NCBI RefSeq assembly: GCF_030403745.1
Contig: NZ_JAQMWP010000008.1
Span: 372,001-436,000, forward strand
Direction: 5' to 3'
Length of the DNA stretch: 64,000 nucleotides
Source of the DNA: Streptomyces sp. S.PB5
GTDB lineage: Bacteria > Actinomycetota > Actinomycetes > Streptomycetales > Streptomycetaceae
Shown one piece after another: positions 1 through 64,000 of this stretch. How positions within the stretch are numbered: the first letter of the stretch is position 1; each line of letters starts with the position of its first letter. The notes under the pieces were generated by a model, which saw only the letters and a program-made list of their open reading frames with translations, was not told where the DNA came from and made no database searches. The position numbers and the translations under genes were made by a program.

Positions 1-905
1 CCACGCTTCGTTTGGCTCTGGACGCCCTGTCGACGCTGCTGAACGGTTCCCCCGCCGGCGCACGCACGGCACGGCGCAAGAGAGCGTGCCTCAGCGACGT
101 CTTGGGACTCGCGGTCGAGCGGCGCTACTTCAGCGTTCCGGTCAACCCGCTGTCCACCGTGAAGTGGTCGGCGCCGAAGTCGACCGAAGAGGTTGACCCG
201 GCGAGCGTCGCCAACCCTCGTCAGGTGCGGGCCCTGCTTGAGGGCGTACGAGCGCAGGGTGAGCGGGGTGCTCACCTTGAGGCCTTCTTCGGGTGCCTGT
301 ACTACGCCGCCATGCGTCCTGCGGAAGCGGTTGGACTGACCGCGTCCCAATGCCACTTGCCCAAGCGAGGATGGGGCAAGCTGACCCTTCGCGGCGGGAT
401 CGTCCACGCCGGCCGCGACTGGACGGACGACGGTCGGGCCCACCAAGACCGGCACCTCAAGGCGCGAGCACAGCGAGACTCGCGCTTGGTGCCCATCCCT
501 CCCCACTTCGTCGCGATGCTCCGTTGGCACATCGAGCGCTACGGCACGGCTCCGGACGGACGCCTGTTCCGCACGAACCGTGGTGGTGTGATTCAGGACA
601 CGGGATACGGCGAGGTGTGGGCCGCCGCGCGAGCCGATGCGCTGACTCCGGAACAGGAAGCGTCGCCGCTCGCCCGGCGCCCGTACGACCTTCGATGCGC
701 CGGGGTCTCGTTCTGGCTCTACAGCGGAGTCGACCCGATGGAGGTGGCGCGCCGCGCCGGACACTCGGTCGCCGTGCTGTTGCGCGTCTACGCGAAGGTT
801 CTGGCTCAAGCCCAGGAGCGAGCGAATCGCCAGATTGAGGCTGGCCTGCGGGAATGGGACGGAACCGACCTCTCCCCCGGGGGACGCCTGGGGGACACAC
901 GCTGA
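1..905 (+). CDS. int: Tyrosine recombinase/integrase, 5'-partial (left window edge)
   Basis: Site-specific recombinase that would integrate and excise a mobile element. The reading frame is open to the left edge, so the true start lies outside; the TTG at 12 is only the first usable in-frame start. Numbering from that TTG, the catalytic set is visible: Arg102 in MRPAEAVGL, a basic loop around Lys150, box II YDLRC with Arg228, Gly-His at 250-251 and the nucleophile Tyr260 in VYAKVL. Box II is odd: the usual HxxRH or YxLRH is YDLRC, so Cys229 replaces the commonly conserved second histidine. The gene ends 134 bp from the 3' end of tRNA-Tyr and points toward it, the usual arrangement of an integrase beside its attachment site. 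Family certain; the element itself lies off the window. Confidence 0.9.
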   Translation, partial: TLRLALDALSTLLNGSPAGARTARRKRACLSDVLGLAVERRYFSVPVNPLSTVKWSAPKSTEEVDPASVANPRQVRALLEGVRAQGERGAHLEAFFGCLYYAAMRPAEAVGLTASQCHLPKRGWGKLTLRGGIVHAGRDWTDDGRAHQDRHLKARAQRDSRLVPIPPHFVAMLRWHIERYGTAPDGRLFRTNRGGVIQDTGYGEVWAAARADALTPEQEASPLARRPYDLRCAGVSFWLYSGVDPMEVARRAGHSVAVLLRVYAKVLAQAQERANRQIEAGLREWDGTDLSPGGRLGDTR

Positions 906-988
906 TCAGGGCTGGTACGCACCCGAGACTAGGTGAGACAAGCCACACATTTCGACCCGCGTTCGAGTGACGCCGTTCGAATATGAAG

Positions 989-1030
989 AGACCCCCTCCA
1001 TACTGCGTTTCCGCAGTTCGGAGGGGGTCT
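989..1030 (-). terminator. Hairpin terminator downstream of tRNA-Tyr
   Basis: Arms 989-999 and 1020-1030 (AGACCCCCTCC / GGAGGGGGTCT) pair perfectly. A second perfect stem, ACTGCG/CGCAGT (1002-1007 and 1012-1017), sits inside with a four-base loop. It starts 10 bp beyond the tRNA 3' end on the minus strand and is followed by a modestly T-rich run, so it most likely ends the tRNA transcript. It also lies between integrase and tRNA, so it may form part of the attachment region. Confidence 0.75.
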
Positions 1031-1039
1031 TCCCCAGTG

Positions 1040-1121
1040 TGGCGGCGCCAGGATTCGAACCTGGGAAGGCTGAGCCGGCAGATTTACAGTCTGCTCCCTT
1101 TGGCCGCTCGGGCACACCGCC
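1040..1121 (-). tRNA. tRNA-Tyr (anticodon GTA)
   Basis: Read on the minus strand, the gene folds as a class II tRNA with a long variable arm. The acceptor stem is GGCGGTG paired with CGCCGCC, with discriminator A at 1040. The anticodon stem GCAGA/TCTGC encloses CTGTAAA, giving anticodon GTA (plus-strand bases 1085-1087), and the T-arm contains GGTTCGAATCC. The 82-nt length fits bacterial tRNA-Tyr. The CCA end is not encoded; genomic bases after the discriminator are CAC. The 3' end faces the integrase gene, and the tRNA appears intact, as expected when an element restores the tRNA on insertion. Confidence 0.96.
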
Positions 1122-1347
1122 GGGGTTCGCTGCCCTTCGAACCGCTTTTCGGCGGTGCTCCGTGGCAACGACGTAAACAATACCCGATGGAGAGGGGTGC
1201 TTCGCCACCCGATTGATCAGCGCTCGGGCGACGCGGGGTGGCTAGGCTTGTCCGGATGCGGCCCGGGACCTACGCCGGGCTCGGCGGCCGCCTCACGTAC
1301 GCCGATACGCAGCCCGAAACGCACCCCGATACAAGGAGCCACAGGAC

Positions 1348-1836
1348 ATGGCCGACTCCAGTTTCGACATCGTCTCGAAGGTCGAGCGGCAGGAGGTCGA
1401 CAACGCCCTCAACCAGGCCGCCAAGGAGATCTCGCAGCGCTACGACTTCAAGGGCGTGGGCGCCTCGATCTCGTGGTCCGGTGACAAGATCCTGATGGAG
1501 GCGAACTCCGAGGACCGGGTGAAGGCTGTCCTCGACGTCTTCCAGTCCAAGCTGATCAAGCGCGGGATCTCGCTCAAGGCCCTGGACGCCGGTGAGCCGC
1601 AGCTGTCCGGCAAGGAGTACAAGATCTTCGCGTCGATCGAGGAGGGCATCTCCCAGGAGAACGCGAAGAAGGTGGCGAAGATCATCCGTGACGAGGGCCC
1701 CAAGGGCGTGAAGGCTCAGGTCCAGGGCGACGAGCTGCGCGTCAGCTCCAAGAGCCGCGACGACCTGCAGGCCGTCATCGCCCTCCTGAAGGGCAAGGAC
1801 TTCGACTTCGCCGTCCAGTTTGTCAACTACCGGTGA
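1348..1836 (+). CDS. yajQ: YajQ family cyclic di-GMP-binding protein
   Basis: A 162-residue cytoplasmic protein of the YajQ (former UPF0234) family, which binds nucleotides; some members are c-di-GMP receptors that act through transcription factors. The N-terminus [20 protein letters not shown] and the central RYDFKG segment are family hallmarks, and the length is standard. The protein is two ferredoxin-like folds with no membrane segment. The ATG at 1348 is preceded by AAGGAGCC at a suitable distance. The gene stands alone, followed by a strong bidirectional terminator. The target in Streptomyces is not evident from the sequence. Confidence 0.93.
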
Positions 1837-1873
1837 GCGACGTCTGATCGGCGCCGCAGAGGGCGGTACGAGG

Positions 1874-1904
1874 AAGGGTGGGCACCTGGCCGGTGCCCAC
1901 CCTT
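1874..1904. terminator. Bidirectional terminator between yajQ and the GlsB/YeaQ gene
   Basis: A perfect 13-bp stem (1874-1886, AAGGGTGGGCACC, with 1892-1904) encloses a five-base loop. The arms begin AA and end TT, so the hairpin works in either direction. It lies between two convergent genes. Confidence 0.85.
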
Positions 1905-1935
1905 CTCGCCTGCTGGCTGCGGTTCGGGGGTGTGC

Positions 1936-2202
1936 TCAGTTGCGCGAGTTGCCGAACAGGATGCGGTAGCCGATCAGGAGGACCAGTGCGCCCCCGATCG
2001 CGGCCGCCCAGGTGGTGCCGTCGTAGAAGTCCTTGGTGATCGAGTGGTCCAGCCAGCGGGCCGAGATCCAGCCGCCGATGAACGCGCCCGCGATGCCGAT
2101 GAAGGTCGTACCGATGAAGCCGCCCGGGTCACGGCCCGGCAGCAGGAACTTGGCGATGGCCCCGGCCAGAAGCCCCAGGATGACCCAACCGATGATGCTC
2201 AT
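1936..2202 (-). CDS. GlsB/YeaQ/YmgE family (transglycosylase-associated) membrane protein
   Basis: An 88-residue integral membrane protein. The N-terminus MSIIGWVILGLLAGAIAKFL, the GRDPGGFIGT loop and a glycine-rich second and third helix match the GlsB/YeaQ family of small stress-associated membrane proteins. Three membrane spans are visible, at about residues 3-20, 28-47 and 65-82. The frame stays open upstream of 2202, but the ATG at 2202 gives the normal family start. Monocistronic and convergent with yajQ. The precise function of the family is unknown. Confidence 0.88.
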   Translation of the reverse strand: MSIIGWVILGLLAGAIAKFLLPGRDPGGFIGTTFIGIAGAFIGGWISARWLDHSITKDFYDGTTWAAAIGGALVLLIGYRILFGNSRN

Positions 2203-2399
2203 GCCCTGAACCTGCCCTTCCGCACTGTGGCCACGCCGTTCCGATGCTGTGACTTCGGTTCCGGCGGCTGTGCGCTCTTGGGTTGTGCATGGCGCGTTCG
2301 TGCCATCGCGCCTTTGCGGCAGCGTGCGTTCGTGCCCTGTTGCCCAGAAGGACGTCAGAGGTGCACCGGCCGGTTGCACTGATCAGTAAGGTGCGGCGC

Positions 2400-3650
2400 A
2401 TGACACCTTCCGGCTCCGCCTCCGAACTTCGACGCACCCTGGGCCTGGGCGACGCCGTCGTCATCGGGCTCGGCTCGATGGTCGGGGCCGGCATCTTCGC
2501 CGCCCTGGGACCCGCGGCACGCGCGGCCGGGTCCGGGTTGCTGATCGGGCTCGCGCTCGCCGCCTTGGTCGCCTACTGCAACGCCTCCTCCTCGGCCCGG
2601 CTGGCCGCGCTGTACCCGGCCTCGGGCGGCACGTACGTATACGGGCGCGAGCGGCTCGGGCCGTTCTGGGGTTACCTTGCGGGCTGGTCGTTCGTGGTCG
2701 GGAAGACGGCCTCCTGTGCGGCGATGGCGCTCACCGTGGGCGCGTACGTCTGGCCGGAGCAGGCGCACGCCGTGGCCGTCGCGGCCGTCGTCGCGCTGAC
2801 CGCGGTGAACTACGGCGGCATCCAGAAGTCCGCCTGGCTGACGCGGGCGATCGTGTCGGTCGTACTGGCTGTCCTCGCTTCCGTGGTGGTCGTGTGCCTG
2901 GGCTCCGGGGCGTCCGATGCCGGGCGGCTGGACAGTGGTGCCTCTGGGGGTGTGGGCGGGGTGCTGCAGGCCGCCGGTCTGCTGTTCTTCGCGTTCGCCG
3001 GATACGCGCGGATCGCGACCCTCGGGGAGGAGGTACGGGATCCCGCGCGCACGATCCCGCGAGCGATCCCGCTCGCTCTGGGCATCGCGCTGGGCGTGTA
3101 CGCGTGTGTGGCGGTGGCTGTCCTTTCGGTGCTGGGGGCGGAGGATCTCGGGCGGGCGACCGCACCACTGGCCGACGCCGTGCGGGCGGCCGGGGTGCCG
3201 GGGCTGGTGCCGGTGGTGCGGGTCGGTGCGGCCGTGGCCGCGCTGGGCTCACTGTTGGCCCTGATTCTGGGCGTCTCGCGGACGACGTTGGCCATGGCTC
3301 GTGACCGGCATCTGCCGGGCACGCTGGCTGCCGTGCATCCGCGCTTCCAGGTGCCGCACCGGGCGGAGCTGGCCGTCGGCGCGGTGGTCGCGGTCCTCGC
3401 CGCCACGGTGGATGTGCGGGGCGCGATCGGGTTCTCCTCCTTCGGTGTGCTGGCGTACTACGCGGTGGCCAACGCCTCGGCATGGACGCTGAGTTCGGCT
3501 CCGGCGGCGCGGGTGGTGCCGGCGGTGGGGCTCCTCGGGTGCGTGGTGCTGGCGTTCGCGCTGCCGGGGGTCTCGGTGATTGTGGGCGCGGGTGTGCTGG
3601 CGGTGGGGGTGCTGGCGTACGGCGTACGGCGGTGGGTGGCGGCGCGGTGA
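2400..3650 (+). CDS. APC-superfamily amino acid permease
   Basis: A 416-residue transporter. The first helix contains GLGDAVVIGLGSMVGAGIF, the characteristic APC unwound helix 1 that contacts substrate amino and carboxyl groups, and the loop after helix 2 has YPASGGTYVYGRERLGP. About 12 hydrophobic segments follow. The EEVRDPARTIPRAI motif after helix 6 and the MARDRHLPGTLAAVHPRFQVPHRA loop are typical of APA-type permeases. The ATG at 2400 follows AAGGTG and places the start just before helix 1; longer upstream frames are unlikely. Neighbours are unrelated, so the substrate cannot be assigned; a cationic or small neutral amino acid is plausible from family membership alone. Confidence 0.9.
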   Translation: MTPSGSASELRRTLGLGDAVVIGLGSMVGAGIFAALGPAARAAGSGLLIGLALAALVAYCNASSSARLAALYPASGGTYVYGRERLGPFWGYLAGWSFVVGKTASCAAMALTVGAYVWPEQAHAVAVAAVVALTAVNYGGIQKSAWLTRAIVSVVLAVLASVVVVCLGSGASDAGRLDSGASGGVGGVLQAAGLLFFAFAGYARIATLGEEVRDPARTIPRAIPLALGIALGVYACVAVAVLSVLGAEDLGRATAPLADAVRAAGVPGLVPVVRVGAAVAALGSLLALILGVSRTTLAMARDRHLPGTLAAVHPRFQVPHRAELAVGAVVAVLAATVDVRGAIGFSSFGVLAYYAVANASAWTLSSAPAARVVPAVGLLGCVVLAFALPGVSVIVGAGVLAVGVLAYGVRRWVAAR

Positions 3651-4013
3651 GGCGGCCCGCGGCGATCTGCGGTCGCCCGGCAGGCGGCGCCGACTAGTGG
3701 AGCGGCGCCTTCCACGACAGACGCCGCGTCCCCGTCAGGCTGTGCGGATGCCCGGCCCGGCGAGTGCCCCGTCGGGTATGGGAGTACGGCTCGGACGAAT
3801 CCGGTCGTGCGGCTCGGGTGGTGTGTGGGCCCACAGGCGGGCGCTGCGGATCTCGGTCTCCCCCTGTGCCCGCACCTGCTTGTTCGCGGTCATGAGTTCA
3901 TGATGCAGGCCCGCACCGACAACGGTGCGGGCCTGTGGACAACCTCGGGGCTGTGGAAAACCCAGCGCCTTCAGGACCGATTCCGGAACGGCTCCGGACC
4001 AACTCCGGAACGG
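3651..4013. other. Intergenic region between convergent genes
   Basis: No gene is supportable in these 363 bases. Apart from the terminator at 3906-3935, I see no repeat, RNA or promoter of note. Long frames here lack ribosome sites and continue antisense into the htpX locus. Confidence 0.6.
3906..3935. terminator. Bidirectional terminator between permease and YccF/htpX operon
   Basis: A perfect 13-bp stem, CAGGCCCGCACCG (3906-3918) with its complement at 3923-3935, and a four-base loop ACAA. Convergent position, 78 bp past the YccF stop. Confidence 0.85.
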
Positions 4014-4409
4014 CTACCAGCGCGACGAGAACGGCTGGTCGGTCGATACGATCTCGCGGCCCAGGGGGAGCAGCGAGACCGGGATCAGCTTGAAGTTGGC
4101 GATGCCGAACGGGATGCCGATGATCGTGACGCACAGGGCGATGCCGGTGACGATGTGGGCCAGCGCCAGCCACCAGCCCGCGAGGATCAGCCACAGGACG
4201 TTGCCGATGCAGGAGGGGGCTCCGGCGTCACGGCGTTCGACCGTGGTGTACCCGAAGGGCCACAGGGCGTAGACGCCGATACGGAAGGCAGCGATGCCGA
4301 AGGGGATGCCGATGATCGTGATGCAGAGCAGTACCCCGGCGAGCAGATAGCCGAGGAACAGCCAGAAGCCGCTGAGGACGAGCCATATGACGTTCAGGAT
4401 TGTCTTCAC
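4014..4409 (-). CDS. YccF domain-containing inner membrane protein
   Basis: A 131-residue membrane protein built of two copies of the YccF domain (PF03733). [20 protein letters not shown]...[14 protein letters not shown] recurs as [20 protein letters not shown]...[14 protein letters not shown] about 67 residues later. Four membrane spans are expected, and IIGIPFGIA is the signature. The GTG start at 4409 overlaps the htpX TGA in a GTGA junction, so translation is probably coupled to htpX. The biochemical role of YccF is unknown; pairing with a membrane-quality-control protease suggests envelope homeostasis (inference). Confidence 0.88.
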
Positions 4410-5269
4410 TGGTGGCGACCTGCCATCTTCTCGAGGCGAGCAATGCGCTCCGCCATCGGCGGGTGCGTGGAGAACATTTTCGAGAGTCCCTGGCCCGGAC
4501 GGAAGGGGTTCGCGATCATCATGTGGCTCGCGGTCTCGATACGGGGCTCCGGGGGCAGCGGAAGCTGCTTGGTGCCCGACTCGAGCTTGCGCAGCGCGCT
4601 GGCCAGGGCCAGGGGGTCCCCGGTGAGCTGGGCGCCGGACGCGTCGGCCTCGTACTCCCGGGAGCGGCTGATGGCCAGTTGGATGAGAGTCGCGGCGAGG
4701 GGGCCCAGGATCATGATCATCAGCATGCCGAGGATGCCGGGGCCGTCGTCGTCGTTGGAACGGCCGATGGGGATCAGCCAGGCGAAGTTGACCAGGAACA
4801 TGATCACCGAGGCGAGGGCGCCGGCGACCGACGAGATCAGGATGTCGCGGTTGTAGACGTGGCTGAGCTCGTGGCCGATGACGCCGCGCAGTTCGCGCTC
4901 GTCGAGGATGCGCAGGATGCCCTCGGTGCAGCACACGGCCGCGTTGCGCGGGTTGCGGCCCGTCGCGAACGCGTTCGGCGCCTCCGTCGGGGAGATGTAC
5001 AGGCGCGGCATGGGCTGGCGGGCCTGTGTGGAGAGTTCGCGGACCATGCGGTACAGCGCGGGGGCCTCGAACTCGCTCACCGGGCGCGCGCGCATCGCGC
5101 GTAGCGCGAGTTTGTCGCTGTTCCAGTACGCGTACGCGTTGGTCCCCAGGGCGATCAGGACCGCGACGACGAGCCCCATACGGCCGAAGAAGCTGCCGAT
5201 GACGATGATGAGTGCCGACAGTCCTCCGAGGAGTACTGCGGTCCTGAGCCCGTTGTGCCGGCGGTGCAC
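4406..5269 (-). CDS. htpX: HtpX family membrane zinc metalloprotease
   Basis: A 287-residue M48B endopeptidase that degrades misfolded membrane proteins. Two N-terminal spans (about residues 11-48) precede the catalytic domain. The zinc site is HELSH at 133-137 and the third ligand lies in the EYEADASGA segment. Two further hydrophobic stretches follow the active site, as in E. coli HtpX. The ATG at 5269 gives the normal family N-terminus. It is first in a two-gene operon with the YccF gene. The 185 bases between nuoN2 and htpX hold its promoter, with no obvious heat-shock operator that I can recognise. Confidence 0.95.
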
Positions 5270-5454
5270 GGTACGCCCTCCAAGTCGTGCAGCAGGGGAA
5301 CCCTTTGCTTGGTTGATCTGCGGTCCTACTGGTGTCTTTTCCAGTGGACCCTCCCGTACTGGTCAACGCCAGGCGAGAGCGGCTAGTTCCCTTGTGCGTG
5401 CGTGGGCGGGCGTGCGCCGTCCGGGTGAGGGCGCCCAGATCTTCGGCGGTGGGC

Positions 5455-6987
5455 TCAGAAGAGGCCGGTGTCGGTGAAGCGCAGGATCAGCTGGGGAGCG
5501 CCCGAGAGGGCGATGCCGAGGACGCCGGTGAGGGCGATCGCCGCGGTGAGGGGGACCGGGATGCGATGCCGCGCGGGTTCGCCCTCAGGGGCGCGGAACA
5601 GCAGGGCCGTCCACTGGAGGTAGTAGAACAGCGCGATCACGACGTTGACCGCCATGACCACGGCCAGCCAGCCGAGGCCCGCGTCGACGGCCGCGGAGAA
5701 GACGGTGACCTTCGCGAAGAGGCCGATGATGCCCGGCGGCAGTCCGGCGAGGCAGAGCAGGAAGAAGGCCAGCAGCAGGGCGGCCAGGGGATTCGTGGCG
5801 TACAGGCCGCGGTAGTCGGTGAGGCGGTTGAGGGCTCTTGTCCGGCCCACCAATGCGGCTACCGCGAAGGCGCCGAGGTTCACGGCGGCGTACATGAGCG
5901 CGTAGGCGACGGTGGAGCCGATGGAACGTTCGGCGTCGTCGGAGTACGCGGCTGCGGCGATCGGCACCAGGAGGTAGCCGGCCTGGCCGACGGAGGACCA
6001 GGCGAGCAGGCGTACGGCGCTGTACGCGCGCGTGGGTTGCTGTCGGAGGGCGCCGACATTGCCGACGGTCATGGTGAGGGCGGCCAGCGCGGCGAGCGCC
6101 GGGCCCCAGACCTCGGCGTACGACGGGAGGGCGACGACCGTGACGAGGATGAGGCCGGAGAAGCCGACCGCCTTGCCGACGACCGACAGATAGGCGGCGA
6201 TCGGGAGAGGCGCGCCTACGTAGGTGTCCGGGACCCAGAAGTGGAAGGGCACGGCGGCCGTCTTGAAGGCGAAGCCGATGAGGGTGAGGACGACGCCGGT
6301 CTGGGCGAGGGTGTAGAGCTGGCCGTCGACGTTCTGGATGCGGTCGGCGATCTGGGTGAGGTAGAGGGTGCCGGTGGTGGCGTACACGAAGCTGATGCCC
6401 ATGAGGCTGACCGCGGTCGCGGTGACCGAGGACAGGAAGAACTTCAGGGCCGCTTCGGAGGACTTGCGGTCGCCCTGGCGCAGGCCGACGAGGGCGAAGG
6501 CGGGCAGGGAGGCGACCTCCAGGGCGACGATGAGGGTGGCCAGGTCGCGGGAGGCGGGCAGGAGGGCGGCGCCTGCGGCGGAGGAGAGCAGCAGGAACCA
6601 GTACTCCCCTTCGGGGAGTCCCTTGTCGGCGTCCTTGAGGGCAGTGACCGACAGGAGGGCTGCGAGTAGTGCTCCCCCGAGCACCAGGAGCTGGAGGACG
6701 AGGGTGAAGCGGTCCGCCGTATAGCTGCAGACGTCGGGGGCGCCGGTCTGACAGAAGGTGGCCCGGTCGCCGTCCAGGAGGGGCAGCAGCATCGCTGTGG
6801 AGGCGGCCAGGCCCGCGACGGACAGCCAGCCGAGGAGCGCCTTCTTGTGGTCGCCGACGAACAGGTCCGCGACGAGGACCACGAGTCCGACTACCGCCGC
6901 GATGGTGGGCGGCGCGATGGCGAGCCAGTCGACGGACTGGACGAGGTTCGCGGCCAGCGGCTGGGCCGCGGCGGCCAGGGCGCTCAT
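5455..6987 (-). CDS. nuoN2: NADH-quinone oxidoreductase subunit N, second copy
   Basis: A 510-residue antiporter-like subunit of the complex I membrane arm, with about 14 spans. The Mrp/Nuo signature is seen in the segments FAFKTAAVPFHFWVPDTY and LLAWSSVGQAGYLLVP. The conserved helix-5 Glu lies in LIVALEVASLPAFALVGLR. The ATG at 6987 overlaps the nuoM2 stop in an ATGA junction; much longer upstream frames are out-of-frame shadows of nuoM2. Last gene of the reduced nuo operon. It is about 40 residues shorter than the second NuoN at the right of the window and clearly divergent from it. Confidence 0.94.
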   Translation of the reverse strand: MSALAAAAQPLAANLVQSVDWLAIAPPTIAAVVGLVVLVADLFVGDHKKALLGWLSVAGLAASTAMLLPLLDGDRATFCQTGAPDVCSYTADRFTLVLQLLVLGGALLAALLSVTALKDADKGLPEGEYWFLLLSSAAGAALLPASRDLATLIVALEVASLPAFALVGLRQGDRKSSEAALKFFLSSVTATAVSLMGISFVYATTGTLYLTQIADRIQNVDGQLYTLAQTGVVLTLIGFAFKTAAVPFHFWVPDTYVGAPLPIAAYLSVVGKAVGFSGLILVTVVALPSYAEVWGPALAALAALTMTVGNVGALRQQPTRAYSAVRLLAWSSVGQAGYLLVPIAAAAYSDDAERSIGSTVAYALMYAAVNLGAFAVAALVGRTRALNRLTDYRGLYATNPLAALLLAFFLLCLAGLPPGIIGLFAKVTVFSAAVDAGLGWLAVVMAVNVVIALFYYLQWTALLFRAPEGEPARHRIPVPLTAAIALTGVLGIALSGAPQLILRFTDTGLF

Positions 6988-8582
6988 CGGGTGCCTCCTG
7001 CGAGGAGCTGCTGTACGGCCGGGTCGGTCAGGCCGAGGAGGGCCTTCGGCCACAGGCCGGCTACGACGGTGAGGGCGACGAGCGGTGTCCAGGCGGCGAA
7101 CTCGTACGCGTGGACGTCGGCGAGCTTCGGGGCGTCCTGGGGCACGGCGCCCATGCACACGCGGCGGACCACGACGAGGAGGTACGCGGCCGTCAGGAGG
7201 GTGCCGAAGGCCGCGATCGCCATGAACGTGAGGAACGCCGGGCGGCTGAGCTCGTCGGCGGGGTCGAACGCGCCGAACAGGGCCAGCATCTCGCCCCAGA
7301 ACCCGGCGAGGCCCGGCAGGCCGAGGGAGGCGACCGCGGCGAACGCGAGGAGGCCGCCGAAGCGTGGTGCCTTGCCGTACAGCGCGGCGCCGGTCTGTTC
7401 GGCGAGGGCGTCGAGGTCGGTGGTGCCCGTGCGGTCCTTCAGTGCGCCGACCAGGAAGAACAGCAGGCCGGTGATGAGGCCGTGGGCGATGTTGGCGAAC
7501 AGGGCGCCGTTCACGCCGGTCGGGGTCATCGTGGCGATGCCGAGCAGGACGAAGCCCATGTGGCCGACGGAGGAGTAGGCGATGAGGCGTTTGAGGTCGC
7601 CCTTCGCGCCCTGTTTGGCGAGGGCGAGGCAGGCCAGGGATCCGTAGATGATCCCGACGACGGCGAAGGCGGCGAGGTAGGGCGCGAAGTCGGCGAAGCC
7701 GTCGGGGGCAATCGGCAGAAGAATGCGGACGAACCCGTACGTACCCATCTTCAGCAGGACGCCGGCCAGCAGGACCGAGCCGACGGTCGGCGCAGCGGTG
7801 TGGGCGTCCGGCAGCCAGCTGTGCAGGGGCCACATCGGGGTCTTCACGGCGAGCCCGATCCCGACCGCCAGAACGGCGATGACCTGCACGGATGTGGTCA
7901 GGGACCGGCCGTTGTCAGTGGCGAGTGCCACCATGTCGAAGGTGCCCGCCTTGATCCCGATCAGGAGCAGGCCGAGCAGCATGACCACGGATCCGAGCAG
8001 CGTGTAGAGGATGAACCGCCACGCCGCCTGGGTCCTGCCCTCGCCGCCCCAGCGGGCGATGAGGAAGTACATCGGGATGAGCACCATCTCGAACGCGAGG
8101 AAGAACAGCAGCAGATCGAGGACGGCGAAGGTCGCGAGGGTGCCGGACTCGAGGACCAGCAGCAGTGCGACGAAGGCCTTCGAGGGCGGGTCCGCGGTCC
8201 GCCCCGTCGGCGGCTGATGTTGCTGCTTGAAGTACGAGTAGAGCGCGCAGAGGAAGGTCAGCAGCGCGGTCAGGACCAGAAGGGGGAGAGAGATGCCGTC
8301 GATGCCGAGGTGGATCCGCACATCGAGTGCGGGGATCCAGCTGATGTCGGTCGTGGCCTGCATCTTCGACGGGTGGTCGTGGTCGAAGCCGAGCGTCAGG
8401 ACGATCGCGGCGATGAGAATCACGCCGGTCACGGTCACTCCGTGCCGCAGCACGGCCTGCTCGGGCGACTTCCCCTTCAGTCCCGGCGGGGCCGGCAGGA
8501 GAGCGGCGACGGCGCCGAGGAGCGGGCCGACGACGACGAACGCCAGAAGGAACTGCATCACGGACTCGTTGATATCGATCAC
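6984..8582 (-). CDS. nuoM2: NADH-quinone oxidoreductase subunit M, second copy
   Basis: A 532-residue antiporter-like proton-translocating subunit with 14 predicted spans. The conserved charged residues are visible: Glu in FLAFEMVLIPMYFLI (helix 5), Lys in GLAVKTPMWPLHSWLPDAHT (helix 7) and the LKRLIAYSSVGHMGFV segment with the helix-8 lysine region. The GTG at 8582 lies six bases after the nuoL2 stop; an in-frame ATG eight codons later (before QFLLAF) is an alternative start. It overlaps nuoN2 by four bases. All residues usually needed for proton pumping seem to be present. Confidence 0.94.
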   Translation of the reverse strand: MIDINESVMQFLLAFVVVGPLLGAVAALLPAPPGLKGKSPEQAVLRHGVTVTGVILIAAIVLTLGFDHDHPSKMQATTDISWIPALDVRIHLGIDGISLPLLVLTALLTFLCALYSYFKQQHQPPTGRTADPPSKAFVALLLVLESGTLATFAVLDLLLFFLAFEMVLIPMYFLIARWGGEGRTQAAWRFILYTLLGSVVMLLGLLLIGIKAGTFDMVALATDNGRSLTTSVQVIAVLAVGIGLAVKTPMWPLHSWLPDAHTAAPTVGSVLLAGVLLKMGTYGFVRILLPIAPDGFADFAPYLAAFAVVGIIYGSLACLALAKQGAKGDLKRLIAYSSVGHMGFVLLGIATMTPTGVNGALFANIAHGLITGLLFFLVGALKDRTGTTDLDALAEQTGAALYGKAPRFGGLLAFAAVASLGLPGLAGFWGEMLALFGAFDPADELSRPAFLTFMAIAAFGTLLTAAYLLVVVRRVCMGAVPQDAPKLADVHAYEFAAWTPLVALTVVAGLWPKALLGLTDPAVQQLLAGGTR

Positions 8583-8588
8583 GCCTGC

Positions 8589-10583
8589 TCACGCTCCCGT
8601 GGCGACGAGGACGGCGGCGACCACCAGGACGACGGTGCCGGCGAGCAGCGCGCTCACATAGGTCTGCACATTGCCGGTCTGGGCCCGCCGTACGGCCGCC
8701 CCCAGCAGTCGGGGCAGGGCGCCCGCGGCGCGTACGTAGGTCTCGACGACTTCACGGTCGAGGAACCGGACGAGGGTGGCGCCGGCCTGGACCGGGCGGA
8801 CGAAGAGGGCCGAGTACACGGCGTCGAGGTGGAAGCCGACGGCCGCGTGCCGGTGGAGCGGGCCGAGCAGGAGTCGGCCGGGATCCGCGGGGTCGGGCGC
8901 GTAGGCGATGTCTCCGTACGCGGGCTCGTGGCTGGCGATGGCCTCGGCCTCGACACGGGCCGAGTCGCCCTCCGGGTGGGCGGCGACCGCGCCCAGCGGG
9001 ACGCGGACCGCGAGTGCGGTGGTGTGCCGCCAGGCCGCGTAGGTGACGATGCCGCCGACCAGGGCGACGCCGGTGCCGAGGACGGACGTGGTGAGGGTCG
9101 GGGCGAGGTCGTTGCCGTCGAACCAGTCGGGCAGTACGCGGTAGGCGAGCCCGCCGACGGCGAGGGACGGGACCGCGAGGACCCACAGAACGACGGTCAT
9201 CGTCAGCGGCTGCCTGCCGTGGTCGGGGGCCTCGGCGCCCCGGCCGTTGAAGGCCAGCAGCCACAGGCGCATGGCGTACGCCGCGGTGAGCAGCGCCGTG
9301 AGCAGGCCGGCGACCAGGACGACCCAGCCCGCCGCTCCGGGGGCGTGCTCGGTGTGGCCGGTGGCGACGTGCTCGGCGGCGCCGAGGACGGACTCCTTGG
9401 AGAAGAAGCCGCTGAAGGGCGGGATCGCGGCGAGCGCGAGGAGCGCCACGGTCATCGTCCAGTAGGCGTCGGGGACGCGGTCGCGCAGGTGGCCCATACG
9501 GGACATGGCGGCCAGTGAGTTGGTGCCGGCGGCGTGGATGATCACGCCCGCCGCGAGGAACAGCAGCGCCTTGAAGGCGCCGTGCGACAGGAGGTGGAAG
9601 ACGGCGGCGCCGCGGTCGGCGACGGCGAGGGCGCCGGTCATGTAGCCGAGCTGGCCGATCGTCGAGTAGGCGAGGACGCGCTTGATGTCGTCCTGGGCGA
9701 GCGCGGCGAGCGCGGAGCCGGCCATGGTGACGGCGGCCATCACGGCGAGGACGACCATCGCGGCCTGCGAGGCCTCGAACACCGGGAGGAGACGGGCGAT
9801 GAAGTAGACGCCGGCGGCGACCATCGTCGCGGCGTGGATCAGTGCGGAGACGGGCGTGGGGCCCGCCATCGCGTCCGGGAGCCAGGTGTGCAGCGGGAAC
9901 TGCGCCGACTTGCCGGCCACGCCCGCCAGGAGCAGCAGGGCGATCAGGGTCGGATGGTCGAGTCCGTCGTGTGCGACGGCGCCGAGGACCTTCGTGATGC
10001 GGAAGGAGCCGGCGTCGGTGGCGAGCGCGAACAGGCCGATCAGGAAGGGGACGTCACCGAGCTTGGTGACGAGGAAGGCCTTGATGGAGGCGGCGCGGGC
10101 CTCCGGGGTCTCCCAGTAGTGGCCGACCAGGAAGTACGAGCAGATGCCCATGATCTCCCAGCCGACCAGCAGCACCATCAGGTCGCCTGAGTAGACGACG
10201 AGAAGCATCGCGGAGGTGAAGAGGGAGACGAGGGCGGCGTAGGAGGGGTAGCGCGGGTCGTCGCGCAGGTAGCCCGTCGAGTAGATCTGCACACAGGTGG
10301 CGACGAGGCCGACGAGTACGGCGACCAGGGCGGCGAAGCCGTCGATGTGCAGGGCGAGTTCGATCGGGACGGACCCGGTGGGCGTGAGCTCGGTGGCGGC
10401 GTTCACGGCCTCGTCGCCACCCTGGCGCACGGCGACCACCGCGGCCAGGGCGAGGGCGGTGAGCGTCGGCAGGACGGCGAGCGGGCGGACGAAGCCGGGG
10501 GCCGTGCGGCCCAGGAGCAGACCGGCGGCCGCGCCCAGGAACGGAAGGAGGGGGACGAGAACGGCGAGGGTGGTGGTGGTCAC
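8589..10583 (-). CDS. nuoL2: NADH-quinone oxidoreductase subunit L, second copy
   Basis: A 664-residue distal antiporter-like subunit of the complex I membrane arm. The helix-5/7/8 signatures are intact: [54 protein letters not shown] and [18 protein letters not shown]. The C-terminus keeps the long amphipathic lateral-helix region and final anchor helix ([20 protein letters not shown]), although the linker is rich in Asp, Pro and Glu. It overlaps nuoK2 by four bases (10580-10583). Its length is normal for NuoL and close to the right-hand copy (654 residues). Confidence 0.94.
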
Positions 10584-10966
10584 GCGGTGGCCTCAGCCTT
10601 CTCGGCCGCGGGGACGTCGCCGTCGGAGTCGGGGACTTCGGGCTCGTGGCCCTCGGCGGTGTCGCGGAGCTTGTCGATGTCCGAGGTACCGCGGTTGCGG
10701 TAGACGGCGAGGACGATCGCCAGGCCGATGCCGATCTCGGCGGCGGCGATGGCGATGGTGAACAGGGTCAGGGCCTGGCCGGAGTGCAGGGTCTCCTCGG
10801 CGGTCCGGCTGAGCCAGACGTCGAAGGCGACGAGGTTGAGGTTGACGGCGTTGAGCATCAGCTCGACCGACATCAGGACCAGGATCGCGTTGCGGCGGGC
10901 GAGGACGCCGTAGAGGCCGGTGCAGAAGAGGAGGGCGGAGAGTACGGCGGGATAGGCGAGGTGCAT
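10580..10966 (-). CDS. nuoK2: NADH-quinone oxidoreductase subunit K, second copy, with acidic tail
   Basis: A 128-residue subunit with three membrane helices. Both conserved membrane glutamates are present, in [18 protein letters not shown] and [15 protein letters not shown], consistent with a functional proton path. A tail of about 30 residues rich in Glu, Asp and Ala ([20 protein letters not shown]) extends past the usual end; the right-hand NuoK is only 99 residues. The ATG at 10966 abuts the nuoJ2 stop. Part of the ten-gene operon. Confidence 0.93.
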
Positions 10967-11844
10967 CAGCGGGCGCCTTCCTGCGCGGCCGGGGTGGTCC
11001 GCTCGGCGGGGGCATTGCCGCTCCGGGCGGCCTCGGCGCGCTGATCGGTGACGTGGCTCTCGGACGGCTCGGTTCGCTCCGTCTCGCTGCCGCTTCCCGT
11101 CACCCTGGTCTCCTCGGCGGCGGTGCGGCTCTCGGCCGAATCGGTTGTCTTGGCCGGCTTGTTTCGCCCGATCGGGTGATTACGGGAATTCGGGGCGGAT
11201 GGGGAACTACCGGTCGCGGGCCGGAAGTTCACAGGGGGAGAGCTCGACTCCGCCTTCGCCTTCCGGGACAGGACGATCGCGCCGACCAGTGCGGCGAGGA
11301 GAAGGACGGAGAGGGCCTCGAAGGGGAGGACCCAGTTCTGGAAGAGGCTCGCTCCGGTGGCCTCCGTCGAGCCGGCGGCGGGACCGTCCAGATCGATCCA
11401 GGTCGAGCGGAACGCGTCGACGACCACCCAGACGAGGGCAGCGGCCGAGGCGACGGCGACGGTGAGGGCGGCCCAGCGGTTGCCTGAGTCGGCGTCCGGG
11501 GAGCGACCGATGGGGGCCTTGGTGAGCATCAGACCGAAGAGAAGGAGGACAACTACGGAGCCCACGTAGATGAGGACCTGCACCCAGGCGATGAACTCGG
11601 CCGTCAGCAGGAGATATTCGACGGCCAGGCCGCCGAGGGTCACCACCAGCCACAGGGCGGCGTGCACCAGCTGTCGGGTGGTGACGGTGATGATCGCGGC
11701 ACCGAAGGTGACCAGGCCGACGAGGAGAAAGGCGATCTCCACGCCGGTCGGCGAGAGGAAACCGTGGGTTTCCGTGGCGGCCACGGTGAGGAAGCCGCGG
11801 GCTTCGGCGGCGGCCGGGGTGAGGGGTACGGAGGCGGGGCTCAC
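10966..11844 (-). CDS. nuoJ2: NADH-quinone oxidoreductase subunit J, second copy, long hydrophilic tail
   Basis: A 292-residue protein. Residues 33-195 hold five membrane helices with NuoJ features, including [26 protein letters not shown] and [20 protein letters not shown], the helix-3 pi-bulge region. Residues after about 195 form a Ser/Thr/Glu/Arg-rich, probably disordered tail of nearly 100 residues. The GTG start at 11844 overlaps the nuoI2 stop (GTGA). The longer upstream frame is a nuoI2 shadow. The N-terminal 30 residues are also unusual, with an imperfect repeat ([13 protein letters not shown] / [10 protein letters not shown]). Confidence 0.9.
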
Positions 11845-12392
11845 GCGTCTCCCTCCTGAGGTTCGGCCTGTGCCGTCGCTAGTTTCTCGGCGGTCTTGCG
11901 GGCGGCCGCGATCTCCTTCGGCTCCTCGGCGGCGGGGTCGAGGGCCGGCGGGGCCGGGACGGTCCACATCCACTCGCGGAGCTTGTCGCGTTCGTGGGTG
12001 AGGTCACGGATGTCGGTCTCGGCGTACTCGAACTCCGGGGACCAGAACAGGGCGTCGAAAGGACACACCTCGATGCAGATACCGCAGTACATGCATAGGG
12101 AGAAGTCGATGGCGAAGCGGTCGAGGACGTTGCGGCTGCGCTCACGGCCGCCGGGGGTCGCCGCCGGGACGGTCTCCTTGTGGGAGTCGATGTAGATGCA
12201 CCAGTCCGGGCACTCCCGGGCGCAGAGCATGCAGACCGTGCAGTTCTCCTCGAACAGGCCGATGACGCCGCGGGTGCGGGGCGGGAGGTCGGGCTGGACG
12301 TCGGGGTACTGCTCGGTGACGGTCTTCCTCGTCATCGTGCGGAGGGTGACGGCCAGGCCCTTGGCGAGGCCACTGCCAGGAATGGGGGCCAT
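11841..12392 (-). CDS. nuoI2: NADH-quinone oxidoreductase subunit I, second copy (two 4Fe-4S)
   Basis: A 183-residue peripheral-arm iron-sulfur protein. It carries two complete ferredoxin-type motifs: Cys51/54/57 with Cys61-Pro, and Cys100/103/106 with Cys110-Pro. These would bind clusters N6a and N6b, which carry electrons toward N2. The ATG at 12392 shares one base with the nuoH2 stop. Keeping an intact NuoI when NuoE, F and G are missing means electrons are expected to enter from some other donor, as in ferredoxin-dependent complex I relatives. The C-terminal 40 residues are Ala/Glu-rich. Confidence 0.94.
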
Positions 12393-13360
12393 CAGGAGAT
12401 CACCACCTTGACGATGCCGGTGAGGGCGATCTGAGCGAGAGAAAGGGGCACGAGGAGGGTCCAGGAGAGCTTCTGGAGCTGGTCCTCGCGCAGGCGGGGG
12501 TAGGTGACACGGAGCCAGATCACGAGGAAGGCGAGGATCGCGGTCTTCAGCAGGGTCCAGACCCAGCCGAGGCCGTCGGCGCCCCAGGGGCCGTGCCAGC
12601 CGCCCAGGAAGAGGACGGTGGTCAGGCCGCACAGGACGATGATCCCGGCGTACTCGGCGAGCAGGAACAGGGCGAAGCGGAGGCCGGTGTACTCCGTGTA
12701 CGCGCCGAAGATGATCTCCGAGTCGGCGACGGGCATGTCGAAGGGCGGGCGCTGGAGTTCTGCGAGGCCGGCGGCGAAGAAGACGATCGCGCCGACGATC
12801 TGCCAGGGCAGCCACCACCACTCGAAGGCGTCGACGATGCCGGGAAGGGAGACCGTGCCGGCCGCCATCGCGACGGAGGCGGCGGTGAGCAGCATCGGGA
12901 GTTCGTAGGCGAGGAGCTGGGCGGCGGTGCGGAGGCCGCCGAGGAGGGAGAACTTGTTGGCGCTGGCCCAGCCGGCCATGAGAGAGCCGAGGACACCCAC
13001 GCCCATGACGGCCAGGACGAAGAACACGCCCGCGTCGATGACCTCGCCGACGGCGCCCTCACCGGGGCCGATGGGGATGGCGAGGAGGACCAGGAGGTAG
13101 GGCAGAAGGGCGACTGCGGGGGCGAGCTGGAAGATACGGCGGTCCGCGCCCGCGGGGACGATGTCTTCCTTCTGCGCGAACTTCACGCCGTCCGCGACGA
13201 GTTGGGCCCAGCCGTGGAAGCCGCCGGCGTACATCGGACCGAGGCGGCCCTGCATGTGAGCCATGACCTTGTGCTCGGTCTGGCCGACGATGAGGGGGAA
13301 GGTGAGGAAGACGACGAAGACGATCAGGAGTCGCAGGGCGACGTCGAGAGCGTCGTTCAC
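12392..13360 (-). CDS. nuoH2: NADH-quinone oxidoreductase subunit H, second copy
   Basis: A 322-residue membrane subunit that forms part of the quinone chamber and the E-channel. The signatures are [39 protein letters not shown], and [26 protein letters not shown], whose conserved Glu pair corresponds to the quinone-chamber loop. Eight spans are predicted. It is much shorter than the right-hand NuoH (455 residues) because it lacks that copy's long C-terminal tail. Its ATG overlaps the nuoC2 stop by four bases. An intact quinone-site subunit H without the partner NuoD is the main puzzle of this operon. Confidence 0.94.
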
Positions 13361-15294
13361 TGCGGGCCTCCTGCGGGGTTTTCGGGAGCGTCGGGGTTTT
13401 CGGTGGCGTCAGGGGTGTCGGTGGCGTCCGGGATTCCCGCGGCGTCCGGGGTTCCGGGGGCGCCGGGCTGGTCCGGGGTTCCAAAGGCCCCGGGGGCACT
13501 GGGCCGTGCCCGGGTTTCAGTGGCTCCGGGGGGTTCCTCGCGAGAGAGGGTGGCTTCGGCGTCCGGGGCCGGAGCGGGACGGGGATCGGGGTCGGGAGCT
13601 GATGCCTGCTCGGTCTCAGTCCCGGACTCCGGGCCTGCCGCCGGCGCGGCCTGCGGCTCAGCCTCCGGACTCGGCTCGGTCTCGGAGGTCGGCTCGGCCT
13701 CGGACGTCGGCTCGACCTCGGACGCCGGCTCGACCTCGGACGCCGCCTCGTTCTGCGGCTCAGCGTCCTGACGCGGCTGTGTCTCGGACTCAGGCTCCCC
13801 CTGCGGCCCTGCGCCCTGGCCCGGCTGCATCTCGGGGCCCGGCTGCATCTCGGACTCCGGCCCCACCTCGGGGCCCGACTCCGTCTCGAACTCCGGCGCT
13901 GTCTCGGACTCGAACCGCGCCTCGGTCTCCTGGCTCGGTTCGGGCTCGGGACGTCGTTCCGGTTCGGGTTCGGGTTCGGGTTCGGCGAAGGCCGGGCGGG
14001 CGTGGTGCCACGGGGCGTCCGGGCTGCGGGGGGCCGTGGGTGTTTTCTGAGGTGTGGGCTCGGTGCCGTGGGCCTGGGTGCCCTCGGCCGGAGCGGCAGA
14101 CGTCGGCGTGCCGGGTGCGGTGCGTTGGCTCGCCGAGCCCTGCGAGGCGCTGCGTGAGCGGCGGGGGCCCGCGGGAGCGGCACCTGTCCCGGGACCCGTC
14201 CCGGGCTGCTGGGAGGCCGAGCCCTCGCTCGCGCTTCGTGCGCGACGCGGCGCGGCCCGGGTGCCTGACGCCGACGAGGGCGTGCCGGTGTCAGCCGCGG
14301 GGGTCCCGGTGCCCGGCTCGGCGCCCTCGGTGTCGGTGGTCGACGCCTCGGGGTTCGCAGGCGTCTGGTCGGCCGAATCCTCAGCCCCGGTACGGGAACG
14401 GGGCGGCGTGGCATCCGAAGCGGCCGCCCCCTCGGTCTGGCTCGCCGAACCCTCCGCCGCCGTACGAGCACGACGCGGACCCACACCCGCCGCCCCCGGC
14501 GTCACAGGCGCCTCCGCCTGGCTCGCCGAACCCTCCGCCGCCGTACGAGCACGACGCGGACCCGCACCCGCCGCCCCCGGCGTCACAGGCGCCTCCGCCT
14601 GGCTCGCCGAACCCTCCGCCGTCGTGCGGGCGCGACGGACGGGGCGTTCGCCTGCTGCTCGGGCTGGGCGTTCGCCGGTGGCTCGGGCTCCTGCGGTGCG
14701 GGTGGGGCGGGTTGGGGCTGGGGGGAGTTGGCCCTTCAGGGGGCCCCACTCGTTGGGATCGGGGACGCCTGGGGGGAGCATTTGGCGGCGCTTGGGGCCG
14801 CCGTGGTCGGACTCGCCCGGTTCCTTGGCGCCGGGCCAGGCCTTGGCGACTCGGGCGGCCAGGACGAAGTCCTTGCGGAGGGGGTGGCCCTCGAAGTTTT
14901 CCGGGAGAAGGAGGTGGTTCAGGGCGGGGTGACCCTCGAAGGTCACGCCGAACATTTCGTGGGTCTCGCGTTCGTGCCAGGCGGCGCCCGCGAATACGTC
15001 GACCGCGCTCGGCAGGGTCGGGGACTCGTGCGGGACCGTCGTGCGCAGGAGCAGGCGGCGGACCGGCGACAACGCCGCCACGTGCGCGGCGATGCGGAAG
15101 CCCGTGCCCGGTTCGTCGACCGCGCTCAGCCAGTCGAAGTAGGTGCAGCCCAACTCGTCACGGGCTGTCCGCAGCGCGGTGAGCCAGGAAGCCGGCGGGA
15201 CGTCCACCGTCAGGACCTCGTAGGACTCCTCGGCCATGGTGTCCGCGCCGAACAGTTCCTCGACGGGGGCGGGCAGCCAGCCGACCGCGGTCAT
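13357..15294 (-). CDS. nuoC2: NADH-quinone oxidoreductase subunit C, second copy, with 470-residue repetitive tail
   Basis: Residues 1 to about 160 form a NuoC (30-kDa) domain, with the signature [20 protein letters not shown] at 106-125 and LRKDF at 139-143. It would sit beside NuoB and NuoD at the base of the peripheral arm. From about residue 165 to 645 the protein is low-complexity. First comes a stretch with six copies of an RR-x-R-x-x-x-EGSASQ motif (near 220, 247, 274, 298, 350 and 378), then a highly acidic Glu/Pro/Ser stretch, then a Pro/Ala/Asp/Thr-rich end. Ordinary NuoC is about 200-250 residues. No NuoD-like sequence is fused here. The coding frame is intact throughout, and the ATG overlaps the nuoB2 stop (ATGA). 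Confidence 0.9.
14127..14637 (-). repeat. Repeat region encoding RRxRxxxEGSASQ motifs in NuoC2 tail
   Basis: Six copies of a 13-residue motif lie within this stretch. The first three are spaced exactly 27 residues (81 bp) apart, with nearly identical DNA including the linker [13 protein letters not shown]. The last three are degenerate and more widely spaced. The pattern suggests recent tandem duplication at the upstream end and older divergence at the downstream end. Confidence 0.9.
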
Positions 15295-16139
15295 CGTCCC
15301 TCCCCCGACACACCATCAGAAGCCGAACCGGAAGAAGAAGGAGAAGGAGTCCCGGGAGAGGACTCAGCAGAGGAGCCAGAAGACGACCCAGAAGAGGACC
15401 CTGCAACCGAATCCGAATCCGAATCCGAATCCAAAGCCGAAGCCGAAGCCGAAGCCGAGTCCGTCAGCGGCCGCGGTCCCGAAGCCTGCCCCGATTCCGA
15501 AGCCTGCCCCGATGCCGGGCCCGATCCCGGTCCCTTCACCAACCCGCTCTGCAGCGCAGCCGTCGAGGCTCGCCCCCCGCTCACCCCGTACCGCTCCCCC
15601 AGCGACTCCCGAGCGATCTTCTCCTGGAGTTTGAGGATGCCCTGGAGGAGGGCCTCGGGGCGGGGCGGGCAGCCGGGGACGTAGACGTCGACCGGGATGA
15701 TCTGGTCGACGCCCTTGGTGACGGAGTAGGAGTCCCAGTAGGGGCCGCCGCAGTTGGAGCAGGCGCCGAAGGAGATGACGTACTTCGGTTCCGGCATCTG
15801 TTCGTACAGGCGCTTCACCGCCGGGGCCATCTTGTCCGTGACCGTGCCCGAGACGACCATCAGGTCGGCCTGGCGGGGCCCGGGGGCGAAGGGGATGACG
15901 CCGAGGCGGATGAAGTCGTGGCGGGCCATCGACGCGGCGATGAACTCGATCGCGCAGCAGGCGAGGCCGAAGTTGAAGACCCAGAGGGAGTAGCGGCGGC
16001 CCCAGTTGAGGACCACCTTCATCGGCTCGGGGGCGAGGCGGGCCAGTGCGCCCAGCCGCTTCGGCTCCGGGAGCAGGACGGGCTCCGGCGAGGTCACCGC
16101 GGGTGTCACTCCCGATGTCACTTCTGGCGTCACGTCCAT
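15291..16139 (-). CDS. nuoB2: NADH-quinone oxidoreductase subunit B, second copy, Ser/Asp-rich tail
   Basis: A 282-residue protein. Residues 40-180 form a complete NuoB (PSST) domain. The four N2-cluster ligands are present: adjacent Cys61-Cys62, Cys127 in [12 protein letters not shown] and Cys157 in [11 protein letters not shown]. The terminal electron acceptor cluster should therefore form. From about residue 185 the protein becomes a tail of Gly/Ser, then alternating Ser-Ala and Ser-Asp runs, about 95 residues long. The N-terminus also has a short valine/threonine/proline repeat. The ATG at 16139 overlaps the nuoA2 end by ten bases. Confidence 0.92.
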
Positions 16140-16537
16140 GTCAGGACGCCCTTCTTGTATGCGTACAGCAGGCCCACGGCCAGGAAGCCGAGGAAGATGA
16201 ACATCTCGACGAGCGTGGTGGCGCCGTAGCCGGGGGCGGCGAAGACCGTGGCCCAGGGGAACAGGAAGATCGAGTCGACGGCGAAGATGACGTAGAGGAA
16301 GGCGTAGACGTAGTAGCGGACCTGGGTGTGGGCCCAGCCCTCACCGACGGGGTCGACGCCGCACTCGTACGTCAGGAGCTTCTCGGGGGTGGGTACGACG
16401 GGGCGCAGCAGGCGGCCCGCGCCGAAGGCGACGGCGACGAACAGCACGCCGACGACGGCGAGCAGTCCGACGACCGAGTACGACTGGAAGTAGTCCGCCG
16501 CAACGACGACGGTCGACCCGACGGTCGGTTCCGGCAC
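16130..16537 (-). CDS. nuoA2: NADH-quinone oxidoreductase subunit A, second copy
   Basis: First gene of the reduced operon; a small membrane subunit with three helices. Signatures are [20 protein letters not shown], which bears the conserved loop Cys that switches with complex state, [23 protein letters not shown] and [21 protein letters not shown] chose the GTG at 16537 because GAGGGG lies six bases before it. In-frame alternatives are ATG 16573 and GTG 16663, but both would translate an array of short DNA repeats (16570-16645). Divergent from the sensor kinase genes, so the 270-base gap probably holds both promoters. Confidence 0.9.
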
Positions 16538-16569
16538 GTCCGTCCCCTCGCTCCCTGTGAACTCACCGA

Positions 16570-16645
16570 ACATCTCTGTACATCTCTGCACATCTCTGGA
16601 CACCGCTGTCTCGGCGGACACCGCTACGTCACTGGACACCGCTGT
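16570..16645. repeat. Nested 10-bp and 18-bp tandem repeats upstream of nuoA2
   Basis: ACATCTCTGT, ACATCTCTGC, ACATCTCTGG and ACACCGCTGT follow head to tail from 16570 to 16609 (10-bp period). GGACACCGCT recurs at 16598, 16616 and 16634 (18-bp period). The arrays lie in the leader or promoter of the reduced nuo operon. Confidence 0.85.
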
Positions 16646-16705
16646 TCGACGATCTGTACGCACGGGAGTCTAGGGCCTGCTAAAGAGACCGTAAGCAGCC
16701 CGTCA

Positions 16706-16727
16706 CGGCTTGAGATCGGCTTGAGAT
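16706..16727. promoter_or_regulatory. Perfect 11-bp direct repeat in the nuoA2 / sensor kinase divergent promoter
   Basis: CGGCTTGAGAT occurs twice in direct tandem (16706-16716 and 16717-16727). An 11-bp period places both copies on the same DNA face, as expected of a two-subunit regulator site. Which regulator binds is not known; the neighbouring response regulator is the first candidate. Confidence 0.5.
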
Positions 16728-16807
16728 GCCGGGGTGGGGTTTTCCCCAGGGCAGCGCGGCGGTCCGCCTCATGGCGTCGCGGCGCGCGGCGCGGCACGCT
16801 AGCCCAT

Positions 16808-18013
16808 ATGACCGAACGCCCCAGACACTTCCCGGAACGGGACAGCGAACCGGCCGCGCCGCTTCCGCCGGTCCGGTTCGCTTATGACGCGCACACCTGG
16901 AAGGAGATCGCGCATCTCCTGATCAACCTTCCGGTGGCGCTGCTCGGGTTCGTGTACGTCACGACCGTGCTGTTCACCGGGTTCTGGCTGACGGTGACGG
17001 TGATCGGGTTCCCGTTGCTCGCGGCCGGGCTGATGGGCGCGCGGAAGCTGGGCGCGATGGAGCGGGCGCGGGCCCGGGCGCTGCTCGGGGTGCGGATCGA
17101 CGAACCGAGCCCGCTGCCGCTGAAGACCGGCAACTCGGGCTTCTTCCAGCAGCTGTGGATGATGCTCAAGGACCCGGTCGGCTGGCGGACGATCCTGTAC
17201 GACTTCATCCGGCTGCCGTGGGGCATCCTCACCTTCACCATCACGCTGACCTCGTTGTTCGTGCTGTGGCCGGTGCTGCCGTTCATCGCGCGGGGCCTCG
17301 CCAACGCCGACCGGGCGATGGTGCGCGGGCTGTTGTCGCCCTCGGACGAGCTGGAGCGCCGTATCGCCGAACTGGAGTCGGACCGGGGGGTCGTGGTGGA
17401 CGCGGCCGCGTCCGACCTGCGGCGGATCGAGCGGGATCTGCACGACGGGGCGCAGGCCCGGCTGGTCAACCTCGCCATGGGGCTCGGCCTGGCCAAGGAG
17501 AAGCTGCTGGAGGACCCGGAGTACGCGCAGGCGATGGTCGCGGAGGCGCACGGCGAGGTGAAGCTGGCGCTCCAGGAGCTGCGGGATCTCGCCCGCGGCA
17601 TCCATCCCGCCGTGCTCACCGACCGCGGTCTGGACGCCGCCCTGTCCTCCGTGGCCTCGCGCTGCACGGTGCCGGTGAAGGTGACGGCCGACCTGGACGC
17701 CAGACCGGCCGCGGCGATCGAGGGCATCGCCTACTTCACCGTCTCGGAGCTGCTGCAGAACGTCAGCAAGCACAGCGGGGCGCGGACGGCCTCCGTCGAT
17801 GTGTGGCGGTCGAAGGACCGGCTGCTGATCCAGGTCTGGGACGACGGCCGTGGCGGCGCCCGCCTCGACGGCGGCACCGGTATGCAGGGCCTCGCCGAGC
17901 GCCTCGACGCCGTCGACGGGCTGTTCGTCATCGATTCGCCCCAGGGCGGTCCTACGACGGTGACGGCCGAGTTGCCCTGGCGGGACCGGGCGCCCGACGA
18001 CCGCCAGGGGTAG
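16808..18013 (+). CDS. Sensor histidine kinase, putative-sensor domain (PF13796) + HisKA_3
   Basis: A 401-residue membrane histidine kinase. Residues 32-190 form a hydrophobic sensor region with four spans in two pairs (about 36-75 and 126-165), resembling the PF13796 putative sensor domain. The HisKA_3 helix follows with phospho-acceptor His212 in RRIERDLHDGAQARLV. The ATPase domain has YFTVSELLQNVSKHSG and WDDGRGGARLDGGTGMQGLAERLDAVDG. The ATG at 16808 is the natural start; longer upstream frames run antisense through nuoB2. It is followed 154 bp later by a paralogue sharing the kinase core. A signal within the membrane is likely, since there is almost no extracytoplasmic loop. Confidence 0.9.
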   Translation: MTERPRHFPERDSEPAAPLPPVRFAYDAHTWKEIAHLLINLPVALLGFVYVTTVLFTGFWLTVTVIGFPLLAAGLMGARKLGAMERARARALLGVRIDEPSPLPLKTGNSGFFQQLWMMLKDPVGWRTILYDFIRLPWGILTFTITLTSLFVLWPVLPFIARGLANADRAMVRGLLSPSDELERRIAELESDRGVVVDAAASDLRRIERDLHDGAQARLVNLAMGLGLAKEKLLEDPEYAQAMVAEAHGEVKLALQELRDLARGIHPAVLTDRGLDAALSSVASRCTVPVKVTADLDARPAAAIEGIAYFTVSELLQNVSKHSGARTASVDVWRSKDRLLIQVWDDGRGGARLDGGTGMQGLAERLDAVDGLFVIDSPQGGPTTVTAELPWRDRAPDDRQG

Positions 18014-18083
18014 GGAAAACCCCCCTCCCAAGACGCCGACGGACTCCATGGTCCGCGGACCTGCGGTGCAGCAGGGTGGAGGT

Positions 18084-18118
18084 ACGACATACGACATGCA
18101 ACATGCGTCATGCGACAC
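18084..18118. repeat. 7-bp tandem repeats upstream of second sensor kinase
   Basis: Five heptads run head to tail: ACGACAT, ACGACAT, GCAACAT, GCGTCAT, GCGACAC. They lie 50-84 bp before the second kinase start, in the promoter or leader of that gene. Confidence 0.7.
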
Positions 18119-18167
18119 GGATGCGCGTACGCCACCGCAGGCTCGCGACGAGAGAAGGACGACGCCG

Positions 18168-19532
18168 ATGGCCACGGACTACGGACAGAGCTACGGGTTC
18201 CTCGACGAGATCGACGAGATCGACGAGGGGACGCGGCGGCGCCGGCTGCCGACGGGGCTGCGGGCGCCGTTCGAGGGGCGGACCTGGCGGGAGTTCGGGT
18301 ATGTGCTGCTGGGCCTGCCGATCAGCATCCTGCTGTTCACGTACGCCGTGACGATGGTGTCGATCGGGGCCGGGCTGCTGGTGACGTTCCTCGGGATTCC
18401 GGTGCTTGCGGCGGGGCTGGCCGGGTGCCGCGGGTTCGGGGCGCTGGAGCGGATGCGGGCGCGGGGGCTGCTCGGCCTCGAGGTCGCCGATCCTGAACCG
18501 CTCCGGATGCGCGGGAACGGATTCCTCGCCTGGATAGGTGCCGTGCTCAAGAGCGGCACCTCCTGGCGGACGCTGCTGTACTCGGTGATCCATCTGCCCT
18601 GGGCGGTGTTCTCGTTCGTCGTCGCCGTGAACTTCTGGGCGTTCGGATGGGCGCTGCTGACGTATCCGCTGTGGTTCTGGCTCTTCCCGGTGTACGGCGG
18701 GCAGGACGGGCTTCAGCTGTACGGCGACGAGACCCACCACATCTATCTCGACAACCCCTTCGAGATCGGGGTGACCGCGCTGGTGGGGCTGCTGTTCACG
18801 CTGGCCACGCCGTGGATCGTGCGGGCGCTGACGATGGTGGACCGGGTGATGGTGCACGGGCTGCTCGGCCCGTCCCGGCTGGCCACGCGGGTGGTGGAGC
18901 TGGAGTCCGACCGCGGGGTCGTGGTCGATACGGCGGCTGCGGACCTGCGGCGGATCGAGCGGGATCTGCATGACGGGGCGCAGGCTCGGCTGGTCGCGCT
19001 GGCCATGGATCTGGGGCTGGCGAAGGAGAAGCTCGTCGAGGACCCGGAGGCCGCGGCCCGGATGGTCGACGAGGCGCACGGCGAGGTGAAGACGGCGCTT
19101 CAGGAGCTGCGGGATCTGGCTCGGGGGATCCATCCGGCGGTGCTCACGGACCGGGGGCTGGACGCGGCGTTGTCGGCGGTGGCGTCCCGGTGCACCGTGC
19201 CGGTGCAGGTGGAGGTGGAGCTGGCGGAGCGGCCGGCGCCGGCGATCGAGGGGATCGCGTACTTCACCGTCTCCGAGCTGTTGCAGAACATCAGCAAGCA
19301 TTCGCGGGCGACCTGGGCGGCGGTGGATGTGTGGCGGGTGGAGAACCGGCTGATGCTGCAGGTCGTGGACAACGGGGTCGGGGGCGCCGACACGGCTGCG
19401 GGGTCCGGGCTGGCCGGGCTGGCGGAGCGGCTGGATGCGGTGGACGGGATTCTGGTGGTGGATTCGCCGGTCGGGGGACCTACCCGGGTTACCGCGGAGT
19501 TGCCTTGGCGGGCGGAGCGGGCGTTGGGGTGA
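18168..19532 (+). CDS. Sensor histidine kinase, paralogue of the preceding gene
   Basis: A 454-residue kinase. An acidic N-terminus contains the repeat DEIDEIDEG. The sensor region has paired membrane spans near residues 47-85, 141-175 and 200-222; between the second and third pair lies a 30-residue polar loop (GGQDGLQLYGDETHHIY) missing from the first kinase. His268 in RRIERDLHDGAQARLVALAM is the phospho-acceptor, and the ATP-binding part (ELLQNISKHSRATWAAVDVW) is nearly identical to the upstream kinase. The ATG at 18168 is preceded by AGAAGGAC. Very likely a tandem duplication with sensor divergence; both may act on the single downstream response regulator. Confidence 0.9.
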   Translation: MATDYGQSYGFLDEIDEIDEGTRRRRLPTGLRAPFEGRTWREFGYVLLGLPISILLFTYAVTMVSIGAGLLVTFLGIPVLAAGLAGCRGFGALERMRARGLLGLEVADPEPLRMRGNGFLAWIGAVLKSGTSWRTLLYSVIHLPWAVFSFVVAVNFWAFGWALLTYPLWFWLFPVYGGQDGLQLYGDETHHIYLDNPFEIGVTALVGLLFTLATPWIVRALTMVDRVMVHGLLGPSRLATRVVELESDRGVVVDTAAADLRRIERDLHDGAQARLVALAMDLGLAKEKLVEDPEAAARMVDEAHGEVKTALQELRDLARGIHPAVLTDRGLDAALSAVASRCTVPVQVEVELAERPAPAIEGIAYFTVSELLQNISKHSRATWAAVDVWRVENRLMLQVVDNGVGGADTAAGSGLAGLAERLDAVDGILVVDSPVGGPTRVTAELPWRAERALG

Positions 19533-19593
19533 CGGCTCTCCGGGGGGCGGGGCCTGGGGGAGAGACCGGGGTGGCGGGGGCGCCAGTGTGGCG

Positions 19594-19624
19594 GGGCGGC
19601 GGGGCCTTTTCGCCCCCGCCGCCC
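19594..19624 (+). terminator. GC-rich hairpin downstream of the sensor kinase pair
   Basis: GGGCGGCGGGG (19594-19604) pairs with CCCCGCCGCCC (19614-19624) around the loop CCTTTTCGC, 62 bp after the kinase stop. Confidence 0.65.
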
Positions 19625-19720
19625 TTACCCGTTCCCGTCCCCAGGGGCGCCGCCCCTTCGACCCCGACACCCCCTCGGGGGCTCCGCCCCCCCTCCCCCG
19701 ACCCCCGATCGGCCCCGAAA

Positions 19721-19752
19721 GGGCCTCGTCCTCAAACGCCGGACGGGCTGAG
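19721..19752. repeat. Dispersed intergenic repeat common in Streptomyces
   Basis: The stretch around CTCAAACGCCGGACGGGCTG resembles a short motif found between many genes in Streptomyces genomes. This rests on recall and only one copy is in the window. Its role is unknown. Confidence 0.45.
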
Positions 19753-19777
19753 ATTGCCTGGACCGGCGTTCAGTGAT

Positions 19778-19831
19778 GCAGCGATCGCCGCGGATGCAGT
19801 GGTCGCCACGGATGCAGTGGTCGCCGCCTTG
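19778..19831. repeat. 18-bp tandem repeat, three units
   Basis: GCAGCGATCGCCGCGGAT, GCAGTGGTCGCCACGGAT and GCAGTGGTCGCCGCCTTG follow without spacer. They lie in the 486-bp gap before the response regulator gene, which otherwise contains only the hairpin and dispersed repeat listed here. Confidence 0.8.
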
Positions 19832-20018
19832 CACACCCGGTCGCCTCCACCCCTTCTGGCGCCGGACGCCGCCCTGCCGTGCATGTGCTCCCGTTGATTC
19901 CCACTGATTCCCGTTGCCCCGGCGCAGCCGGATGCGAATGCTGGAATGCTGGACTCTGCCCGCCGGGGAGGCGGGCGCGGAGTCGGGGCGTGGGGGGCCG
20001 AGGATCGTGGAGGACAGG

Positions 20019-20678
20019 GTGCGGGTGGTCATCGCCGAGGATTCGGTTCTGCTCAGGGAAGGGCTGACCCGGCTGCTGACCGACCGCGGGCACGACGTCG
20101 TCGCGGGGGTGGGTGACGGGGAGGCGCTGGTCAAGACCATCACCGAGCTGGATGCGCAGGGGGAGCTGCCGGACGTCGTCGTCGCGGATGTGCGGATGCC
20201 GCCCACCCATACCGACGAAGGGGTGCGGGCCGCCGTACAGCTGCGGAAGGCGCATCCGGGACTCGGGGTGCTCGTGCTGTCGCAGTACGTCGAGGAGCGG
20301 TATGCCACCGAACTGCTCGCCGGGTCCAGTCGCGGGGTCGGCTATCTGCTCAAGGACCGGGTAGCCGAGGTGCGTGAGTTCGTGGATGCCGTGGTGCGGG
20401 TCGCCGAGGGGGGTACGGCGCTGGACCCGGAGGTCGTCGCGCAGCTGCTCGGGCGCAGCCGCAAGCAGGACGTGCTCGCGGGACTCACCCCGCGGGAGCG
20501 GGAGGTCCTGGGGCTGATGGCCGAGGGGCGTACGAACTCGGCGATCGCGCGGCAGCTGGTGGTCAGTGACGGTGCCGTCGAGAAGCACGTCAGCAACATC
20601 TTTCTGAAGCTGGGACTGTCCCCGAGTGACGGGGATCACCGTCGCGTTCTCGCGGTCCTCACCTATCTGAACTCCTGA
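20019..20678 (+). CDS. NarL/LuxR family response regulator
   Basis: A 219-residue DNA-binding response regulator. The receiver domain has VVIAEDS at the start with the acidic pocket, phospho-acceptor Asp in VVVADVRMPP and the switch Lys in GYLLKDR. The C-terminal LuxR-type helix-turn-helix is LTPREREVLGLMAEG...NSAIARQLVVSDGAVEKHVSNIFLKLGL. The GTG at 20019 is preceded by GGAGG at five bases, so it is preferred to the GTG four codons upstream at 20007. Downstream of two kinases on the same strand but 486 bp away, so it may have its own promoter. It probably receives phosphate from one or both kinases; nuoA2 and korA are plausible target promoters by position only. Confidence 0.92.
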   Translation: MRVVIAEDSVLLREGLTRLLTDRGHDVVAGVGDGEALVKTITELDAQGELPDVVVADVRMPPTHTDEGVRAAVQLRKAHPGLGVLVLSQYVEERYATELLAGSSRGVGYLLKDRVAEVREFVDAVVRVAEGGTALDPEVVAQLLGRSRKQDVLAGLTPREREVLGLMAEGRTNSAIARQLVVSDGAVEKHVSNIFLKLGLSPSDGDHRRVLAVLTYLNS

Positions 20679-20704
20679 CGTCCTGCCGCCGTGTCAGCCA
20701 TCGG

Positions 20705-20730
20705 GAGTCGGCCGTCCGGGTGACCGACTC
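20705..20730 (+). terminator. Hairpin after response regulator gene
   Basis: GAGTCGG (20705-20711) pairs with CCGACTC (20724-20730), 26 bp past the stop codon. Short stem and no T-run, so only moderately supported. Confidence 0.5.
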
Positions 20731-20980
20731 GACGAGCGGGACCCGAGTGCCACGAGAGATCAACGATCGAACCTAGAACCGAACGCCAGCGGGGAGCGTC
20801 TTGTAGGGAAGCGCCGGGGGGCGAGTAAATCATGACAAGTCAGGGCGGCGGGCCGTCTCAAAATGGTGTCCATCATGCGATTGGCCCCAGGAAGGCGACC
20901 CTTACGGACGTAGGGTTGATCCTGGGCGGGCCTGCGGGAAGGCTCGTCCCGGACAGCCGCCTCGAGGGAGGTCCAGTTCA
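20731..20980. promoter_or_regulatory. Leader/promoter region of korAB
   Basis: About 250 bases of non-coding DNA before korA. It is less GC-biased than its surroundings around 20820-20880 (GTAAATCATGACAAG and TCAAAATGG), which suggests the promoter lies there. No operator was recognised with confidence. Confidence 0.4.
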
Positions 20981-22901
<1,921 letters not shown>

Positions 22902-22909
<8 letters not shown>

Positions 22910-23981
22910 GACGTCCACGGAAGGCACGGGCACGATCGAGGCGCTTTCCCTCGTTCCCAAGGCCGAGGGCCGACAGTCCATGAAGGACTTCAAGTCGGAT
23001 CAGGAGGTGCGCTGGTGCCCGGGGTGCGGTGACTACGCGATCCTGGCGGCGGTGCAGGGCTTCATGCCGGAACTGGGCCTGGCCAAGGAGAACATCGTCT
23101 TCGTCTCGGGCATCGGCTGCTCGTCGCGGTTCCCGTACTACATGAACACGTACGGCATGCACTCGATCCACGGCCGCGCGCCCGCGATCGCGACCGGACT
23201 GGCCACCTCCCGGCGGGACTTGAGCGTGTGGGTGGTGACGGGGGACGGCGACGCGCTGTCGATCGGCGGCAATCATCTGATCCACGCCCTGCGCCGCAAC
23301 GTGAACTTGAAGATCCTGCTGTTCAACAACCGGATCTACGGCCTGACGAAGGGTCAGTACTCCCCGACGTCGGAAGTCGGCAAGATCACGAAGTCGACGC
23401 CGATGGGTTCGCTGGACGCCCCGTTCAACCCGGTGTCGCTGGCGATCGGTGCGGAGGCTTCCTTCGTGGCGCGGACGGTGGACTCCGACCGCAAGCACCT
23501 GACGGAGGTGCTGCGTCAGGCGGCCGCCCACCCGGGCACCGCGCTGGTGGAGATCTACCAGAACTGCAACATCTTCAACGACGGCGCCTTCGAGGTACTC
23601 AAGGACAAGCAGCAGGCCGAGGAGGCGGTGATCCGCCTGGAGCACGGCCAGCCCATCCGCTTCGGGGCGGACGGTTCGCGCGGCGTGGTCCGCGACATCG
23701 TCACCGGTGACCTCAAGGTGGTCGACGTGACGGACGAGAACGCGTCTCAGATCCTGGTCCACGACGCCCACTCGGCCTCTCCGACGACCGCCTTCGCGCT
23801 GTCGCGCCTCGCCGACCCTGACACCCTCCACCACACGCCGATCGGGGTGTTCCGGTCGGTGGACCGGCCGGTCTATGACACGCAGATGGCTGATCAGCTG
23901 GATGCGGCTATCGAGCAGAACGGCAAGGGGGATTTGGCCGCGCTGTTGGCTGGGGGCGACACCTGGACGGTTGTGGGCTGA
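22902..23981 (+). CDS. korB: 2-oxoacid:ferredoxin oxidoreductase, beta (TPP/4Fe-4S) subunit
   Basis: A 359-residue partner of korA. The thiamine-diphosphate motif GDGDALSIGGNH spans 114-125 and continues to the NN of LLFNNRIYGLTKGQYSPTS. Four cysteines suited to one [4Fe-4S] cluster are present: Cys39 and Cys42 (RWCPGCGDY), Cys73 (GIGCSSRFP) and Cys222 (YQNCNIF). The ATG overlaps the korA end, so the two are translationally coupled. No ferredoxin gene is next to the pair; the electron acceptor is therefore encoded elsewhere. A strong terminator follows. Confidence 0.95.
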
Positions 23982-24000
23982 CAGGAGAGAAGTACACGTG

Positions 24001-24029
24001 GGGCCCGGATGCGTTCGCCATCCGGGCCC
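24001..24029. terminator. Bidirectional terminator after korB
   Basis: Perfect 11-bp stem GGGCCCGGATG (24001-24011) with its complement (24019-24029), loop CGTTCGC. It lies 20 bp past korB and just beyond the end of the convergent small gene. Confidence 0.85.
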
Positions 24030-24035
24030 TCGGCG

Positions 24036-24293
24036 TCAAGCGTCGGGAATGTCCCGCTTAGCACGCAAAAGCGTATCTCGGGTGATCACGACAATGCGCT
24101 CATAGTCGGCACGAGCGGCATCTGCCGGAAGCAGCGCGTCCAGTTCCTCGGTGCGATCGGTACCGATGACCGCGAAGCTCCCGTCACTCAGCTCGAAGAG
24201 GTCGGGACAGGTCTCGCCTGTCATTGACCCTCGCAGGCGGGGCGAGTCGCCAATACGGCGGAGGACACTGACGGCAGGGAGTTCGCTGTGCAC
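24036..24293 (-). CDS. Small conserved hypothetical protein
   Basis: An 85-residue cytoplasmic protein with no recognised domain. The GTG start at 24293 is preceded by AAAAGGG at seven bases; the frame stays open further up but without a better ribosome site. The sequence (SVLRRIGDSPRLRGSMTG...CPDLFELSDGSFAVIGTD...LDALLPADAARADYERIVVI) looks like a compact, folded alpha/beta protein. I recall very similar Streptomyces proteins next to helix-turn-helix regulators, but no such regulator is next to it here. Function unknown. Confidence 0.75.
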   Translation of the reverse strand: MHSELPAVSVLRRIGDSPRLRGSMTGETCPDLFELSDGSFAVIGTDRTEELDALLPADAARADYERIVVITRDTLLRAKRDIPDA

Positions 24294-24325
24294 GCGGAGC
24301 CCTTTTCTATGGCCACATAAATGAA

Positions 24326-24354
24326 GTCCGGTCCCAGGAGCCACGGAACCGGAC
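24326..24354. terminator. Imperfect hairpin between two minus-strand genes
   Basis: GTCCGGT (24326-24332) pairs with ACCGGAC (24348-24354), extended by two more pairs after one mismatch. It lies downstream of the DUF6082 gene and just upstream of the small hypothetical gene, so it may separate their transcripts. Confidence 0.45.
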
Positions 24355-24504
24355 ACGATGACATCGGGCCCAACTATTTATCACTGCCCGTCAGGACGGG
24401 AATGACTTCCCAATCCACTCTGCAAGGTGATTTATCTCACACGTTGGAAGTAACTGGCCACACGGCCGTACACGCCCACGGCAGGACGAGATGATGACGC
24501 TCCG

Positions 24505-25062
24505 TCAGGCGCCCGGCTCCTCGCCAGGGCCCACGACCCACCACTCGTCCGGACCATCGGCGAGTTCCTCGACAATGATGTTGACCGCTTCCCCCACCCT
24601 GGCCTCCATCGAGTGGCGGGGCAGGCTGCGGCGATGTTCGCGAGTTGTCTCCCAGTACTCGGCGAAGATCGGATTGCGGGCCAATACTCTAAGATGCCCG
24701 ATAAGTTCCTCCCAGCCGTAGGCGCCGATGCGATGGCCGAGCAGGATCGCGCTGTACTCGCGGTTGACGAACAGCGCCTGGCGCCGCTTTCGGTCGGAAA
24801 GTTCCTGAAGGGTGCTCATGGCCTCCGTCAGCGCGGGATCCGACATCGCCCGGTCCACCTGCTCCGCCGCGATGCGGTGCAGTTGGAGCAGGTTCGCGTT
24901 TCTGATCTCCTCGGTGAGGAAGGTGAGTTGACGCAGCACGTCCAACAGCAGCTCTTCGTGACGCTGACGCCGTAATGGGCGCGGAAACGGCCTGCGCACA
25001 CGGCCGGTCTTCAACCGTGCCGCAGAATCGATCCTGCGCTCATCCGGATTCTGTGTGGCCAA
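24505..25062 (-). CDS. DUF6082-like protein
   Basis: A 185-residue protein, mostly helical, starting at TTG 25062, with a GGGGG run just upstream. The region RRQRHEELLLDVLRQ...RRQALFVNREYSAILLGHRIGAYGWEELIGHLRVLARNPIFAEYWETTREHRRSL resembles the Streptomyces family DUF6082 as I recall it. Function is unknown. The C-terminus is acidic with a conserved tryptophan pair (DEWWVV). The frame extends upstream to 25332, but that part is Arg/Pro-rich and does not look like protein. Alternative starts within the gene cannot be excluded. Confidence 0.7.
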   Translation of the reverse strand: MATQNPDERRIDSAARLKTGRVRRPFPRPLRRQRHEELLLDVLRQLTFLTEEIRNANLLQLHRIAAEQVDRAMSDPALTEAMSTLQELSDRKRRQALFVNREYSAILLGHRIGAYGWEELIGHLRVLARNPIFAEYWETTREHRRSLPRHSMEARVGEAVNIIVEELADGPDEWWVVGPGEEPGA

Positions 25063-25297
25063 TGCGAACCCCCGAGTCAGGCGTCCGGCTGCCGGTCGAC
25101 GATCTCGCGGACGGTTCGAGGACCGGCGTGCGGGTGGGCACAGCGCCCGCCCCCAGCATGCCGGGCGACTCAAGTCGGCAAGGGAGGCGGAAAGGGGGCG
25201 CATGGGTGGACGAACCTCTGACGTCAGCCAACGCCCTGACATGTATGTGCCCACCGCGCGCCGTCCGCATTCGTCCAGAGTGCTCGGCGCATCTGCA

Positions 25298-25801
25298 TCA
25301 TCCCTGCTCAGAGCCCGCTTTCCGCGCGTCATACACCTCCCGCGCCTCCAGCACCGCCCCCATCCGCTCCTCCGTCCACAACGCCAGCCCCCGCACCTGC
25401 TCCGCCGCCTCCCGCCCCAGATCGGTGAGGGAGTAATCCACCCGCGGCGGAATCACCGGCTTGGCATCCCGGTGCACCAGTCCGTCCCGCTCCAGCGTCT
25501 GGAGTGTCTGGGCCAGCATCTTCTCGCTCACCTCCCGCCCGAATCCCCCGATCGCGCGGCGGAGTTCACTGAAGCGGTACGGGCGGTCCAGGAGTTCGAT
25601 GAGGACCAGGACACCCCAGCGGCTGGTGACGTGTTCCAGGACCAGACGGTAGGGGCACATCACCTCACCGGCCGCCGATGCCGTAGCAGCAGCCGCAGCC
25701 GCAGCCCGGGCCGCAAGCGCAGCGCCAGTCCCAACCGTCACCACAGCCCCAGCCGCAGTCTCAGATGCCGTCCCCGTCTCCGTACCCTCACTTACTGCCA
25801 T
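25298..25801 (-). CDS. HxlR family transcriptional regulator
   Basis: A 167-residue winged-helix regulator. Residues 1-46 are an Ala/Thr/Gly-rich leader with a run of alanines. The HxlR domain begins at MCPYRLVLEHVTSRWGVLVL and continues through FSELRRAIGGFGREVSEKMLAQTLQTLERDGLV and PPRVDYSLTDLG. Several HxlR proteins sense quinones or electrophiles through the N-terminal Cys, which is present here in MCPY. It is divergent from an NmrA-type quinone oxidoreductase-like gene with an inverted repeat between them, so it is probably a repressor of that gene. An internal ATG before CPYRL would give a shorter, more typical protein. Confidence 0.9.
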   Translation of the reverse strand: MAVSEGTETGTASETAAGAVVTVGTGAALAARAAAAAAATASAAGEVMCPYRLVLEHVTSRWGVLVLIELLDRPYRFSELRRAIGGFGREVSEKMLAQTLQTLERDGLVHRDAKPVIPPRVDYSLTDLGREAAEQVRGLALWTEERMGAVLEAREVYDARKAGSEQG

Positions 25802-25804
25802 ACC

Positions 25805-25829
25805 AGTACCTTACTTCAAAGTGGGTACT
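25805..25829. promoter_or_regulatory. Inverted repeat, candidate HxlR operator
   Basis: AGTACCTTACTT (25805-25816) and AAGTGGGTACT (25819-25829) form an imperfect dyad centred four bases from the HxlR start and 76 bp before the divergent gene. Its placement suits an autoregulated repressor controlling both genes. Confidence 0.6.
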
Positions 25830-25892
25830 TTCGAAGAGTTAGCGCTTCCCCTATGGTTAGTGCATACGCACCCCACAAGGAGATCGCACATC

Positions 25893-26747
25893 ATGAGCAT
25901 CGTCGTCACCGGAGCCACCGGACACCTGGGCCGCCACGTCGTCGAGCAGTTGCTGGAGAAGGTGCCGGCCGAGCAGGTCACGGCCGTGGTCCGCAGTGCG
26001 GAGAAGGGTGCCGATTTTGCGGCGAAGGGCGTGAAACTCGCTGTCGCCGACTACAACACCCCCGAGAGCTTCGACAGCGTCTTCGCCGCCGGCGACAAGG
26101 TGCTGCTGATCTCCGGCAACGAGTTCGACAAGGGCCGCGTGGGCCAGCACAAGGTCGTCATCGAGGCCGCCAAGGCCGCCGGTGTCGCCCTGTTCGCCTA
26201 CACCAGCGGCCCGGGCACCCTGACGGCCGCGCTCGCCGACGACCACCGCGGTACCGAGGAGGCGCTGCTCGCCTCCGGTCTGCCGTACACCCTGCTGCGC
26301 AACGGCTGGTACCACGAGAACTACACCGAGAACCTCGCCCCCGTCCTGCAGTACGGCGCCGTCACCCAGGCCGCCGGTGAGGGCCGGGTCTCCTCCGCCT
26401 CGCGCGCCGACTACGCGGCCGCCGCCGTCGCCGTACTGACCGGCGAGGGTCACGAGAACCAGACGTACGAGCTCGGCGGCGACGAGGCGTGGAGCTTCGC
26501 GGAGTACGCGGCGCAGCTCAGCGAGCAGACCGGCAAGGAGATCGTCTACAACTCGGTCTCGGTCGAGGAGTACACCGGCATCCTGGTCGGCGCCGGGCTG
26601 CCCGCGCCGATGGCCGCCGTCTTCGCGGGCGTCGACGCCTCGATAGCCGAGGGTCAGCTGGTCGTCACCTCCGGCGACCTTGCCCGGCTGGCCGGCCGGC
26701 CGACGACCCCGCTGTCCGAGGCGATCACGGCCGCACTCAAGGGCTGA
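25893..26747 (+). CDS. NmrA/QorB-type SDR family NAD(P)H oxidoreductase
   Basis: A 284-residue atypical short-chain dehydrogenase. The nucleotide-binding motif VTGATGHLGRHV is at the N-terminus. Later segments (LISGNEFDKGRVGQHKVVIEAAKAAGV, YTSGPG, LRNGWYHENYTEN) match the QorB/YtfG quinone reductase group, which reduces quinones with NADPH. ATG at 25893 after AAGGAGATCGCAC. It is controlled presumably by the divergent HxlR regulator and followed by a very strong terminator. Whether the substrate is a quinone is inferred from family. Confidence 0.9.
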   Translation: MSIVVTGATGHLGRHVVEQLLEKVPAEQVTAVVRSAEKGADFAAKGVKLAVADYNTPESFDSVFAAGDKVLLISGNEFDKGRVGQHKVVIEAAKAAGVALFAYTSGPGTLTAALADDHRGTEEALLASGLPYTLLRNGWYHENYTENLAPVLQYGAVTQAAGEGRVSSASRADYAAAAVAVLTGEGHENQTYELGGDEAWSFAEYAAQLSEQTGKEIVYNSVSVEEYTGILVGAGLPAPMAAVFAGVDASIAEGQLVVTSGDLARLAGRPTTPLSEAITAALKG

Positions 26748-26776
26748 CACTCCCCCCTGAGGCCTTTGGGTGCCCC

Positions 26777-26828
26777 AGCCCCCGGCTGTCATGACCGTAT
26801 GGCGATACGGGCATGACAGCCGGGGGCT
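26777..26828 (+). terminator. Long hairpin terminator after the QorB-like gene
   Basis: A perfect 17-bp stem (26777-26793 with 26812-26828, AGCCCCCGGCTGTCATG on the left). A further 6-bp stem lies inside it (26795-26800 with 26805-26810) with loop GGCG. It ends 47 bp before the next start. Confidence 0.85.
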
Positions 26829-26875
26829 CTCGGCGCTACCTTCGTGCGGGCACCATGACGCGCGAAGGAGGGCCC

Positions 26876-27910
26876 GTGAGCGGGAAGCCGAGGGGCGAGC
26901 GGCACATAGGACTGCTGAACGGGTTCGCCGCGTATGGGATGTGGGGGCTGTTCCCCCTGTACTTCCCGTTGCTCAAGCCCGCCGGGCCCGGCGAGGTGCT
27001 CGCGCATCGGATGGCCTGGTCCTTCGTCGTCGTGGCGCTCGCGCTGGTCGTCCTGCGGCGGTGGCGGTGGGCCGGGGAGCTGCTGCGGCAGCCACGGCGG
27101 CTGGCGCTCGTGACGGTCGCCGCGACCGTGATCGCCGTCAACTGGGGCGTCTACATCTGGGCCGTGAACAACGACCGGGTCGTCGAGGCCTCGCTCGGTT
27201 ACTTCATCAACCCCCTGGTCACCATCGCGATGGGCGTGCTGCTGCTGAAGGAGCGGCTGCGGCCCGTGCAGTGGGCGGCCGTCGGCGTGGGGGCGGGGGC
27301 CGTGGTCGTGCTGGCCGTCGGGTACGGGCGACCGCCCTGGATCTCGCTCATCCTCGCCTTCTCCTTCGCCACCTACGGGCTGGTGAAGAAGAAGGTCAAC
27401 CTCGGCGGGCTGGAGTCGCTGGCCGCCGAGACCGCCATCCAGTTCCTGCCCGCGCTCGGGTATCTGGCATGGCTCGGGTCCCAGGGCGACGCCACCTTCC
27501 TCACCGAGGGCGCCGGGCACACCGTCCTCCTCGCCGGGACCGGACTCGTCACCGCGCTGCCCCTCGTCTGCTTCGGGGCCGCCGCGATCCGCGTGCCGCT
27601 CTCCACCCTCGGTCTGCTGCAGTACCTCGCGCCGGTCTTCCAGTTCCTGCTCGGTGTCCTCTACTTCGGCGAGGCCATGCCGCCCGAGCGCTGGGCGGGC
27701 TTCGCGCTGGTCTGGCTGGCGCTGTCGCTGCTCACCTGGGACGCCCTGCGTACGGCACGCAGGGCCAGGATGGAGATCAGCAGGCCGGCCGCCACCATCG
27801 CGACGGGCACCACAAGCGCCGTTCGAAATGCGGAGAGCGTCTCCTCGGGACCCGTCGATCCGCTCGACGCCGATCCCGTCGCTGCCGATCCGGTCGACGC
27901 CAAGCCGTAG
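26876..27910 (+). CDS. rarD: EamA family transporter RarD
   Basis: A 344-residue ten-span transporter of the drug/metabolite superfamily. RarD features are HIGLLNGFAAYGMWGLFPLYF, EVLAHRMAWSF, NWGVYIWAVNNDRVVEASLGYFINPL and LQYLAPVFQFLLGVLYFGE. GTG start at 26876 with AAGGAGGG six bases before. After the last membrane span (about residue 295) an unusual tail of roughly 45 residues ends in DPLDADPVAADPVDAKP. That tail is read from DNA that also encodes, on the other strand, the last helix of the MFS exporter gene. Substrate unknown. Confidence 0.9.
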   Translation: MSGKPRGERHIGLLNGFAAYGMWGLFPLYFPLLKPAGPGEVLAHRMAWSFVVVALALVVLRRWRWAGELLRQPRRLALVTVAATVIAVNWGVYIWAVNNDRVVEASLGYFINPLVTIAMGVLLLKERLRPVQWAAVGVGAGAVVVLAVGYGRPPWISLILAFSFATYGLVKKKVNLGGLESLAAETAIQFLPALGYLAWLGSQGDATFLTEGAGHTVLLAGTGLVTALPLVCFGAAAIRVPLSTLGLLQYLAPVFQFLLGVLYFGEAMPPERWAGFALVWLALSLLTWDALRTARRARMEISRPAATIATGTTSAVRNAESVSSGPVDPLDADPVAADPVDAKP

Positions 27911-29151
27911 ACGGCCGTCACCGCCGAGATCCCGATCGCCGAGCCGAACTGCGACGACGTGTGCAGCAGCCCGCTCGCCAGCCCCTGCTCGGCGTCGCCC
28001 ACCCGCTCGGTCGCCGCGATCGTCAGCGGCCCGTAGGCCAGCGCGAAGGCGGTGCCCGCGACGAACAGTGTCGGCAGCATCGCGAGATACGGCCAGTCCA
28101 TGCCGACCGGCAGGAAGAGCCCGTACGCCGCCACCGCCAGCACGAACCCGGCGACGACCACGCGCGCGTGCCCGAAGCGGGCCACCAGGCGCGGGGTGAG
28201 GGTGGGCGCCAGCACGGCGTCGCAGCCCATGATCACCAGGGCGATCGCGGTCTGGAGCGCCGACCAGCCGCGCAGTTCCTGCAGGTACAGCGTCACCACG
28301 AACTGGAAGCCGAAGAAGGCCCCGACGAACAGCAGCATGCCGAGATTGGCCCGCGCCACAGGCCCCTCGCGCAGGATCCCGAGCCGGACCAGCGGGTTCG
28401 GGCAACGGCGTTCGACGGCCACGAAGAGCACGGCGAGCACGAGCGCCGCGAGCGCCGACGCCGCCGTGAGCGGCCAGTCGTCCAGGTCGTGTTCCAGTCG
28501 TACGACGGTGTAGGCGGCCAGCAGCATGGCGCCGGCGACGGTGATCGCGCCCGGGAGGTCGAAGCCGCGTAGGCCGGTGTGCGCGAGCTGTCCGTCCTGG
28601 TGCGGGATCAGCCGTACCGCTGCCGCCAGCAGCGCGGCCGCCATCAGGACCGGGGCGAAGAACACCCAGCGCCAGCCCAGCGAGGTCAGCAGGCCGCCGA
28701 TCACCAGGCCGAGCGAGAAGCCGCCGGCGGCGGTGCCGGCGTACACGAGGAGGGCCTTGTCGCGTTGCGGGCCCCTCTCGTACGAGGTCGTGATCAGGGA
28801 CAGGGCGGCCGGGGTCATGAACGCGGCGGCCATTCCGGTGACGAAGCGGGCGACGACCAGCATCCAGCCCTCGGTCGCGAAGCCGCCGAGGCCGGAGAAG
28901 GCGAGGAAGACCGCCAGCCAGAGCAGGAACATCCGGCGGCGGCCGAGCAGGTCGGCGGCGCGGCCGCCGAGGAGGGTGAAGCCGGCGTAGCCGAGGACGT
29001 AAGAGCTCATCACCCAGGCCGCGGTGTCCGTCGCGAGTCCTAGGTCGGATCTGATCGACGGGATCGCGATCGCCATCATGGCGATGTCGGCGCCCTCCAG
29101 GAAGATCGTTCCGCAGAGGACGAGTAACAGCGCCCACGCGCGCGTGCCCAT
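27661..29151 (-). CDS. MFS transporter, 14-span DHA2 type
   Basis: A 496-residue proton-coupled drug exporter. Motif A is seen as LLGGRAADLLGRRRMFL and motif C-type sequence as GTAAGGFSLGLVIGGLLTSLGWRWVFF. Fourteen spans are expected, the last being TALVVPVAMVAAGLLISILAL. A Ser/Gln/Lys tail follows (RASQVSSDSASQTSAKP). Its 3' end overlaps the convergent rarD gene by 250 bp. It is divergent from an HxlR regulator, with a 10-bp inverted repeat between, so it is probably repressed by that protein and induced by a toxic ligand. Confidence 0.91.
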   Translation of the reverse strand: MGTRAWALLLVLCGTIFLEGADIAMMAIAIPSIRSDLGLATDTAAWVMSSYVLGYAGFTLLGGRAADLLGRRRMFLLWLAVFLAFSGLGGFATEGWMLVVARFVTGMAAAFMTPAALSLITTSYERGPQRDKALLVYAGTAAGGFSLGLVIGGLLTSLGWRWVFFAPVLMAAALLAAAVRLIPHQDGQLAHTGLRGFDLPGAITVAGAMLLAAYTVVRLEHDLDDWPLTAASALAALVLAVLFVAVERRCPNPLVRLGILREGPVARANLGMLLFVGAFFGFQFVVTLYLQELRGWSALQTAIALVIMGCDAVLAPTLTPRLVARFGHARVVVAGFVLAVAAYGLFLPVGMDWPYLAMLPTLFVAGTAFALAYGPLTIAATERVGDAEQGLASGLLHTSSQFGSAIGISAVTAVYGLASTGSAATGSASSGSTGPEETLSAFRTALVVPVAMVAAGLLISILALRAVRRASQVSSDSASQTSAKPAQRSGGMASPK

Positions 29152-29178
29152 GGCAGTGCTCCAGGGTTGGGGAATGGA

Positions 29179-29222
29179 GGGTGGTTACGCGGGTGAGGGT
29201 CGGTTCCCTCTTGTAACCACCC
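29179..29222. promoter_or_regulatory. Inverted repeat, candidate operator between MFS exporter and HxlR genes
   Basis: GGGTGGTTAC (29179-29188) and GTAACCACCC (29213-29222) are perfect complements 24 bp apart. They sit between the two divergent starts (29151 and 29248). Half-site spacing of about three helical turns between centres could suit two dimers. Confidence 0.65.
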
Positions 29223-29247
29223 CCAGCCTCCGGCAGCATCGACGGCC

Positions 29248-29754
29248 ATGGAAGAAGGCACTTCGAAGTCACCCGGTTACTGCGAGAGCACCGTGGACTA
29301 TGGCGACGCCGATCCCTTCCAATGGGACACCCGCGAGGACTGTCAGGTGAGGCAGATCCTCGACCGCATCGCCGACAAATGGTCCCTCCTCGTCATCGCC
29401 CTGCTGGAGAACCGGCGGCTGCGGTTCACCGAACTACGACGGGAGATCGACGGGATCAGCCAGCGCATGCTGACGGTCACCCTGCGGCAACTGGAGCGGG
29501 ACGGGCTGGTGAAGCGGACCGTGCATCCGGTGGTGCCGCCGCGGGTCGAGTACGAACTGACGCCGCTGGGCGGGACGTTGCACGCGACCATCCAGTCGCT
29601 GGTGACGTGGACGGAGACGCATCAGGGGGAGATCGTGGCGGCGCGGGAGGAGTACGACCGGCGGGAGGTACGCGACGGGCAGGAGACGGGTGACCGGCGG
29701 GAGGTACGCGACGGGCACGAGACGGGTGACCGGCGGGCGGCCGGGGCCATTTAG
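29248..29754 (+). CDS. HxlR family transcriptional regulator with C-terminal repeat
   Basis: A 168-residue winged-helix protein. The HxlR domain runs from CQVRQILDRIADKWSLLVIALLENRRLRFTELRREIDGISQRMLTVTLRQLERDGLVKR to VPPRVEYELTPLGGTL. The N-terminal Cys precedes the first helix as in other HxlR proteins. After residue 132 the protein consists of 12-residue repeats (DRREVRDGQETG) encoded by a 36-bp DNA repeat. ATG at 29248. It is divergent from the MFS exporter, its likely target. Confidence 0.9.
   Translation: MEEGTSKSPGYCESTVDYGDADPFQWDTREDCQVRQILDRIADKWSLLVIALLENRRLRFTELRREIDGISQRMLTVTLRQLERDGLVKRTVHPVVPPRVEYELTPLGGTLHATIQSLVTWTETHQGEIVAAREEYDRREVRDGQETGDRREVRDGHETGDRRAAGAI
29656..29737 (+). 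repeat. 36-bp tandem repeat inside HxlR gene
   Basis: Units at 29656-29691 and 29692-29727 are almost identical, and a third starts at 29728. The period is a multiple of three, so copy changes keep the frame. Confidence 0.9.
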
Positions 29755-29792
29755 GACGGGCGTTGGCCTGGAGAGCCGCTATAAGTGGCCGC

Positions 29793-30260
29793 ATGACTGC
29801 ATCAGCGCCCGCACCCGTTCACTGGAAACTCGTCATCGACGCCGGCAACCCGCAGGCCCAGGCCGACTTCTGGGCCGCCGCACTGCACTACGAGGTCGAG
29901 GACAACGACGCCCTCATCCAGCGCCTGCTGGAGCTCGGCGCCCTCCCCCGCGAGGCCACCGTCGAGTTCCACGCCCGGCTCGCCTTCCGGGACCTGGTCG
30001 CCGTACGGCATCCGGACGATCCGTACGACGAGGGCAGTGGGACCGGGCTCGGGCGGCGGCTGCTGTTCCAGCGGGTGCCGGAGGAGAAGTCGGTGAAGAA
30101 CCGGCTGCATCTGGATCTGCATCCGGGTGAGGGGGAACGGGATGCCGAGGTCGAGCGGCTCACCGGGCTCGGCGCGAGTGTGGTGCGGGAGGTCAAGGAA
30201 CCCTCGGGGCAGTGGGTCGTGATGACGGACCCGGAGGGCAATGAGTTCTGTGTGCACTAG
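29793..30260 (+). CDS. VOC family protein (glyoxalase-like domain)
   Basis: A 155-residue cytoplasmic protein. The start HWKLVIDAGNPQAQADFWAAALHYEVE and the end VVREVKEPSGQWVVMTDPEGNEFCVH are the two halves of a glyoxalase-like (VOC) fold, with RLHLDLHPG in the middle. A metal site could use His in LHLDLH and the late Glu in NEFCVH, but a reaction cannot be assigned. ATG at 29793. It does not overlap the HxlR gene; gap 38 bp, so co-transcription is possible. Confidence 0.86.
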   Translation: MTASAPAPVHWKLVIDAGNPQAQADFWAAALHYEVEDNDALIQRLLELGALPREATVEFHARLAFRDLVAVRHPDDPYDEGSGTGLGRRLLFQRVPEEKSVKNRLHLDLHPGEGERDAEVERLTGLGASVVREVKEPSGQWVVMTDPEGNEFCVH

Positions 30261-30277
30261 GGGCGGTCCCGCTCCCA

Positions 30278-30315
30278 GAGGGACGGTCCGGCCCCGGAGG
30301 GACGGTCCGGCCCCG
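30278..30315. repeat. 19-bp tandem repeat, two units
   Basis: GAGGGACGGTCCGGCCCCG is repeated exactly (30278-30296 and 30297-30315), downstream of the VOC gene. The overlapping GGTCCGGCC palindromes could form a weak terminator. Confidence 0.75.
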
Positions 30316-30426
30316 GGAGCGCCGGCCGGTCCGGAATACGAACTCCCTGTCCTGATACCGCTCTTGACGGAGAGTTAGTCACAGCTTCACCATCCAGGCA
30401 CCCCATTCGCTGTGGAATCCCTGTGA

Positions 30427-31404
<978 letters not shown>

Positions 31405-31407
31405 AAA

Positions 31408-31456
31408 GGCCCAGGAGTCCGGGGGCCAGGAGGCCCAGGAGTCCGGGGGGCCAGGA
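31408..31456. repeat. 24/25-bp tandem repeat, two units
   Basis: GGCCCAGGAGTCCGGGGGCCAGGA-type unit repeated at 31408-31431 and 31432-31456, the second with one extra G. It lies in the 90 bp between the convergent aminopeptidase and disordered-protein genes. Confidence 0.75.
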
Positions 31457-31494
31457 GGCCTGGGACGTCCAGGGGGTCACCTGGCCCGCCGCGG

Positions 31495-33303
31495 CTAGGA
31501 GTTGAGCTTCCGGGCGCGTTCGGCGAGCCGTCCCATCCGCGTCCGGGCGGACTCGAGTTGCTCGGCGTCCTCCACGGCCGGCCCGTCCTCCATCGTCAAC
31601 TCGGTCCACAGTCCGATGAGTTCGACCCCCATCCGCAGACCCTGCTCCGGGTCGCGTACGGCACGCCAGGCGGTCGCCGCGCTCTGGACGTTGCCGTACG
31701 CGGCCTCTGCGTCCCTCGCGCGGTGGCGGATCCGGGCCAGATCGAGCGAGAGCCCGAAGGCGCGGACGGGGTCGTCGGCCAAATAGGCGATGTACGCGGT
31801 GAGTTCGAGCAGCCTCAGCACCTCGGGGTGCTCGCCCCCGAGCGCCCGGGACGCCTCGACGACCGTCTCCTCCGCGAGCCGCGCGGCCTCCGCTATCCGC
31901 CCCGACTTCACCGCCTCGTTGATCCGCGCCATCGGCCCGGCGAGAAACACACTGCCGCCGCCGTCATAGGCGGTCGCCGGGTCATCTCCGAGCACGGCCT
32001 CGGCCACGGCGTCGAACCCGCGTGGCGGAGTGGGCTTGGGGTCGGGGTCGTCGAGACGGGCGCTGGAGTAGTCGACGGCGGGCTTCGGAGCGGGCGCGGC
32101 CACGGACAGGGAGGCGGGGGGCGGTACGGGAGCGGGCGTCTGCGTCGAGGCGGGAGCGGTCACGGGCTGCTCCCCGGTTTCCGGCGCCGGTGCGTTTGCC
32201 GATGCGTCCGCCGGGTGTACGTCCGTCGCCGGTGCGTCCATCACCGGCGGTGGGCCGAACTGTCCCGTCGGCGGCGCGACCGTCCCCGGCACCGCGTCCG
32301 CCACCCACTCCGGTACCGCCCGCAGCCGGAACGTCGGCACGGCGTCCCGCGGCTCCTGCCCCGCCGGGTCCGGCACGGCCCGGATCGGGAAGGTGGGGGG
32401 TTCGGGGGTCTGGCGGAGGAGGTGGGTGGGCTTGTCCCGGTGGGGCTGGTCGGGGTGGGGCTGGTCGGCGGGCTCGGGCGTCTCCTCCAGCTGGGCGGGA
32501 GGTACGTCGTCCCAGGTCGACTCGGCCGCACCCGGCGTGCCCGACGGGTCGGACGGGGGCGCGGGCCAGGTGGTGCGGGGCGTGACCGAGGACTGCGGTG
32601 GCGCGGGGGTTCCCTCCGCGGACTGCGGCGCGAAGGCCCCGTCGGCTCCGGGCGCTCCCGGCCGGGCGGACGACTCCGGCGGCACGGGGCCTCCCACCGC
32701 AGGGTGTGGTGGGAAACCCTCGACCGACTCGGCGGCTCCGGGCGTGGAGGGGGCGGGCGTGGAGGGGGCGGGGGCTGCGGGCGCGTGCCGCTGGGCAGCG
32801 CCCGGCGCGGAAGCCGCGGCGTCCCCGGCCGCCCCCAGCGCCCCGGAAGCCCCGTGCGCGGAAGCCCTATGCGCTCCATGCACTCCATGCACTCCATGCG
32901 CCAAAGCGACAGGCCCGGACGGCAGCTCCGGCCCGGCGGCGGACGCGGCGGGCAGCGCGACGGGTGAGGTCGGGTGCTGCGCCTCGCCCCGCTCCCCCGG
33001 CGGAGCCGTCGGTACCGGCTCCGCCGTGAACTGGCTGGCACCGTTGCTCTCGATGCGCAGGGCGACGACATAGCCGATGCGGTCGTCGTGGACGGTGGCG
33101 TGGACGGGGTGGCCGGTGGCGACGGCGATGCGCTGGAGGTGGTTCAGGACGGTGTGCTGGATCTCCTCGCCCGGAACGGCCGACACCGGTACGCCGCCCA
33201 CCGACGCGCCCCCCTCACCGACGAGGACGTCGATCGGGGCCGCCGCGAGTACCGGGGCACCGGCGTCCTTCTGCTCCCGCTTCTCGCGGCTGAGTCGCGA
33301 CAT
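31495..33303 (-). CDS. Large low-complexity protein with C-terminal TPR-like helical domain
   Basis: A 602-residue cytoplasmic protein of unknown function. Residues 1-100 form a small folded domain (ASVGGVPVSAVPGEEIQHTVLNHLQRIAVATGHPVHATVHDDRIGYVVALRIE). Residues 100-430 are Pro/Ala/Thr/Glu-rich and probably disordered. The last 150 residues (SGRIAEAARLAEETVVEASRALGGEHPEVLRLLELTAYIAYLADDPVRAFGLSLDLARIRHR...) are helical and resemble tetratricopeptide repeats. ATG at 33303 follows GAGGGA. The frame extends further upstream without a better start. It is divergent from the DUF6668 gene, and the two probably work together. Confidence 0.83.
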   Translation of the reverse strand: MSRLSREKREQKDAGAPVLAAAPIDVLVGEGGASVGGVPVSAVPGEEIQHTVLNHLQRIAVATGHPVHATVHDDRIGYVVALRIESNGASQFTAEPVPTAPPGERGEAQHPTSPVALPAASAAGPELPSGPVALAHGVHGVHGAHRASAHGASGALGAAGDAAASAPGAAQRHAPAAPAPSTPAPSTPGAAESVEGFPPHPAVGGPVPPESSARPGAPGADGAFAPQSAEGTPAPPQSSVTPRTTWPAPPSDPSGTPGAAESTWDDVPPAQLEETPEPADQPHPDQPHRDKPTHLLRQTPEPPTFPIRAVPDPAGQEPRDAVPTFRLRAVPEWVADAVPGTVAPPTGQFGPPPVMDAPATDVHPADASANAPAPETGEQPVTAPASTQTPAPVPPPASLSVAAPAPKPAVDYSSARLDDPDPKPTPPRGFDAVAEAVLGDDPATAYDGGGSVFLAGPMARINEAVKSGRIAEAARLAEETVVEASRALGGEHPEVLRLLELTAYIAYLADDPVRAFGLSLDLARIRHRARDAEAAYGNVQSAATAWRAVRDPEQGLRMGVELIGLWTELTMEDGPAVEDAEQLESARTRMGRLAERARKLNS

Positions 33304-33521
33304 CGTTCCCTCACTCGGATCCGTCGGGGAGTGGGTGGACGGCGTGTTCATGTTCCATGGTGCCCCCATCGGCCGCCCGCCTCTCACTTCCCCGGCATCA
33401 AGAGCCGGTCGTACACGTACTGTTGAGTAGTCTCTCCGCTCGCTCACGGTTCTCACGTCACCGTGGCGTCACAGGCTCGTCCCAGGCCGGCGCGGGGACG
33501 CCGAGGAGAAGGAGAGCGTAC

Positions 33522-34046
33522 GTGGAGCAGGGGCAGGGGCAGGGGGCGGTGCGGAGGCAGGGGCCGGAGATCTGGGTCCGTGGGCCGGTCGCCCTCCCGG
33601 AAGATCCGCCGGGGGCCGCCGCCCACGCCGTGGCCTCCACCCGCCGCTTCTCCTTCGTCGGTACGCACGGCGGCGCCGGTGTCTCCACCCTCTCCGTCGT
33701 CTACGGCGGCCATGACTGCGGCCGCGAGTGGCCCGCCCCCGACGCGCCCCCGTCGGTGCTGCTCGTCGCCCGCACGCACGCCTCCGGCCTCGCGGCCGTC
33801 CTGCGCACCCTGGAAGTGTTCCGCCGCGGTGAGGCTCCGCGCGGCCTCGATCTCGACGCCGTCGTGCTCGTCGCGGACGCCCCGGGCCGGCTGCCGAAGC
33901 CGCTCGCCCAGCGCATCAAGGTGATCGAGTCGGTGATCGACGTGTACCGCGTGCCCTGGGTCCCCGCCTGGCGCCTGGGCGACCTCAGCGGCCATCCGCC
34001 GCGCGAGACCGAGTCCCTGTGCCGCCTCATGGGCCGCTCGCGCTGA
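33522..34046 (+). CDS. DUF6668-like protein with P-loop-like motif
   Basis: A 174-residue cytoplasmic protein. After a Gln/Gly-rich N-terminus, the core starts RRFSFVGTHGGAGVSTLSVVYGG, which resembles the deviant Walker A of ParA/MinD-type proteins (GGxGxST) but lacks the lysines, so nucleotide binding is uncertain. Further on, PPSVLLVARTHASGLAAVLRTLEVF and GLDLDAVVLVADAPGRLPKPLAQRIKVIESVIDVYRVPWVPAWR fit a Rossmann-like fold. I recall such proteins as DUF6668 in Streptomyces. GTG start at 33522, ribosome site GGAG. Divergent from the long disordered/TPR gene. Confidence 0.8.
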   Translation: MEQGQGQGAVRRQGPEIWVRGPVALPEDPPGAAAHAVASTRRFSFVGTHGGAGVSTLSVVYGGHDCGREWPAPDAPPSVLLVARTHASGLAAVLRTLEVFRRGEAPRGLDLDAVVLVADAPGRLPKPLAQRIKVIESVIDVYRVPWVPAWRLGDLSGHPPRETESLCRLMGRSR

Positions 34047-34073
34047 GACAGAGATCTACCGAGACAGAGATCT
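34045..34073. repeat. Direct repeat upstream of flavodoxin-fold reductase
   Basis: GAGACAGAGATCT occurs twice (34045-34057 and 34061-34073, 16-bp period), immediately before the -35 box of the next promoter. A candidate regulator site. Confidence 0.7.
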
Positions 34074-34076
34074 CCC

Positions 34077-34104
34077 TCGACAGATACTTGCATGCGCATA
34101 TAAT
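34077..34104 (+). promoter_or_regulatory. Consensus-like sigma70 (HrdB-type) promoter
   Basis: TCGACA (34077-34082), 16 bp, then a perfect TATAAT (34099-34104), 32 bp before the ATG of the reductase gene. The spacer holds ACTTGCATGCGCA, a partial palindrome that could be an operator. Confidence 0.7.
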
Positions 34105-34136
34105 CGGCGTACGAAGTCCATCACCTGGGGGTTTCC

Positions 34137-34721
34137 ATGACACGCCGTTTCCTGTTCGTGCTCGGCAGCAGCCGCACCGACGGCAACACCGAGCTGCTGG
34201 CACGCAAGGCGGCCGAGCAACTGGCCGAGGACGTCGAGCAGCAGTGGATCGACCTCGACGAGCACCCGCTGCCCGACTTCGAGGACCTGCGCCACGACAG
34301 CGACCACGTCCGCCCGACCGACGGCAACACCGGCCTCCTCCTGGACGCCACGCTCGCGGCGACGGACATCGTGATCGCGTCCCCGCTGTACTGGTACTCC
34401 GTGTCCGCGACCACCAAGCGCTACCTCGACTACTGGTCCGGCTGGCTGCGCACCCCCGGCGTCGACTTCAAGGCCACGCTCGCGGGCCGCACACTCTGGG
34501 GCGTCACCGCCCTCGCGCACGAGGAGTTCGCGGTCGCCGACCCGCTGATCGGCACCCTCAACAACTCCGCTGCGTACATGGAGATGCACTTCGGCGGCGT
34601 CCTCCTCGGCAACGGCAGCAAGCCGGGCGACGTACTGAACGACACGGAGGCACTGGCGCGCGCGAAGACCTTCTTCGCGCAGGAGGCGCCGCTCGCGCGC
34701 TTCCCGTACGACATCCGGTGA
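34137..34721 (+). CDS. NAD(P)H-dependent flavin/quinone oxidoreductase, flavodoxin fold
   Basis: A 194-residue cytoplasmic reductase. The FMN-phosphate loop is LGSSRTDGNTELLARKAAEQL, and SPLYWYSVSATTKRYLDYWS is the second flavin-contact segment of the NADPH-dependent FMN reductase group. The length is standard. ATG at 34137 behind GGGGGTTTCC. A near-consensus promoter and direct repeats lie upstream, suggesting strong, regulated expression, probably in response to quinone or oxidative stress (inference). It is convergent with the ABC operon. Confidence 0.88.
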   Translation: MTRRFLFVLGSSRTDGNTELLARKAAEQLAEDVEQQWIDLDEHPLPDFEDLRHDSDHVRPTDGNTGLLLDATLAATDIVIASPLYWYSVSATTKRYLDYWSGWLRTPGVDFKATLAGRTLWGVTALAHEEFAVADPLIGTLNNSAAYMEMHFGGVLLGNGSKPGDVLNDTEALARAKTFFAQEAPLARFPYDIR

Positions 34722-34728
34722 CGGGAGG

Positions 34729-34767
34729 GCCGTTGAGCACATCCGGCTCCCGCGGAGTGCTCAGGCC
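34729..34767. terminator. Imperfect hairpin between reductase and ABC permease genes
   Basis: TGAGCAC (34734-34740) pairs with GTGCTCA (34757-34763), extended by GGCC on both sides with a two-base bulge. The right arm includes the permease stop codon. Confidence 0.55.
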
Positions 34768-35636
34768 GTGATGTCCTTCGCCGCGAACCTCGCCCACGCC
34801 GCCGAGCCGAACACCCCCGCGTACAGGGCCTGGAGGCCGAGGTTCTTCTGGAGGTCGTCCCAGTAAACCGGTTCGCGCATGAGGTCGGCGAAGGACAGCC
34901 AGTAGTGGGAGAAGAAGTACGGCTGGATCGCATGGAGCTGGGGGATCTGGTCGAGGATCTGGACGGTGATGAGCAGGCCGACCGTCGTCGCCATCGCCGC
35001 GATCCCGCTGCCGGTCAGGGTGGACACGAACAGGCCGAGCGCCGCCACTCCGGTCAGTGACGCGGCGACGACCAGGGCGATCAGGAAGGCCCGGCCCAGG
35101 CCCTCCGCGAAGCTGATCCTCGTACCGGAGATGGTGACCAGGTCCCCCAGCGGGAAGAGCAGCGCGCCCACCGTCAGTGCCGAGACCGCGACCACGAGGG
35201 TGGCGAGCAGGCAGAAGGCCATCACCGTCGCGTACTTGGTGAGAAGCAGACGGGTACGGCCGGCCGGGGCGACGAGGAGATAGCGGAGGGTGCCGGCACT
35301 CGACTCGCCGGCGATCGCGTCGCCCGCGACGACACCCACGGCCATGGGGAGGAAGAAGGGAAGCGTCGCGGCGAGGGCCGTGAAGACCAGGAACAGGCCG
35401 TTGTTGGTGATCTGCGAGATGAACGCCGGGCCTCCGCCGCCGCCCCCGCCGGAGCCGACGCCGCCGCCGTCGCCGGTCTCGATCTTCACCGCGACACCGA
35501 CGAGGATCGGTACGGCCGCGAGGACGCCGAGCAGAGCGAGGGTGCGCCAGCGGCGGAGGGTGGTGAGCAGCTCGCTCCGGAACAGTCCGAAGGTCCACAA
35601 CGGGCTGACTCTGCCCGCCGTTTCAACCTGCGACAT
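34761..35636 (-). CDS. ABC-2 type transporter permease
   Basis: A 291-residue membrane subunit with six spans. The first follows RSELLTTLRRWRTLALLGVLAAVPILVGV. The loop GVVAGDAIAGESSAGTLRYLLVAPAGRTRLLLTKY is the conserved cytoplasmic coupling segment of ABC-2 exporters. A glycine run (GGGVGSGGGGGGG) occupies the first extracytoplasmic loop. It overlaps the ATPase gene by 14 bases, so the two form one exporter. The substrate cannot be named; BcrA/NatA-type exporters handle drugs, lipids or ions. Confidence 0.9.
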   Translation of the reverse strand: MSQVETAGRVSPLWTFGLFRSELLTTLRRWRTLALLGVLAAVPILVGVAVKIETGDGGGVGSGGGGGGGPAFISQITNNGLFLVFTALAATLPFFLPMAVGVVAGDAIAGESSAGTLRYLLVAPAGRTRLLLTKYATVMAFCLLATLVVAVSALTVGALLFPLGDLVTISGTRISFAEGLGRAFLIALVVAASLTGVAALGLFVSTLTGSGIAAMATTVGLLITVQILDQIPQLHAIQPYFFSHYWLSFADLMREPVYWDDLQKNLGLQALYAGVFGSAAWARFAAKDITA

Positions 35637-36633
35637 CGAAGCCCTCCCCCGTCAGCGCCACGAACGCGTCCTCCAGCGAGGCCCGTTCGACCCCGAAGCC
35701 CCGAACCCGGACGCCCGCCTTCACCAACGCGGCGTTCAGATCCGCCAGTTCACGCTCGGGCGGCTCCGCGGTCACCCGGTCCTCGGTGATGACGACGTCC
35801 GAGGCGCCCTGCTCCTTCAGCACCCGCGCCGCGTCCCCCGTGTCCGGGGTCGTCACCACCAGCCGTCCCCGCGCCCCCGCCGCCAGCTCCGCCACCGGGC
35901 CCTGGGTGATCAGCCGCCCCTGGGCCATCACCGCCGCATGCGTGCAGACCTGCTCGATCTCGTCCAGCAGATGCGAGGAGAGGAAGACGGTCGTACCGTC
36001 CGAGGCCAACTCCCGTACCAGGGAACGGATTTCGCGCATTCCCTGGGGGTCGAGCCCGTTGGTCGGCTCGTCGAGGACGAGCAGCTTGCGGGGCTGGAGC
36101 AGGGCCGCGGCCAGCCCCAGCCGCTGCTTCATGCCCAGCGAGTACGCCTTCGCCTTCTTGCCCGCGGCGGCCGCGAGGCCCACCCGGTCCAGCGCGGCCG
36201 CGACGCGGGCCCGCCGGGTGCGCGGGTCGGCGGTCGGGTCGGCGGCGTCGTAGCGGAGGAGGTTGTCGCGGCCGGAGAGGAAGCCGTAGAGGGCGGGGCC
36301 CTCGATGAGCGCACCGACGTGCGGGAGTACCGCGCGGGACGAGCGGGGCATGGGGCGGCCGAGCACCCGTGCCGTGCCGGAGGTGGGCTCGATGAGGCCC
36401 ATCAGCATGCGGATGGTGGTGGTCTTGCCGGAGCCGTTCGGGCCGAGGAAGCCGAAGACGCTGCCCGTCGGGACGGTCAGGTCGAGACCGTCGACGGCGA
36501 GCTGCCCGCCGCGGTAGCGCTTGGTGAGGGCGCGGGTGTGGATGACGCTGTCCTCCACACCGGCGCGCTCCTGTGCACCGGCGCTGTCACCGTCGCCCTC
36601 CGGTTGTGACTCCGTGGCGGGCGGCTGGTCCAT
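35623..36633 (-). CDS. ABC transporter ATP-binding protein
   Basis: A 336-residue ATPase. A Gln/Glu/Ala-rich leader (1-28) precedes the nucleotide-binding domain. Walker A GPNGSGKT is at 64-71, the signature is YSLGMKQRLGLA, Walker B is LLVLDEPTNGLDP and the switch His is in SSHLLDE. The C-terminal domain with FGVERASLEDAFVALTGEGFDV is typical of BcrA/CcmA-like exporters. ATG at 36633, 33 bp after the LolA-like gene. It pairs with the overlapping permease. Confidence 0.94.
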   Translation of the reverse strand: MDQPPATESQPEGDGDSAGAQERAGVEDSVIHTRALTKRYRGGQLAVDGLDLTVPTGSVFGFLGPNGSGKTTTIRMLMGLIEPTSGTARVLGRPMPRSSRAVLPHVGALIEGPALYGFLSGRDNLLRYDAADPTADPRTRRARVAAALDRVGLAAAAGKKAKAYSLGMKQRLGLAAALLQPRKLLVLDEPTNGLDPQGMREIRSLVRELASDGTTVFLSSHLLDEIEQVCTHAAVMAQGRLITQGPVAELAAGARGRLVVTTPDTGDAARVLKEQGASDVVITEDRVTAEPPERELADLNAALVKAGVRVRGFGVERASLEDAFVALTGEGFDVAG

Positions 36634-36666
36634 CGGCTCCCTCGATTCGTCCTGCGCGTACCGCGG

Positions 36667-37899
36667 TCACTTGGCTTCGTTCGCCGCCTCCACCAGCGCG
36701 TCCTTGGTCACCGCACCCACGTACATCTTGCCGTCGTCGGTGATCAGCGCGTTGATCAGCCGGGTCTTGAACACGGTGCCCTCGCCGAACTTGCCGCTCA
36801 CCTTGTCGCCGAGGGAGTCGAGGAAGCCACCGAAGGCGCCGCCGGCCTCGGAGCCGGAGGGGATGCCCTGGCCGCCGGTGTCGAAGGTGGCGATGGAGTC
36901 CCAGCCCTCACCGATGACGTTGAGCCCGCCGGGGCCCTCGGCGCCCTCGAAGCCCTTGGCGAAGTCCTCGTCCGCCTTGCCGCCCTCGGGCAGGGAGTGC
37001 TCGAAGTCGCCGTCCTGCTGCTCCTCGGTGACCTTCGCACCCTTGGGCGGCGTGAAGTCGAAGGTGGACGCTGCCGGTCGGGCATAGCTGATCTGGGTGA
37101 AGCCCGCGTCGACCACCGCCGCGCCACCGCTCGCCGGGGTCAGCGTGAACTTCAGCGGCAGCCCGGTCTTGGCATCGACGGCCACGGTGATCTGGCCGAC
37201 GGTGGACCCGGAGTCCTTGGGCTTGATGACGAGCCGGTAGGCGTCGCGCCCTGCGACCTGCGCGGTGCCTTCGACGGTCACGGAGGTCGTGTCGTCGACC
37301 GCCTTCAGGGCGTCCTCGGTGAGGTCCTTGGGCGTGGCCGGGACCTCTTCCTCCTTCGAGGAGCCCTTCTCGAAGCTCTCGTCGGTCGTGGCGTGGAAGA
37401 CCTCGTTGGTCGCGCTGTCGTAGCCCCACACGTCCTTGCCGTTGTGGATGAGGCTGTACTCGGCGGCGTCCTCCAGCAGCGACAGCTTCTGCTTGTCCTC
37501 GCCGTCGGCCGCGACCCGCAGCGTGTGCGTACCGGAGGCCAGTTCGGTGAGCTTGGCCGTCGGGTCGGCCGACGAGCCGTCGCCGGACCCCGGACCGCGA
37601 CCGGAACCGCCGCCGCCCGTCAGGCTGTCCCCCAGGCCGCCGAAGTCCGGCAGCCCCAGATCCGTGGTGATCTTCACGGTGCCGGACAGCTGCTGTACGT
37701 CCGACGCGGCGATCTTCTCTATGAGTTGCTGGGCGCTGATCTCCGGTAGGTCGGGGTCGCCGGAGTCGGCGAGCGCCGGGACGAGCCCGATGGTCGCCGC
37801 GGCCACACCCACGACCGCGACCGGGACGACGTACCGCGCGGCCTTGCGCCGCCGTGGCCCCAGGTCCTCGGTGCTGTCGTCGGATTCGTACGGTGCCAT
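36667..37899 (-). CDS. LolA/RseB-like (DUF2092-type) exported protein
   Basis: A 410-residue protein with an N-terminal membrane anchor or signal at about residues 20-45 (AARYVVPVAVVGVAAATIGLVPALA). The exported part starts ISAQQLIEKIAASDVQQLSGTVKITTDLGLP and continues with LIHNGKDVWGYDSATNEVFHAT and TVGQITVAVDAKTGLPLKF. This is the half-barrel fold of LolA, MucB and RseB, which bind acyl chains. A 120-residue Gly/Glu/Asp-rich insert precedes the last part. ATG at 37899 with GGAGGTAGGG upstream; an in-frame ATG at 37920 is less likely. First gene of the operon with the ABC exporter, so it may deliver or sense its lipidic substrate (inference). Confidence 0.85.
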   Translation of the reverse strand: MAPYESDDSTEDLGPRRRKAARYVVPVAVVGVAAATIGLVPALADSGDPDLPEISAQQLIEKIAASDVQQLSGTVKITTDLGLPDFGGLGDSLTGGGGSGRGPGSGDGSSADPTAKLTELASGTHTLRVAADGEDKQKLSLLEDAAEYSLIHNGKDVWGYDSATNEVFHATTDESFEKGSSKEEEVPATPKDLTEDALKAVDDTTSVTVEGTAQVAGRDAYRLVIKPKDSGSTVGQITVAVDAKTGLPLKFTLTPASGGAAVVDAGFTQISYARPAASTFDFTPPKGAKVTEEQQDGDFEHSLPEGGKADEDFAKGFEGAEGPGGLNVIGEGWDSIATFDTGGQGIPSGSEAGGAFGGFLDSLGDKVSGKFGEGTVFKTRLINALITDDGKMYVGAVTKDALVEAANEAK

Positions 37900-38081
37900 G
37901 TTGTGCCCTACCTCCGTCATAGGCGGCGGCCGATTCCTGAGCGCACGCATCCACCCCGTGCCGCCATTCTCACCCGAATCGGTGAGGATTGGTGTTTTCC
38001 GTGGTGTCCATCTGACCAAATTGACCGACTCGAAGCGTCAGCCCACGGAGCCAACTCCGCGTACACCTGGGGTATGACATG

Positions 38082-38124
38082 ACACATCGGCGCCCCCTAC
38101 GACCCGTAGGGGGCGCCGATGTGT
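38082..38124 (-). terminator. Strong terminator after CHRD gene
   Basis: A perfect 19-bp stem (38082-38100 with 38106-38124) and a five-base loop GACCC. It sits nine bases beyond the end of the minus-strand CHRD gene and just upstream of the LolA-like gene's promoter. Confidence 0.9.
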
Positions 38125-38132
38125 TCACAGGG

Positions 38133-39140
38133 TCAGCCACGCAGGAACACGTAGTCCGCCTGGTACGGCACCCCGACGATCGTGCCCGGTGTGCAGGAGC
38201 CGGCCGGGGCCACACCGCCCACGGTGTTCAGGCGCAGGATCTCGGTGGTGTCGGCGAGCAGGCCGTGGTGCTTGCCGGACTGGGTCGCCTTCAGGTCCAG
38301 CTCCGGGATGTTGCCGTCGCCGTTCGGCGTCCGGGAGATGACGGACCCGGTGACCGCGCTGCCGTCCCGCGCGATCCACTGCGGGGTACCGGAGTTGGGC
38401 TTCACGAACGAGTGCGCGATCTTGCCGCCGAGCCGCGCGCTGACGTCCCGCTGGGCGAAGGCGTACCCGCCGCCCTCGACCGGCTTGCACTCGTAGATCT
38501 GCTTGCCCTTGATGACGGACGCCTGGAAGTTCTTCAGTGCGTCGTGGAAGGCGAACCCCGCGACGGTGACCTTGTGGAGCTGGCCGCGGACGGCTCCGCC
38601 GGGGAACTCGGCGGTGTGCAGGTTGGCGTAGAACGCACCGGGGTCGGACTTCAGCGCGTCGAGCAGTGCCGCGTCCTTCACCTTCACGGTGCCGGTGACG
38701 CTGTGCCCCTTCGCCTTCTCCAGCAGCTTGGTGAAGTCGACCTTGACGCCGCCGTTGGTGCCCTTGGCGCCCTGGTGGATGTGGAGCAGGGTGGGCTTGC
38801 CGGTACCGCGCCAGGTCACGGCCACGGAGACCTTGTCACCCTTGACCTTGATGAACTCCAGTGCGGCGCCGTCCTTGTCGCCCACGGCAGGGCCGCCCTC
38901 GACAGGCACCTCGTTGGCCCCGCGAAGACTGGCGGCGAGGATCGTGCCGCCACTCCCTCCGAGGGCACCGCTCTGGCTGACGATGCTCTCGCCGGCGGCG
39001 TGGCCCGCGTGGTCGGCGCGGTCACCTCCGGCGGCGAAGGCGGGAATCACCGCGGCGGCGACACCACCGGCGGCGGCCACCGCGACGGCGGTGACGATCA
39101 GGCTCTTACGGCGTGCGGAGTACGTCGCTTTGATGCCCAT
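38133..39140 (-). CDS. Secreted CHRD + DUF3455 domain protein
   Basis: A 335-residue exported protein with a signal peptide at 1-37 (SLIVTAVAVAAAGGVAAAVIPAFA). A CHRD domain covers about residues 68-190, with ASLRGANEVPVEGGPAVGDKDGAA, LLHIHQGAKGTNGG and FYANLHTAEFPGGAVRGQL. A DUF3455 domain follows to the end, with FQASVIKGKQIYECKPV, WIARDGSAVTGS and PAGSCTPGTIVGVPYQADYVFL. CHRD domains bind metal or proteins outside the cell; DUF3455 has no known function. The joining of the two is notable. The ATG at 39140 is the evident start. Confidence 0.9.
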   Translation of the reverse strand: MGIKATYSARRKSLIVTAVAVAAAGGVAAAVIPAFAAGGDRADHAGHAAGESIVSQSGALGGSGGTILAASLRGANEVPVEGGPAVGDKDGAALEFIKVKGDKVSVAVTWRGTGKPTLLHIHQGAKGTNGGVKVDFTKLLEKAKGHSVTGTVKVKDAALLDALKSDPGAFYANLHTAEFPGGAVRGQLHKVTVAGFAFHDALKNFQASVIKGKQIYECKPVEGGGYAFAQRDVSARLGGKIAHSFVKPNSGTPQWIARDGSAVTGSVISRTPNGDGNIPELDLKATQSGKHHGLLADTTEILRLNTVGGVAPAGSCTPGTIVGVPYQADYVFLRG

Positions 39141-39164
39141 GATTCTTTTGTCTCCCCGTATTGC

Positions 39165-39187
39165 AGCTGACGCCCCCTGCGTCAGCT
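39165..39187 (-). terminator. Hairpin after polyprenyl synthase gene
   Basis: Perfect 9-bp stem AGCTGACGC / GCGTCAGCT (39165-39173 and 39179-39187) with loop CCCCT, 70 bp beyond the synthase stop and just upstream of the CHRD start. Because there is no T-run, it could also be a leader structure of the CHRD gene. Confidence 0.6.
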
Positions 39188-39257
39188 TCTGGGTATGAAT
39201 ACGGAGGCGATCTCAAGTTGGACTCAGTCCAGCTTTGTGACGTGCATCACAGGGCCT

Positions 39258-40268
39258 CTATCCGGCCCGATGCACCACCGCGTCACACAGCTCCATCAGC
39301 GCCGCCTTCGAGTCACACTCCGGCAGCGGAGCCAGCGCGGCCCGTGCCTCCTCCGCGTACCGCACGGTGTCCCGCCGGGCCTGCTCCAGCGCGGCATGCC
39401 CCCGCAGCGCGGCCAGCGCCTCCGCGTGCCGCGCGTCGTCGGTCAGGTCGGAGTCCAGCAGCTCGCACAGCGCGATGTCCTCCGCGAGGCCCAGCCGGGC
39501 GGCGCGTTCCCGCAGCCGCAGCACCGGCATGGTCGGGATGCCCTCACGCAGATCCGTGCCCGGCGTCTTCCCGGACTCATGGGAGTCGGAGGCGATGTCC
39601 AGCACGTCGTCCGCGAGCTGGAAGGCGACCCCCAGCCGCTCCCCGTACTGGGTCAGCACGTCGACCACCGTCTCGTCGGCGCCCGACATCATCGCGCCGA
39701 ACCGGCAGGACACCGCGACCAGCGAACCGGTCTTGCCGCCGAGCACGTCCAAGTAGTGCTCGACCGGATCCCGGCCGTCCACAGGCCCCGCGGTCTCCAG
39801 GATCTGCCCGGTCACCAACCGCTCGAACGCCTCGGCCTGGACGCGGACCGCCTCGGGCCCGAGGTCGGCCAGGATGTGGGAGGCGCGGGCGAAGAGGAAG
39901 TCACCGGTGAGGACCGCGACCGAGTTGCCCCAGCGGGTGTTGGCGCTGTCGACACCGCGCCGCACGGCGGCCTCGTCCATGACGTCGTCGTGGTACAGCG
40001 TCGCGAGGTGGGTCAGCTCGACGACCACCGCGGAGGGCACCACACCTGGCGCATAGGGGTCGCCGAACTGGGCAGTGAGCATCACGAGCAGCGGACGGAA
40101 GCGCTTTCCGCCCGCCCGTACGAGGTGCTGTGCGGCCTCCGTGATGAAGGGGACCTCGCTCTTGGTGGCTTCGAGCAAACCCTCCTCGACGGCCGCCAAT
40201 CCGGCCTGGACATCGGCTTCCAGAGCCTGGTCCCGCACGCTCAGCCCGAACGGCCCGACGACGGTCAC
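39258..40268 (-). CDS. Polyprenyl (probably menaquinone side-chain) diphosphate synthase
   Basis: A 336-residue trans-isoprenyl diphosphate synthase. It condenses isopentenyl diphosphate units onto an allylic primer. The first Asp-rich motif is DDVMD at 94-98 (LYHDDVMDEAAVRRG) and the second is DDVLD at 220-224 (QLADDVLDIASD). GGKRFRPLL at 53-61 binds isopentenyl diphosphate, and GKTGSL precedes the second motif. The residues before the first motif (THLATLYHDD) resemble heptaprenyl/octaprenyl synthases rather than geranylgeranyl enzymes. ATG at 40268. Menaquinone is the quinone of Streptomyces respiration, so this fits the nuo surroundings. Confidence 0.92.
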   Translation of the reverse strand: MTVVGPFGLSVRDQALEADVQAGLAAVEEGLLEATKSEVPFITEAAQHLVRAGGKRFRPLLVMLTAQFGDPYAPGVVPSAVVVELTHLATLYHDDVMDEAAVRRGVDSANTRWGNSVAVLTGDFLFARASHILADLGPEAVRVQAEAFERLVTGQILETAGPVDGRDPVEHYLDVLGGKTGSLVAVSCRFGAMMSGADETVVDVLTQYGERLGVAFQLADDVLDIASDSHESGKTPGTDLREGIPTMPVLRLRERAARLGLAEDIALCELLDSDLTDDARHAEALAALRGHAALEQARRDTVRYAEEARAALAPLPECDSKAALMELCDAVVHRAG

Positions 40269-40476
40269 GAGGGGTCTCCTGTCTGCTGGTGTCTACTGGC
40301 GATTACACGGTTTGTCGATAGGTCGCTGCCATCACTCAAGTCAGCGTATCCGGTCACCTTTCGATCACCGATGCCGCCCACCCGTGACAGCAGGGGCGGT
40401 ATCGGATCACGACCGGTATGTTTTTGATCACCTGAAAAGAACGGATATCTATCGATTTACACGGAAGTAGTAGAGC

Positions 40477-41979
40477 GTGTCTCGAACAACCGTTGACGCA
40501 GCGCCCGGAAACCAGCCGCCCCCCGAGGACGACACCGCCTTCTTCGGCCAGCCGAAAGGCCTGCTCACGCTCTCCGGTCTGGAGGTCTGGGAGCGTTTCT
40601 CGTTCCTGGGCATGCAGGCCATCCTCGTCCTGTACTTCGCCGACTCCGTCGCCCACGAGGGCATGGGCATGTCGGCCGGAACGGCCGCGTCCGTCTCCGC
40701 CGCCTACGGCACCCTCGTCTACCTCGTCTCGGTCGCCGGCGGCTGGCTCGCCGACCGCATGCTCGGCTCGTACCGCGCGGTCTTGTGGGGCGGCATCCTG
40801 ATCGCCTGCGGCCACTACTCGATGGCCGTCCCCACCGCGACCATGACCTGGGTGGGCCTCGGCCTGATCAGCGCCGGCACCGGCCTGCTCAAGCCCAACG
40901 TGGCCACCATGGTCGGCAAGCTCTACGCCACCGACGACGACCGCCGGGACGCCGGGTTCGCGCTCTACTACATGGCGATCAACATCGGCGCCTTCGCGGG
41001 CCCGCTGGTCACCGGCTGGCTCGGCGACCACAAGGGCTGGCACTGGGGCTTCTCCGCCGCCGCGATCGGCATGACCTTCGGGCTGGTCCAGTACGTCGTG
41101 GGCCGGCGTCACCTGGCCGGGCGCAAGCGCTCCGCCGAGTTCGCCCTGGCCCCGGACGCCATGCGCCGGGCCGTCCGCCTGATCATCGCGGGCACCGTCG
41201 CCGTCGCCGTGACCGCCGGTCTCCTCGCCGCCGCCGGCCGGCTGACCATGGACCGCTTCGTCGACCTGCTCACCCTTGTCTCGGTGATCGCCCCGGCCGT
41301 CTACTTCGCGGTCATGTTCCGCAGCCCTCGGGTCACCGCCGAGGAACGCGGCCGCCTCAGGCCGTACATCGTCCTCTTCCTGGCCTCGACCGTCTTCAAC
41401 TTCATCCTCTTCCAGGCCTACTCCACGATGATGCTGCTGGCCTCCACGAACGCCGAGACGACCATCCTCGGCTTCGACTTCCCGGCCGGCTGGTACGCCT
41501 CCGCGCTCGGCGCCTTCGAGGTCGGGCTCGCGCCCTTCGTGGCCGCGCTGTGGGTCCGCATGGGCCACGGCCAGCCGCACGCCTCCAACAAGATCGCGAT
41601 CGGGGTCGTACTCGGCGGTCTGTCGTTCCTGCTGATGGTCCTGCCGACGAGTGGCCACGGAAGCGACGACTACCTCATGTCGGCCTGGTGGATCGTCGGT
41701 TCCTACTTCCTGCTGGGGCTCGGCGACATCCTCCTGGAGACCTCCGGCATGTCGGCCACCACCAAGCTCGCCCCGGTCGCCTTCTCCAGCCAGACCATGT
41801 CCCTCTGGTTCCTGTCCCTCGCCCTCGCCAACGGCATCCAGGCCCAGACGGTGAAGCTCTACGACAACGTCTCGCATCCGGCGTACTTCGGCGTCAACGG
41901 CGCGATCGCGGTGGCCGCGGGCCTCGCCGTGATGGCCGCCGCGCCCTGGCTGCGCCGCACGATGCACCCGGTCCACTGA
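40477..41979 (+). CDS. POT/PTR family proton-coupled peptide transporter
   Basis: A 500-residue transporter with about 14 spans, of the DtpT type. The ExxERF proton-coupling motif is EVWERFSFLGMQAILVLYF in the first helix. The PTR2 signature follows: GGWLADRMLGSYRAVLWGG, then LLKPNVATMVGKLY and FALYYMAINIGAFAGPLVTGWLG. It takes up di- and tripeptides. GTG start at 40477. The 208 bases upstream contain two near-copies of CGATTACACGG (40292 and 40452 regions). A hydrolase gene follows after 28 bp in probable operon, suggesting peptide uptake and processing. Confidence 0.92.
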   Translation: MSRTTVDAAPGNQPPPEDDTAFFGQPKGLLTLSGLEVWERFSFLGMQAILVLYFADSVAHEGMGMSAGTAASVSAAYGTLVYLVSVAGGWLADRMLGSYRAVLWGGILIACGHYSMAVPTATMTWVGLGLISAGTGLLKPNVATMVGKLYATDDDRRDAGFALYYMAINIGAFAGPLVTGWLGDHKGWHWGFSAAAIGMTFGLVQYVVGRRHLAGRKRSAEFALAPDAMRRAVRLIIAGTVAVAVTAGLLAAAGRLTMDRFVDLLTLVSVIAPAVYFAVMFRSPRVTAEERGRLRPYIVLFLASTVFNFILFQAYSTMMLLASTNAETTILGFDFPAGWYASALGAFEVGLAPFVAALWVRMGHGQPHASNKIAIGVVLGGLSFLLMVLPTSGHGSDDYLMSAWWIVGSYFLLGLGDILLETSGMSATTKLAPVAFSSQTMSLWFLSLALANGIQAQTVKLYDNVSHPAYFGVNGAIAVAAGLAVMAAAPWLRRTMHPVH

Positions 41980-42007
41980 AACCGACGGAGCCACTGGGGT
42001 CACGCTC

Positions 42008-44026
42008 ATGCACATCCGTACGTCCTTCCCCTACGAGACGACCCACGAGGACCTGCGCATCCCGCTCCCGGACGGAACGCTCCTGTACGCGCGCGTGTGG
42101 CGGCCGCTCACCGAGGAACCGGTACCCGCTCTGCTCGAATACCTGCCGTACCGCCTGACCGACTGGACCGCGCCCCGCGACTTCCAGCGCCATCCCTGGT
42201 ACGCGGGCCACGGATACGCCTCCGTGCGCGTCGACATCCGCGGGCACGGCAACAGCGAGGGCATGCCGACGGACGAGTACTCGGCGACCGAGCTGGCCGA
42301 CGGTGTCGAGGTGGTCGACTGGCTGGCGGCGCAACCCTGGTGCGACGGCAGGGTCGGCATGTTCGGCATCTCCTGGGGCGGTTTCAATTCCCTCCAGATC
42401 GCGGCCCTCGCGCCCGAGCCGCTCAAGGCGGTCGTCACGGTCTGCTCGACGGACGACCGCTATGACAACGACGTGCACTACATGGGAGGTTCCGTCCTCG
42501 CGGTCGACATGCACGCCTGGGCCGCCACCATGCTCGCCTTCGTCGCACGCCCGCCCGATCCGCGGTACGCGGGCCCGGCCTGGCGGGACCTGTGGCTCAA
42601 GCGCCTTGAGCGGGTCGACCCGTTCATCCACACCTGGCTGGCCCACCAGACCCGGGACGACTACTGGCGGCACGGCAGCGTGTGCGAGGACTACGGCGCG
42701 ATCGACGCGGCGGTCCTCGCGGTGGGCGGCTGGCACGACCCGTACCGCGACACGGTCCTGCGCCTGGCCGAGCACCTGCCGCCGGACCGCGTACGAGGAC
42801 TCATCGGCCCCTGGTCCCACCAGTACCCCGACCGCGGTCTGCCGCCCGGCCCGGCGATCGGCTTCCTCCAGGAGACCCTGCGCTGGTGGGACCACCATCT
42901 CAAGGGCATCGACACCGGCGTCATGCGCGAGCCCCTGCTCCGGGCGTACGTCAGCGACTCGCACCGCCCGGCCACGACGTACGACACGCTCCCCGGCCGC
43001 TGGGTCGGCGAACCGTCCTGGCCCTCCCCCAACGTCACGACGGTCTCGTACGGCCTTCAGGGCGCCCCCGTGCTGGTCCGTTCGCCGCAGCACACGGGGG
43101 TCGACGCGGGCCGTTTCTTCCCGTTCGGGAACGACGCGGACCTGCCGCCGGACCAGCGGGAGGAGGATGCACGCTCGGCCTGTTTCGAGTTCGCGGTGGG
43201 TGCGGAGACATGGGTGCTGGGGCGGCCTCGGGTGCGGCTCAGGGTGGCCTCGGAGGTGTCCCGCGGACAGGTGATCGCCCGGCTGTGCGATGTGGCGCCG
43301 GACGGGTCGTCGACGCTGGTCACCCGGGGTGTGCTGAATCTGTCGGCGCGGCTCGGGCGGGACCGGGCGGTGCCGTGGGAGCCGGGGGCCACGCAGGAGG
43401 TGGTCTTCGAGCTGAACGGGATCGGGCACGCCTTCCCGCCCGGGCACCGGATCCGGCTGGCCGTGTCCTCCGCGTACTGGCCGTGGGTATGGCCGCAGCC
43501 CGGGTCGGAGGCGGGGTTCACGCTGGAGCCGGCGGGCAGCTTCCTCGAACTGCCGGTCAGGGCAAGGGAATCGGACGCGTCGATCACCTTCGACGAGCCC
43601 GAGCAGTCCGAGCCGCTCGGGGTGACCGGCGGCGTAGCCGCTGCTGGATGGAGCCCGGCCACGCTCGATGAGGCGCGCCCCGAGCGCCTGGTCGTACGCG
43701 ATGTCGCCAAGGGCGGGTGGCGCCTTGAGGTCGACCCCCGGTACGGCGGCACGCGCGTGTATCCGGACGGTCTGGAGTTCACCGAGGACGCGCTGGAGAC
43801 GTACACGATCAATGAGGCGGACCCGTTGTCGGCGAGCGCCCGCTCGGAGTGGTCGATCCGGCTGCACCGGCCCGAGGAGGCCTGGGACACGACGGTCCGT
43901 ACCCGTTCGGAGACCACCTGTGCGGCGGCCGAGTTCCTGACCTCCAACGAGGTGATCTGCACGGAGGGCGGCGAGGTGGTGTTCCACCGGACGTGGGAGA
44001 GGCGGATTCCACGGACGGCCGGTTAG
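42008..44026 (+). CDS. CocE/NonD family hydrolase (X-Pro dipeptidyl-peptidase S15 type)
   Basis: A 672-residue alpha/beta hydrolase. The nucleophile Ser122 sits in FGISWGGFNSL. The catalytic Asp is likely in the AVGGWHDPYRDT area and the His in GPWSHQYPDRG. The C-terminal jelly-roll domain (from about residue 330) has LSARLGRDRAVPWEPGATQEVVFELNGIGHAFPPGHRIRLAVSSAYWP, typical of the family. No signal peptide is visible, so it works in the cytoplasm on an imported peptide or ester. ATG at 42008. It follows the peptide transporter in an apparent operon, which favours an X-Pro peptidase role. Confidence 0.91.
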   Translation: MHIRTSFPYETTHEDLRIPLPDGTLLYARVWRPLTEEPVPALLEYLPYRLTDWTAPRDFQRHPWYAGHGYASVRVDIRGHGNSEGMPTDEYSATELADGVEVVDWLAAQPWCDGRVGMFGISWGGFNSLQIAALAPEPLKAVVTVCSTDDRYDNDVHYMGGSVLAVDMHAWAATMLAFVARPPDPRYAGPAWRDLWLKRLERVDPFIHTWLAHQTRDDYWRHGSVCEDYGAIDAAVLAVGGWHDPYRDTVLRLAEHLPPDRVRGLIGPWSHQYPDRGLPPGPAIGFLQETLRWWDHHLKGIDTGVMREPLLRAYVSDSHRPATTYDTLPGRWVGEPSWPSPNVTTVSYGLQGAPVLVRSPQHTGVDAGRFFPFGNDADLPPDQREEDARSACFEFAVGAETWVLGRPRVRLRVASEVSRGQVIARLCDVAPDGSSTLVTRGVLNLSARLGRDRAVPWEPGATQEVVFELNGIGHAFPPGHRIRLAVSSAYWPWVWPQPGSEAGFTLEPAGSFLELPVRARESDASITFDEPEQSEPLGVTGGVAAAGWSPATLDEARPERLVVRDVAKGGWRLEVDPRYGGTRVYPDGLEFTEDALETYTINEADPLSASARSEWSIRLHRPEEAWDTTVRTRSETTCAAAEFLTSNEVICTEGGEVVFHRTWERRIPRTAG

Positions 44027-44210
44027 CAGTGAGTTGGCATTGATTGACCGTTTTGCCGCTCTTGCGCTCGATGGTGACTTGCCTCACGCCCGCATGCCCG
44101 TCACCCCCGGAATCTAGCGGTCCATTTGCCGCGGATCATGCTCAACGGGCGTGATGTGTGAATCCGGTACTTGTTCCGGACATGTGCTCTCGCATACGTT
44201 CCCGGCCCAG

Positions 44211-44400
44211 GGCGGACGCCTAATCCTGCCGCCGCCCCAAGACCGCTCACCCAAGAGAACTTCACGGCAGGAGCGGGGGACCCAGGTAAGTCGCCGGACC
44301 GGCCTTTCGAGGACCGGTACGGCTCGGGGTGAAGCCATGCCTTCTCCGGTGTGGCCGGGCATCTCCCGCCCGAACCCGACAGCTCACCTCGCAGGCGCCG
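44211..44400 (+). ncRNA. Cyclic di-AMP riboswitch (ydaO-yuaA class)
   Basis: The 190 bases before the SLT gene carry the conserved blocks of the ydaO/yuaA class in order: CGCCTAATCCTGCC, then GGCAGGAGCGGGGGACCCA, then CGGGGTGAAGCC, then CCCGAACCCGACAGCTCACCTCGCAGGCG. The first and last blocks can pair to close the structure. In Streptomyces such switches control cell-wall hydrolase genes and turn expression off when c-di-AMP is high. The start lies 16 bases downstream. The match is from recall of the consensus. Confidence 0.88.
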
Positions 44401-44415
44401 GAGAGGAACCTCGTC

Positions 44416-44862
44416 ATGCGCCTGTCCCGCAAACTCGCCGTCACCGGTGCCGCCGTCGCCGCACTCGCCTTCCCCGTCATCGGCGCGACCACCGCCTCCG
44501 CGGCCACCCCGAGCGCGGTCTCCGCGACCTCGCTCGGCTACTCCGACACCCTCGACGGCTGGATCCGCGCCTCCCTCCAGGTGATGGCGGACAACGGCAT
44601 CCCCGGCTCGTACGACGGCATCTACCGCAACATCATCCGCGAGTCCTCGGGCAACCCCTACGCCATCAACAACTGGGACTCCAACGCCGCCGCCGGCACC
44701 CCCTCCAAGGGCCTCCTCCAGGTCATCGACCCCACCTTCCTGGCCTACCACGTGGCCAACACCTCGTGGGACCCCTACGACCCGGTCGCCAACATCACCG
44801 CGGCCTGCAACTACGCGGCGCAGCGGTACGGGTCGATCGACAATGTGTGGGGCGCGTACTGA
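44416..44862 (+). CDS. Secreted transglycosylase SLT-domain protein
   Basis: A 148-residue exported peptidoglycan hydrolase. A signal peptide covers residues 1-30 (KLAVTGAAVAALAFPVIGATTASA). The lysozyme-like SLT domain begins LDGWIRASLQVMADNGIP. The catalytic Glu76 lies in IIRESSGNPYAINNWDSN, followed by GLLQVIDPTFLAYH at 99-112 and YAAQRYGSIDNVWGAY at the end. No LysM or other wall-binding domain is present, so it is the catalytic domain alone. ATG at 44416. Its riboswitch leader links it to c-di-AMP control of growth or spore germination, as for Rpf-type hydrolases. Confidence 0.93.
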   Translation: MRLSRKLAVTGAAVAALAFPVIGATTASAATPSAVSATSLGYSDTLDGWIRASLQVMADNGIPGSYDGIYRNIIRESSGNPYAINNWDSNAAAGTPSKGLLQVIDPTFLAYHVANTSWDPYDPVANITAACNYAAQRYGSIDNVWGAY

Positions 44863-44880
44863 GCCCTTCCAGGGGCCCGC

Positions 44881-45693
44881 TCAGACTTTCGGGAAGAGTC
44901 TTTCGAGGACGACGGCGATGCCGTCGTCCTCGTTGGACAAGGTCACCTCGTCGGCCACAGACTTGAGTTCGGGGTGGGCGTTGGCCATGGCCACGCCGTG
45001 GGCGGCCCAGTCGAACATGGGGATGTCGTTGGGCATGTCACCGAAGGCGATGGTCTGGGACGGGCCGAGGCCGAGGTGGTCGGCGGCCAGGGCCAGGCCC
45101 GTCGCCTTGGTGATGCCGCATGGCTGGAGTTCGACGGTGCCGGGCCCTGACATCGTCACCGTCGCGAGGGAACCGACGACTCCGCGGGCCGTCGCCGCCA
45201 ACTCGTCGTCGGAGAGGGCCGGGTGGCGGAGCAGGACCTTGCTGATCGGCTCACACCACAGGTCGTCGCGCCGGTCGACCCGGACGGCGGGGAGAGTGGG
45301 GTGCGGCATCAGATACCCCGGCTCGATGAGGGTCAGCCCGTCGACGCCGTCCTGGTCGACGGCGGCGTACACCTGACCCACCTCGGCCTCGATCTTGCCG
45401 AGCGCGGTCTCGGCCAGTTCCCGGTCCAGGGTGACCGACCAGAGCAGACGGTCCGCACCGGCGTCGTACACCTGCGCGCCCTGCCCGCACACCGCGAGCC
45501 CCGTACTGCCCAGGTCGTCGAGCAACGGCCGCACTCTCGGGGCGGGGCGGCCGGTCACCACCAGATGCCGGGCCCCGGCCTGCGCCACCCGCGCGAGCGC
45601 GGCGAGCGACCGGTCGGAGAGCGTGTCGTCGCCCCGGAGCAGGGTTCCGTCCAGGTCAGTGGCGATGAGTGAATATGCGGTGGGTACGGCCAT
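44881..45693 (-). CDS. HAD superfamily hydrolase (Cof type)
   Basis: A 270-residue phosphatase of HAD subclass IIB. Motif I is LIATDLDGTLLRGDDTLSDRS with the Asp nucleophile, motif II is in HLVVTGRPAPRV, the motif III Lys is in GITKATGLALAADHLGL and motif IV is TIAFGDMPNDIPMF. Cof-type proteins dephosphorylate sugar phosphates or cofactor intermediates; the substrate cannot be told. ATG at 45693; the upstream in-frame extension to 45750 lacks a ribosome site. Convergent with the SLT gene, with only 18 bp between. Confidence 0.92.
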   Translation of the reverse strand: MAVPTAYSLIATDLDGTLLRGDDTLSDRSLAALARVAQAGARHLVVTGRPAPRVRPLLDDLGSTGLAVCGQGAQVYDAGADRLLWSVTLDRELAETALGKIEAEVGQVYAAVDQDGVDGLTLIEPGYLMPHPTLPAVRVDRRDDLWCEPISKVLLRHPALSDDELAATARGVVGSLATVTMSGPGTVELQPCGITKATGLALAADHLGLGPSQTIAFGDMPNDIPMFDWAAHGVAMANAHPELKSVADEVTLSNEDDGIAVVLERLFPKV

Positions 45694-46093
45694 GATCAGA
45701 GAATACGGATGGAAACCCCCATCGACTCGACGCGAACCGGACGGCTGCACCTTTCACATACGTTGACGTCGGCTCCGGTTGGGCGCTCAAGTGGAATCTC
45801 GTACCACCAGTTCGTTGCGTCCAGGGCGGGGCCCTGCAACAGCCGCGCGCGGAACGGGCTTTACACGATGGGGTCAGGCCGCGGATCGCGCCGACCCCGC
45901 CCGCAGTCCCCAAAGGACGCCAAGCCGGAATCAATGCCTCCAACCGAGCCCTATATATACATTACGAACTCTTCAGGCCCTCCCGAGGCAGGCAACTCGG
46001 CCGTAACGTGTGGCGCGACCACGTGGCACACGCGGTGATGTGGCACACGCAGCGATGCAGCGCACGCAACGATTGAGAGCGAGGCAGCACCCC
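45694..46093. promoter_or_regulatory. Divergent promoter region, HAD gene and fumarylacetoacetase gene
   Basis: No gene is seen in these 400 bases. CCTATATATAC at about 45951 is an AT-rich island, possibly a -10 region for the plus-strand gene. CAGGGCGGGGCCCTG (45822-45836) is a dyad flanked by GTTGC/GCAAC. GTGGCACACGC is repeated near 46022 and 46040. None can be tied to a known regulator. Confidence 0.4.
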
Positions 46094-47314
46094 ATGCCCC
46101 CCTTCGATCTCCCCGAGGGCGACCCCTTCGGCCCGCACAACCTCCCCTACGGCGTCTTCTCGCTCCGCGGTTCCCCGGGCCGGACGGTCGGGGTCCGGCT
46201 CGGCGACCATGTCCTCGACGCGGGCGCCGCGGCCCACGCCCTGGGCTCGCCGTACGCCGCCCTCCTCGCCCGGCCCTCCCTCAACCCGCTGCTCGCCGCG
46301 GGCCGCACCGCGTGGTCGGACGTACGGCGGGCGGTCACGGCCTGGGTGACGGTCCCCTCGCACCAGTCGGCCGTCGCGGACTTCCTCCACCCCCTGTCCT
46401 CGGTGACCCTCCACCTCCCCTTCGAGGTCGCCGACTACGTCGACTTCTACGCCTCCGAGAACCACGCCCGAAACGTCGGCCAGATCTTCCGCCCCGATGC
46501 CGCCGACTCCCTGACCCCCAACTGGAAACACCTCCCGATCGGCTATCACGGCCGCTCGGGCACGGTCGTCGTCTCGGGCACGGATGTCGTACGACCCTCG
46601 GGGCAGCGGAAGTCCCCCGCCGACACGGCTCCCGTCTTCGGCCCCTCCGTCCGCCTCGACATCGAGGCCGAGGTCGGCTTCGTCGTCGGCGTGCCCTCGG
46701 CGATGGGCTCACCCGTGGTGCTGGGCGACTTCCGCGAGCACGTCTTCGGCCTCTGCCTCCTCAACGACTGGTCCGCGCGCGACATCCAGGCCTGGGAGTA
46801 CGTCCCCCTCGGCCCGTTCCTCGGCAAGTCGTTCGCCACGTCGGTGTCGGCGTGGATCACTCCGCTGGACGCACTGGACGAGGCGCGGGTGGCCCCGCCG
46901 GAGCGGACGCACGAGCTGCTGCCGTACCTGGACGACACCGGCCTCGCCGACGAGCCCGGCGGGTACGACCTCCGGATCTCCGTCGCGATCAACGGGCACG
47001 TGGTGTCCGAGCCGCCTTTCTCCACCATGTACTGGACCGCCGCGCAGCAACTGGCCCATATGACGGTCAACGGCGCCTCGCTGCGGACCGGTGATCTGTA
47101 CGGCTCGGGAACCGTGAGCGGGCCGTCCGAGCGGGAGCGGGGTTCGCTGCTGGAGCTGACGTGGAACGGGCGGGACGCGCTCGAACTCCCGGACGGCAAG
47201 CGGACGTTCCTGGAGGACGGGGATGCGGTGACACTGTCGGCGTGGGCGCCTGGGCCGGGTGGGCTGCGGGTGGGGTTGGGGGAGGTTGTGGGGCGGGTGG
47301 TTAGTGGGGGGTAG
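46094..47314 (+). CDS. fahA: Fumarylacetoacetase
   Basis: A 406-residue enzyme that hydrolyses 4-fumarylacetoacetate to fumarate and acetoacetate, the last step of tyrosine and phenylalanine breakdown via homogentisate. Family segments include NLPYGVFSLRG, DYVDFYASENHARNVGQIFRP, LPIGYHGRSGTVVVSG, FGLCLLNDWSARDIQAWEYVPLGPFLGKSF and DLYGSGTVSGP. The catalytic His is in IGYHGR, and metal-binding acidic residues lie in YVDFY and NDWSARDIQ. ATG at 46094; the upstream in-frame frame has no good start. The usual partner genes for homogentisate dioxygenase and HPPD are not in the window. Confidence 0.95.
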   Translation: MPPFDLPEGDPFGPHNLPYGVFSLRGSPGRTVGVRLGDHVLDAGAAAHALGSPYAALLARPSLNPLLAAGRTAWSDVRRAVTAWVTVPSHQSAVADFLHPLSSVTLHLPFEVADYVDFYASENHARNVGQIFRPDAADSLTPNWKHLPIGYHGRSGTVVVSGTDVVRPSGQRKSPADTAPVFGPSVRLDIEAEVGFVVGVPSAMGSPVVLGDFREHVFGLCLLNDWSARDIQAWEYVPLGPFLGKSFATSVSAWITPLDALDEARVAPPERTHELLPYLDDTGLADEPGGYDLRISVAINGHVVSEPPFSTMYWTAAQQLAHMTVNGASLRTGDLYGSGTVSGPSERERGSLLELTWNGRDALELPDGKRTFLEDGDAVTLSAWAPGPGGLRVGLGEVVGRVVSGG

Positions 47315-47390
47315 GAGGTCCTAGGGGGAGGGCCCCGGAAGGAAGACCTGGGGGAAGACCCGGGGAGAGGAGGGCGGGGGCGAGCGGGGC

Positions 47391-47453
47391 GTGAGTGGGT
47401 GAGGTGGGGCGGTGAGTGGATGAGATGGGGCGGTGAGTGGGTGAGATGGGGCG
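47391..47453. repeat. 21-bp tandem repeat, three units
   Basis: GTGAGTGGGTGAGGTGGGGCG-type units follow directly at 47391, 47412 and 47433, differing at one to three bases. This is the main feature of the 391-bp gap between fahA and the M56 gene; I see no gene in that gap. Confidence 0.9.
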
Positions 47454-47705
47454 GGTGGCCGTAGGGCCCGCGCGCGGGGCGTGAGCGCGGCGAGGGCCGT
47501 TGAAGGGGGCCTGCGTGCGCCGTGTCCGTTCTGTCCCCTGACTCCACCCCTCCGGCCCGTCATACTGGCGGCGGGCGACAAGGTGACGTGTCCGCGCCGC
47601 GTGGACGCGGTGCGATCCGCTCGCCGCACCACGCCGCCCCGCAGCCTTCTTCATTGCCTTTGGGTGCCCTTCATTGCCCTCCGACCAGGATCCGGAGCCC
47701 GTGGG

Positions 47706-48647
47706 ATGACCTTCTGCCTGCTCCTGCTGAGTGCCGTCGCCCTGACGGCCGCCGTGCCGGCGCCCCGCGCGCTGACCCGCGCCACCTGGCCCGAACGGGA
47801 ACCCGTGGTCGCCCTGTGGGTGTGGCAGTGCCTGGTCGCCACCGTCCTGATGTGCTGTCTGACCGCCCTGGTGCTCGGCGCCGCGGCCGTCTTCCACACG
47901 GTCCGCGACCATGTCTTCGCGCCCGCGCCCCCGGCAGTGACCGCGGCGTACGACCTCTCCGCCGCTCCGGCCTGGGCGGCCCTGCTGACCCTGTTGCTGG
48001 CCTGCGGTGCCGCCTGGACGACGGCGATGCTCTGCCGGGAACTGATGGAGGCCCGTCGGCGCCGCGACCGGACCCGGGCCCACCTGCGCGAGCGTGCCCC
48101 GGAACTGCCCGGCGGGCTGGAGCAGGCCGCGCGCGGTCCGCTCCTGGTGCTGGAGGACGAGTACCCCGACGCCTGGTGGATGCCGGGCAGCCCGCCCCAG
48201 CTGGTGGTCACGACCGGCGCGCTGCATCGCCTGACCGACCACCAGCTGGACGCCGTGCTCACCCACGAGCGCGACCACGCCCGGGCCCACCACGACTGGC
48301 TGCTCCACCTGTCCACGGCCCTCGCCACCGGCTTCCCCCGCATCCCTCTCTTCGCCCACTTCTGCGACCAGACCCACCGCCTGGTGGAACTGGCGGCCGA
48401 CGACACGGCCTCCCGCCGCTGCGGCCACATGACGACGGCCTTGGCTCTGATCGAGCTGAACCAGCACCGAGGTGTCCTCTCCTGCTCCTCCAGCCACCGC
48501 CTGCTCGGTGAGCGCGTCGACCGCCTCCTGGAACCCCGCCCCCGCCTGCTGCGCAGACAGCGTGCGCTCACGGCGACGGTGGCGGCGCTGGTCCCGCTGC
48601 TGCCCCTCCTGATCGTGTTCGGACCGGGGCTGACGGCACTGGCGTAG
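47706..48647 (+). CDS. M56 family membrane metallopeptidase (BlaR1/HtpX-like)
   Basis: A 313-residue membrane zinc peptidase. Spans are seen at about residues 3-20, 37-65, 88-110 and 285-310. The zinc site is HERDH at 187-191 in LDAVLTHERDHARAHHDWLLHL. The third ligand is Glu in LVELAADDTASRR. This is the common Streptomyces M56 form without the penicillin-binding sensor domain of BlaR1. Its usual partner, a BlaI/MecI repressor, is not adjacent here, which is unusual. ATG at 47706 with GGAG nearby; the upstream in-frame segment is not protein-like. Confidence 0.9.
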   Translation: MTFCLLLLSAVALTAAVPAPRALTRATWPEREPVVALWVWQCLVATVLMCCLTALVLGAAAVFHTVRDHVFAPAPPAVTAAYDLSAAPAWAALLTLLLACGAAWTTAMLCRELMEARRRRDRTRAHLRERAPELPGGLEQAARGPLLVLEDEYPDAWWMPGSPPQLVVTTGALHRLTDHQLDAVLTHERDHARAHHDWLLHLSTALATGFPRIPLFAHFCDQTHRLVELAADDTASRRCGHMTTALALIELNQHRGVLSCSSSHRLLGERVDRLLEPRPRLLRRQRALTATVAALVPLLPLLIVFGPGLTALA

Positions 48648-48667
48648 CCGGCGGAGCGGGTGGGTGC

Positions 48668-48742
48668 GTGACCGACAGAGCCGGTGGACCGCGTGACCAA
48701 CAGAGCCGGTGGGCCGCGTGACCGACAGAGCCGGTGGGCGCG
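48668..48742. repeat. 25-bp tandem repeat, three units
   Basis: GTGACCGACAGAGCCGGTGG-xCCGC units at 48668, 48693 and 48718, with a decayed fourth from 48743. A second repeat, GTGGCCTGCGGGCCCG, occurs nearby (about 48797-48842). Both are in the gap after the M56 gene. Confidence 0.9.
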
Positions 48743-49029
48743 GTGACCGTCGCAGCCCGCCCGGCGCGGTGCCGCTCGCAGCCTTCGGCTCGGGTGGCCT
48801 GCGGGCCCGGTGGCCTGGGCCCAGTGGCCTGCGGGCCCGGTGGCCTACCGGCACCGCCTCCGGGCGCCGCGACCGGCACAGCTTGCGGGGCTCAGGTGGT
48901 GGCGTCTGCGCCGCGTGGGCGTCTGGTCGAACGCCCCGCCCCGCACCTCAAGCGCCCTGCGAACCCAGGTGGCAGATCTGTCGGACCCCGGTGGCAGATC
49001 TCCGCCCCGACCTCGCAAACCCCCGGCTC

Positions 49030-49605
49030 AGCGACTGAGGTCAGGGTCACGATCGCCAAGGCCCTGGCGACGGTGTCCGTGAACCGCCCAGGCCCGCACG
49101 CACAGGACTCCCCGAACCCACGGCCCGCAACACCCCGGCCACCTCGCATCGCCCGGACCCCGACCCGGCAGACCCCACCACTCCCCCGGCTCCCGCCCCA
49201 CCCGAGGCGCTCGTGTCGCACTCTCCGTCCGGGCAGCGCTCACCGGCCTCGTCGACGAACCCGACGCCCTTGTACGCACGGCCGCCTACGGCGCACTCGG
49301 CGTCACCGGTTGCCCCGAACCCGCTCGCCGCCCGTGCCGTGACCGCCCTGGCCGACCCCGACTGGCAGGTCAGGTCCGGCGCCGCGACCGCGCTGGCCGC
49401 GGCGGTCTCCGACGCCGCCGTCCCCGCCCTCGCCCTCGCCCTCGCCAAGGCCCTCGCGGACCGCCGACGCCGACATGCGCAAGGCCGCGGTCCTGGCCCT
49501 GGCCCTGGGCCGCCACGCGCCCACCGAGGACGCCGCGCGGCCCTCGCCACGGGGACGACCGCCTCGGACGCGGACGTCAGGGCGTATGCGTCACGGGCCG
49601 TGTGA
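49030..49605 (+). pseudogene. Decayed HEAT-repeat protein gene
   Basis: Stretches of HEAT-repeat protein are readable in shifting frames. TEVRVTIAKALATVS (from 49034) is followed by ALTGLVDEPDALVRTAAYGALGVTGCP (about 49236-49316), then LAARAVTALADPDWQVRSGAATALAA (about 49325-49400), then ADMRKAAVLALALGRHAPTED (about 49470-49530) and ASDADVRAYASRAV ending in TGA at 49603-49605. At least three frameshifts interrupt it, near 49320 (one extra C in a CCC run), 49465 and 49535. No start can be found. It is a remnant of a larger HEAT protein; an extensive sequencing error is the alternative. Confidence 0.75.
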
Positions 49606-49738
49606 CGGGACCGGAGTCGGCATCGGCATCACAATCGGCGTCGGCGTCGGTCCGTCCGACGTCACAGTCGGCTCCGGCGTCGCAGTGGACGTCGACGTCG
49701 GCATCCGTCCGGCGCCGCACCACGGGCGACACTCACCC
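49606..49738. other. GTCGGCGTCGG-type low-complexity stretch
   Basis: Degenerate repeats of TCGGCG and GGCATC fill much of 49608-49710, between the HEAT pseudogene and the recQ stop. No gene or clear terminator is seen. Confidence 0.55.
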
Positions 49739-51730
<1,992 letters not shown>

Positions 51731-51970
51731 CGCCGTGTCCCCCGTCCGTCGCACCTCGACCACTGCCTCCACGATAGGGGCCCGCACCGACAGCGCCCGA
51801 GTTATCCACAGGCCCGCCCCATCACTCTGCGCGCCCACTCGAATGGCCCGCGTCATATGAAGGCCCGGCAGCCACCGGGACAGGCTGCTCGGGCGGGACA
51901 GAGGAGGCCCGCCCCGCGGACGGCGCGCCCCGCACAGGCGCGCCCCGCTTCCACTTCAAGGAGCCCCGCC

Positions 51971-52555
51971 ATGCCCTCTCGGCCCCTCAAGGCCGCCGTC
52001 GCCGTGGCGATAGCCGGAGCCCTCTCCCTGACCGCGGCACCCGCGCAGGCGGCGCCAGAGCCCGACGACCAGATCTTCTGGGCGGGCCTGGCCAAGACCT
52101 ACGCGGCCACCGCCGAGTACGCCTACGAGCCGTTCGCGGAGCCGGACGGCTACAAACGCCCGGACACCTGCGCCGAGCTGACCGGGACCGGCGGCATGGG
52201 GTACCACTACCTCAACATCGACAACGTCGGCCAGACCGATCCGGTGAAGCCCGCGGCCCTCCTCCACGAGGCCGACAGCACCAGGGAGCGCGACCTCGTC
52301 GCGGTGCAGTGGATCGTCGAGAACTCGGGCCCGGGCCCCGCTCCCACGATGTCCGCAGTGACGTTCGCCCCTGCCACGCCGCTGCCGCCGCCCCTGGATC
52401 CGAAGAAGACGTACTACACGCTCCACGCGTGGCTCTACAAGGACAACCTCGAGGGCCTGTTCGAGGCCTGGAACCCCGACGTGACCTGCACCCCGAAGGC
52501 CCCCACCGAGCCGGACCGGGTCCCCGACCTGGACTACATCGACTGGACCGGCTGA
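51971..52555 (+). CDS. Small secreted protein of unknown function
   Basis: A 194-residue exported protein. The signal peptide is AAVAVAIAGALSLTAAPAQA, with cleavage likely after AQA near residue 27. The mature part (DDQIFWAGLAKTYAATAEYAYEPFAEPDGYKRPDTCAEL...MGYHYLNIDNVGQTDPVKPAALLHEADSTRERDLVAVQWIVEN) is acidic with two Cys. I do not recognise the family, although MGYHY with a histidine-rich neighbourhood resembles secreted proteins annotated only as hypothetical. ATG at 51971 follows AAGGAG at seven bases. The very long frame running antisense to recQ into this gene is a shadow. Confidence 0.82.
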   Translation: MPSRPLKAAVAVAIAGALSLTAAPAQAAPEPDDQIFWAGLAKTYAATAEYAYEPFAEPDGYKRPDTCAELTGTGGMGYHYLNIDNVGQTDPVKPAALLHEADSTRERDLVAVQWIVENSGPGPAPTMSAVTFAPATPLPPPLDPKKTYYTLHAWLYKDNLEGLFEAWNPDVTCTPKAPTEPDRVPDLDYIDWTG

Positions 52556-52566
52556 ACACACACGAA

Positions 52567-52597
52567 GGCCCCGGCTCCCACGAAGGGAACCGGGGCC
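52567..52597. terminator. Bidirectional terminator at the end of the main nuo operon
   Basis: GGCCCCGGCTCCC (52567-52579) and GGGAACCGGGGCC (52585-52597) pair over 13 positions. The single irregular position is a G-U pair in minus-strand RNA, so it best terminates the nuo transcript ending at 52633. Loop ACGAA. Confidence 0.8.
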
Positions 52598-52632
52598 GCC
52601 GTACGAGCACCGTCGGTGCGCGCACCGCGCCG

Positions 52633-54282
52633 TCAGCGCACGAACACCCCCGCCTGATTGGCCAGGTCCAGGAAGTACTGCGGCGCCACGCCGAGCACCA
52701 GCGTGACCGCCACGCCGACCCCGATCGCCGCCATCGTCAGCGGCGACGGCACGGCCACGGTCGGTCCCTCGGGCCGCGGCTCGCTGAAGAACATCAGCAC
52801 GATGACGCGGATGTAGAAGAACGCGGCGATCGCCGACGAGATCACACCGACCACGACCAGCGGCGCGGCCCCGCCCTCCGCCGCCGCCTTGAACACGGCG
52901 AACTTCCCGGCGAACCCGGAGGTCAGCGGGATACCGGCGAAGGCCAGCAGGAACACCGCGAACACGGCGGCGACCAGCGGCGAACGGCGGCCGAGACCGG
53001 CCCACTTGGACAGATGCGTCGCCTCACCGCCCGCATCGCGTACGAGCGTGACCACCGCGAACGCACCGATCGTCACGAACGAGTACGCGCCCAGGTAGAA
53101 GAGGACGGACGAGACACCGTCCGGCGTCGTCGCGATGACACCCGCGAGGATGAACCCGGCGTGCGCGATCGACGAGTACGCCAGCAGCCGCTTGATGTCG
53201 GTCTGCGTGATCGCGACGATCGCACCGCCGAGCATGGTGACGATCGCGACGCCCCACATGACCGGCCGCCAGTCCCAGCGCAGGCCCGGCAGGACGACGT
53301 ACAGGATCCGCAGCAGCGCGCCGAACGCCGCTACCTTCGTCGCCGCCGCCATGAACCCGGTGACCGGCGTCGGCGCACCCTGGTACACGTCCGGCGTCCA
53401 CATGTGGAACGGGACCGCGCCGACCTTGAACAGCAGGCCCATCACGATCATCGCGGCGCCGATCAGCAGCAGCGCGTCGTTGCCCATGGTGTCCGCGAGC
53501 GCCGGGTCGACCGTGCCGACCGTGCCGTCGACGACCTGCGCGATCGTCGCGTACGACACCGAGCCGGCGTACCCGTAGAGCAGCGCGATGCCGAACAGCG
53601 TGAACGCGGAGGCGAAGGCGCCGAGCAGGAAGTACTTGACCGCGGCCTCCTGCGACATGAGCCGCTTGCGGCGGGCCAGGGCGCACATCAAGTACAGCGG
53701 GAGCGAGAAGACTTCCAGGGCGATGAACAGGGTCAGCAGGTCGTTGGCCGCCGGGAAGATCAGCATGCCCGCGACGGCGAACAGCAGCAGCGGGAACACC
53801 TCGGTGGTGGTGAACCCGGCCTTGACCGCGGCTTTTTCGCTGTCGCTGCCCGGCACAGAGGCCGCCTGCGCGGCGAACGAGTCGACCCGGTTGCCGTGCG
53901 CCTCCGGGTCCAGCCTCCGCTCGGCGAAGGTGAACAGACCGACCAGGCCCGCCAGCAGGATCGTGCCCTGCAGGAAGAGCGCCGGCCCGTCGACGGCGAT
54001 GGCGCCCATCGCCGCGATGCCCGCCTTGGTGGTGGCGTATCCGTTCGCCGCGAGCGCGACGACCGCGGCGAAGCCCGCGATCAGCGCCACGGCGGAGACG
54101 AACACCTGGGCGTAGTACCGCTGCTTGCGCGGTACCGCCGCCTCGATGAGCACTCCGATGATCGCCGCACCGACGACGATCAACGTGGGTGACAATTGTC
54201 CGTATTCGATCTTCGGCGTATCGATCTTCGAGATCGGATCGGCCGCGGTTGTCCACAGGCTGTGGACGGCTGACGCACTCAC
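52633..54282 (-). CDS. nuoN: NADH-quinone oxidoreductase subunit N
   Basis: A 549-residue antiporter-like subunit of the main complex I. Visible signatures are LLTLFIALEVFSLPLYLMCALAR (helix-5 Glu), LLFKVGAVPFHMWTPDVYQGAPTPVTGFMAAATKVAAF (helix-7 Lys) and DIKRLLAYSSIAHAGFILAG. The N-terminus has an additional hydrophilic segment. The ATG at 54282 overlaps the nuoM stop (ATGA). Last gene of the operon; a terminator follows 36 bp on. Confidence 0.96.
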   Translation of the reverse strand: MSASAVHSLWTTAADPISKIDTPKIEYGQLSPTLIVVGAAIIGVLIEAAVPRKQRYYAQVFVSAVALIAGFAAVVALAANGYATTKAGIAAMGAIAVDGPALFLQGTILLAGLVGLFTFAERRLDPEAHGNRVDSFAAQAASVPGSDSEKAAVKAGFTTTEVFPLLLFAVAGMLIFPAANDLLTLFIALEVFSLPLYLMCALARRKRLMSQEAAVKYFLLGAFASAFTLFGIALLYGYAGSVSYATIAQVVDGTVGTVDPALADTMGNDALLLIGAAMIVMGLLFKVGAVPFHMWTPDVYQGAPTPVTGFMAAATKVAAFGALLRILYVVLPGLRWDWRPVMWGVAIVTMLGGAIVAITQTDIKRLLAYSSIAHAGFILAGVIATTPDGVSSVLFYLGAYSFVTIGAFAVVTLVRDAGGEATHLSKWAGLGRRSPLVAAVFAVFLLAFAGIPLTSGFAGKFAVFKAAAEGGAAPLVVVGVISSAIAAFFYIRVIVLMFFSEPRPEGPTVAVPSPLTMAAIGVGVAVTLVLGVAPQYFLDLANQAGVFVR

Positions 54283-55850
54283 TTGGCCGCCTCCACCTCG
54301 GGCTGGGGGTCCTTCTTCTGTACGTCGGACATGGTCTGCTTGACCGCCGGGTTGACGATGTCCGTGACGGGCTTCGGGTAGACGCCCAGGAAGATCAGCA
54401 GTACGACCAGCGGCGCGACCACCACGAGTTCACGCACCCGGAGGTCGGGCATGGTCGCGACCTCGGGCTTCACCGGGCCCGTCATCGTCCGCTGGTAGAG
54501 GACGAGGGTGTAGAGCGCGGCGAGCACGATGCCGAAGGTGGCGATGATGCCGATCACCGGGTAGCTCGCGAACGTGCCGACCAGGACCAGGAATTCACTC
54601 ACGAACGGCGCGAGCCCCGGCAGCGACAGCGTTGCGAGGCCACCGATCAGGAAGGTGCCGGCGAGCACCGGGGCCACCTTCTGCACACCGCCGTAGTCGG
54701 CGATGAGCCGCGACCCGCGCCGCGAGATCAGGAACCCGGCGACCAGCATCAACGCGGCGGTGGAAATACCGTGGTTGACCATGTAGAGCGTCGCACCGGA
54801 CTGGCCCTGGCTGGTCATCGCGAAGATGCCCATGATGATGAAGCCGAAGTGCGAGATCGACGCGTACGCCACCAGCCGCTTGATGTCCCGCTGCCCGACG
54901 GCGAGCAGCGCCCCGTAGATGATGCTGATCAGCGCCAGGACGAGGATCGCGGGCGTCGCCCACTTGCTCGCCTCCGGGAACAGCTGGAGGCAGAAGCGGA
55001 GCATCGCGAAGGTGCCGACCTTGTCGACGACCGCCGTGATGAGGACGGCGACCGGGGCGGTGGCCTCCCCCATGGCGTTGGGCAGCCAGGTGTGCAGCGG
55101 CCACAGCGGCGCCTTCACCGCGAAGGCGAAGAAGAAACCGAGGAACAGCCAGCGTTCGGTGCTGGTCACCATGTCGAGCGAGCCGTTGGCGCGGGCCTCG
55201 GCGATCTCCGAGAGGGAGAAGCTCCCGGCGACCACGTAGAGGCCGATCACCGCGGCCAGCATGATCAGGCCGCCGACCAGGTTGTAGAGGAGGAACTTCA
55301 CGGCGGCGTACGACCGTTGCGTCGACGCCGCCTCTTCACCGTGCTCGTGGGCGCGGTCCCCGAAGCCGCCGATGAGGAAGTACATCGGGATCAGCATGGC
55401 TTCGAAGAAGATGTAGAAGAGGAAGACGTCGGTGGCCTCGAAGGAGAGGATCACCATCGCCTCGACGGCCAGGATCAGGGCGAAGAAGCCCTGCGTCGGC
55501 CGCCACCTCTTGTTACCGGTCTCCAGCGGGTCGGCGTCGTGCCAGCCCGCGAGGATGATGAACGGGATCAGCAGCGCGGTGAGCGCCACCAGCGCCACCC
55601 CGATGCCGTCCACACCCAGCTCGTACCTGACCCCGAAGTCCTTGATCCAGGAGTGGGATTCGGTGAGCTGGTAGCGGTCGCCGTCCGGGTCGAAGCGGAC
55701 CAGGACGATCGCGGCGAGCACGAGGGTCGCCAGCGAGACGAGCAGCGCGAGCCACTTGGCCGCGGTGCGTCGCGCGGCCGGTACGGCGGCCGTGGCGATC
55801 GCACCGATCGCCGGGAGCGCCGCCGTCGCTGTCAGCAGAGGAAAGGACAT
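54279..55850 (-). CDS. nuoM: NADH-quinone oxidoreductase subunit M
   Basis: A 523-residue proton-pumping subunit. Conserved residues are in FYIFFEAMLIPMYFLIGGFG (helix-5 Glu), AFAVKAPLWPLHTWLPNAMGEATAPVAVL (helix-7 Lys) and DIKRLVAYASISHFGFIIMG. It starts at ATG 55850, five bases after the nuoL stop. It shares the family fold but has diverged widely from the left-hand copy, so the two operons are old paralogues, not a recent duplication. Confidence 0.96.
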   Translation of the reverse strand: MSFPLLTATAALPAIGAIATAAVPAARRTAAKWLALLVSLATLVLAAIVLVRFDPDGDRYQLTESHSWIKDFGVRYELGVDGIGVALVALTALLIPFIILAGWHDADPLETGNKRWRPTQGFFALILAVEAMVILSFEATDVFLFYIFFEAMLIPMYFLIGGFGDRAHEHGEEAASTQRSYAAVKFLLYNLVGGLIMLAAVIGLYVVAGSFSLSEIAEARANGSLDMVTSTERWLFLGFFFAFAVKAPLWPLHTWLPNAMGEATAPVAVLITAVVDKVGTFAMLRFCLQLFPEASKWATPAILVLALISIIYGALLAVGQRDIKRLVAYASISHFGFIIMGIFAMTSQGQSGATLYMVNHGISTAALMLVAGFLISRRGSRLIADYGGVQKVAPVLAGTFLIGGLATLSLPGLAPFVSEFLVLVGTFASYPVIGIIATFGIVLAALYTLVLYQRTMTGPVKPEVATMPDLRVRELVVVAPLVVLLIFLGVYPKPVTDIVNPAVKQTMSDVQKKDPQPEVEAAK

Positions 55851-55855
55851 CGGTA

Positions 55856-57820
55856 TCAGACCGCCCTCATCAGCAGGGTCGCGGCGATCAGCACTGCCGC
55901 ACCGCCGAACATCGAGACCGCGTACGACCGCGCGAAGCCGTTCTGCAGCTTGCGCATCCGCCCGGAGAGGCCGCCGACCGAGGCCGCCGTGCCGTTGACG
56001 ACTCCGTCGACCAGGGTGTGGTCGACGTACACCAGGGACCGCGTGAGGTGTTCGCCGCCGCGGACCAGGACGACGTGGTTGAAGTCGTCCTGGAGCAGGT
56101 CGCGCCGGGCGGCCCGGGTGAGCAGCGATCCGCGCGGGGCGACGACCGGGACCGGGCGGCGGCCGTACTGCAGGTAGGCGAAGGTGACGCCGATGACCAT
56201 CACGGCGACCGTGGAAGCGGTGACCGTGGTCGCGCTGATCGGCGCATCGCCGTGGTCGTGCCCGGTGATGGGCTCCAGCCAGTGCAGGAAGCGGTCGCCG
56301 ATGCCGAAGACGCCGCCCGCGAAGACCGAGCCGAAGGCCAGCACGATCATCGGGATCGTCATGGACTTGGGCGACTCGTGCGGGTGCGGTTCAGCGTGCT
56401 CGCCATGGTGCTCGGCGGCGGGCTCCGCGCTCGGCGCCTCGGGCGAGCGGGTGGGCTGGTTGCGCCAGCGCTCCTCCCCGAAGAACGTCATCAGCATCAC
56501 GCGCGTCATGTAGTACGCCGTGATGGCCGCGCCCAGCAGGGCACAGGCTCCGAGGATCCAGCCCTCGGTGCCGCCCTTGGCGAAGGCCGCCTCGATGATC
56601 TTGTCCTTGGAGAAGAAGCCTGACAGACCGGGGAAGCCGATGATGGCGAGGTAGCCGAGGCCGAACGTCACGAAGGTGACCGGCATGTACTTGCGCAGGC
56701 CGCCGTACTTCCGCATGTCGACCTCGTCGTTCATGCCGTGCATGACCGAACCGGCCCCGAGGAACAGCCCGGCCTTGAAGAAGCCGTGCGTCACCAGGTG
56801 CATGATCGCGAAGACGTAGCCGATGGGGCCGAGACCCGCGGCGAGCACCATGTAGCCGATCTGCGACATGGTGGAGCCGGCCAGCGCCTTCTTGATGTCG
56901 TCCTTCGCGCAACCGACGATCGCACCGAACAGGAGCGTGACGGCACCGACGACGGTGACGACCAGCTGCGCGTCGGGGGCGAGGTTGAAGATGTTGGCGG
57001 AGCGGACGATCAGGTAGACGCCGGCGGTCACCATGGTCGCGGCGTGGATGAGGGCCGAGACCGGGGTCGGGCCCTCCATCGCGTCGCCGAGCCAGGACTG
57101 CAGCGGCACCTGGGCGGACTTGCCGCAGGCCGCGAGGAGCAGCATCAGGGCGATCCCGGTGAGTGTGGCCTCACCGGCGTCGCTCACCATGCCCGGCTCT
57201 TCGTGACTGCCGAGGACGGGGCCGAACGCGAAGGTCCCGAACGTCGTGAACATCAGCATGATCGCGATCGACAGGCCCATGTCGCCGACGCGGTTGACCA
57301 GGAAGGCCTTCTTCGCGGCGGTCGCGGCACTGGGCTTGTGCTGCCAGAAGCCGATCAGCAGATAGGAGGCGAGACCGACGCCCTCCCAGCCGACGTACAG
57401 CAGCAGGTAGTTGTCGGCGAGGACGAGCAGCAGCATCGCCGCGAGGAACAGGTTCAGATAGCCGAAGAAGCGGCGGCGCCGCTCGTCGTGCTCCATGTAC
57501 CCCACGGAGTACAGGTGGATCAGCGAGCCGACGCCCGTGATCAGCAGCACGAACGTCATCGACAGCTGGTCGAGGCGGAAGGCGATGTCCGCCTGGAAGC
57601 CCTCGACCGGGACCCAGCTGAACAGATGGCTCGTCAGGGTCCGGTGTTCGGCGTCCTTGCCGAGCAGGTCGGCGAAGAGGATGGCACCGAACACGAAGGA
57701 GGCGCCGGCGAGGGTCGTGCCGATCCAGTGTCCTACGGCGTCCAGTCTCCGGCCGCCGGTGAGCAGGACCGCCGCTCCGAGCAGGGGCGCCGCGATCAGC
57801 AGCGCGATCAGGTTCTCCAC
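55856..57820 (-). CDS. nuoL: NADH-quinone oxidoreductase subunit L
   Basis: A 654-residue distal antiporter-like subunit. Segments include [63 protein letters not shown] and [20 protein letters not shown]. The C-terminal lateral helix and final anchor ([21 protein letters not shown]) are complete. A His/Glu-rich loop ([14 protein letters not shown]) lies before helix 15. It starts at ATG 57820, 14 bases from the nuoK stop. Confidence 0.96.
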
Positions 57821-57834
57821 GATTCAGCGACCCC

Positions 57835-58134
57835 TTACAGCTTCATCAGGCTGGCGTCGTCGACCGAGGCCGAGTGGCGGGAACGGAACAGGGACACGAT
57901 GATCGCGAGCCCGACCACGACTTCCGCGGCGGCGACGACCATCGTGAAGAACGCGATGATCTGGCCGTCGAGATTGCCGTGCATCCGGGAGAAGGCGACG
58001 AAGGCGAGGTTGCAGGCGTTGAGCATGAGCTCGACGCACATGAACACCACGATCGCGTTGCGCCTGATCAGTACACCGGTGGCGCCGATCGTGAACAACA
58101 GGGCCGCGAGGTAGAGGTAGTTGACCGGATTCAC
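57835..58134 (-). CDS. nuoK: NADH-quinone oxidoreductase subunit K
   Basis: A 99-residue three-helix subunit of standard size. The two membrane Glu are in [18 protein letters not shown] and [21 protein letters not shown] at 58134 overlaps the nuoJ stop by four bases. It is the compact form, unlike the tailed copy of the left operon. Confidence 0.96.
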
Positions 58135-58979
58135 TTCGACGCCTCCTCGGCCCGCTTGAGGTTCGCGGGTTCGACCGCGGTGCGCTCCAGGCGCTCCTCC
58201 GCGCGCTGCTCCAGCGCCCGGAGGTCGTTGAGCGCCTCGGCCGACACATCACGGATCTGGCCGCGCTCGCGCAGCGTCTTGCTGACCGTGAGCTCGGACG
58301 GGGTGCCGTCGGGCAGCAGGCCCGCGATGTCCACGGCGTTGTGCCGGGCGTACACGCCGGGCGCCGGCAGCGGCGGTACGTGCTTGCCCTCGCGCACCCG
58401 CTCCTCGGCCAGCTCGCGCTGGGTCTTGGCCCGCTCGGTGCGCTCGCGGTGGGTGAGCACCATGGCGCCGACGGCGGCCGTGATCAGCAGGGCGCCGGTG
58501 ATCTCGAAGGCGAACACGTACTTGGTGAAGATGAGGGCGGCGAGACCCTCCACGTTGCCGTTCGCGTTCGCCTGCGCCAGGCCGTTGAACTCCGTCAGGG
58601 AGGCGTTGCCGATGCCGGCGACCAGCAGGATGCCGAAGCCCAGCCCGCACAGAAGGGCCAGCCAGCGCTGGCCCTTGATGGTCTCCTTCAGGGAGTCCGC
58701 GGCCGTGACGCCGACGAGCATCACCACGAACAGGAACAGCATCATGATCGCGCCGGTGTAGACGACGATCTGCACGACGCCCAGGAAGTAGGCGCCGTTG
58801 GCGAGGTAGAACACCGCAAGGATGATCATGGTCCCGGCGAGACAGAGCGCGCTGTGCACGGCCTTCTTCATGAAGACGGTGCACAGGGCGCCGATCACCG
58901 CGACGGTGCCGAGCACCCAGAACTGGAAGGCCTCGCCGGTGGAGGTGGAGTACGCGGCGAGCTGCGCGGGCGCGGTCAT
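58131..58979 (-). CDS. nuoJ: NADH-quinone oxidoreductase subunit J
   Basis: A 282-residue protein. Five helices occupy residues 18-185, with [53 protein letters not shown] as the core. From about residue 190 the tail is Arg/Glu-rich and likely helical ([22 protein letters not shown]), about 95 residues beyond a minimal NuoJ. ATG at 58979 overlaps the nuoI stop (ATGA). Confidence 0.94.
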
Positions 58980-59626
58980 CGGCCGATCACCTTCTCCGAC
59001 GCCGGCTCGTCCGGGCCGAAGGTGGACGCGGCCTCCTGGACCACCTCGCCCTTGGAGACGGCGACTTGCTGGACGGTGCCGGGCGCGGCCTCCGTCACCA
59101 GCCCCCGGTAGTAGTCCTGCTCGTCGGTCCCCGGGTAGATCGCGTGCGGGGAGTCGACCATGCCGTCTTCCAGACCGGCGAGCAGTTGCTCCTTGGTGTA
59201 GATCAGGTTCGCGCGGCTGGAGTCGGCGAGCTCGAACTCGTTGGTCATCGTCAACGCGCGCGTGGGGCACGCCTCGATGCACAGACCGCACAGGATGCAG
59301 CGGGCGTAGTTGATCTGGTAGACGCGCCCGTACCGCTCGCCCGGCGAGTAGCGCTCCTCGTCGGTGTTGTCCGCGCCCTCGACGTAGATCGCGTCGGCGG
59401 GGCAGGCCCAGGCGCACAGCTCGCAGCCGACGCACTTCTCCAGGCCGTCCGGATGGCGGTTGAGCTGGTGCCGTCCGTGGAAACGGGGAGCGGTGGTCTT
59501 CTCCTGCTCCGGGTACTGCTCGGTCAGCCGCTTCTTGAACATGGCCTTGAAGGTCACGCCGAAGCCGGCCACGGGGTTCTGGAAGCCAGGCTTTGTCTGC
59601 CCGGACTCCTTGGGCTCCTCAGCCAT
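58976..59626 (-). CDS. nuoI: NADH-quinone oxidoreductase subunit I (two 4Fe-4S)
   Basis: A 216-residue iron-sulfur protein. Cluster motifs are Cys65/68/71/75 ([14 protein letters not shown]) and Cys110/113/116/120 ([13 protein letters not shown]). These carry electrons between NuoG and NuoB. ATG at 59626 has AAAGGAGG seven bases upstream; the upstream in-frame ATG (59662) is less likely. It overlaps the nuoH end by eight bases. The C-terminus extends about 60 residues past the second motif. Confidence 0.96.
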
Positions 59627-60986
59627 CGGACGCCTCCTTTCCATCCAGAGATCCGTCGTCACTCTGAGTATTCACTCCGCCACTGACAATCAGCTCCCGC
59701 TCCCGGCGCGAACGGCGCCTGGGCACGGGCGGCAACTCCTGTCCGGGCAGCGGCGGTACGGGGAATCCGCCGGCCAGCGGGTCGAACCCGGCCGGTTCCT
59801 CGACAGGCCGCTCGGCCGTCTTCGTCTTGTCGCGGAAGATGTCGACGACGAAGGAGAGCAGCAGCAGGGCGATGACACCGCCGCCGATGTAGAGGGCGAT
59901 GTCGGCGAAGTCGTAGTTCTCGTTGCGCAGGGTCCGCACGGTCGCGACGAGCATCAGCCAGACGACGGAGACCGGGATCAGGACCTTCCAGCCGAGCTTC
60001 ATCAGCTGGTCGTAGCGGACGCGGGGAAGCGTGCCGCGCAGCCAGATGAAGAAGAACAGCAGCAGCTGGACCTTGATCACGAACCAGAGCAGCGGCCACC
60101 AGCCGTGGTTCGCGCCCTCCCAGAAGGTGCTGACCGGCCACGGGGCCCGCCAGCCGCCGAGGAAGAGCGTCACGGACACCGCCGAGACCGTCACCATGTT
60201 CACGTACTCGGCGAGCATGAACATCGCGAACTTGATCGACGAGTACTCGGTGTTGAAGCCGCCGACCAGGTCACCCTCGGACTCCGGCATGTCGAAGGGG
60301 GCGCGGTTGGTCTCGCCCACCATCGTGACGATGTAGATCACGAAGGAGACCGGCAGCAGGATGACGTACCAGCGGTCCTGCTGCGCCTCGACGATCGCCG
60401 AGGTCGACATCGAACCGGAGTAGAGGAACACCGAGGCGAACGCGGCGCCCATGGCGATCTCGTACGAGATCATCTGCGCGCAGGAGCGCAGGCCGCCGAG
60501 GAGCGGGTAGGTGGATCCGGAACTCCAGCCCGCGAGCACGATGCCGTAGATACCGACCGAGGCGACCGCGAGGATGTAGAGCATCGCGATCGGCAGGTCG
60601 GTGAGCTGCATCGCGGTGCGGTGGCCGAAGATCGAGATCTCGTTGCCGGCCGGGCCGAAGGGGATCACCGCGATCGCCATGAAGGCCGGGATGGCCGCGA
60701 CGATCGGCGCGAGGACGTAGACGACCTTGTCCGCGCGCTTGACGATGACGTCTTCCTTCAGCATCAGCTTGATGCCGTCGGCGAGCGACTGGAGCATGCC
60801 CCAGGGGCCGTGCCGGTTGGGGCCGATGCGCAGCTGCATCCAGGCGACGACCTTGCGCTCCCAGACGATGGAGAACAGCACGGTCACCATCAGGAACGCG
60901 AAGCAGAAGACGGCCTTGATGACGACGAGCCACCAGGGGTCGGTGCCGAACATCGAGAGGTCTTCCGCCGCGAGGTACGGGCTCAT
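59619..60986 (-). CDS. nuoH: NADH-quinone oxidoreductase subunit H, with C-terminal extension
   Basis: A 455-residue membrane subunit. The quinone-chamber segments are [45 protein letters not shown] and [31 protein letters not shown]. The sequence after about residue 385 is a Pro/Arg/Lys-rich hydrophilic tail ([28 protein letters not shown]). ATG at 60986 overlaps the nuoG stop by four bases. Other actinobacterial NuoH proteins have similar tails. Confidence 0.95.
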
Positions 60987-63487
60987 GCCTCCACCTCCTT
61001 GGGGGCTTCGGCGACGAGCGTCGCCGGGCCGATGCGGACCAGGGAGCCGGGCACCACTCCGGCGTCGGAGGCGACGCCCCCGCCCGTGGAGTTCAGCGGG
61101 AGCCAGACCACACGGTCGGGCATCTCGGTGATCTGCAGCGGGAGTTCGACGGATCCGGCGGGACCGGTCACGGCGAGCACATCGCCGTCCTTGACCCCTG
61201 CCTCGGCGGCCGTGGCGGCCGACACGCGCGCGTGGGCCGCGTGTCGCGTCCCGGCGAGCGCCTCGTCACCCTCCTGGAGGCGCCCCTGGTCCAGCAGCAG
61301 CCGGTGCCCGGCGAGGACGGCCTCCCCGGCGGCCGGACGCGGCAACTGGGCCGCGGTCTCCAGCGGTTCGGTGGCCCGCGGCCCGTCCCAGGCACCGAGC
61401 CGGTCGATCTCGCCGCGCACGGTCCGCAGGTCGGGAAGACCCAGGTGTACGTCCATGGCGTCGGCCAGCATCTGCAGCACGCGCGCGTCGGTGGGCGCGA
61501 GGCGGCGGGTCATCTGGTCCGGCTTGAGGGCGGTCTCGAAGAAGCGCACCCGGCCCTCCCAGTTGAGGAAGGTGCCGGCCTTCTCGGCGACCGCGGCGAC
61601 GGGAAGGACGACGTCCGCGAGCTCGGTGACCTCGCTGGGCCGCAGCTCCAGCGACACCAGGAAGCCGGCCTCGTGAAGTGCTTCACGCGCGCGTGCCGGG
61701 TCGGGCAGGTCGGCGACCTCGACGCCTGCGACGAGAAGCGCCTGGAGTTCGCCGGTGGCGGCGGCCTCGACGATCTGTGTGGTGTCCCGGCCGTAGCGGT
61801 GCGGGAGTTCGGCGACGCCCCAGGCGGCGGCTACCTCCTCACGCGCGCGCGGGTCGGTCGCCGGACGCCCGCCCGGCAGCAGCGACGGCAGGGCACCGGC
61901 CTCGACGGCACCGCGCTCCCCTGCCCGCCGCGGGATCCACGCCAGCCGCGCGCCGGTCGCGGATGCGGCCCGTACGGCGGCCGTCAGTCCGCCCGCCACG
62001 GCGGCCAGCCGCTCGCCGACGACGATCACCGCGCCCTCGGCACGCAGCGCCTCGGAGGCCTTCGCCCCGTCCTCGTCCAGGCCGACCCCGCCCGCGAGCG
62101 CGTCCAGCCACTCGGTCTCGGTACCGGGGGCGGCGGGAAGCAGCGTGCCGCCGGCCTTCTCCAGGCCGCGCGTCGCGTGCGTGGCCAGCGAGAACACCTT
62201 CTGCCCGTGCCCCCGCCAGGCCTTGCGCAGCCTCAGGAAGACGCCGGGCGCCTCCTCCTCGGCCTCGAACCCGACCAGCAGAACGGCGGGCGCCTTCTCC
62301 AGCGCGGTGTAGGTGACGCCCGTACCGTCGAGGTCGCGGCCGCGTCCGGCGACCCGCGCGGCGAGGAAGTCGGCCTCCTCACCGCTGTGCACGCGCGTGC
62401 GGAAGTCGATGTCGTTGGTGTCGAGCGCCACGCGCGCGAACTTGCTGTACGCGTAGGCGTCCTCGATGGTGAGGCGGCCGCCGGTCAGCACGCCGGTGCG
62501 GCCGCGCGAGGCGAGCAGCCCCTGTGCGGCGATCTCCAGCGCCTCGGGCCAGGAGGCCGGGACGAGTTCGCCCTCGGGATTGCGGATCAGCGGCGTCTCC
62601 AGGCGGTCGCGCTGCTGCGCGTACCGGAAGCCGAAGCGCCCCTTGTCGCAGATCCACTCCTCGTTGACCTCGGGCTCGTTGGCCGCGAGGCGCCGCATGA
62701 CCTTGCCGCGCCGATGGTCGGTGCGGGTGGCGCAACCGCCGGAGCAGTGCTCGCACACGCTCGGCGACGACACCAGGTCGAAGGGGCGGGAGCGGAAGCG
62801 GTACGCCGCCGAGGTGAGCGCGCCCACCGGGCAGATCTGGATGGTGTTACCGGAGAAGTACGACTCGAAGGGGTCGCCCTCACCGGTGCCGACCTGCTGG
62901 AGCGCACCCCGCTCGATCAGCTCGATCATCGGGTCGCCCGCGACCTGGTTGGAGAACCGGGTGCAGCGGGCGCACAGCACGCACCGCTCGCGGTCGAGCA
63001 GCACCTGCGTGGAGATCGGCACGGGCTTCTCGTACGTCCGCTTCTTTCCTTCGAAGCGGGACTCGGCCTGGCCGTGCGACATGGCCTGGTTCTGCAGGGG
63101 GCACTCGCCGCCCTTGTCGCAGACCGGGCAGTCGAGGGGGTGGTTGATGAGGAGGAGCTCCATCACACCGTGCTGGGCCTTCTCGGCGACCGGCGAGGTG
63201 AGGTGGGTCTTCACCACCATTCCGTCGGTGCAGGTAATGGTGCAGGAGGCCATCGGCTTGCGCTGGCCCTCGACCTCGACGATGCACTGGCGGCAGGCGC
63301 CGGCCGGGTCGAGCAGAGGGTGGTCGCAAAAGCGCGGGATCTCGATGCCGAGCTGCTCGGCGGCGCGGATGACCAGGGTGCCCTTGGGCACGCTGATCTC
63401 CACACCGTCGATCGTCAGCGAGACGAGATCCTCCGGCGGGACCGCCGCCTCGCCCCCTCCCGAGGGAGCGTTGGTGGTCACCGTCAT
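60983..63487 (-). CDS. nuoG: NADH-quinone oxidoreductase subunit G
   Basis: An 834-residue peripheral-arm subunit. All cluster ligands are visible: [2Fe-2S] Cys54, 65, 68 and 82; His116, Cys120, 123 and 129; Cys169, 172, 175 and 219. The optional N7 cluster is also there as Cys245, 248, 252 and 280 (CEHCSGGC ... EWICDKG). The rest is a molybdopterin-oxidoreductase-like fold without cofactor-binding features that I can see. ATG at 63487 overlaps the nuoF stop by four bases; the long upstream frame to 63844 is a shadow. Confidence 0.95.
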
Positions 63488-64000
63488 GCGTTCACCTCCG
63501 TGCGGGAGTCGGCCCAGACCGTGGACTTGGCCGGGTCGAAGGGGCAGCCGCGGCCCGTGATGTGCTGCTCGTACTCCTCGCGGAAGTACTTGAGCGAGGA
63601 GAAGATCGGCGAGGCGGCGCCGTCGCCGAGGGCGCAGAAGGACTTGCCGTTGATGTTGTCGGCGATGTCGTTCAGCTTGTCGAGGTCGGACATGACGCCC
63701 TTGCCGGCCTCGATGTCGCGCAGCAACTGCACGAGCCAGTACGTGCCTTCGCGGCAGGGTGTGCACTTGCCGCAGGACTCGTGGGCGTAGAACTCGGTCC
63801 AGCGGGTGACGGCGCGGACGACGCAGGTCGTCTCGTCGAAGCACTGCAGGGCCTTGGTGCCGAGCATGGAACCCGCGGCACCGACTCCCTCGTAGTCGAG
63901 GGGGACGTCGAGGTGCTCCTCGGTGAACATCGGCGTCGAAGAGCCGCCCGGCGTCCAGAACTTGAGCCGGTGGCCCGGCCGCATGCCGCCGCTCATTTCA
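63484..64000 (-). CDS. nuoF: NADH-quinone oxidoreductase subunit F, partial (C-terminal 170 residues)
   Basis: Only the C-terminal part is in the window; the gene continues past the right edge. It carries the N3 [4Fe-4S] cluster ligands in [13 protein letters not shown] and the final Cys in [15 protein letters not shown]. The segment [28 protein letters not shown] is family-typical. The FMN- and NADH-binding half lies outside. It shows that the right-hand operon has the full NADH-oxidising module, in contrast to the left-hand one. Confidence 0.95.

What the first reader, a model, noticed from the sequence alone, without database searches (positions are those of the whole stretch)
31495..34046. 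Divergent pair: long disordered TPR-like protein and DUF6668 with a P-loop-like motif
The DUF6668 protein has GTHGGAGVST, close to a ParA/MinD deviant Walker A but without the usual lysine. The partner has a folded N-terminus, 330 disordered residues and helical repeats. An adaptor plus a switch-like partner could be an uncharacterised actinobacterial system.
Basis: partly seen in the sequence, partly recalled or inferred. Interest (0 to 1): 0.5.

Follow-up and report, generated by a model that had tools for sequence, protein, structure and literature searches.

The report
Leftover DNA-transfer machine parts, repurposed
Two neighbouring Streptomyces genes of unknown function look like the surviving pieces of a chromosomal DNA-transfer (type IV secretion) gene set: a nucleotide-switch look-alike without its key lysines and its likely docking partner, still under selection after the machine itself was lost.

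Summary
The pair is real and conserved: the partner's N-domain lies divergently beside DUF6668 in 80 of 80 named Streptomyces loci. DUF6668 folds, in prediction, like a short ParA/MinD (best Z 10.1), but neither P-loop lysine is present in any of 127 readable copies, so an ordinary ATP switch is unlikely.

It is not a stand-alone system. On actinobacterial plasmids DUF6668 stands just upstream of T4SS core genes (SCO6880 gene in 15 of 16 records read). Nine Streptomyces genomes carry that T4SS at the window's own chromosomal site; other sampled loci are partial (1), pair only (90), partner only (33) or lack both (19). In the DUF6668 tree 89 of 90 pair-only copies form one clade nested among T4SS-linked copies. 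The pair is under purifying selection.

The partner's linker repeats T[FH].LR..PE in 73 of 74 loci with DUF6668, 8 of 30 without; on a tree, motif loss depends on DUF6668 (2dlnL 26). I infer docking. Elsewhere the N-domain is joined to a ParA-like ATPase. The present role is inferred, not shown.

The parts
33522..34046 (+). DUF6668 gene, 174 aa, short ParA/MinD-like predicted fold
   Evidence: Pfam PF20373 31.4 bits; AF2 pLDDT >=90 for 120 residues; best PDB neighbours ParA, Soj, MinD, McdA, ParF, Z 9.7-10.1
33660..33689 (+). degenerate P-loop GTHGGAGVST; both ParA lysine positions substituted
33561..33587 (+). conserved N-terminal tail motif GPEIWVRGP, before the folded domain
   Evidence: G14, P15, P22 invariant in 81 rows; W.RGP also in streptomycete T4SS-type copies; coordinates
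31495..33303 (-). partner gene, 602 aa: N-domain, disordered linker, TPR-like C-terminus
33010..33234 (-). partner N-domain, residues 24-98; a related domain precedes a ParA-like ATPase in other actinobacteria
   Evidence: block pLDDT above 90; hhalign probability 90%, E 1.6e-6 for one comparison
32398..32430 (-). linker motif copy 1 (PTHLLRQTPEP)
32365..32397 (-). linker motif copy 2 (PTFPIRAVPDP)
32305..32337 (-). linker motif copy 3 (PTFRLRAVPEW)
32236..32286 (-). second linker motif (GTVAPPTGQFGPPPVMD), mostly kept also where DUF6668 is lost
   Evidence: FGP.P.M in 72 of 74 loci with DUF6668, 24 of 30 without
31501..32016 (-). TPR-like helical repeat domain, residues 430-601
   Evidence: nine helices; block pLDDT 63-71 at 431-450, 87 or more from 451 on; fold matches
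33410..33486 (.). conserved intergenic block between the divergent genes, possibly promoter or operator DNA, with two GTCAC repeats
   Evidence: consensus of 90 pair-only loci; a 14-base core with up to 3 changes in 65 of 90 pair-only, 17 of 30 partner-only, 1 of 13 full loci

Best explanation
The pair is the retained core of a T4SS accessory module. SHOWN by sequence: DUF6668 stands just upstream of T4SS core genes on actinobacterial plasmids; the same T4SS sits at this chromosomal site in some Streptomyces; pair-only copies nest among T4SS-linked ones and are under purifying selection. INFERRED: DUF6668 is a pseudo-ParA, a ParA/MinD-like fold that does not cycle through ATP hydrolysis. The partner is a hub whose repeated linker motifs (T[FH].LR..PE) dock DUF6668, while its N-domain and TPR-like domain hold other ligands. 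In T4SS loci the two would place or load the transfer machinery or its DNA, as VirC1 and other partition proteins do in other T4SSs. After the channel genes were lost, the pair was kept as an ATP-independent placement or docking hub, perhaps for the chromosomal T4SS-like Cmd complex. My estimates: origin 0.9; DUF6668-motif binding 0.55; placement role 0.35.
For: T4SS context on plasmids: 15 of 16 records read. Full module at the same site: 9 genomes. Gradation full/partial/pair/partner-only/none. Gene tree: 89 of 90 pair-only copies in one clade, support 0.991, inside T4SS-linked copies. Median dN/dS 0.25 for DUF6668 in pair-only genomes, like the neighbours M28 and RarD. Motif loss depends on DUF6668, 2dlnL 26.2 loss-only, 23.0 with gains; control motif mostly kept. 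Partner-type N-domain joined to a ParA-like ATPase near DUF6668 elsewhere. Precedent for partition proteins in T4SSs: passages of PMC8716806.
Against: No binding or phenotype data exist. DUF6668 presence needs 11 changes on the tree, mostly losses in my reading, so it is dispensable in some lineages. Four of ten scorable DUF6668-less clades keep the motif. Linkers without DUF6668 are also shorter (median 137 vs 178.5). The strict motif is in 0 of 7 T4SS-type partner frames checked (one, L216, has two related TVRVRA repeats) and in none of L184-L186, which have DUF6668 and T4SS. The fold match is structural only; a profile of the family finds no P-loop protein in PDB, and Ras-like folds score Z 8-9.
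Confidence: 0.5

Rival explanations
1. Eroding relic: the pair has no present function and is on its way out after the T4SS was lost.
For: Nested losses: T4SS, then DUF6668 several times, with 33 sampled loci keeping only the partner.
Against: Median dN/dS 0.25 (DUF6668) and 0.33 (partner C-domain), near those of flanking genes; 38 invariant columns in 81 DUF6668 rows; 89 of 90 pair-only copies fall in one clade, so the pair seems to have outlived the T4SS through a large radiation.
Confidence: 0.15
2. The pair serves the chromosomal Cmd complex (CmdA-F, a T4SS-like apparatus whose published six-gene operon includes no DUF6668 gene that I saw) in sporulation and chromosome segregation.
For: A SCO6880-family gene is in 295 of 295 Streptomyces; the window's genome has a single one, in a six-gene T4SS-like cluster. 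cmd deletion in S. coelicolor gives segregation and septation defects (PMC2782261, parts read).
Against: All 295 have a SCO6880-family gene but 163 lack both genes of the pair. Neither gene lies in the 16.5 kb round the cmd-like cluster (best profile E 0.02 or weaker).
Confidence: 0.2
3. The retained pair acts on incoming related plasmids, as exclusion or transfer interference, by binding their T4SS parts.
For: The homologous T4SS circulates on plasmids of the same genus.
Against: No direct evidence; no PADLOC defence model matches.
Confidence: 0.1
4. One reading: an ATP-driven ParA/MinD-type switch with an adaptor.
For: ParA/MinD-like predicted fold; conserved HGGxG loop.
Against: No lysine at either P-loop position in 127 of 127 readable copies. 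In some plasmid systems a separate ParA-like protein with intact lysines is encoded nearby.
Confidence: 0.08

Closest known systems
VirC1 (Agrobacterium) and gonococcal T4SS ParA/ParB
   Same: ParA/MinD-like proteins that work as accessory factors of a T4SS (PMC8716806 passages)
   Different: The gonococcal ParA needs its Walker A box (same passages); DUF6668 has neither P-loop lysine, and the window copy has no T4SS beside it
cmdABCDEF (SCO4126-4131) of S. coelicolor
   Same: Chromosomal T4SS-like gene set in Streptomyces, related to SLP2 plasmid transfer genes, with a cellular role (PMC2782261, parts read)
   Different: Cmd keeps the membrane parts and ATPase; here those were lost and the accessory pair was kept
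SCO6880-type T4SS of actinobacterial plasmids
   Same: Same DUF6668 and, in several streptomycete loci, the same partner in the same divergent arrangement
   Different: The window's locus has none of the T4SS genes
Atypical P-loop proteins TadZ and BcsQ (recalled)
   Same: ParA-like proteins with altered P-loop lysines beside secretion or pilus machines (recalled)
   Different: Not compared here by any search; a lead only

Membership tests
Pfam DUF6668 (PF20373) | score above the gathering cut-off | tested here: met
   31.4 bits against 27
ParA/MinD ATPases | ParA-like alpha/beta P-loop fold | tested here: met
   AF2 model; VIA Z 10.1, rmsd 3.2, 126 aligned to ParA 3cwq; Soj, MinD, McdA, ParF next. 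Foldseek best E only 4.8e-3
ParA/MinD ATPases | deviant Walker A with signature and P-loop lysines (KGGxGK[ST], recalled) | tested here: not met
   GTHGGAGVST in the window; no Lys at either position in 127 readable copies
ParA/MinD ATPases | ATP binding, dimerisation and hydrolysis | not testable with these tools
   needs biochemistry
TPR proteins | Pfam TPR model above cut-off | tested here: not met
   TPR_12 14.1 bits, cut-off 30.1
TPR proteins | TPR-like helical repeat fold | tested here: inconclusive
   Kinesin light chain TPR best in Foldseek, VIA Z up to 13.1, but helical repeats can score high without kinship
T4SS locus | VirB4-like, VirD4-like and SCO6880 genes beside the pair | tested here: not met
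   Absent at the window's locus; met in relatives L175-L183
Integrative conjugative element (for the full loci) | relaxase and integrase with the T4SS | tested here: inconclusive
   None among the ten called genes scanned with Pfam in the two full loci followed to both flanks; some short frames were not scanned
Anti-phage defence systems | PADLOC model match | tested here: inconclusive
   no match for P0001 or P0002 at E 0.1; absence of a model is not proof

The most novel reading that the evidence does not exclude
Streptomyces has domesticated the placement module of a conjugation machine without the machine: an ATP-dead ParA-like protein and a motif-bearing hub now work as a new cell-organising pair, for example steering the Cmd T4SS-like complex or chromosome handling during sporulation.
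Probability: 0.25. Interest if true: 0.8.

Novelty: new variant of a known kind. Interest (0 to 1): 0.6.

Why it matters
It gives DUF6668, a family for which the full-text search found 0 papers, a home: a gene just upstream of the core genes of actinobacterial T4SSs, with a ParA-like predicted fold and no P-loop lysines. It also gives a chromosomal series running from a full T4SS to a two-gene core, so the question of what a conjugation machine leaves behind, and why, can be tested in laboratory Streptomyces. If the linker motif binds DUF6668, a two-component docking system can be studied in vitro at once.

Tried and rejected
Sequence profile of DUF6668 against PDB: no P-loop relative (2 unrelated weak hits); the fold claim rests on the predicted model alone. 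NCBIfam (E 1), PADLOC and PHROGs (E 0.1) gave nothing for either protein. A regulatory RNA in the intergenic block: only a sub-threshold microRNA match. Sigma-70 promoter scan: none for the pair; one strong match before the next gene. The 19 loci without either gene were taken from the nearest relatives, not at random; 17 span the site, while L202 and L208 do not reach its far side. Motif counts: 74 and 30 loci with the partner in one open frame, with split frames and T4SS loci added, gives 88 of 92 and 8 of 30. Of 13 maximal DUF6668-less clades 3 could not be scored, two of them single loci at contig ends, and the 13 need not all be independent losses. The PF20373 search of 200 family genomes missed the window's own copy, so its counts are lower bounds and were not used. 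The match list was cut, but below the scores used here.

Full report
OBSERVATION. The window lies in a 10.85 Mb genome that is Streptomyces by its relatives: of the 80 best named matches 79 are titled Streptomyces and one 'Actinobacteria bacterium'. Two genes diverge at 33.3-33.5 kb. DUF6668 (33522-34046, +) passes its Pfam cut-off. The partner (31495-33303, -) has no Pfam hit above cut-off. The starts are later than in the longest ORFs, judged from conserved starts.

PAIR CONSERVATION. In the first 61 genomes (own genome included), DUF6668 was found in 15. The 11 chromosomal loci of the window's type and the window all carry the partner's N-domain divergently beside it. In 80 named loci, the best 80 of 342 relatives of one scan, 80 of 80 do, with domain starts 491-811 bases apart and mostly the same flanking genes. 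In 295 Streptomyces genomes at E 1e-10: both 90, DUF6668 only 7, partner only 35, neither 163; of 115 DUF6668 places 87 have a partner hit within 8 kb on the contig, 85 of these divergent. Some misses are contig ends.

STRUCTURE. AlphaFold2 with 81 rows models DUF6668 residues about 41-170 with high confidence, P-loop helix first, then alternating strands and helices. The five models differ in mean confidence (82 to 66). Closest solved folds are ParA, Soj, MinD, McdA and ParF, Z 9.7-10.1, ahead of Ras-like GTPases at 8-9; Foldseek has no match below E 1e-3. By its strand order I read it as a ParA core that lacks the middle strands; this is my reading, not computed. The signature-lysine position is His in 23 of 24 plasmid or T4SS-type copies (Thr in one), 13 of 13 full-locus, 1 of 1 partial and 89 of 89 readable pair-only copies (one pair-only row has a gap), and the P-loop-lysine position is never Lys. 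The missing lysines are thus a trait of the sampled family, not decay in this lineage. The partner has a small alpha/beta N-domain, a long low-confidence linker and nine TPR-like helices.

HOME OF THE FAMILY. 140 actinobacterial plasmid records carry DUF6668. I read 16: six picked for spread of genera from the first listing and ten of the sixteen rows of an evenly spread listing. In 15 of 16 a SCO6880-family gene starts 2.7-4.7 kb downstream; the exception is pAD51, whose array is broken up. A VirD4-like gene is inside the stretch shown in 12 of 16. In some records DUF6668 is the first gene of its strand, in others a ParA, M23 or cutinase gene precedes it on the same strand, so it heads the T4SS core genes but not always the operon. 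For L050, NCBIfam and Pfam confirm SCO6880 (510.6 bits) and the coupling protein; the VirB4 assignment is weak by model (36.3 bits, below cut-off) and rests on position and annotation.

THE PARTNER ELSEWHERE. In streptomycete T4SS-type loci the TPR-type partner was found near 5 of 8 DUF6668 copies (L031 twice, L034, L050, L216; only the N-domain in L035; none found in L051 and L214). In four Micrococcaceae plasmids (L215, L217, L220, L221), an Aeromicrobium plasmid (L054) and a viral-collection contig (L136) a gene next to DUF6668 or up to three genes away has a related N-domain, a linker and a ParA-like ATPase with an intact K-G-[GS]-x-x-K-T loop. N-domain kinship: hhalign probability 90%, E 1.6e-6, one comparison with four and twelve rows; a profile rebuilt with those rows finds L136, L219 and L054, which were not in its seed (E 3e-14, 9e-18, 7e-5), while the first streptomycete profile reached them only at E 0.001-0.1 or not at all. 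The ParA parts score just under Pfam cut-offs. So the partner is an N-domain with an exchangeable output part: ParA-like, TPR-like, or in Cellulomonas (L219) a long coiled-coil-like stretch and probable membrane helix (my reading of the sequence). In five other records (L052, L053, L218, L222, L223) no N-domain was found; L055 has a ParA-like gene (CbiA, E 0.002) without it.

A T4SS AT THE WINDOW'S OWN SITE. The SCO6880 family is in 295 of 295 Streptomyces; most best scores (E about 1e-50 to 1e-55) fit the copy of the window's genome, its only one, which lies in a six-gene cluster that I take for cmd. In 13 genomes a high-scoring copy lies 3-6 kb from a DUF6668 that scores above 150 bits with the window's protein (picked by eye). 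I fetched all 13. Nine (L175-L183) lie at the window's site beside SDR and RarD; in two (G262, G324) I followed the other side to the FMN reductase and ABC genes. Order: partner and a small neighbour gene, lytic transglycosylase, then divergently DUF6668, VirB2/VirB8/VirB6-like, SCO6880, VirB4, VirD4, DUF4913 (the VirB names are mine, by position and similarity to the plasmid genes). Three (L184-L186) show no such flanks in 20 kb and one (L187) ends too soon. L188 has lost the T4SS but keeps the pair and the small neighbour gene. In the two loci followed to both flanks no relaxase or integrase was seen among the ten genes scanned.

DIRECTION. On a tree of seven flanking proteins (152 of 156 loci), presence of the partner needs 1 change, DUF6668 11, T4SS 4. 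In the DUF6668 tree (128 sequences; rooted by me on five divergent plasmid copies) T4SS-linked copies form the outer grades and 89 of 90 pair-only copies one clade (support 0.991); L028 is a separate reduction. Other supports run from 0.5 to 0.96 in the inner tree, and L183 falls in different places in the two trees, so some transfer between strains is possible. Of 19 loci from genomes without either gene, 17 span the site and show no remnant. Median dN/dS in pair-only genomes: DUF6668 0.25, partner C-domain 0.33, N-domain 0.42; flanking M28 0.26, RarD 0.26, polyprenyl synthase 0.09. The pair is under ordinary purifying selection; the N-domain least.

CO-LOSS OF MOTIF AND DUF6668. The linker repeats T[FYHW].[LMIV][RKH], typically PTF.LRAVPE; shuffled linkers show it in 0.4%. 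With DUF6668: 73 of 74; without: 8 of 30. A second linker motif, FGP.P.M, is kept in 72 of 74 and 24 of 30. By clade, the motif is gone in 6 of 10 scorable DUF6668-less clades (in the largest, 1 of 17 members keeps it) and in one locus at the site with DUF6668 (L029). A likelihood model on the tree (119 tips) prefers motif loss depending on DUF6668 by 2dlnL 26.2 (loss only, rate ratio about 95) or 23.0 (with gains, about 72). Against this: shorter linkers without DUF6668, four clades that keep the motif, three T4SS loci with DUF6668 and no motif (L184-L186), and 0 of 7 T4SS-type partner frames with the strict motif. One of these, L216, has two TVRVRA repeats that may be a relative of the motif (by eye). 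The motif may be a later addition in the chromosomal lineage.

MECHANISM. Best reading: DUF6668 is a non-cycling ParA-like platform and the partner a hub that docks it through repeated short motifs. In T4SS loci they would place the channel or its DNA, as partition proteins do in R1, Agrobacterium and gonococcal systems (PMC8716806, introduction passages seen). Where the channel is lost, the hub is retained for another client; the Cmd complex is the nearest candidate because it is a related apparatus whose deletion disturbs segregation in sporulation (PMC2782261: first quarter of the text, found passages and discussion seen). None of this is shown by experiment.

NOVELTY. The search for 'DUF6668' found no paper in the held library; 'SCO6880' found one, on cmd. 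Domesticated T4SS genes (cmd) and ParA-type T4SS helpers are known kinds; a lysine-less ParA-like protein with a motif hub, kept after the T4SS is lost, is a new variant.

Noticed in passing
window 33410-33486: A 77-base intergenic block between the divergent genes is conserved across species, with two GTCAC repeats; its core is also in 17 of 30 partner-only loci, so it may control the partner gene.
   Followed up: partly
window 34077-34104: A near-perfect sigma-70 promoter match (TCGACA, 16, TATAAT; 11 of 12) just before the FMN reductase gene at 34137.
   Followed up: no
L175-L183: Complete T4SS-like gene sets at one chromosomal site of Streptomyces; in the two followed to both flanks no relaxase or integrase was seen among the genes scanned. 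What they transport is unknown.
   Followed up: partly
L232:6633-13827 (window's genome, contig C21): Six-gene T4SS-like cluster, probably cmd, with a VirD4-like last gene (phmmer E 4e-21).
   Followed up: partly
L215, L217, L220, L221, L054, L136: ParA-like proteins with an extra N-terminal domain and disordered linker, encoded near DUF6668 and T4SS genes; a possible partition-transfer link.
   Followed up: partly
L052, L055, L218, L222, L223: In Corynebacterium, Rhodococcus, Dietzia and Gordonia plasmids a cutinase-family gene lies directly or up to three genes before DUF6668.
   Followed up: no
L219:5059-7218: Cellulomonas partner with the N-domain, a long repetitive coiled-coil-like stretch and a probable membrane helix in place of the TPR or ParA part.
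   Followed up: no
L216:5420-6523: Plasmid partner of S. europaeiscabiei with two TVRVRA repeats in its linker, possibly a relative of the chromosomal linker motif.
   Followed up: no
L177:541-1713: Zeta-toxin-like gene (Pfam 127.5 bits) beside a full chromosomal T4SS locus.
   Followed up: no
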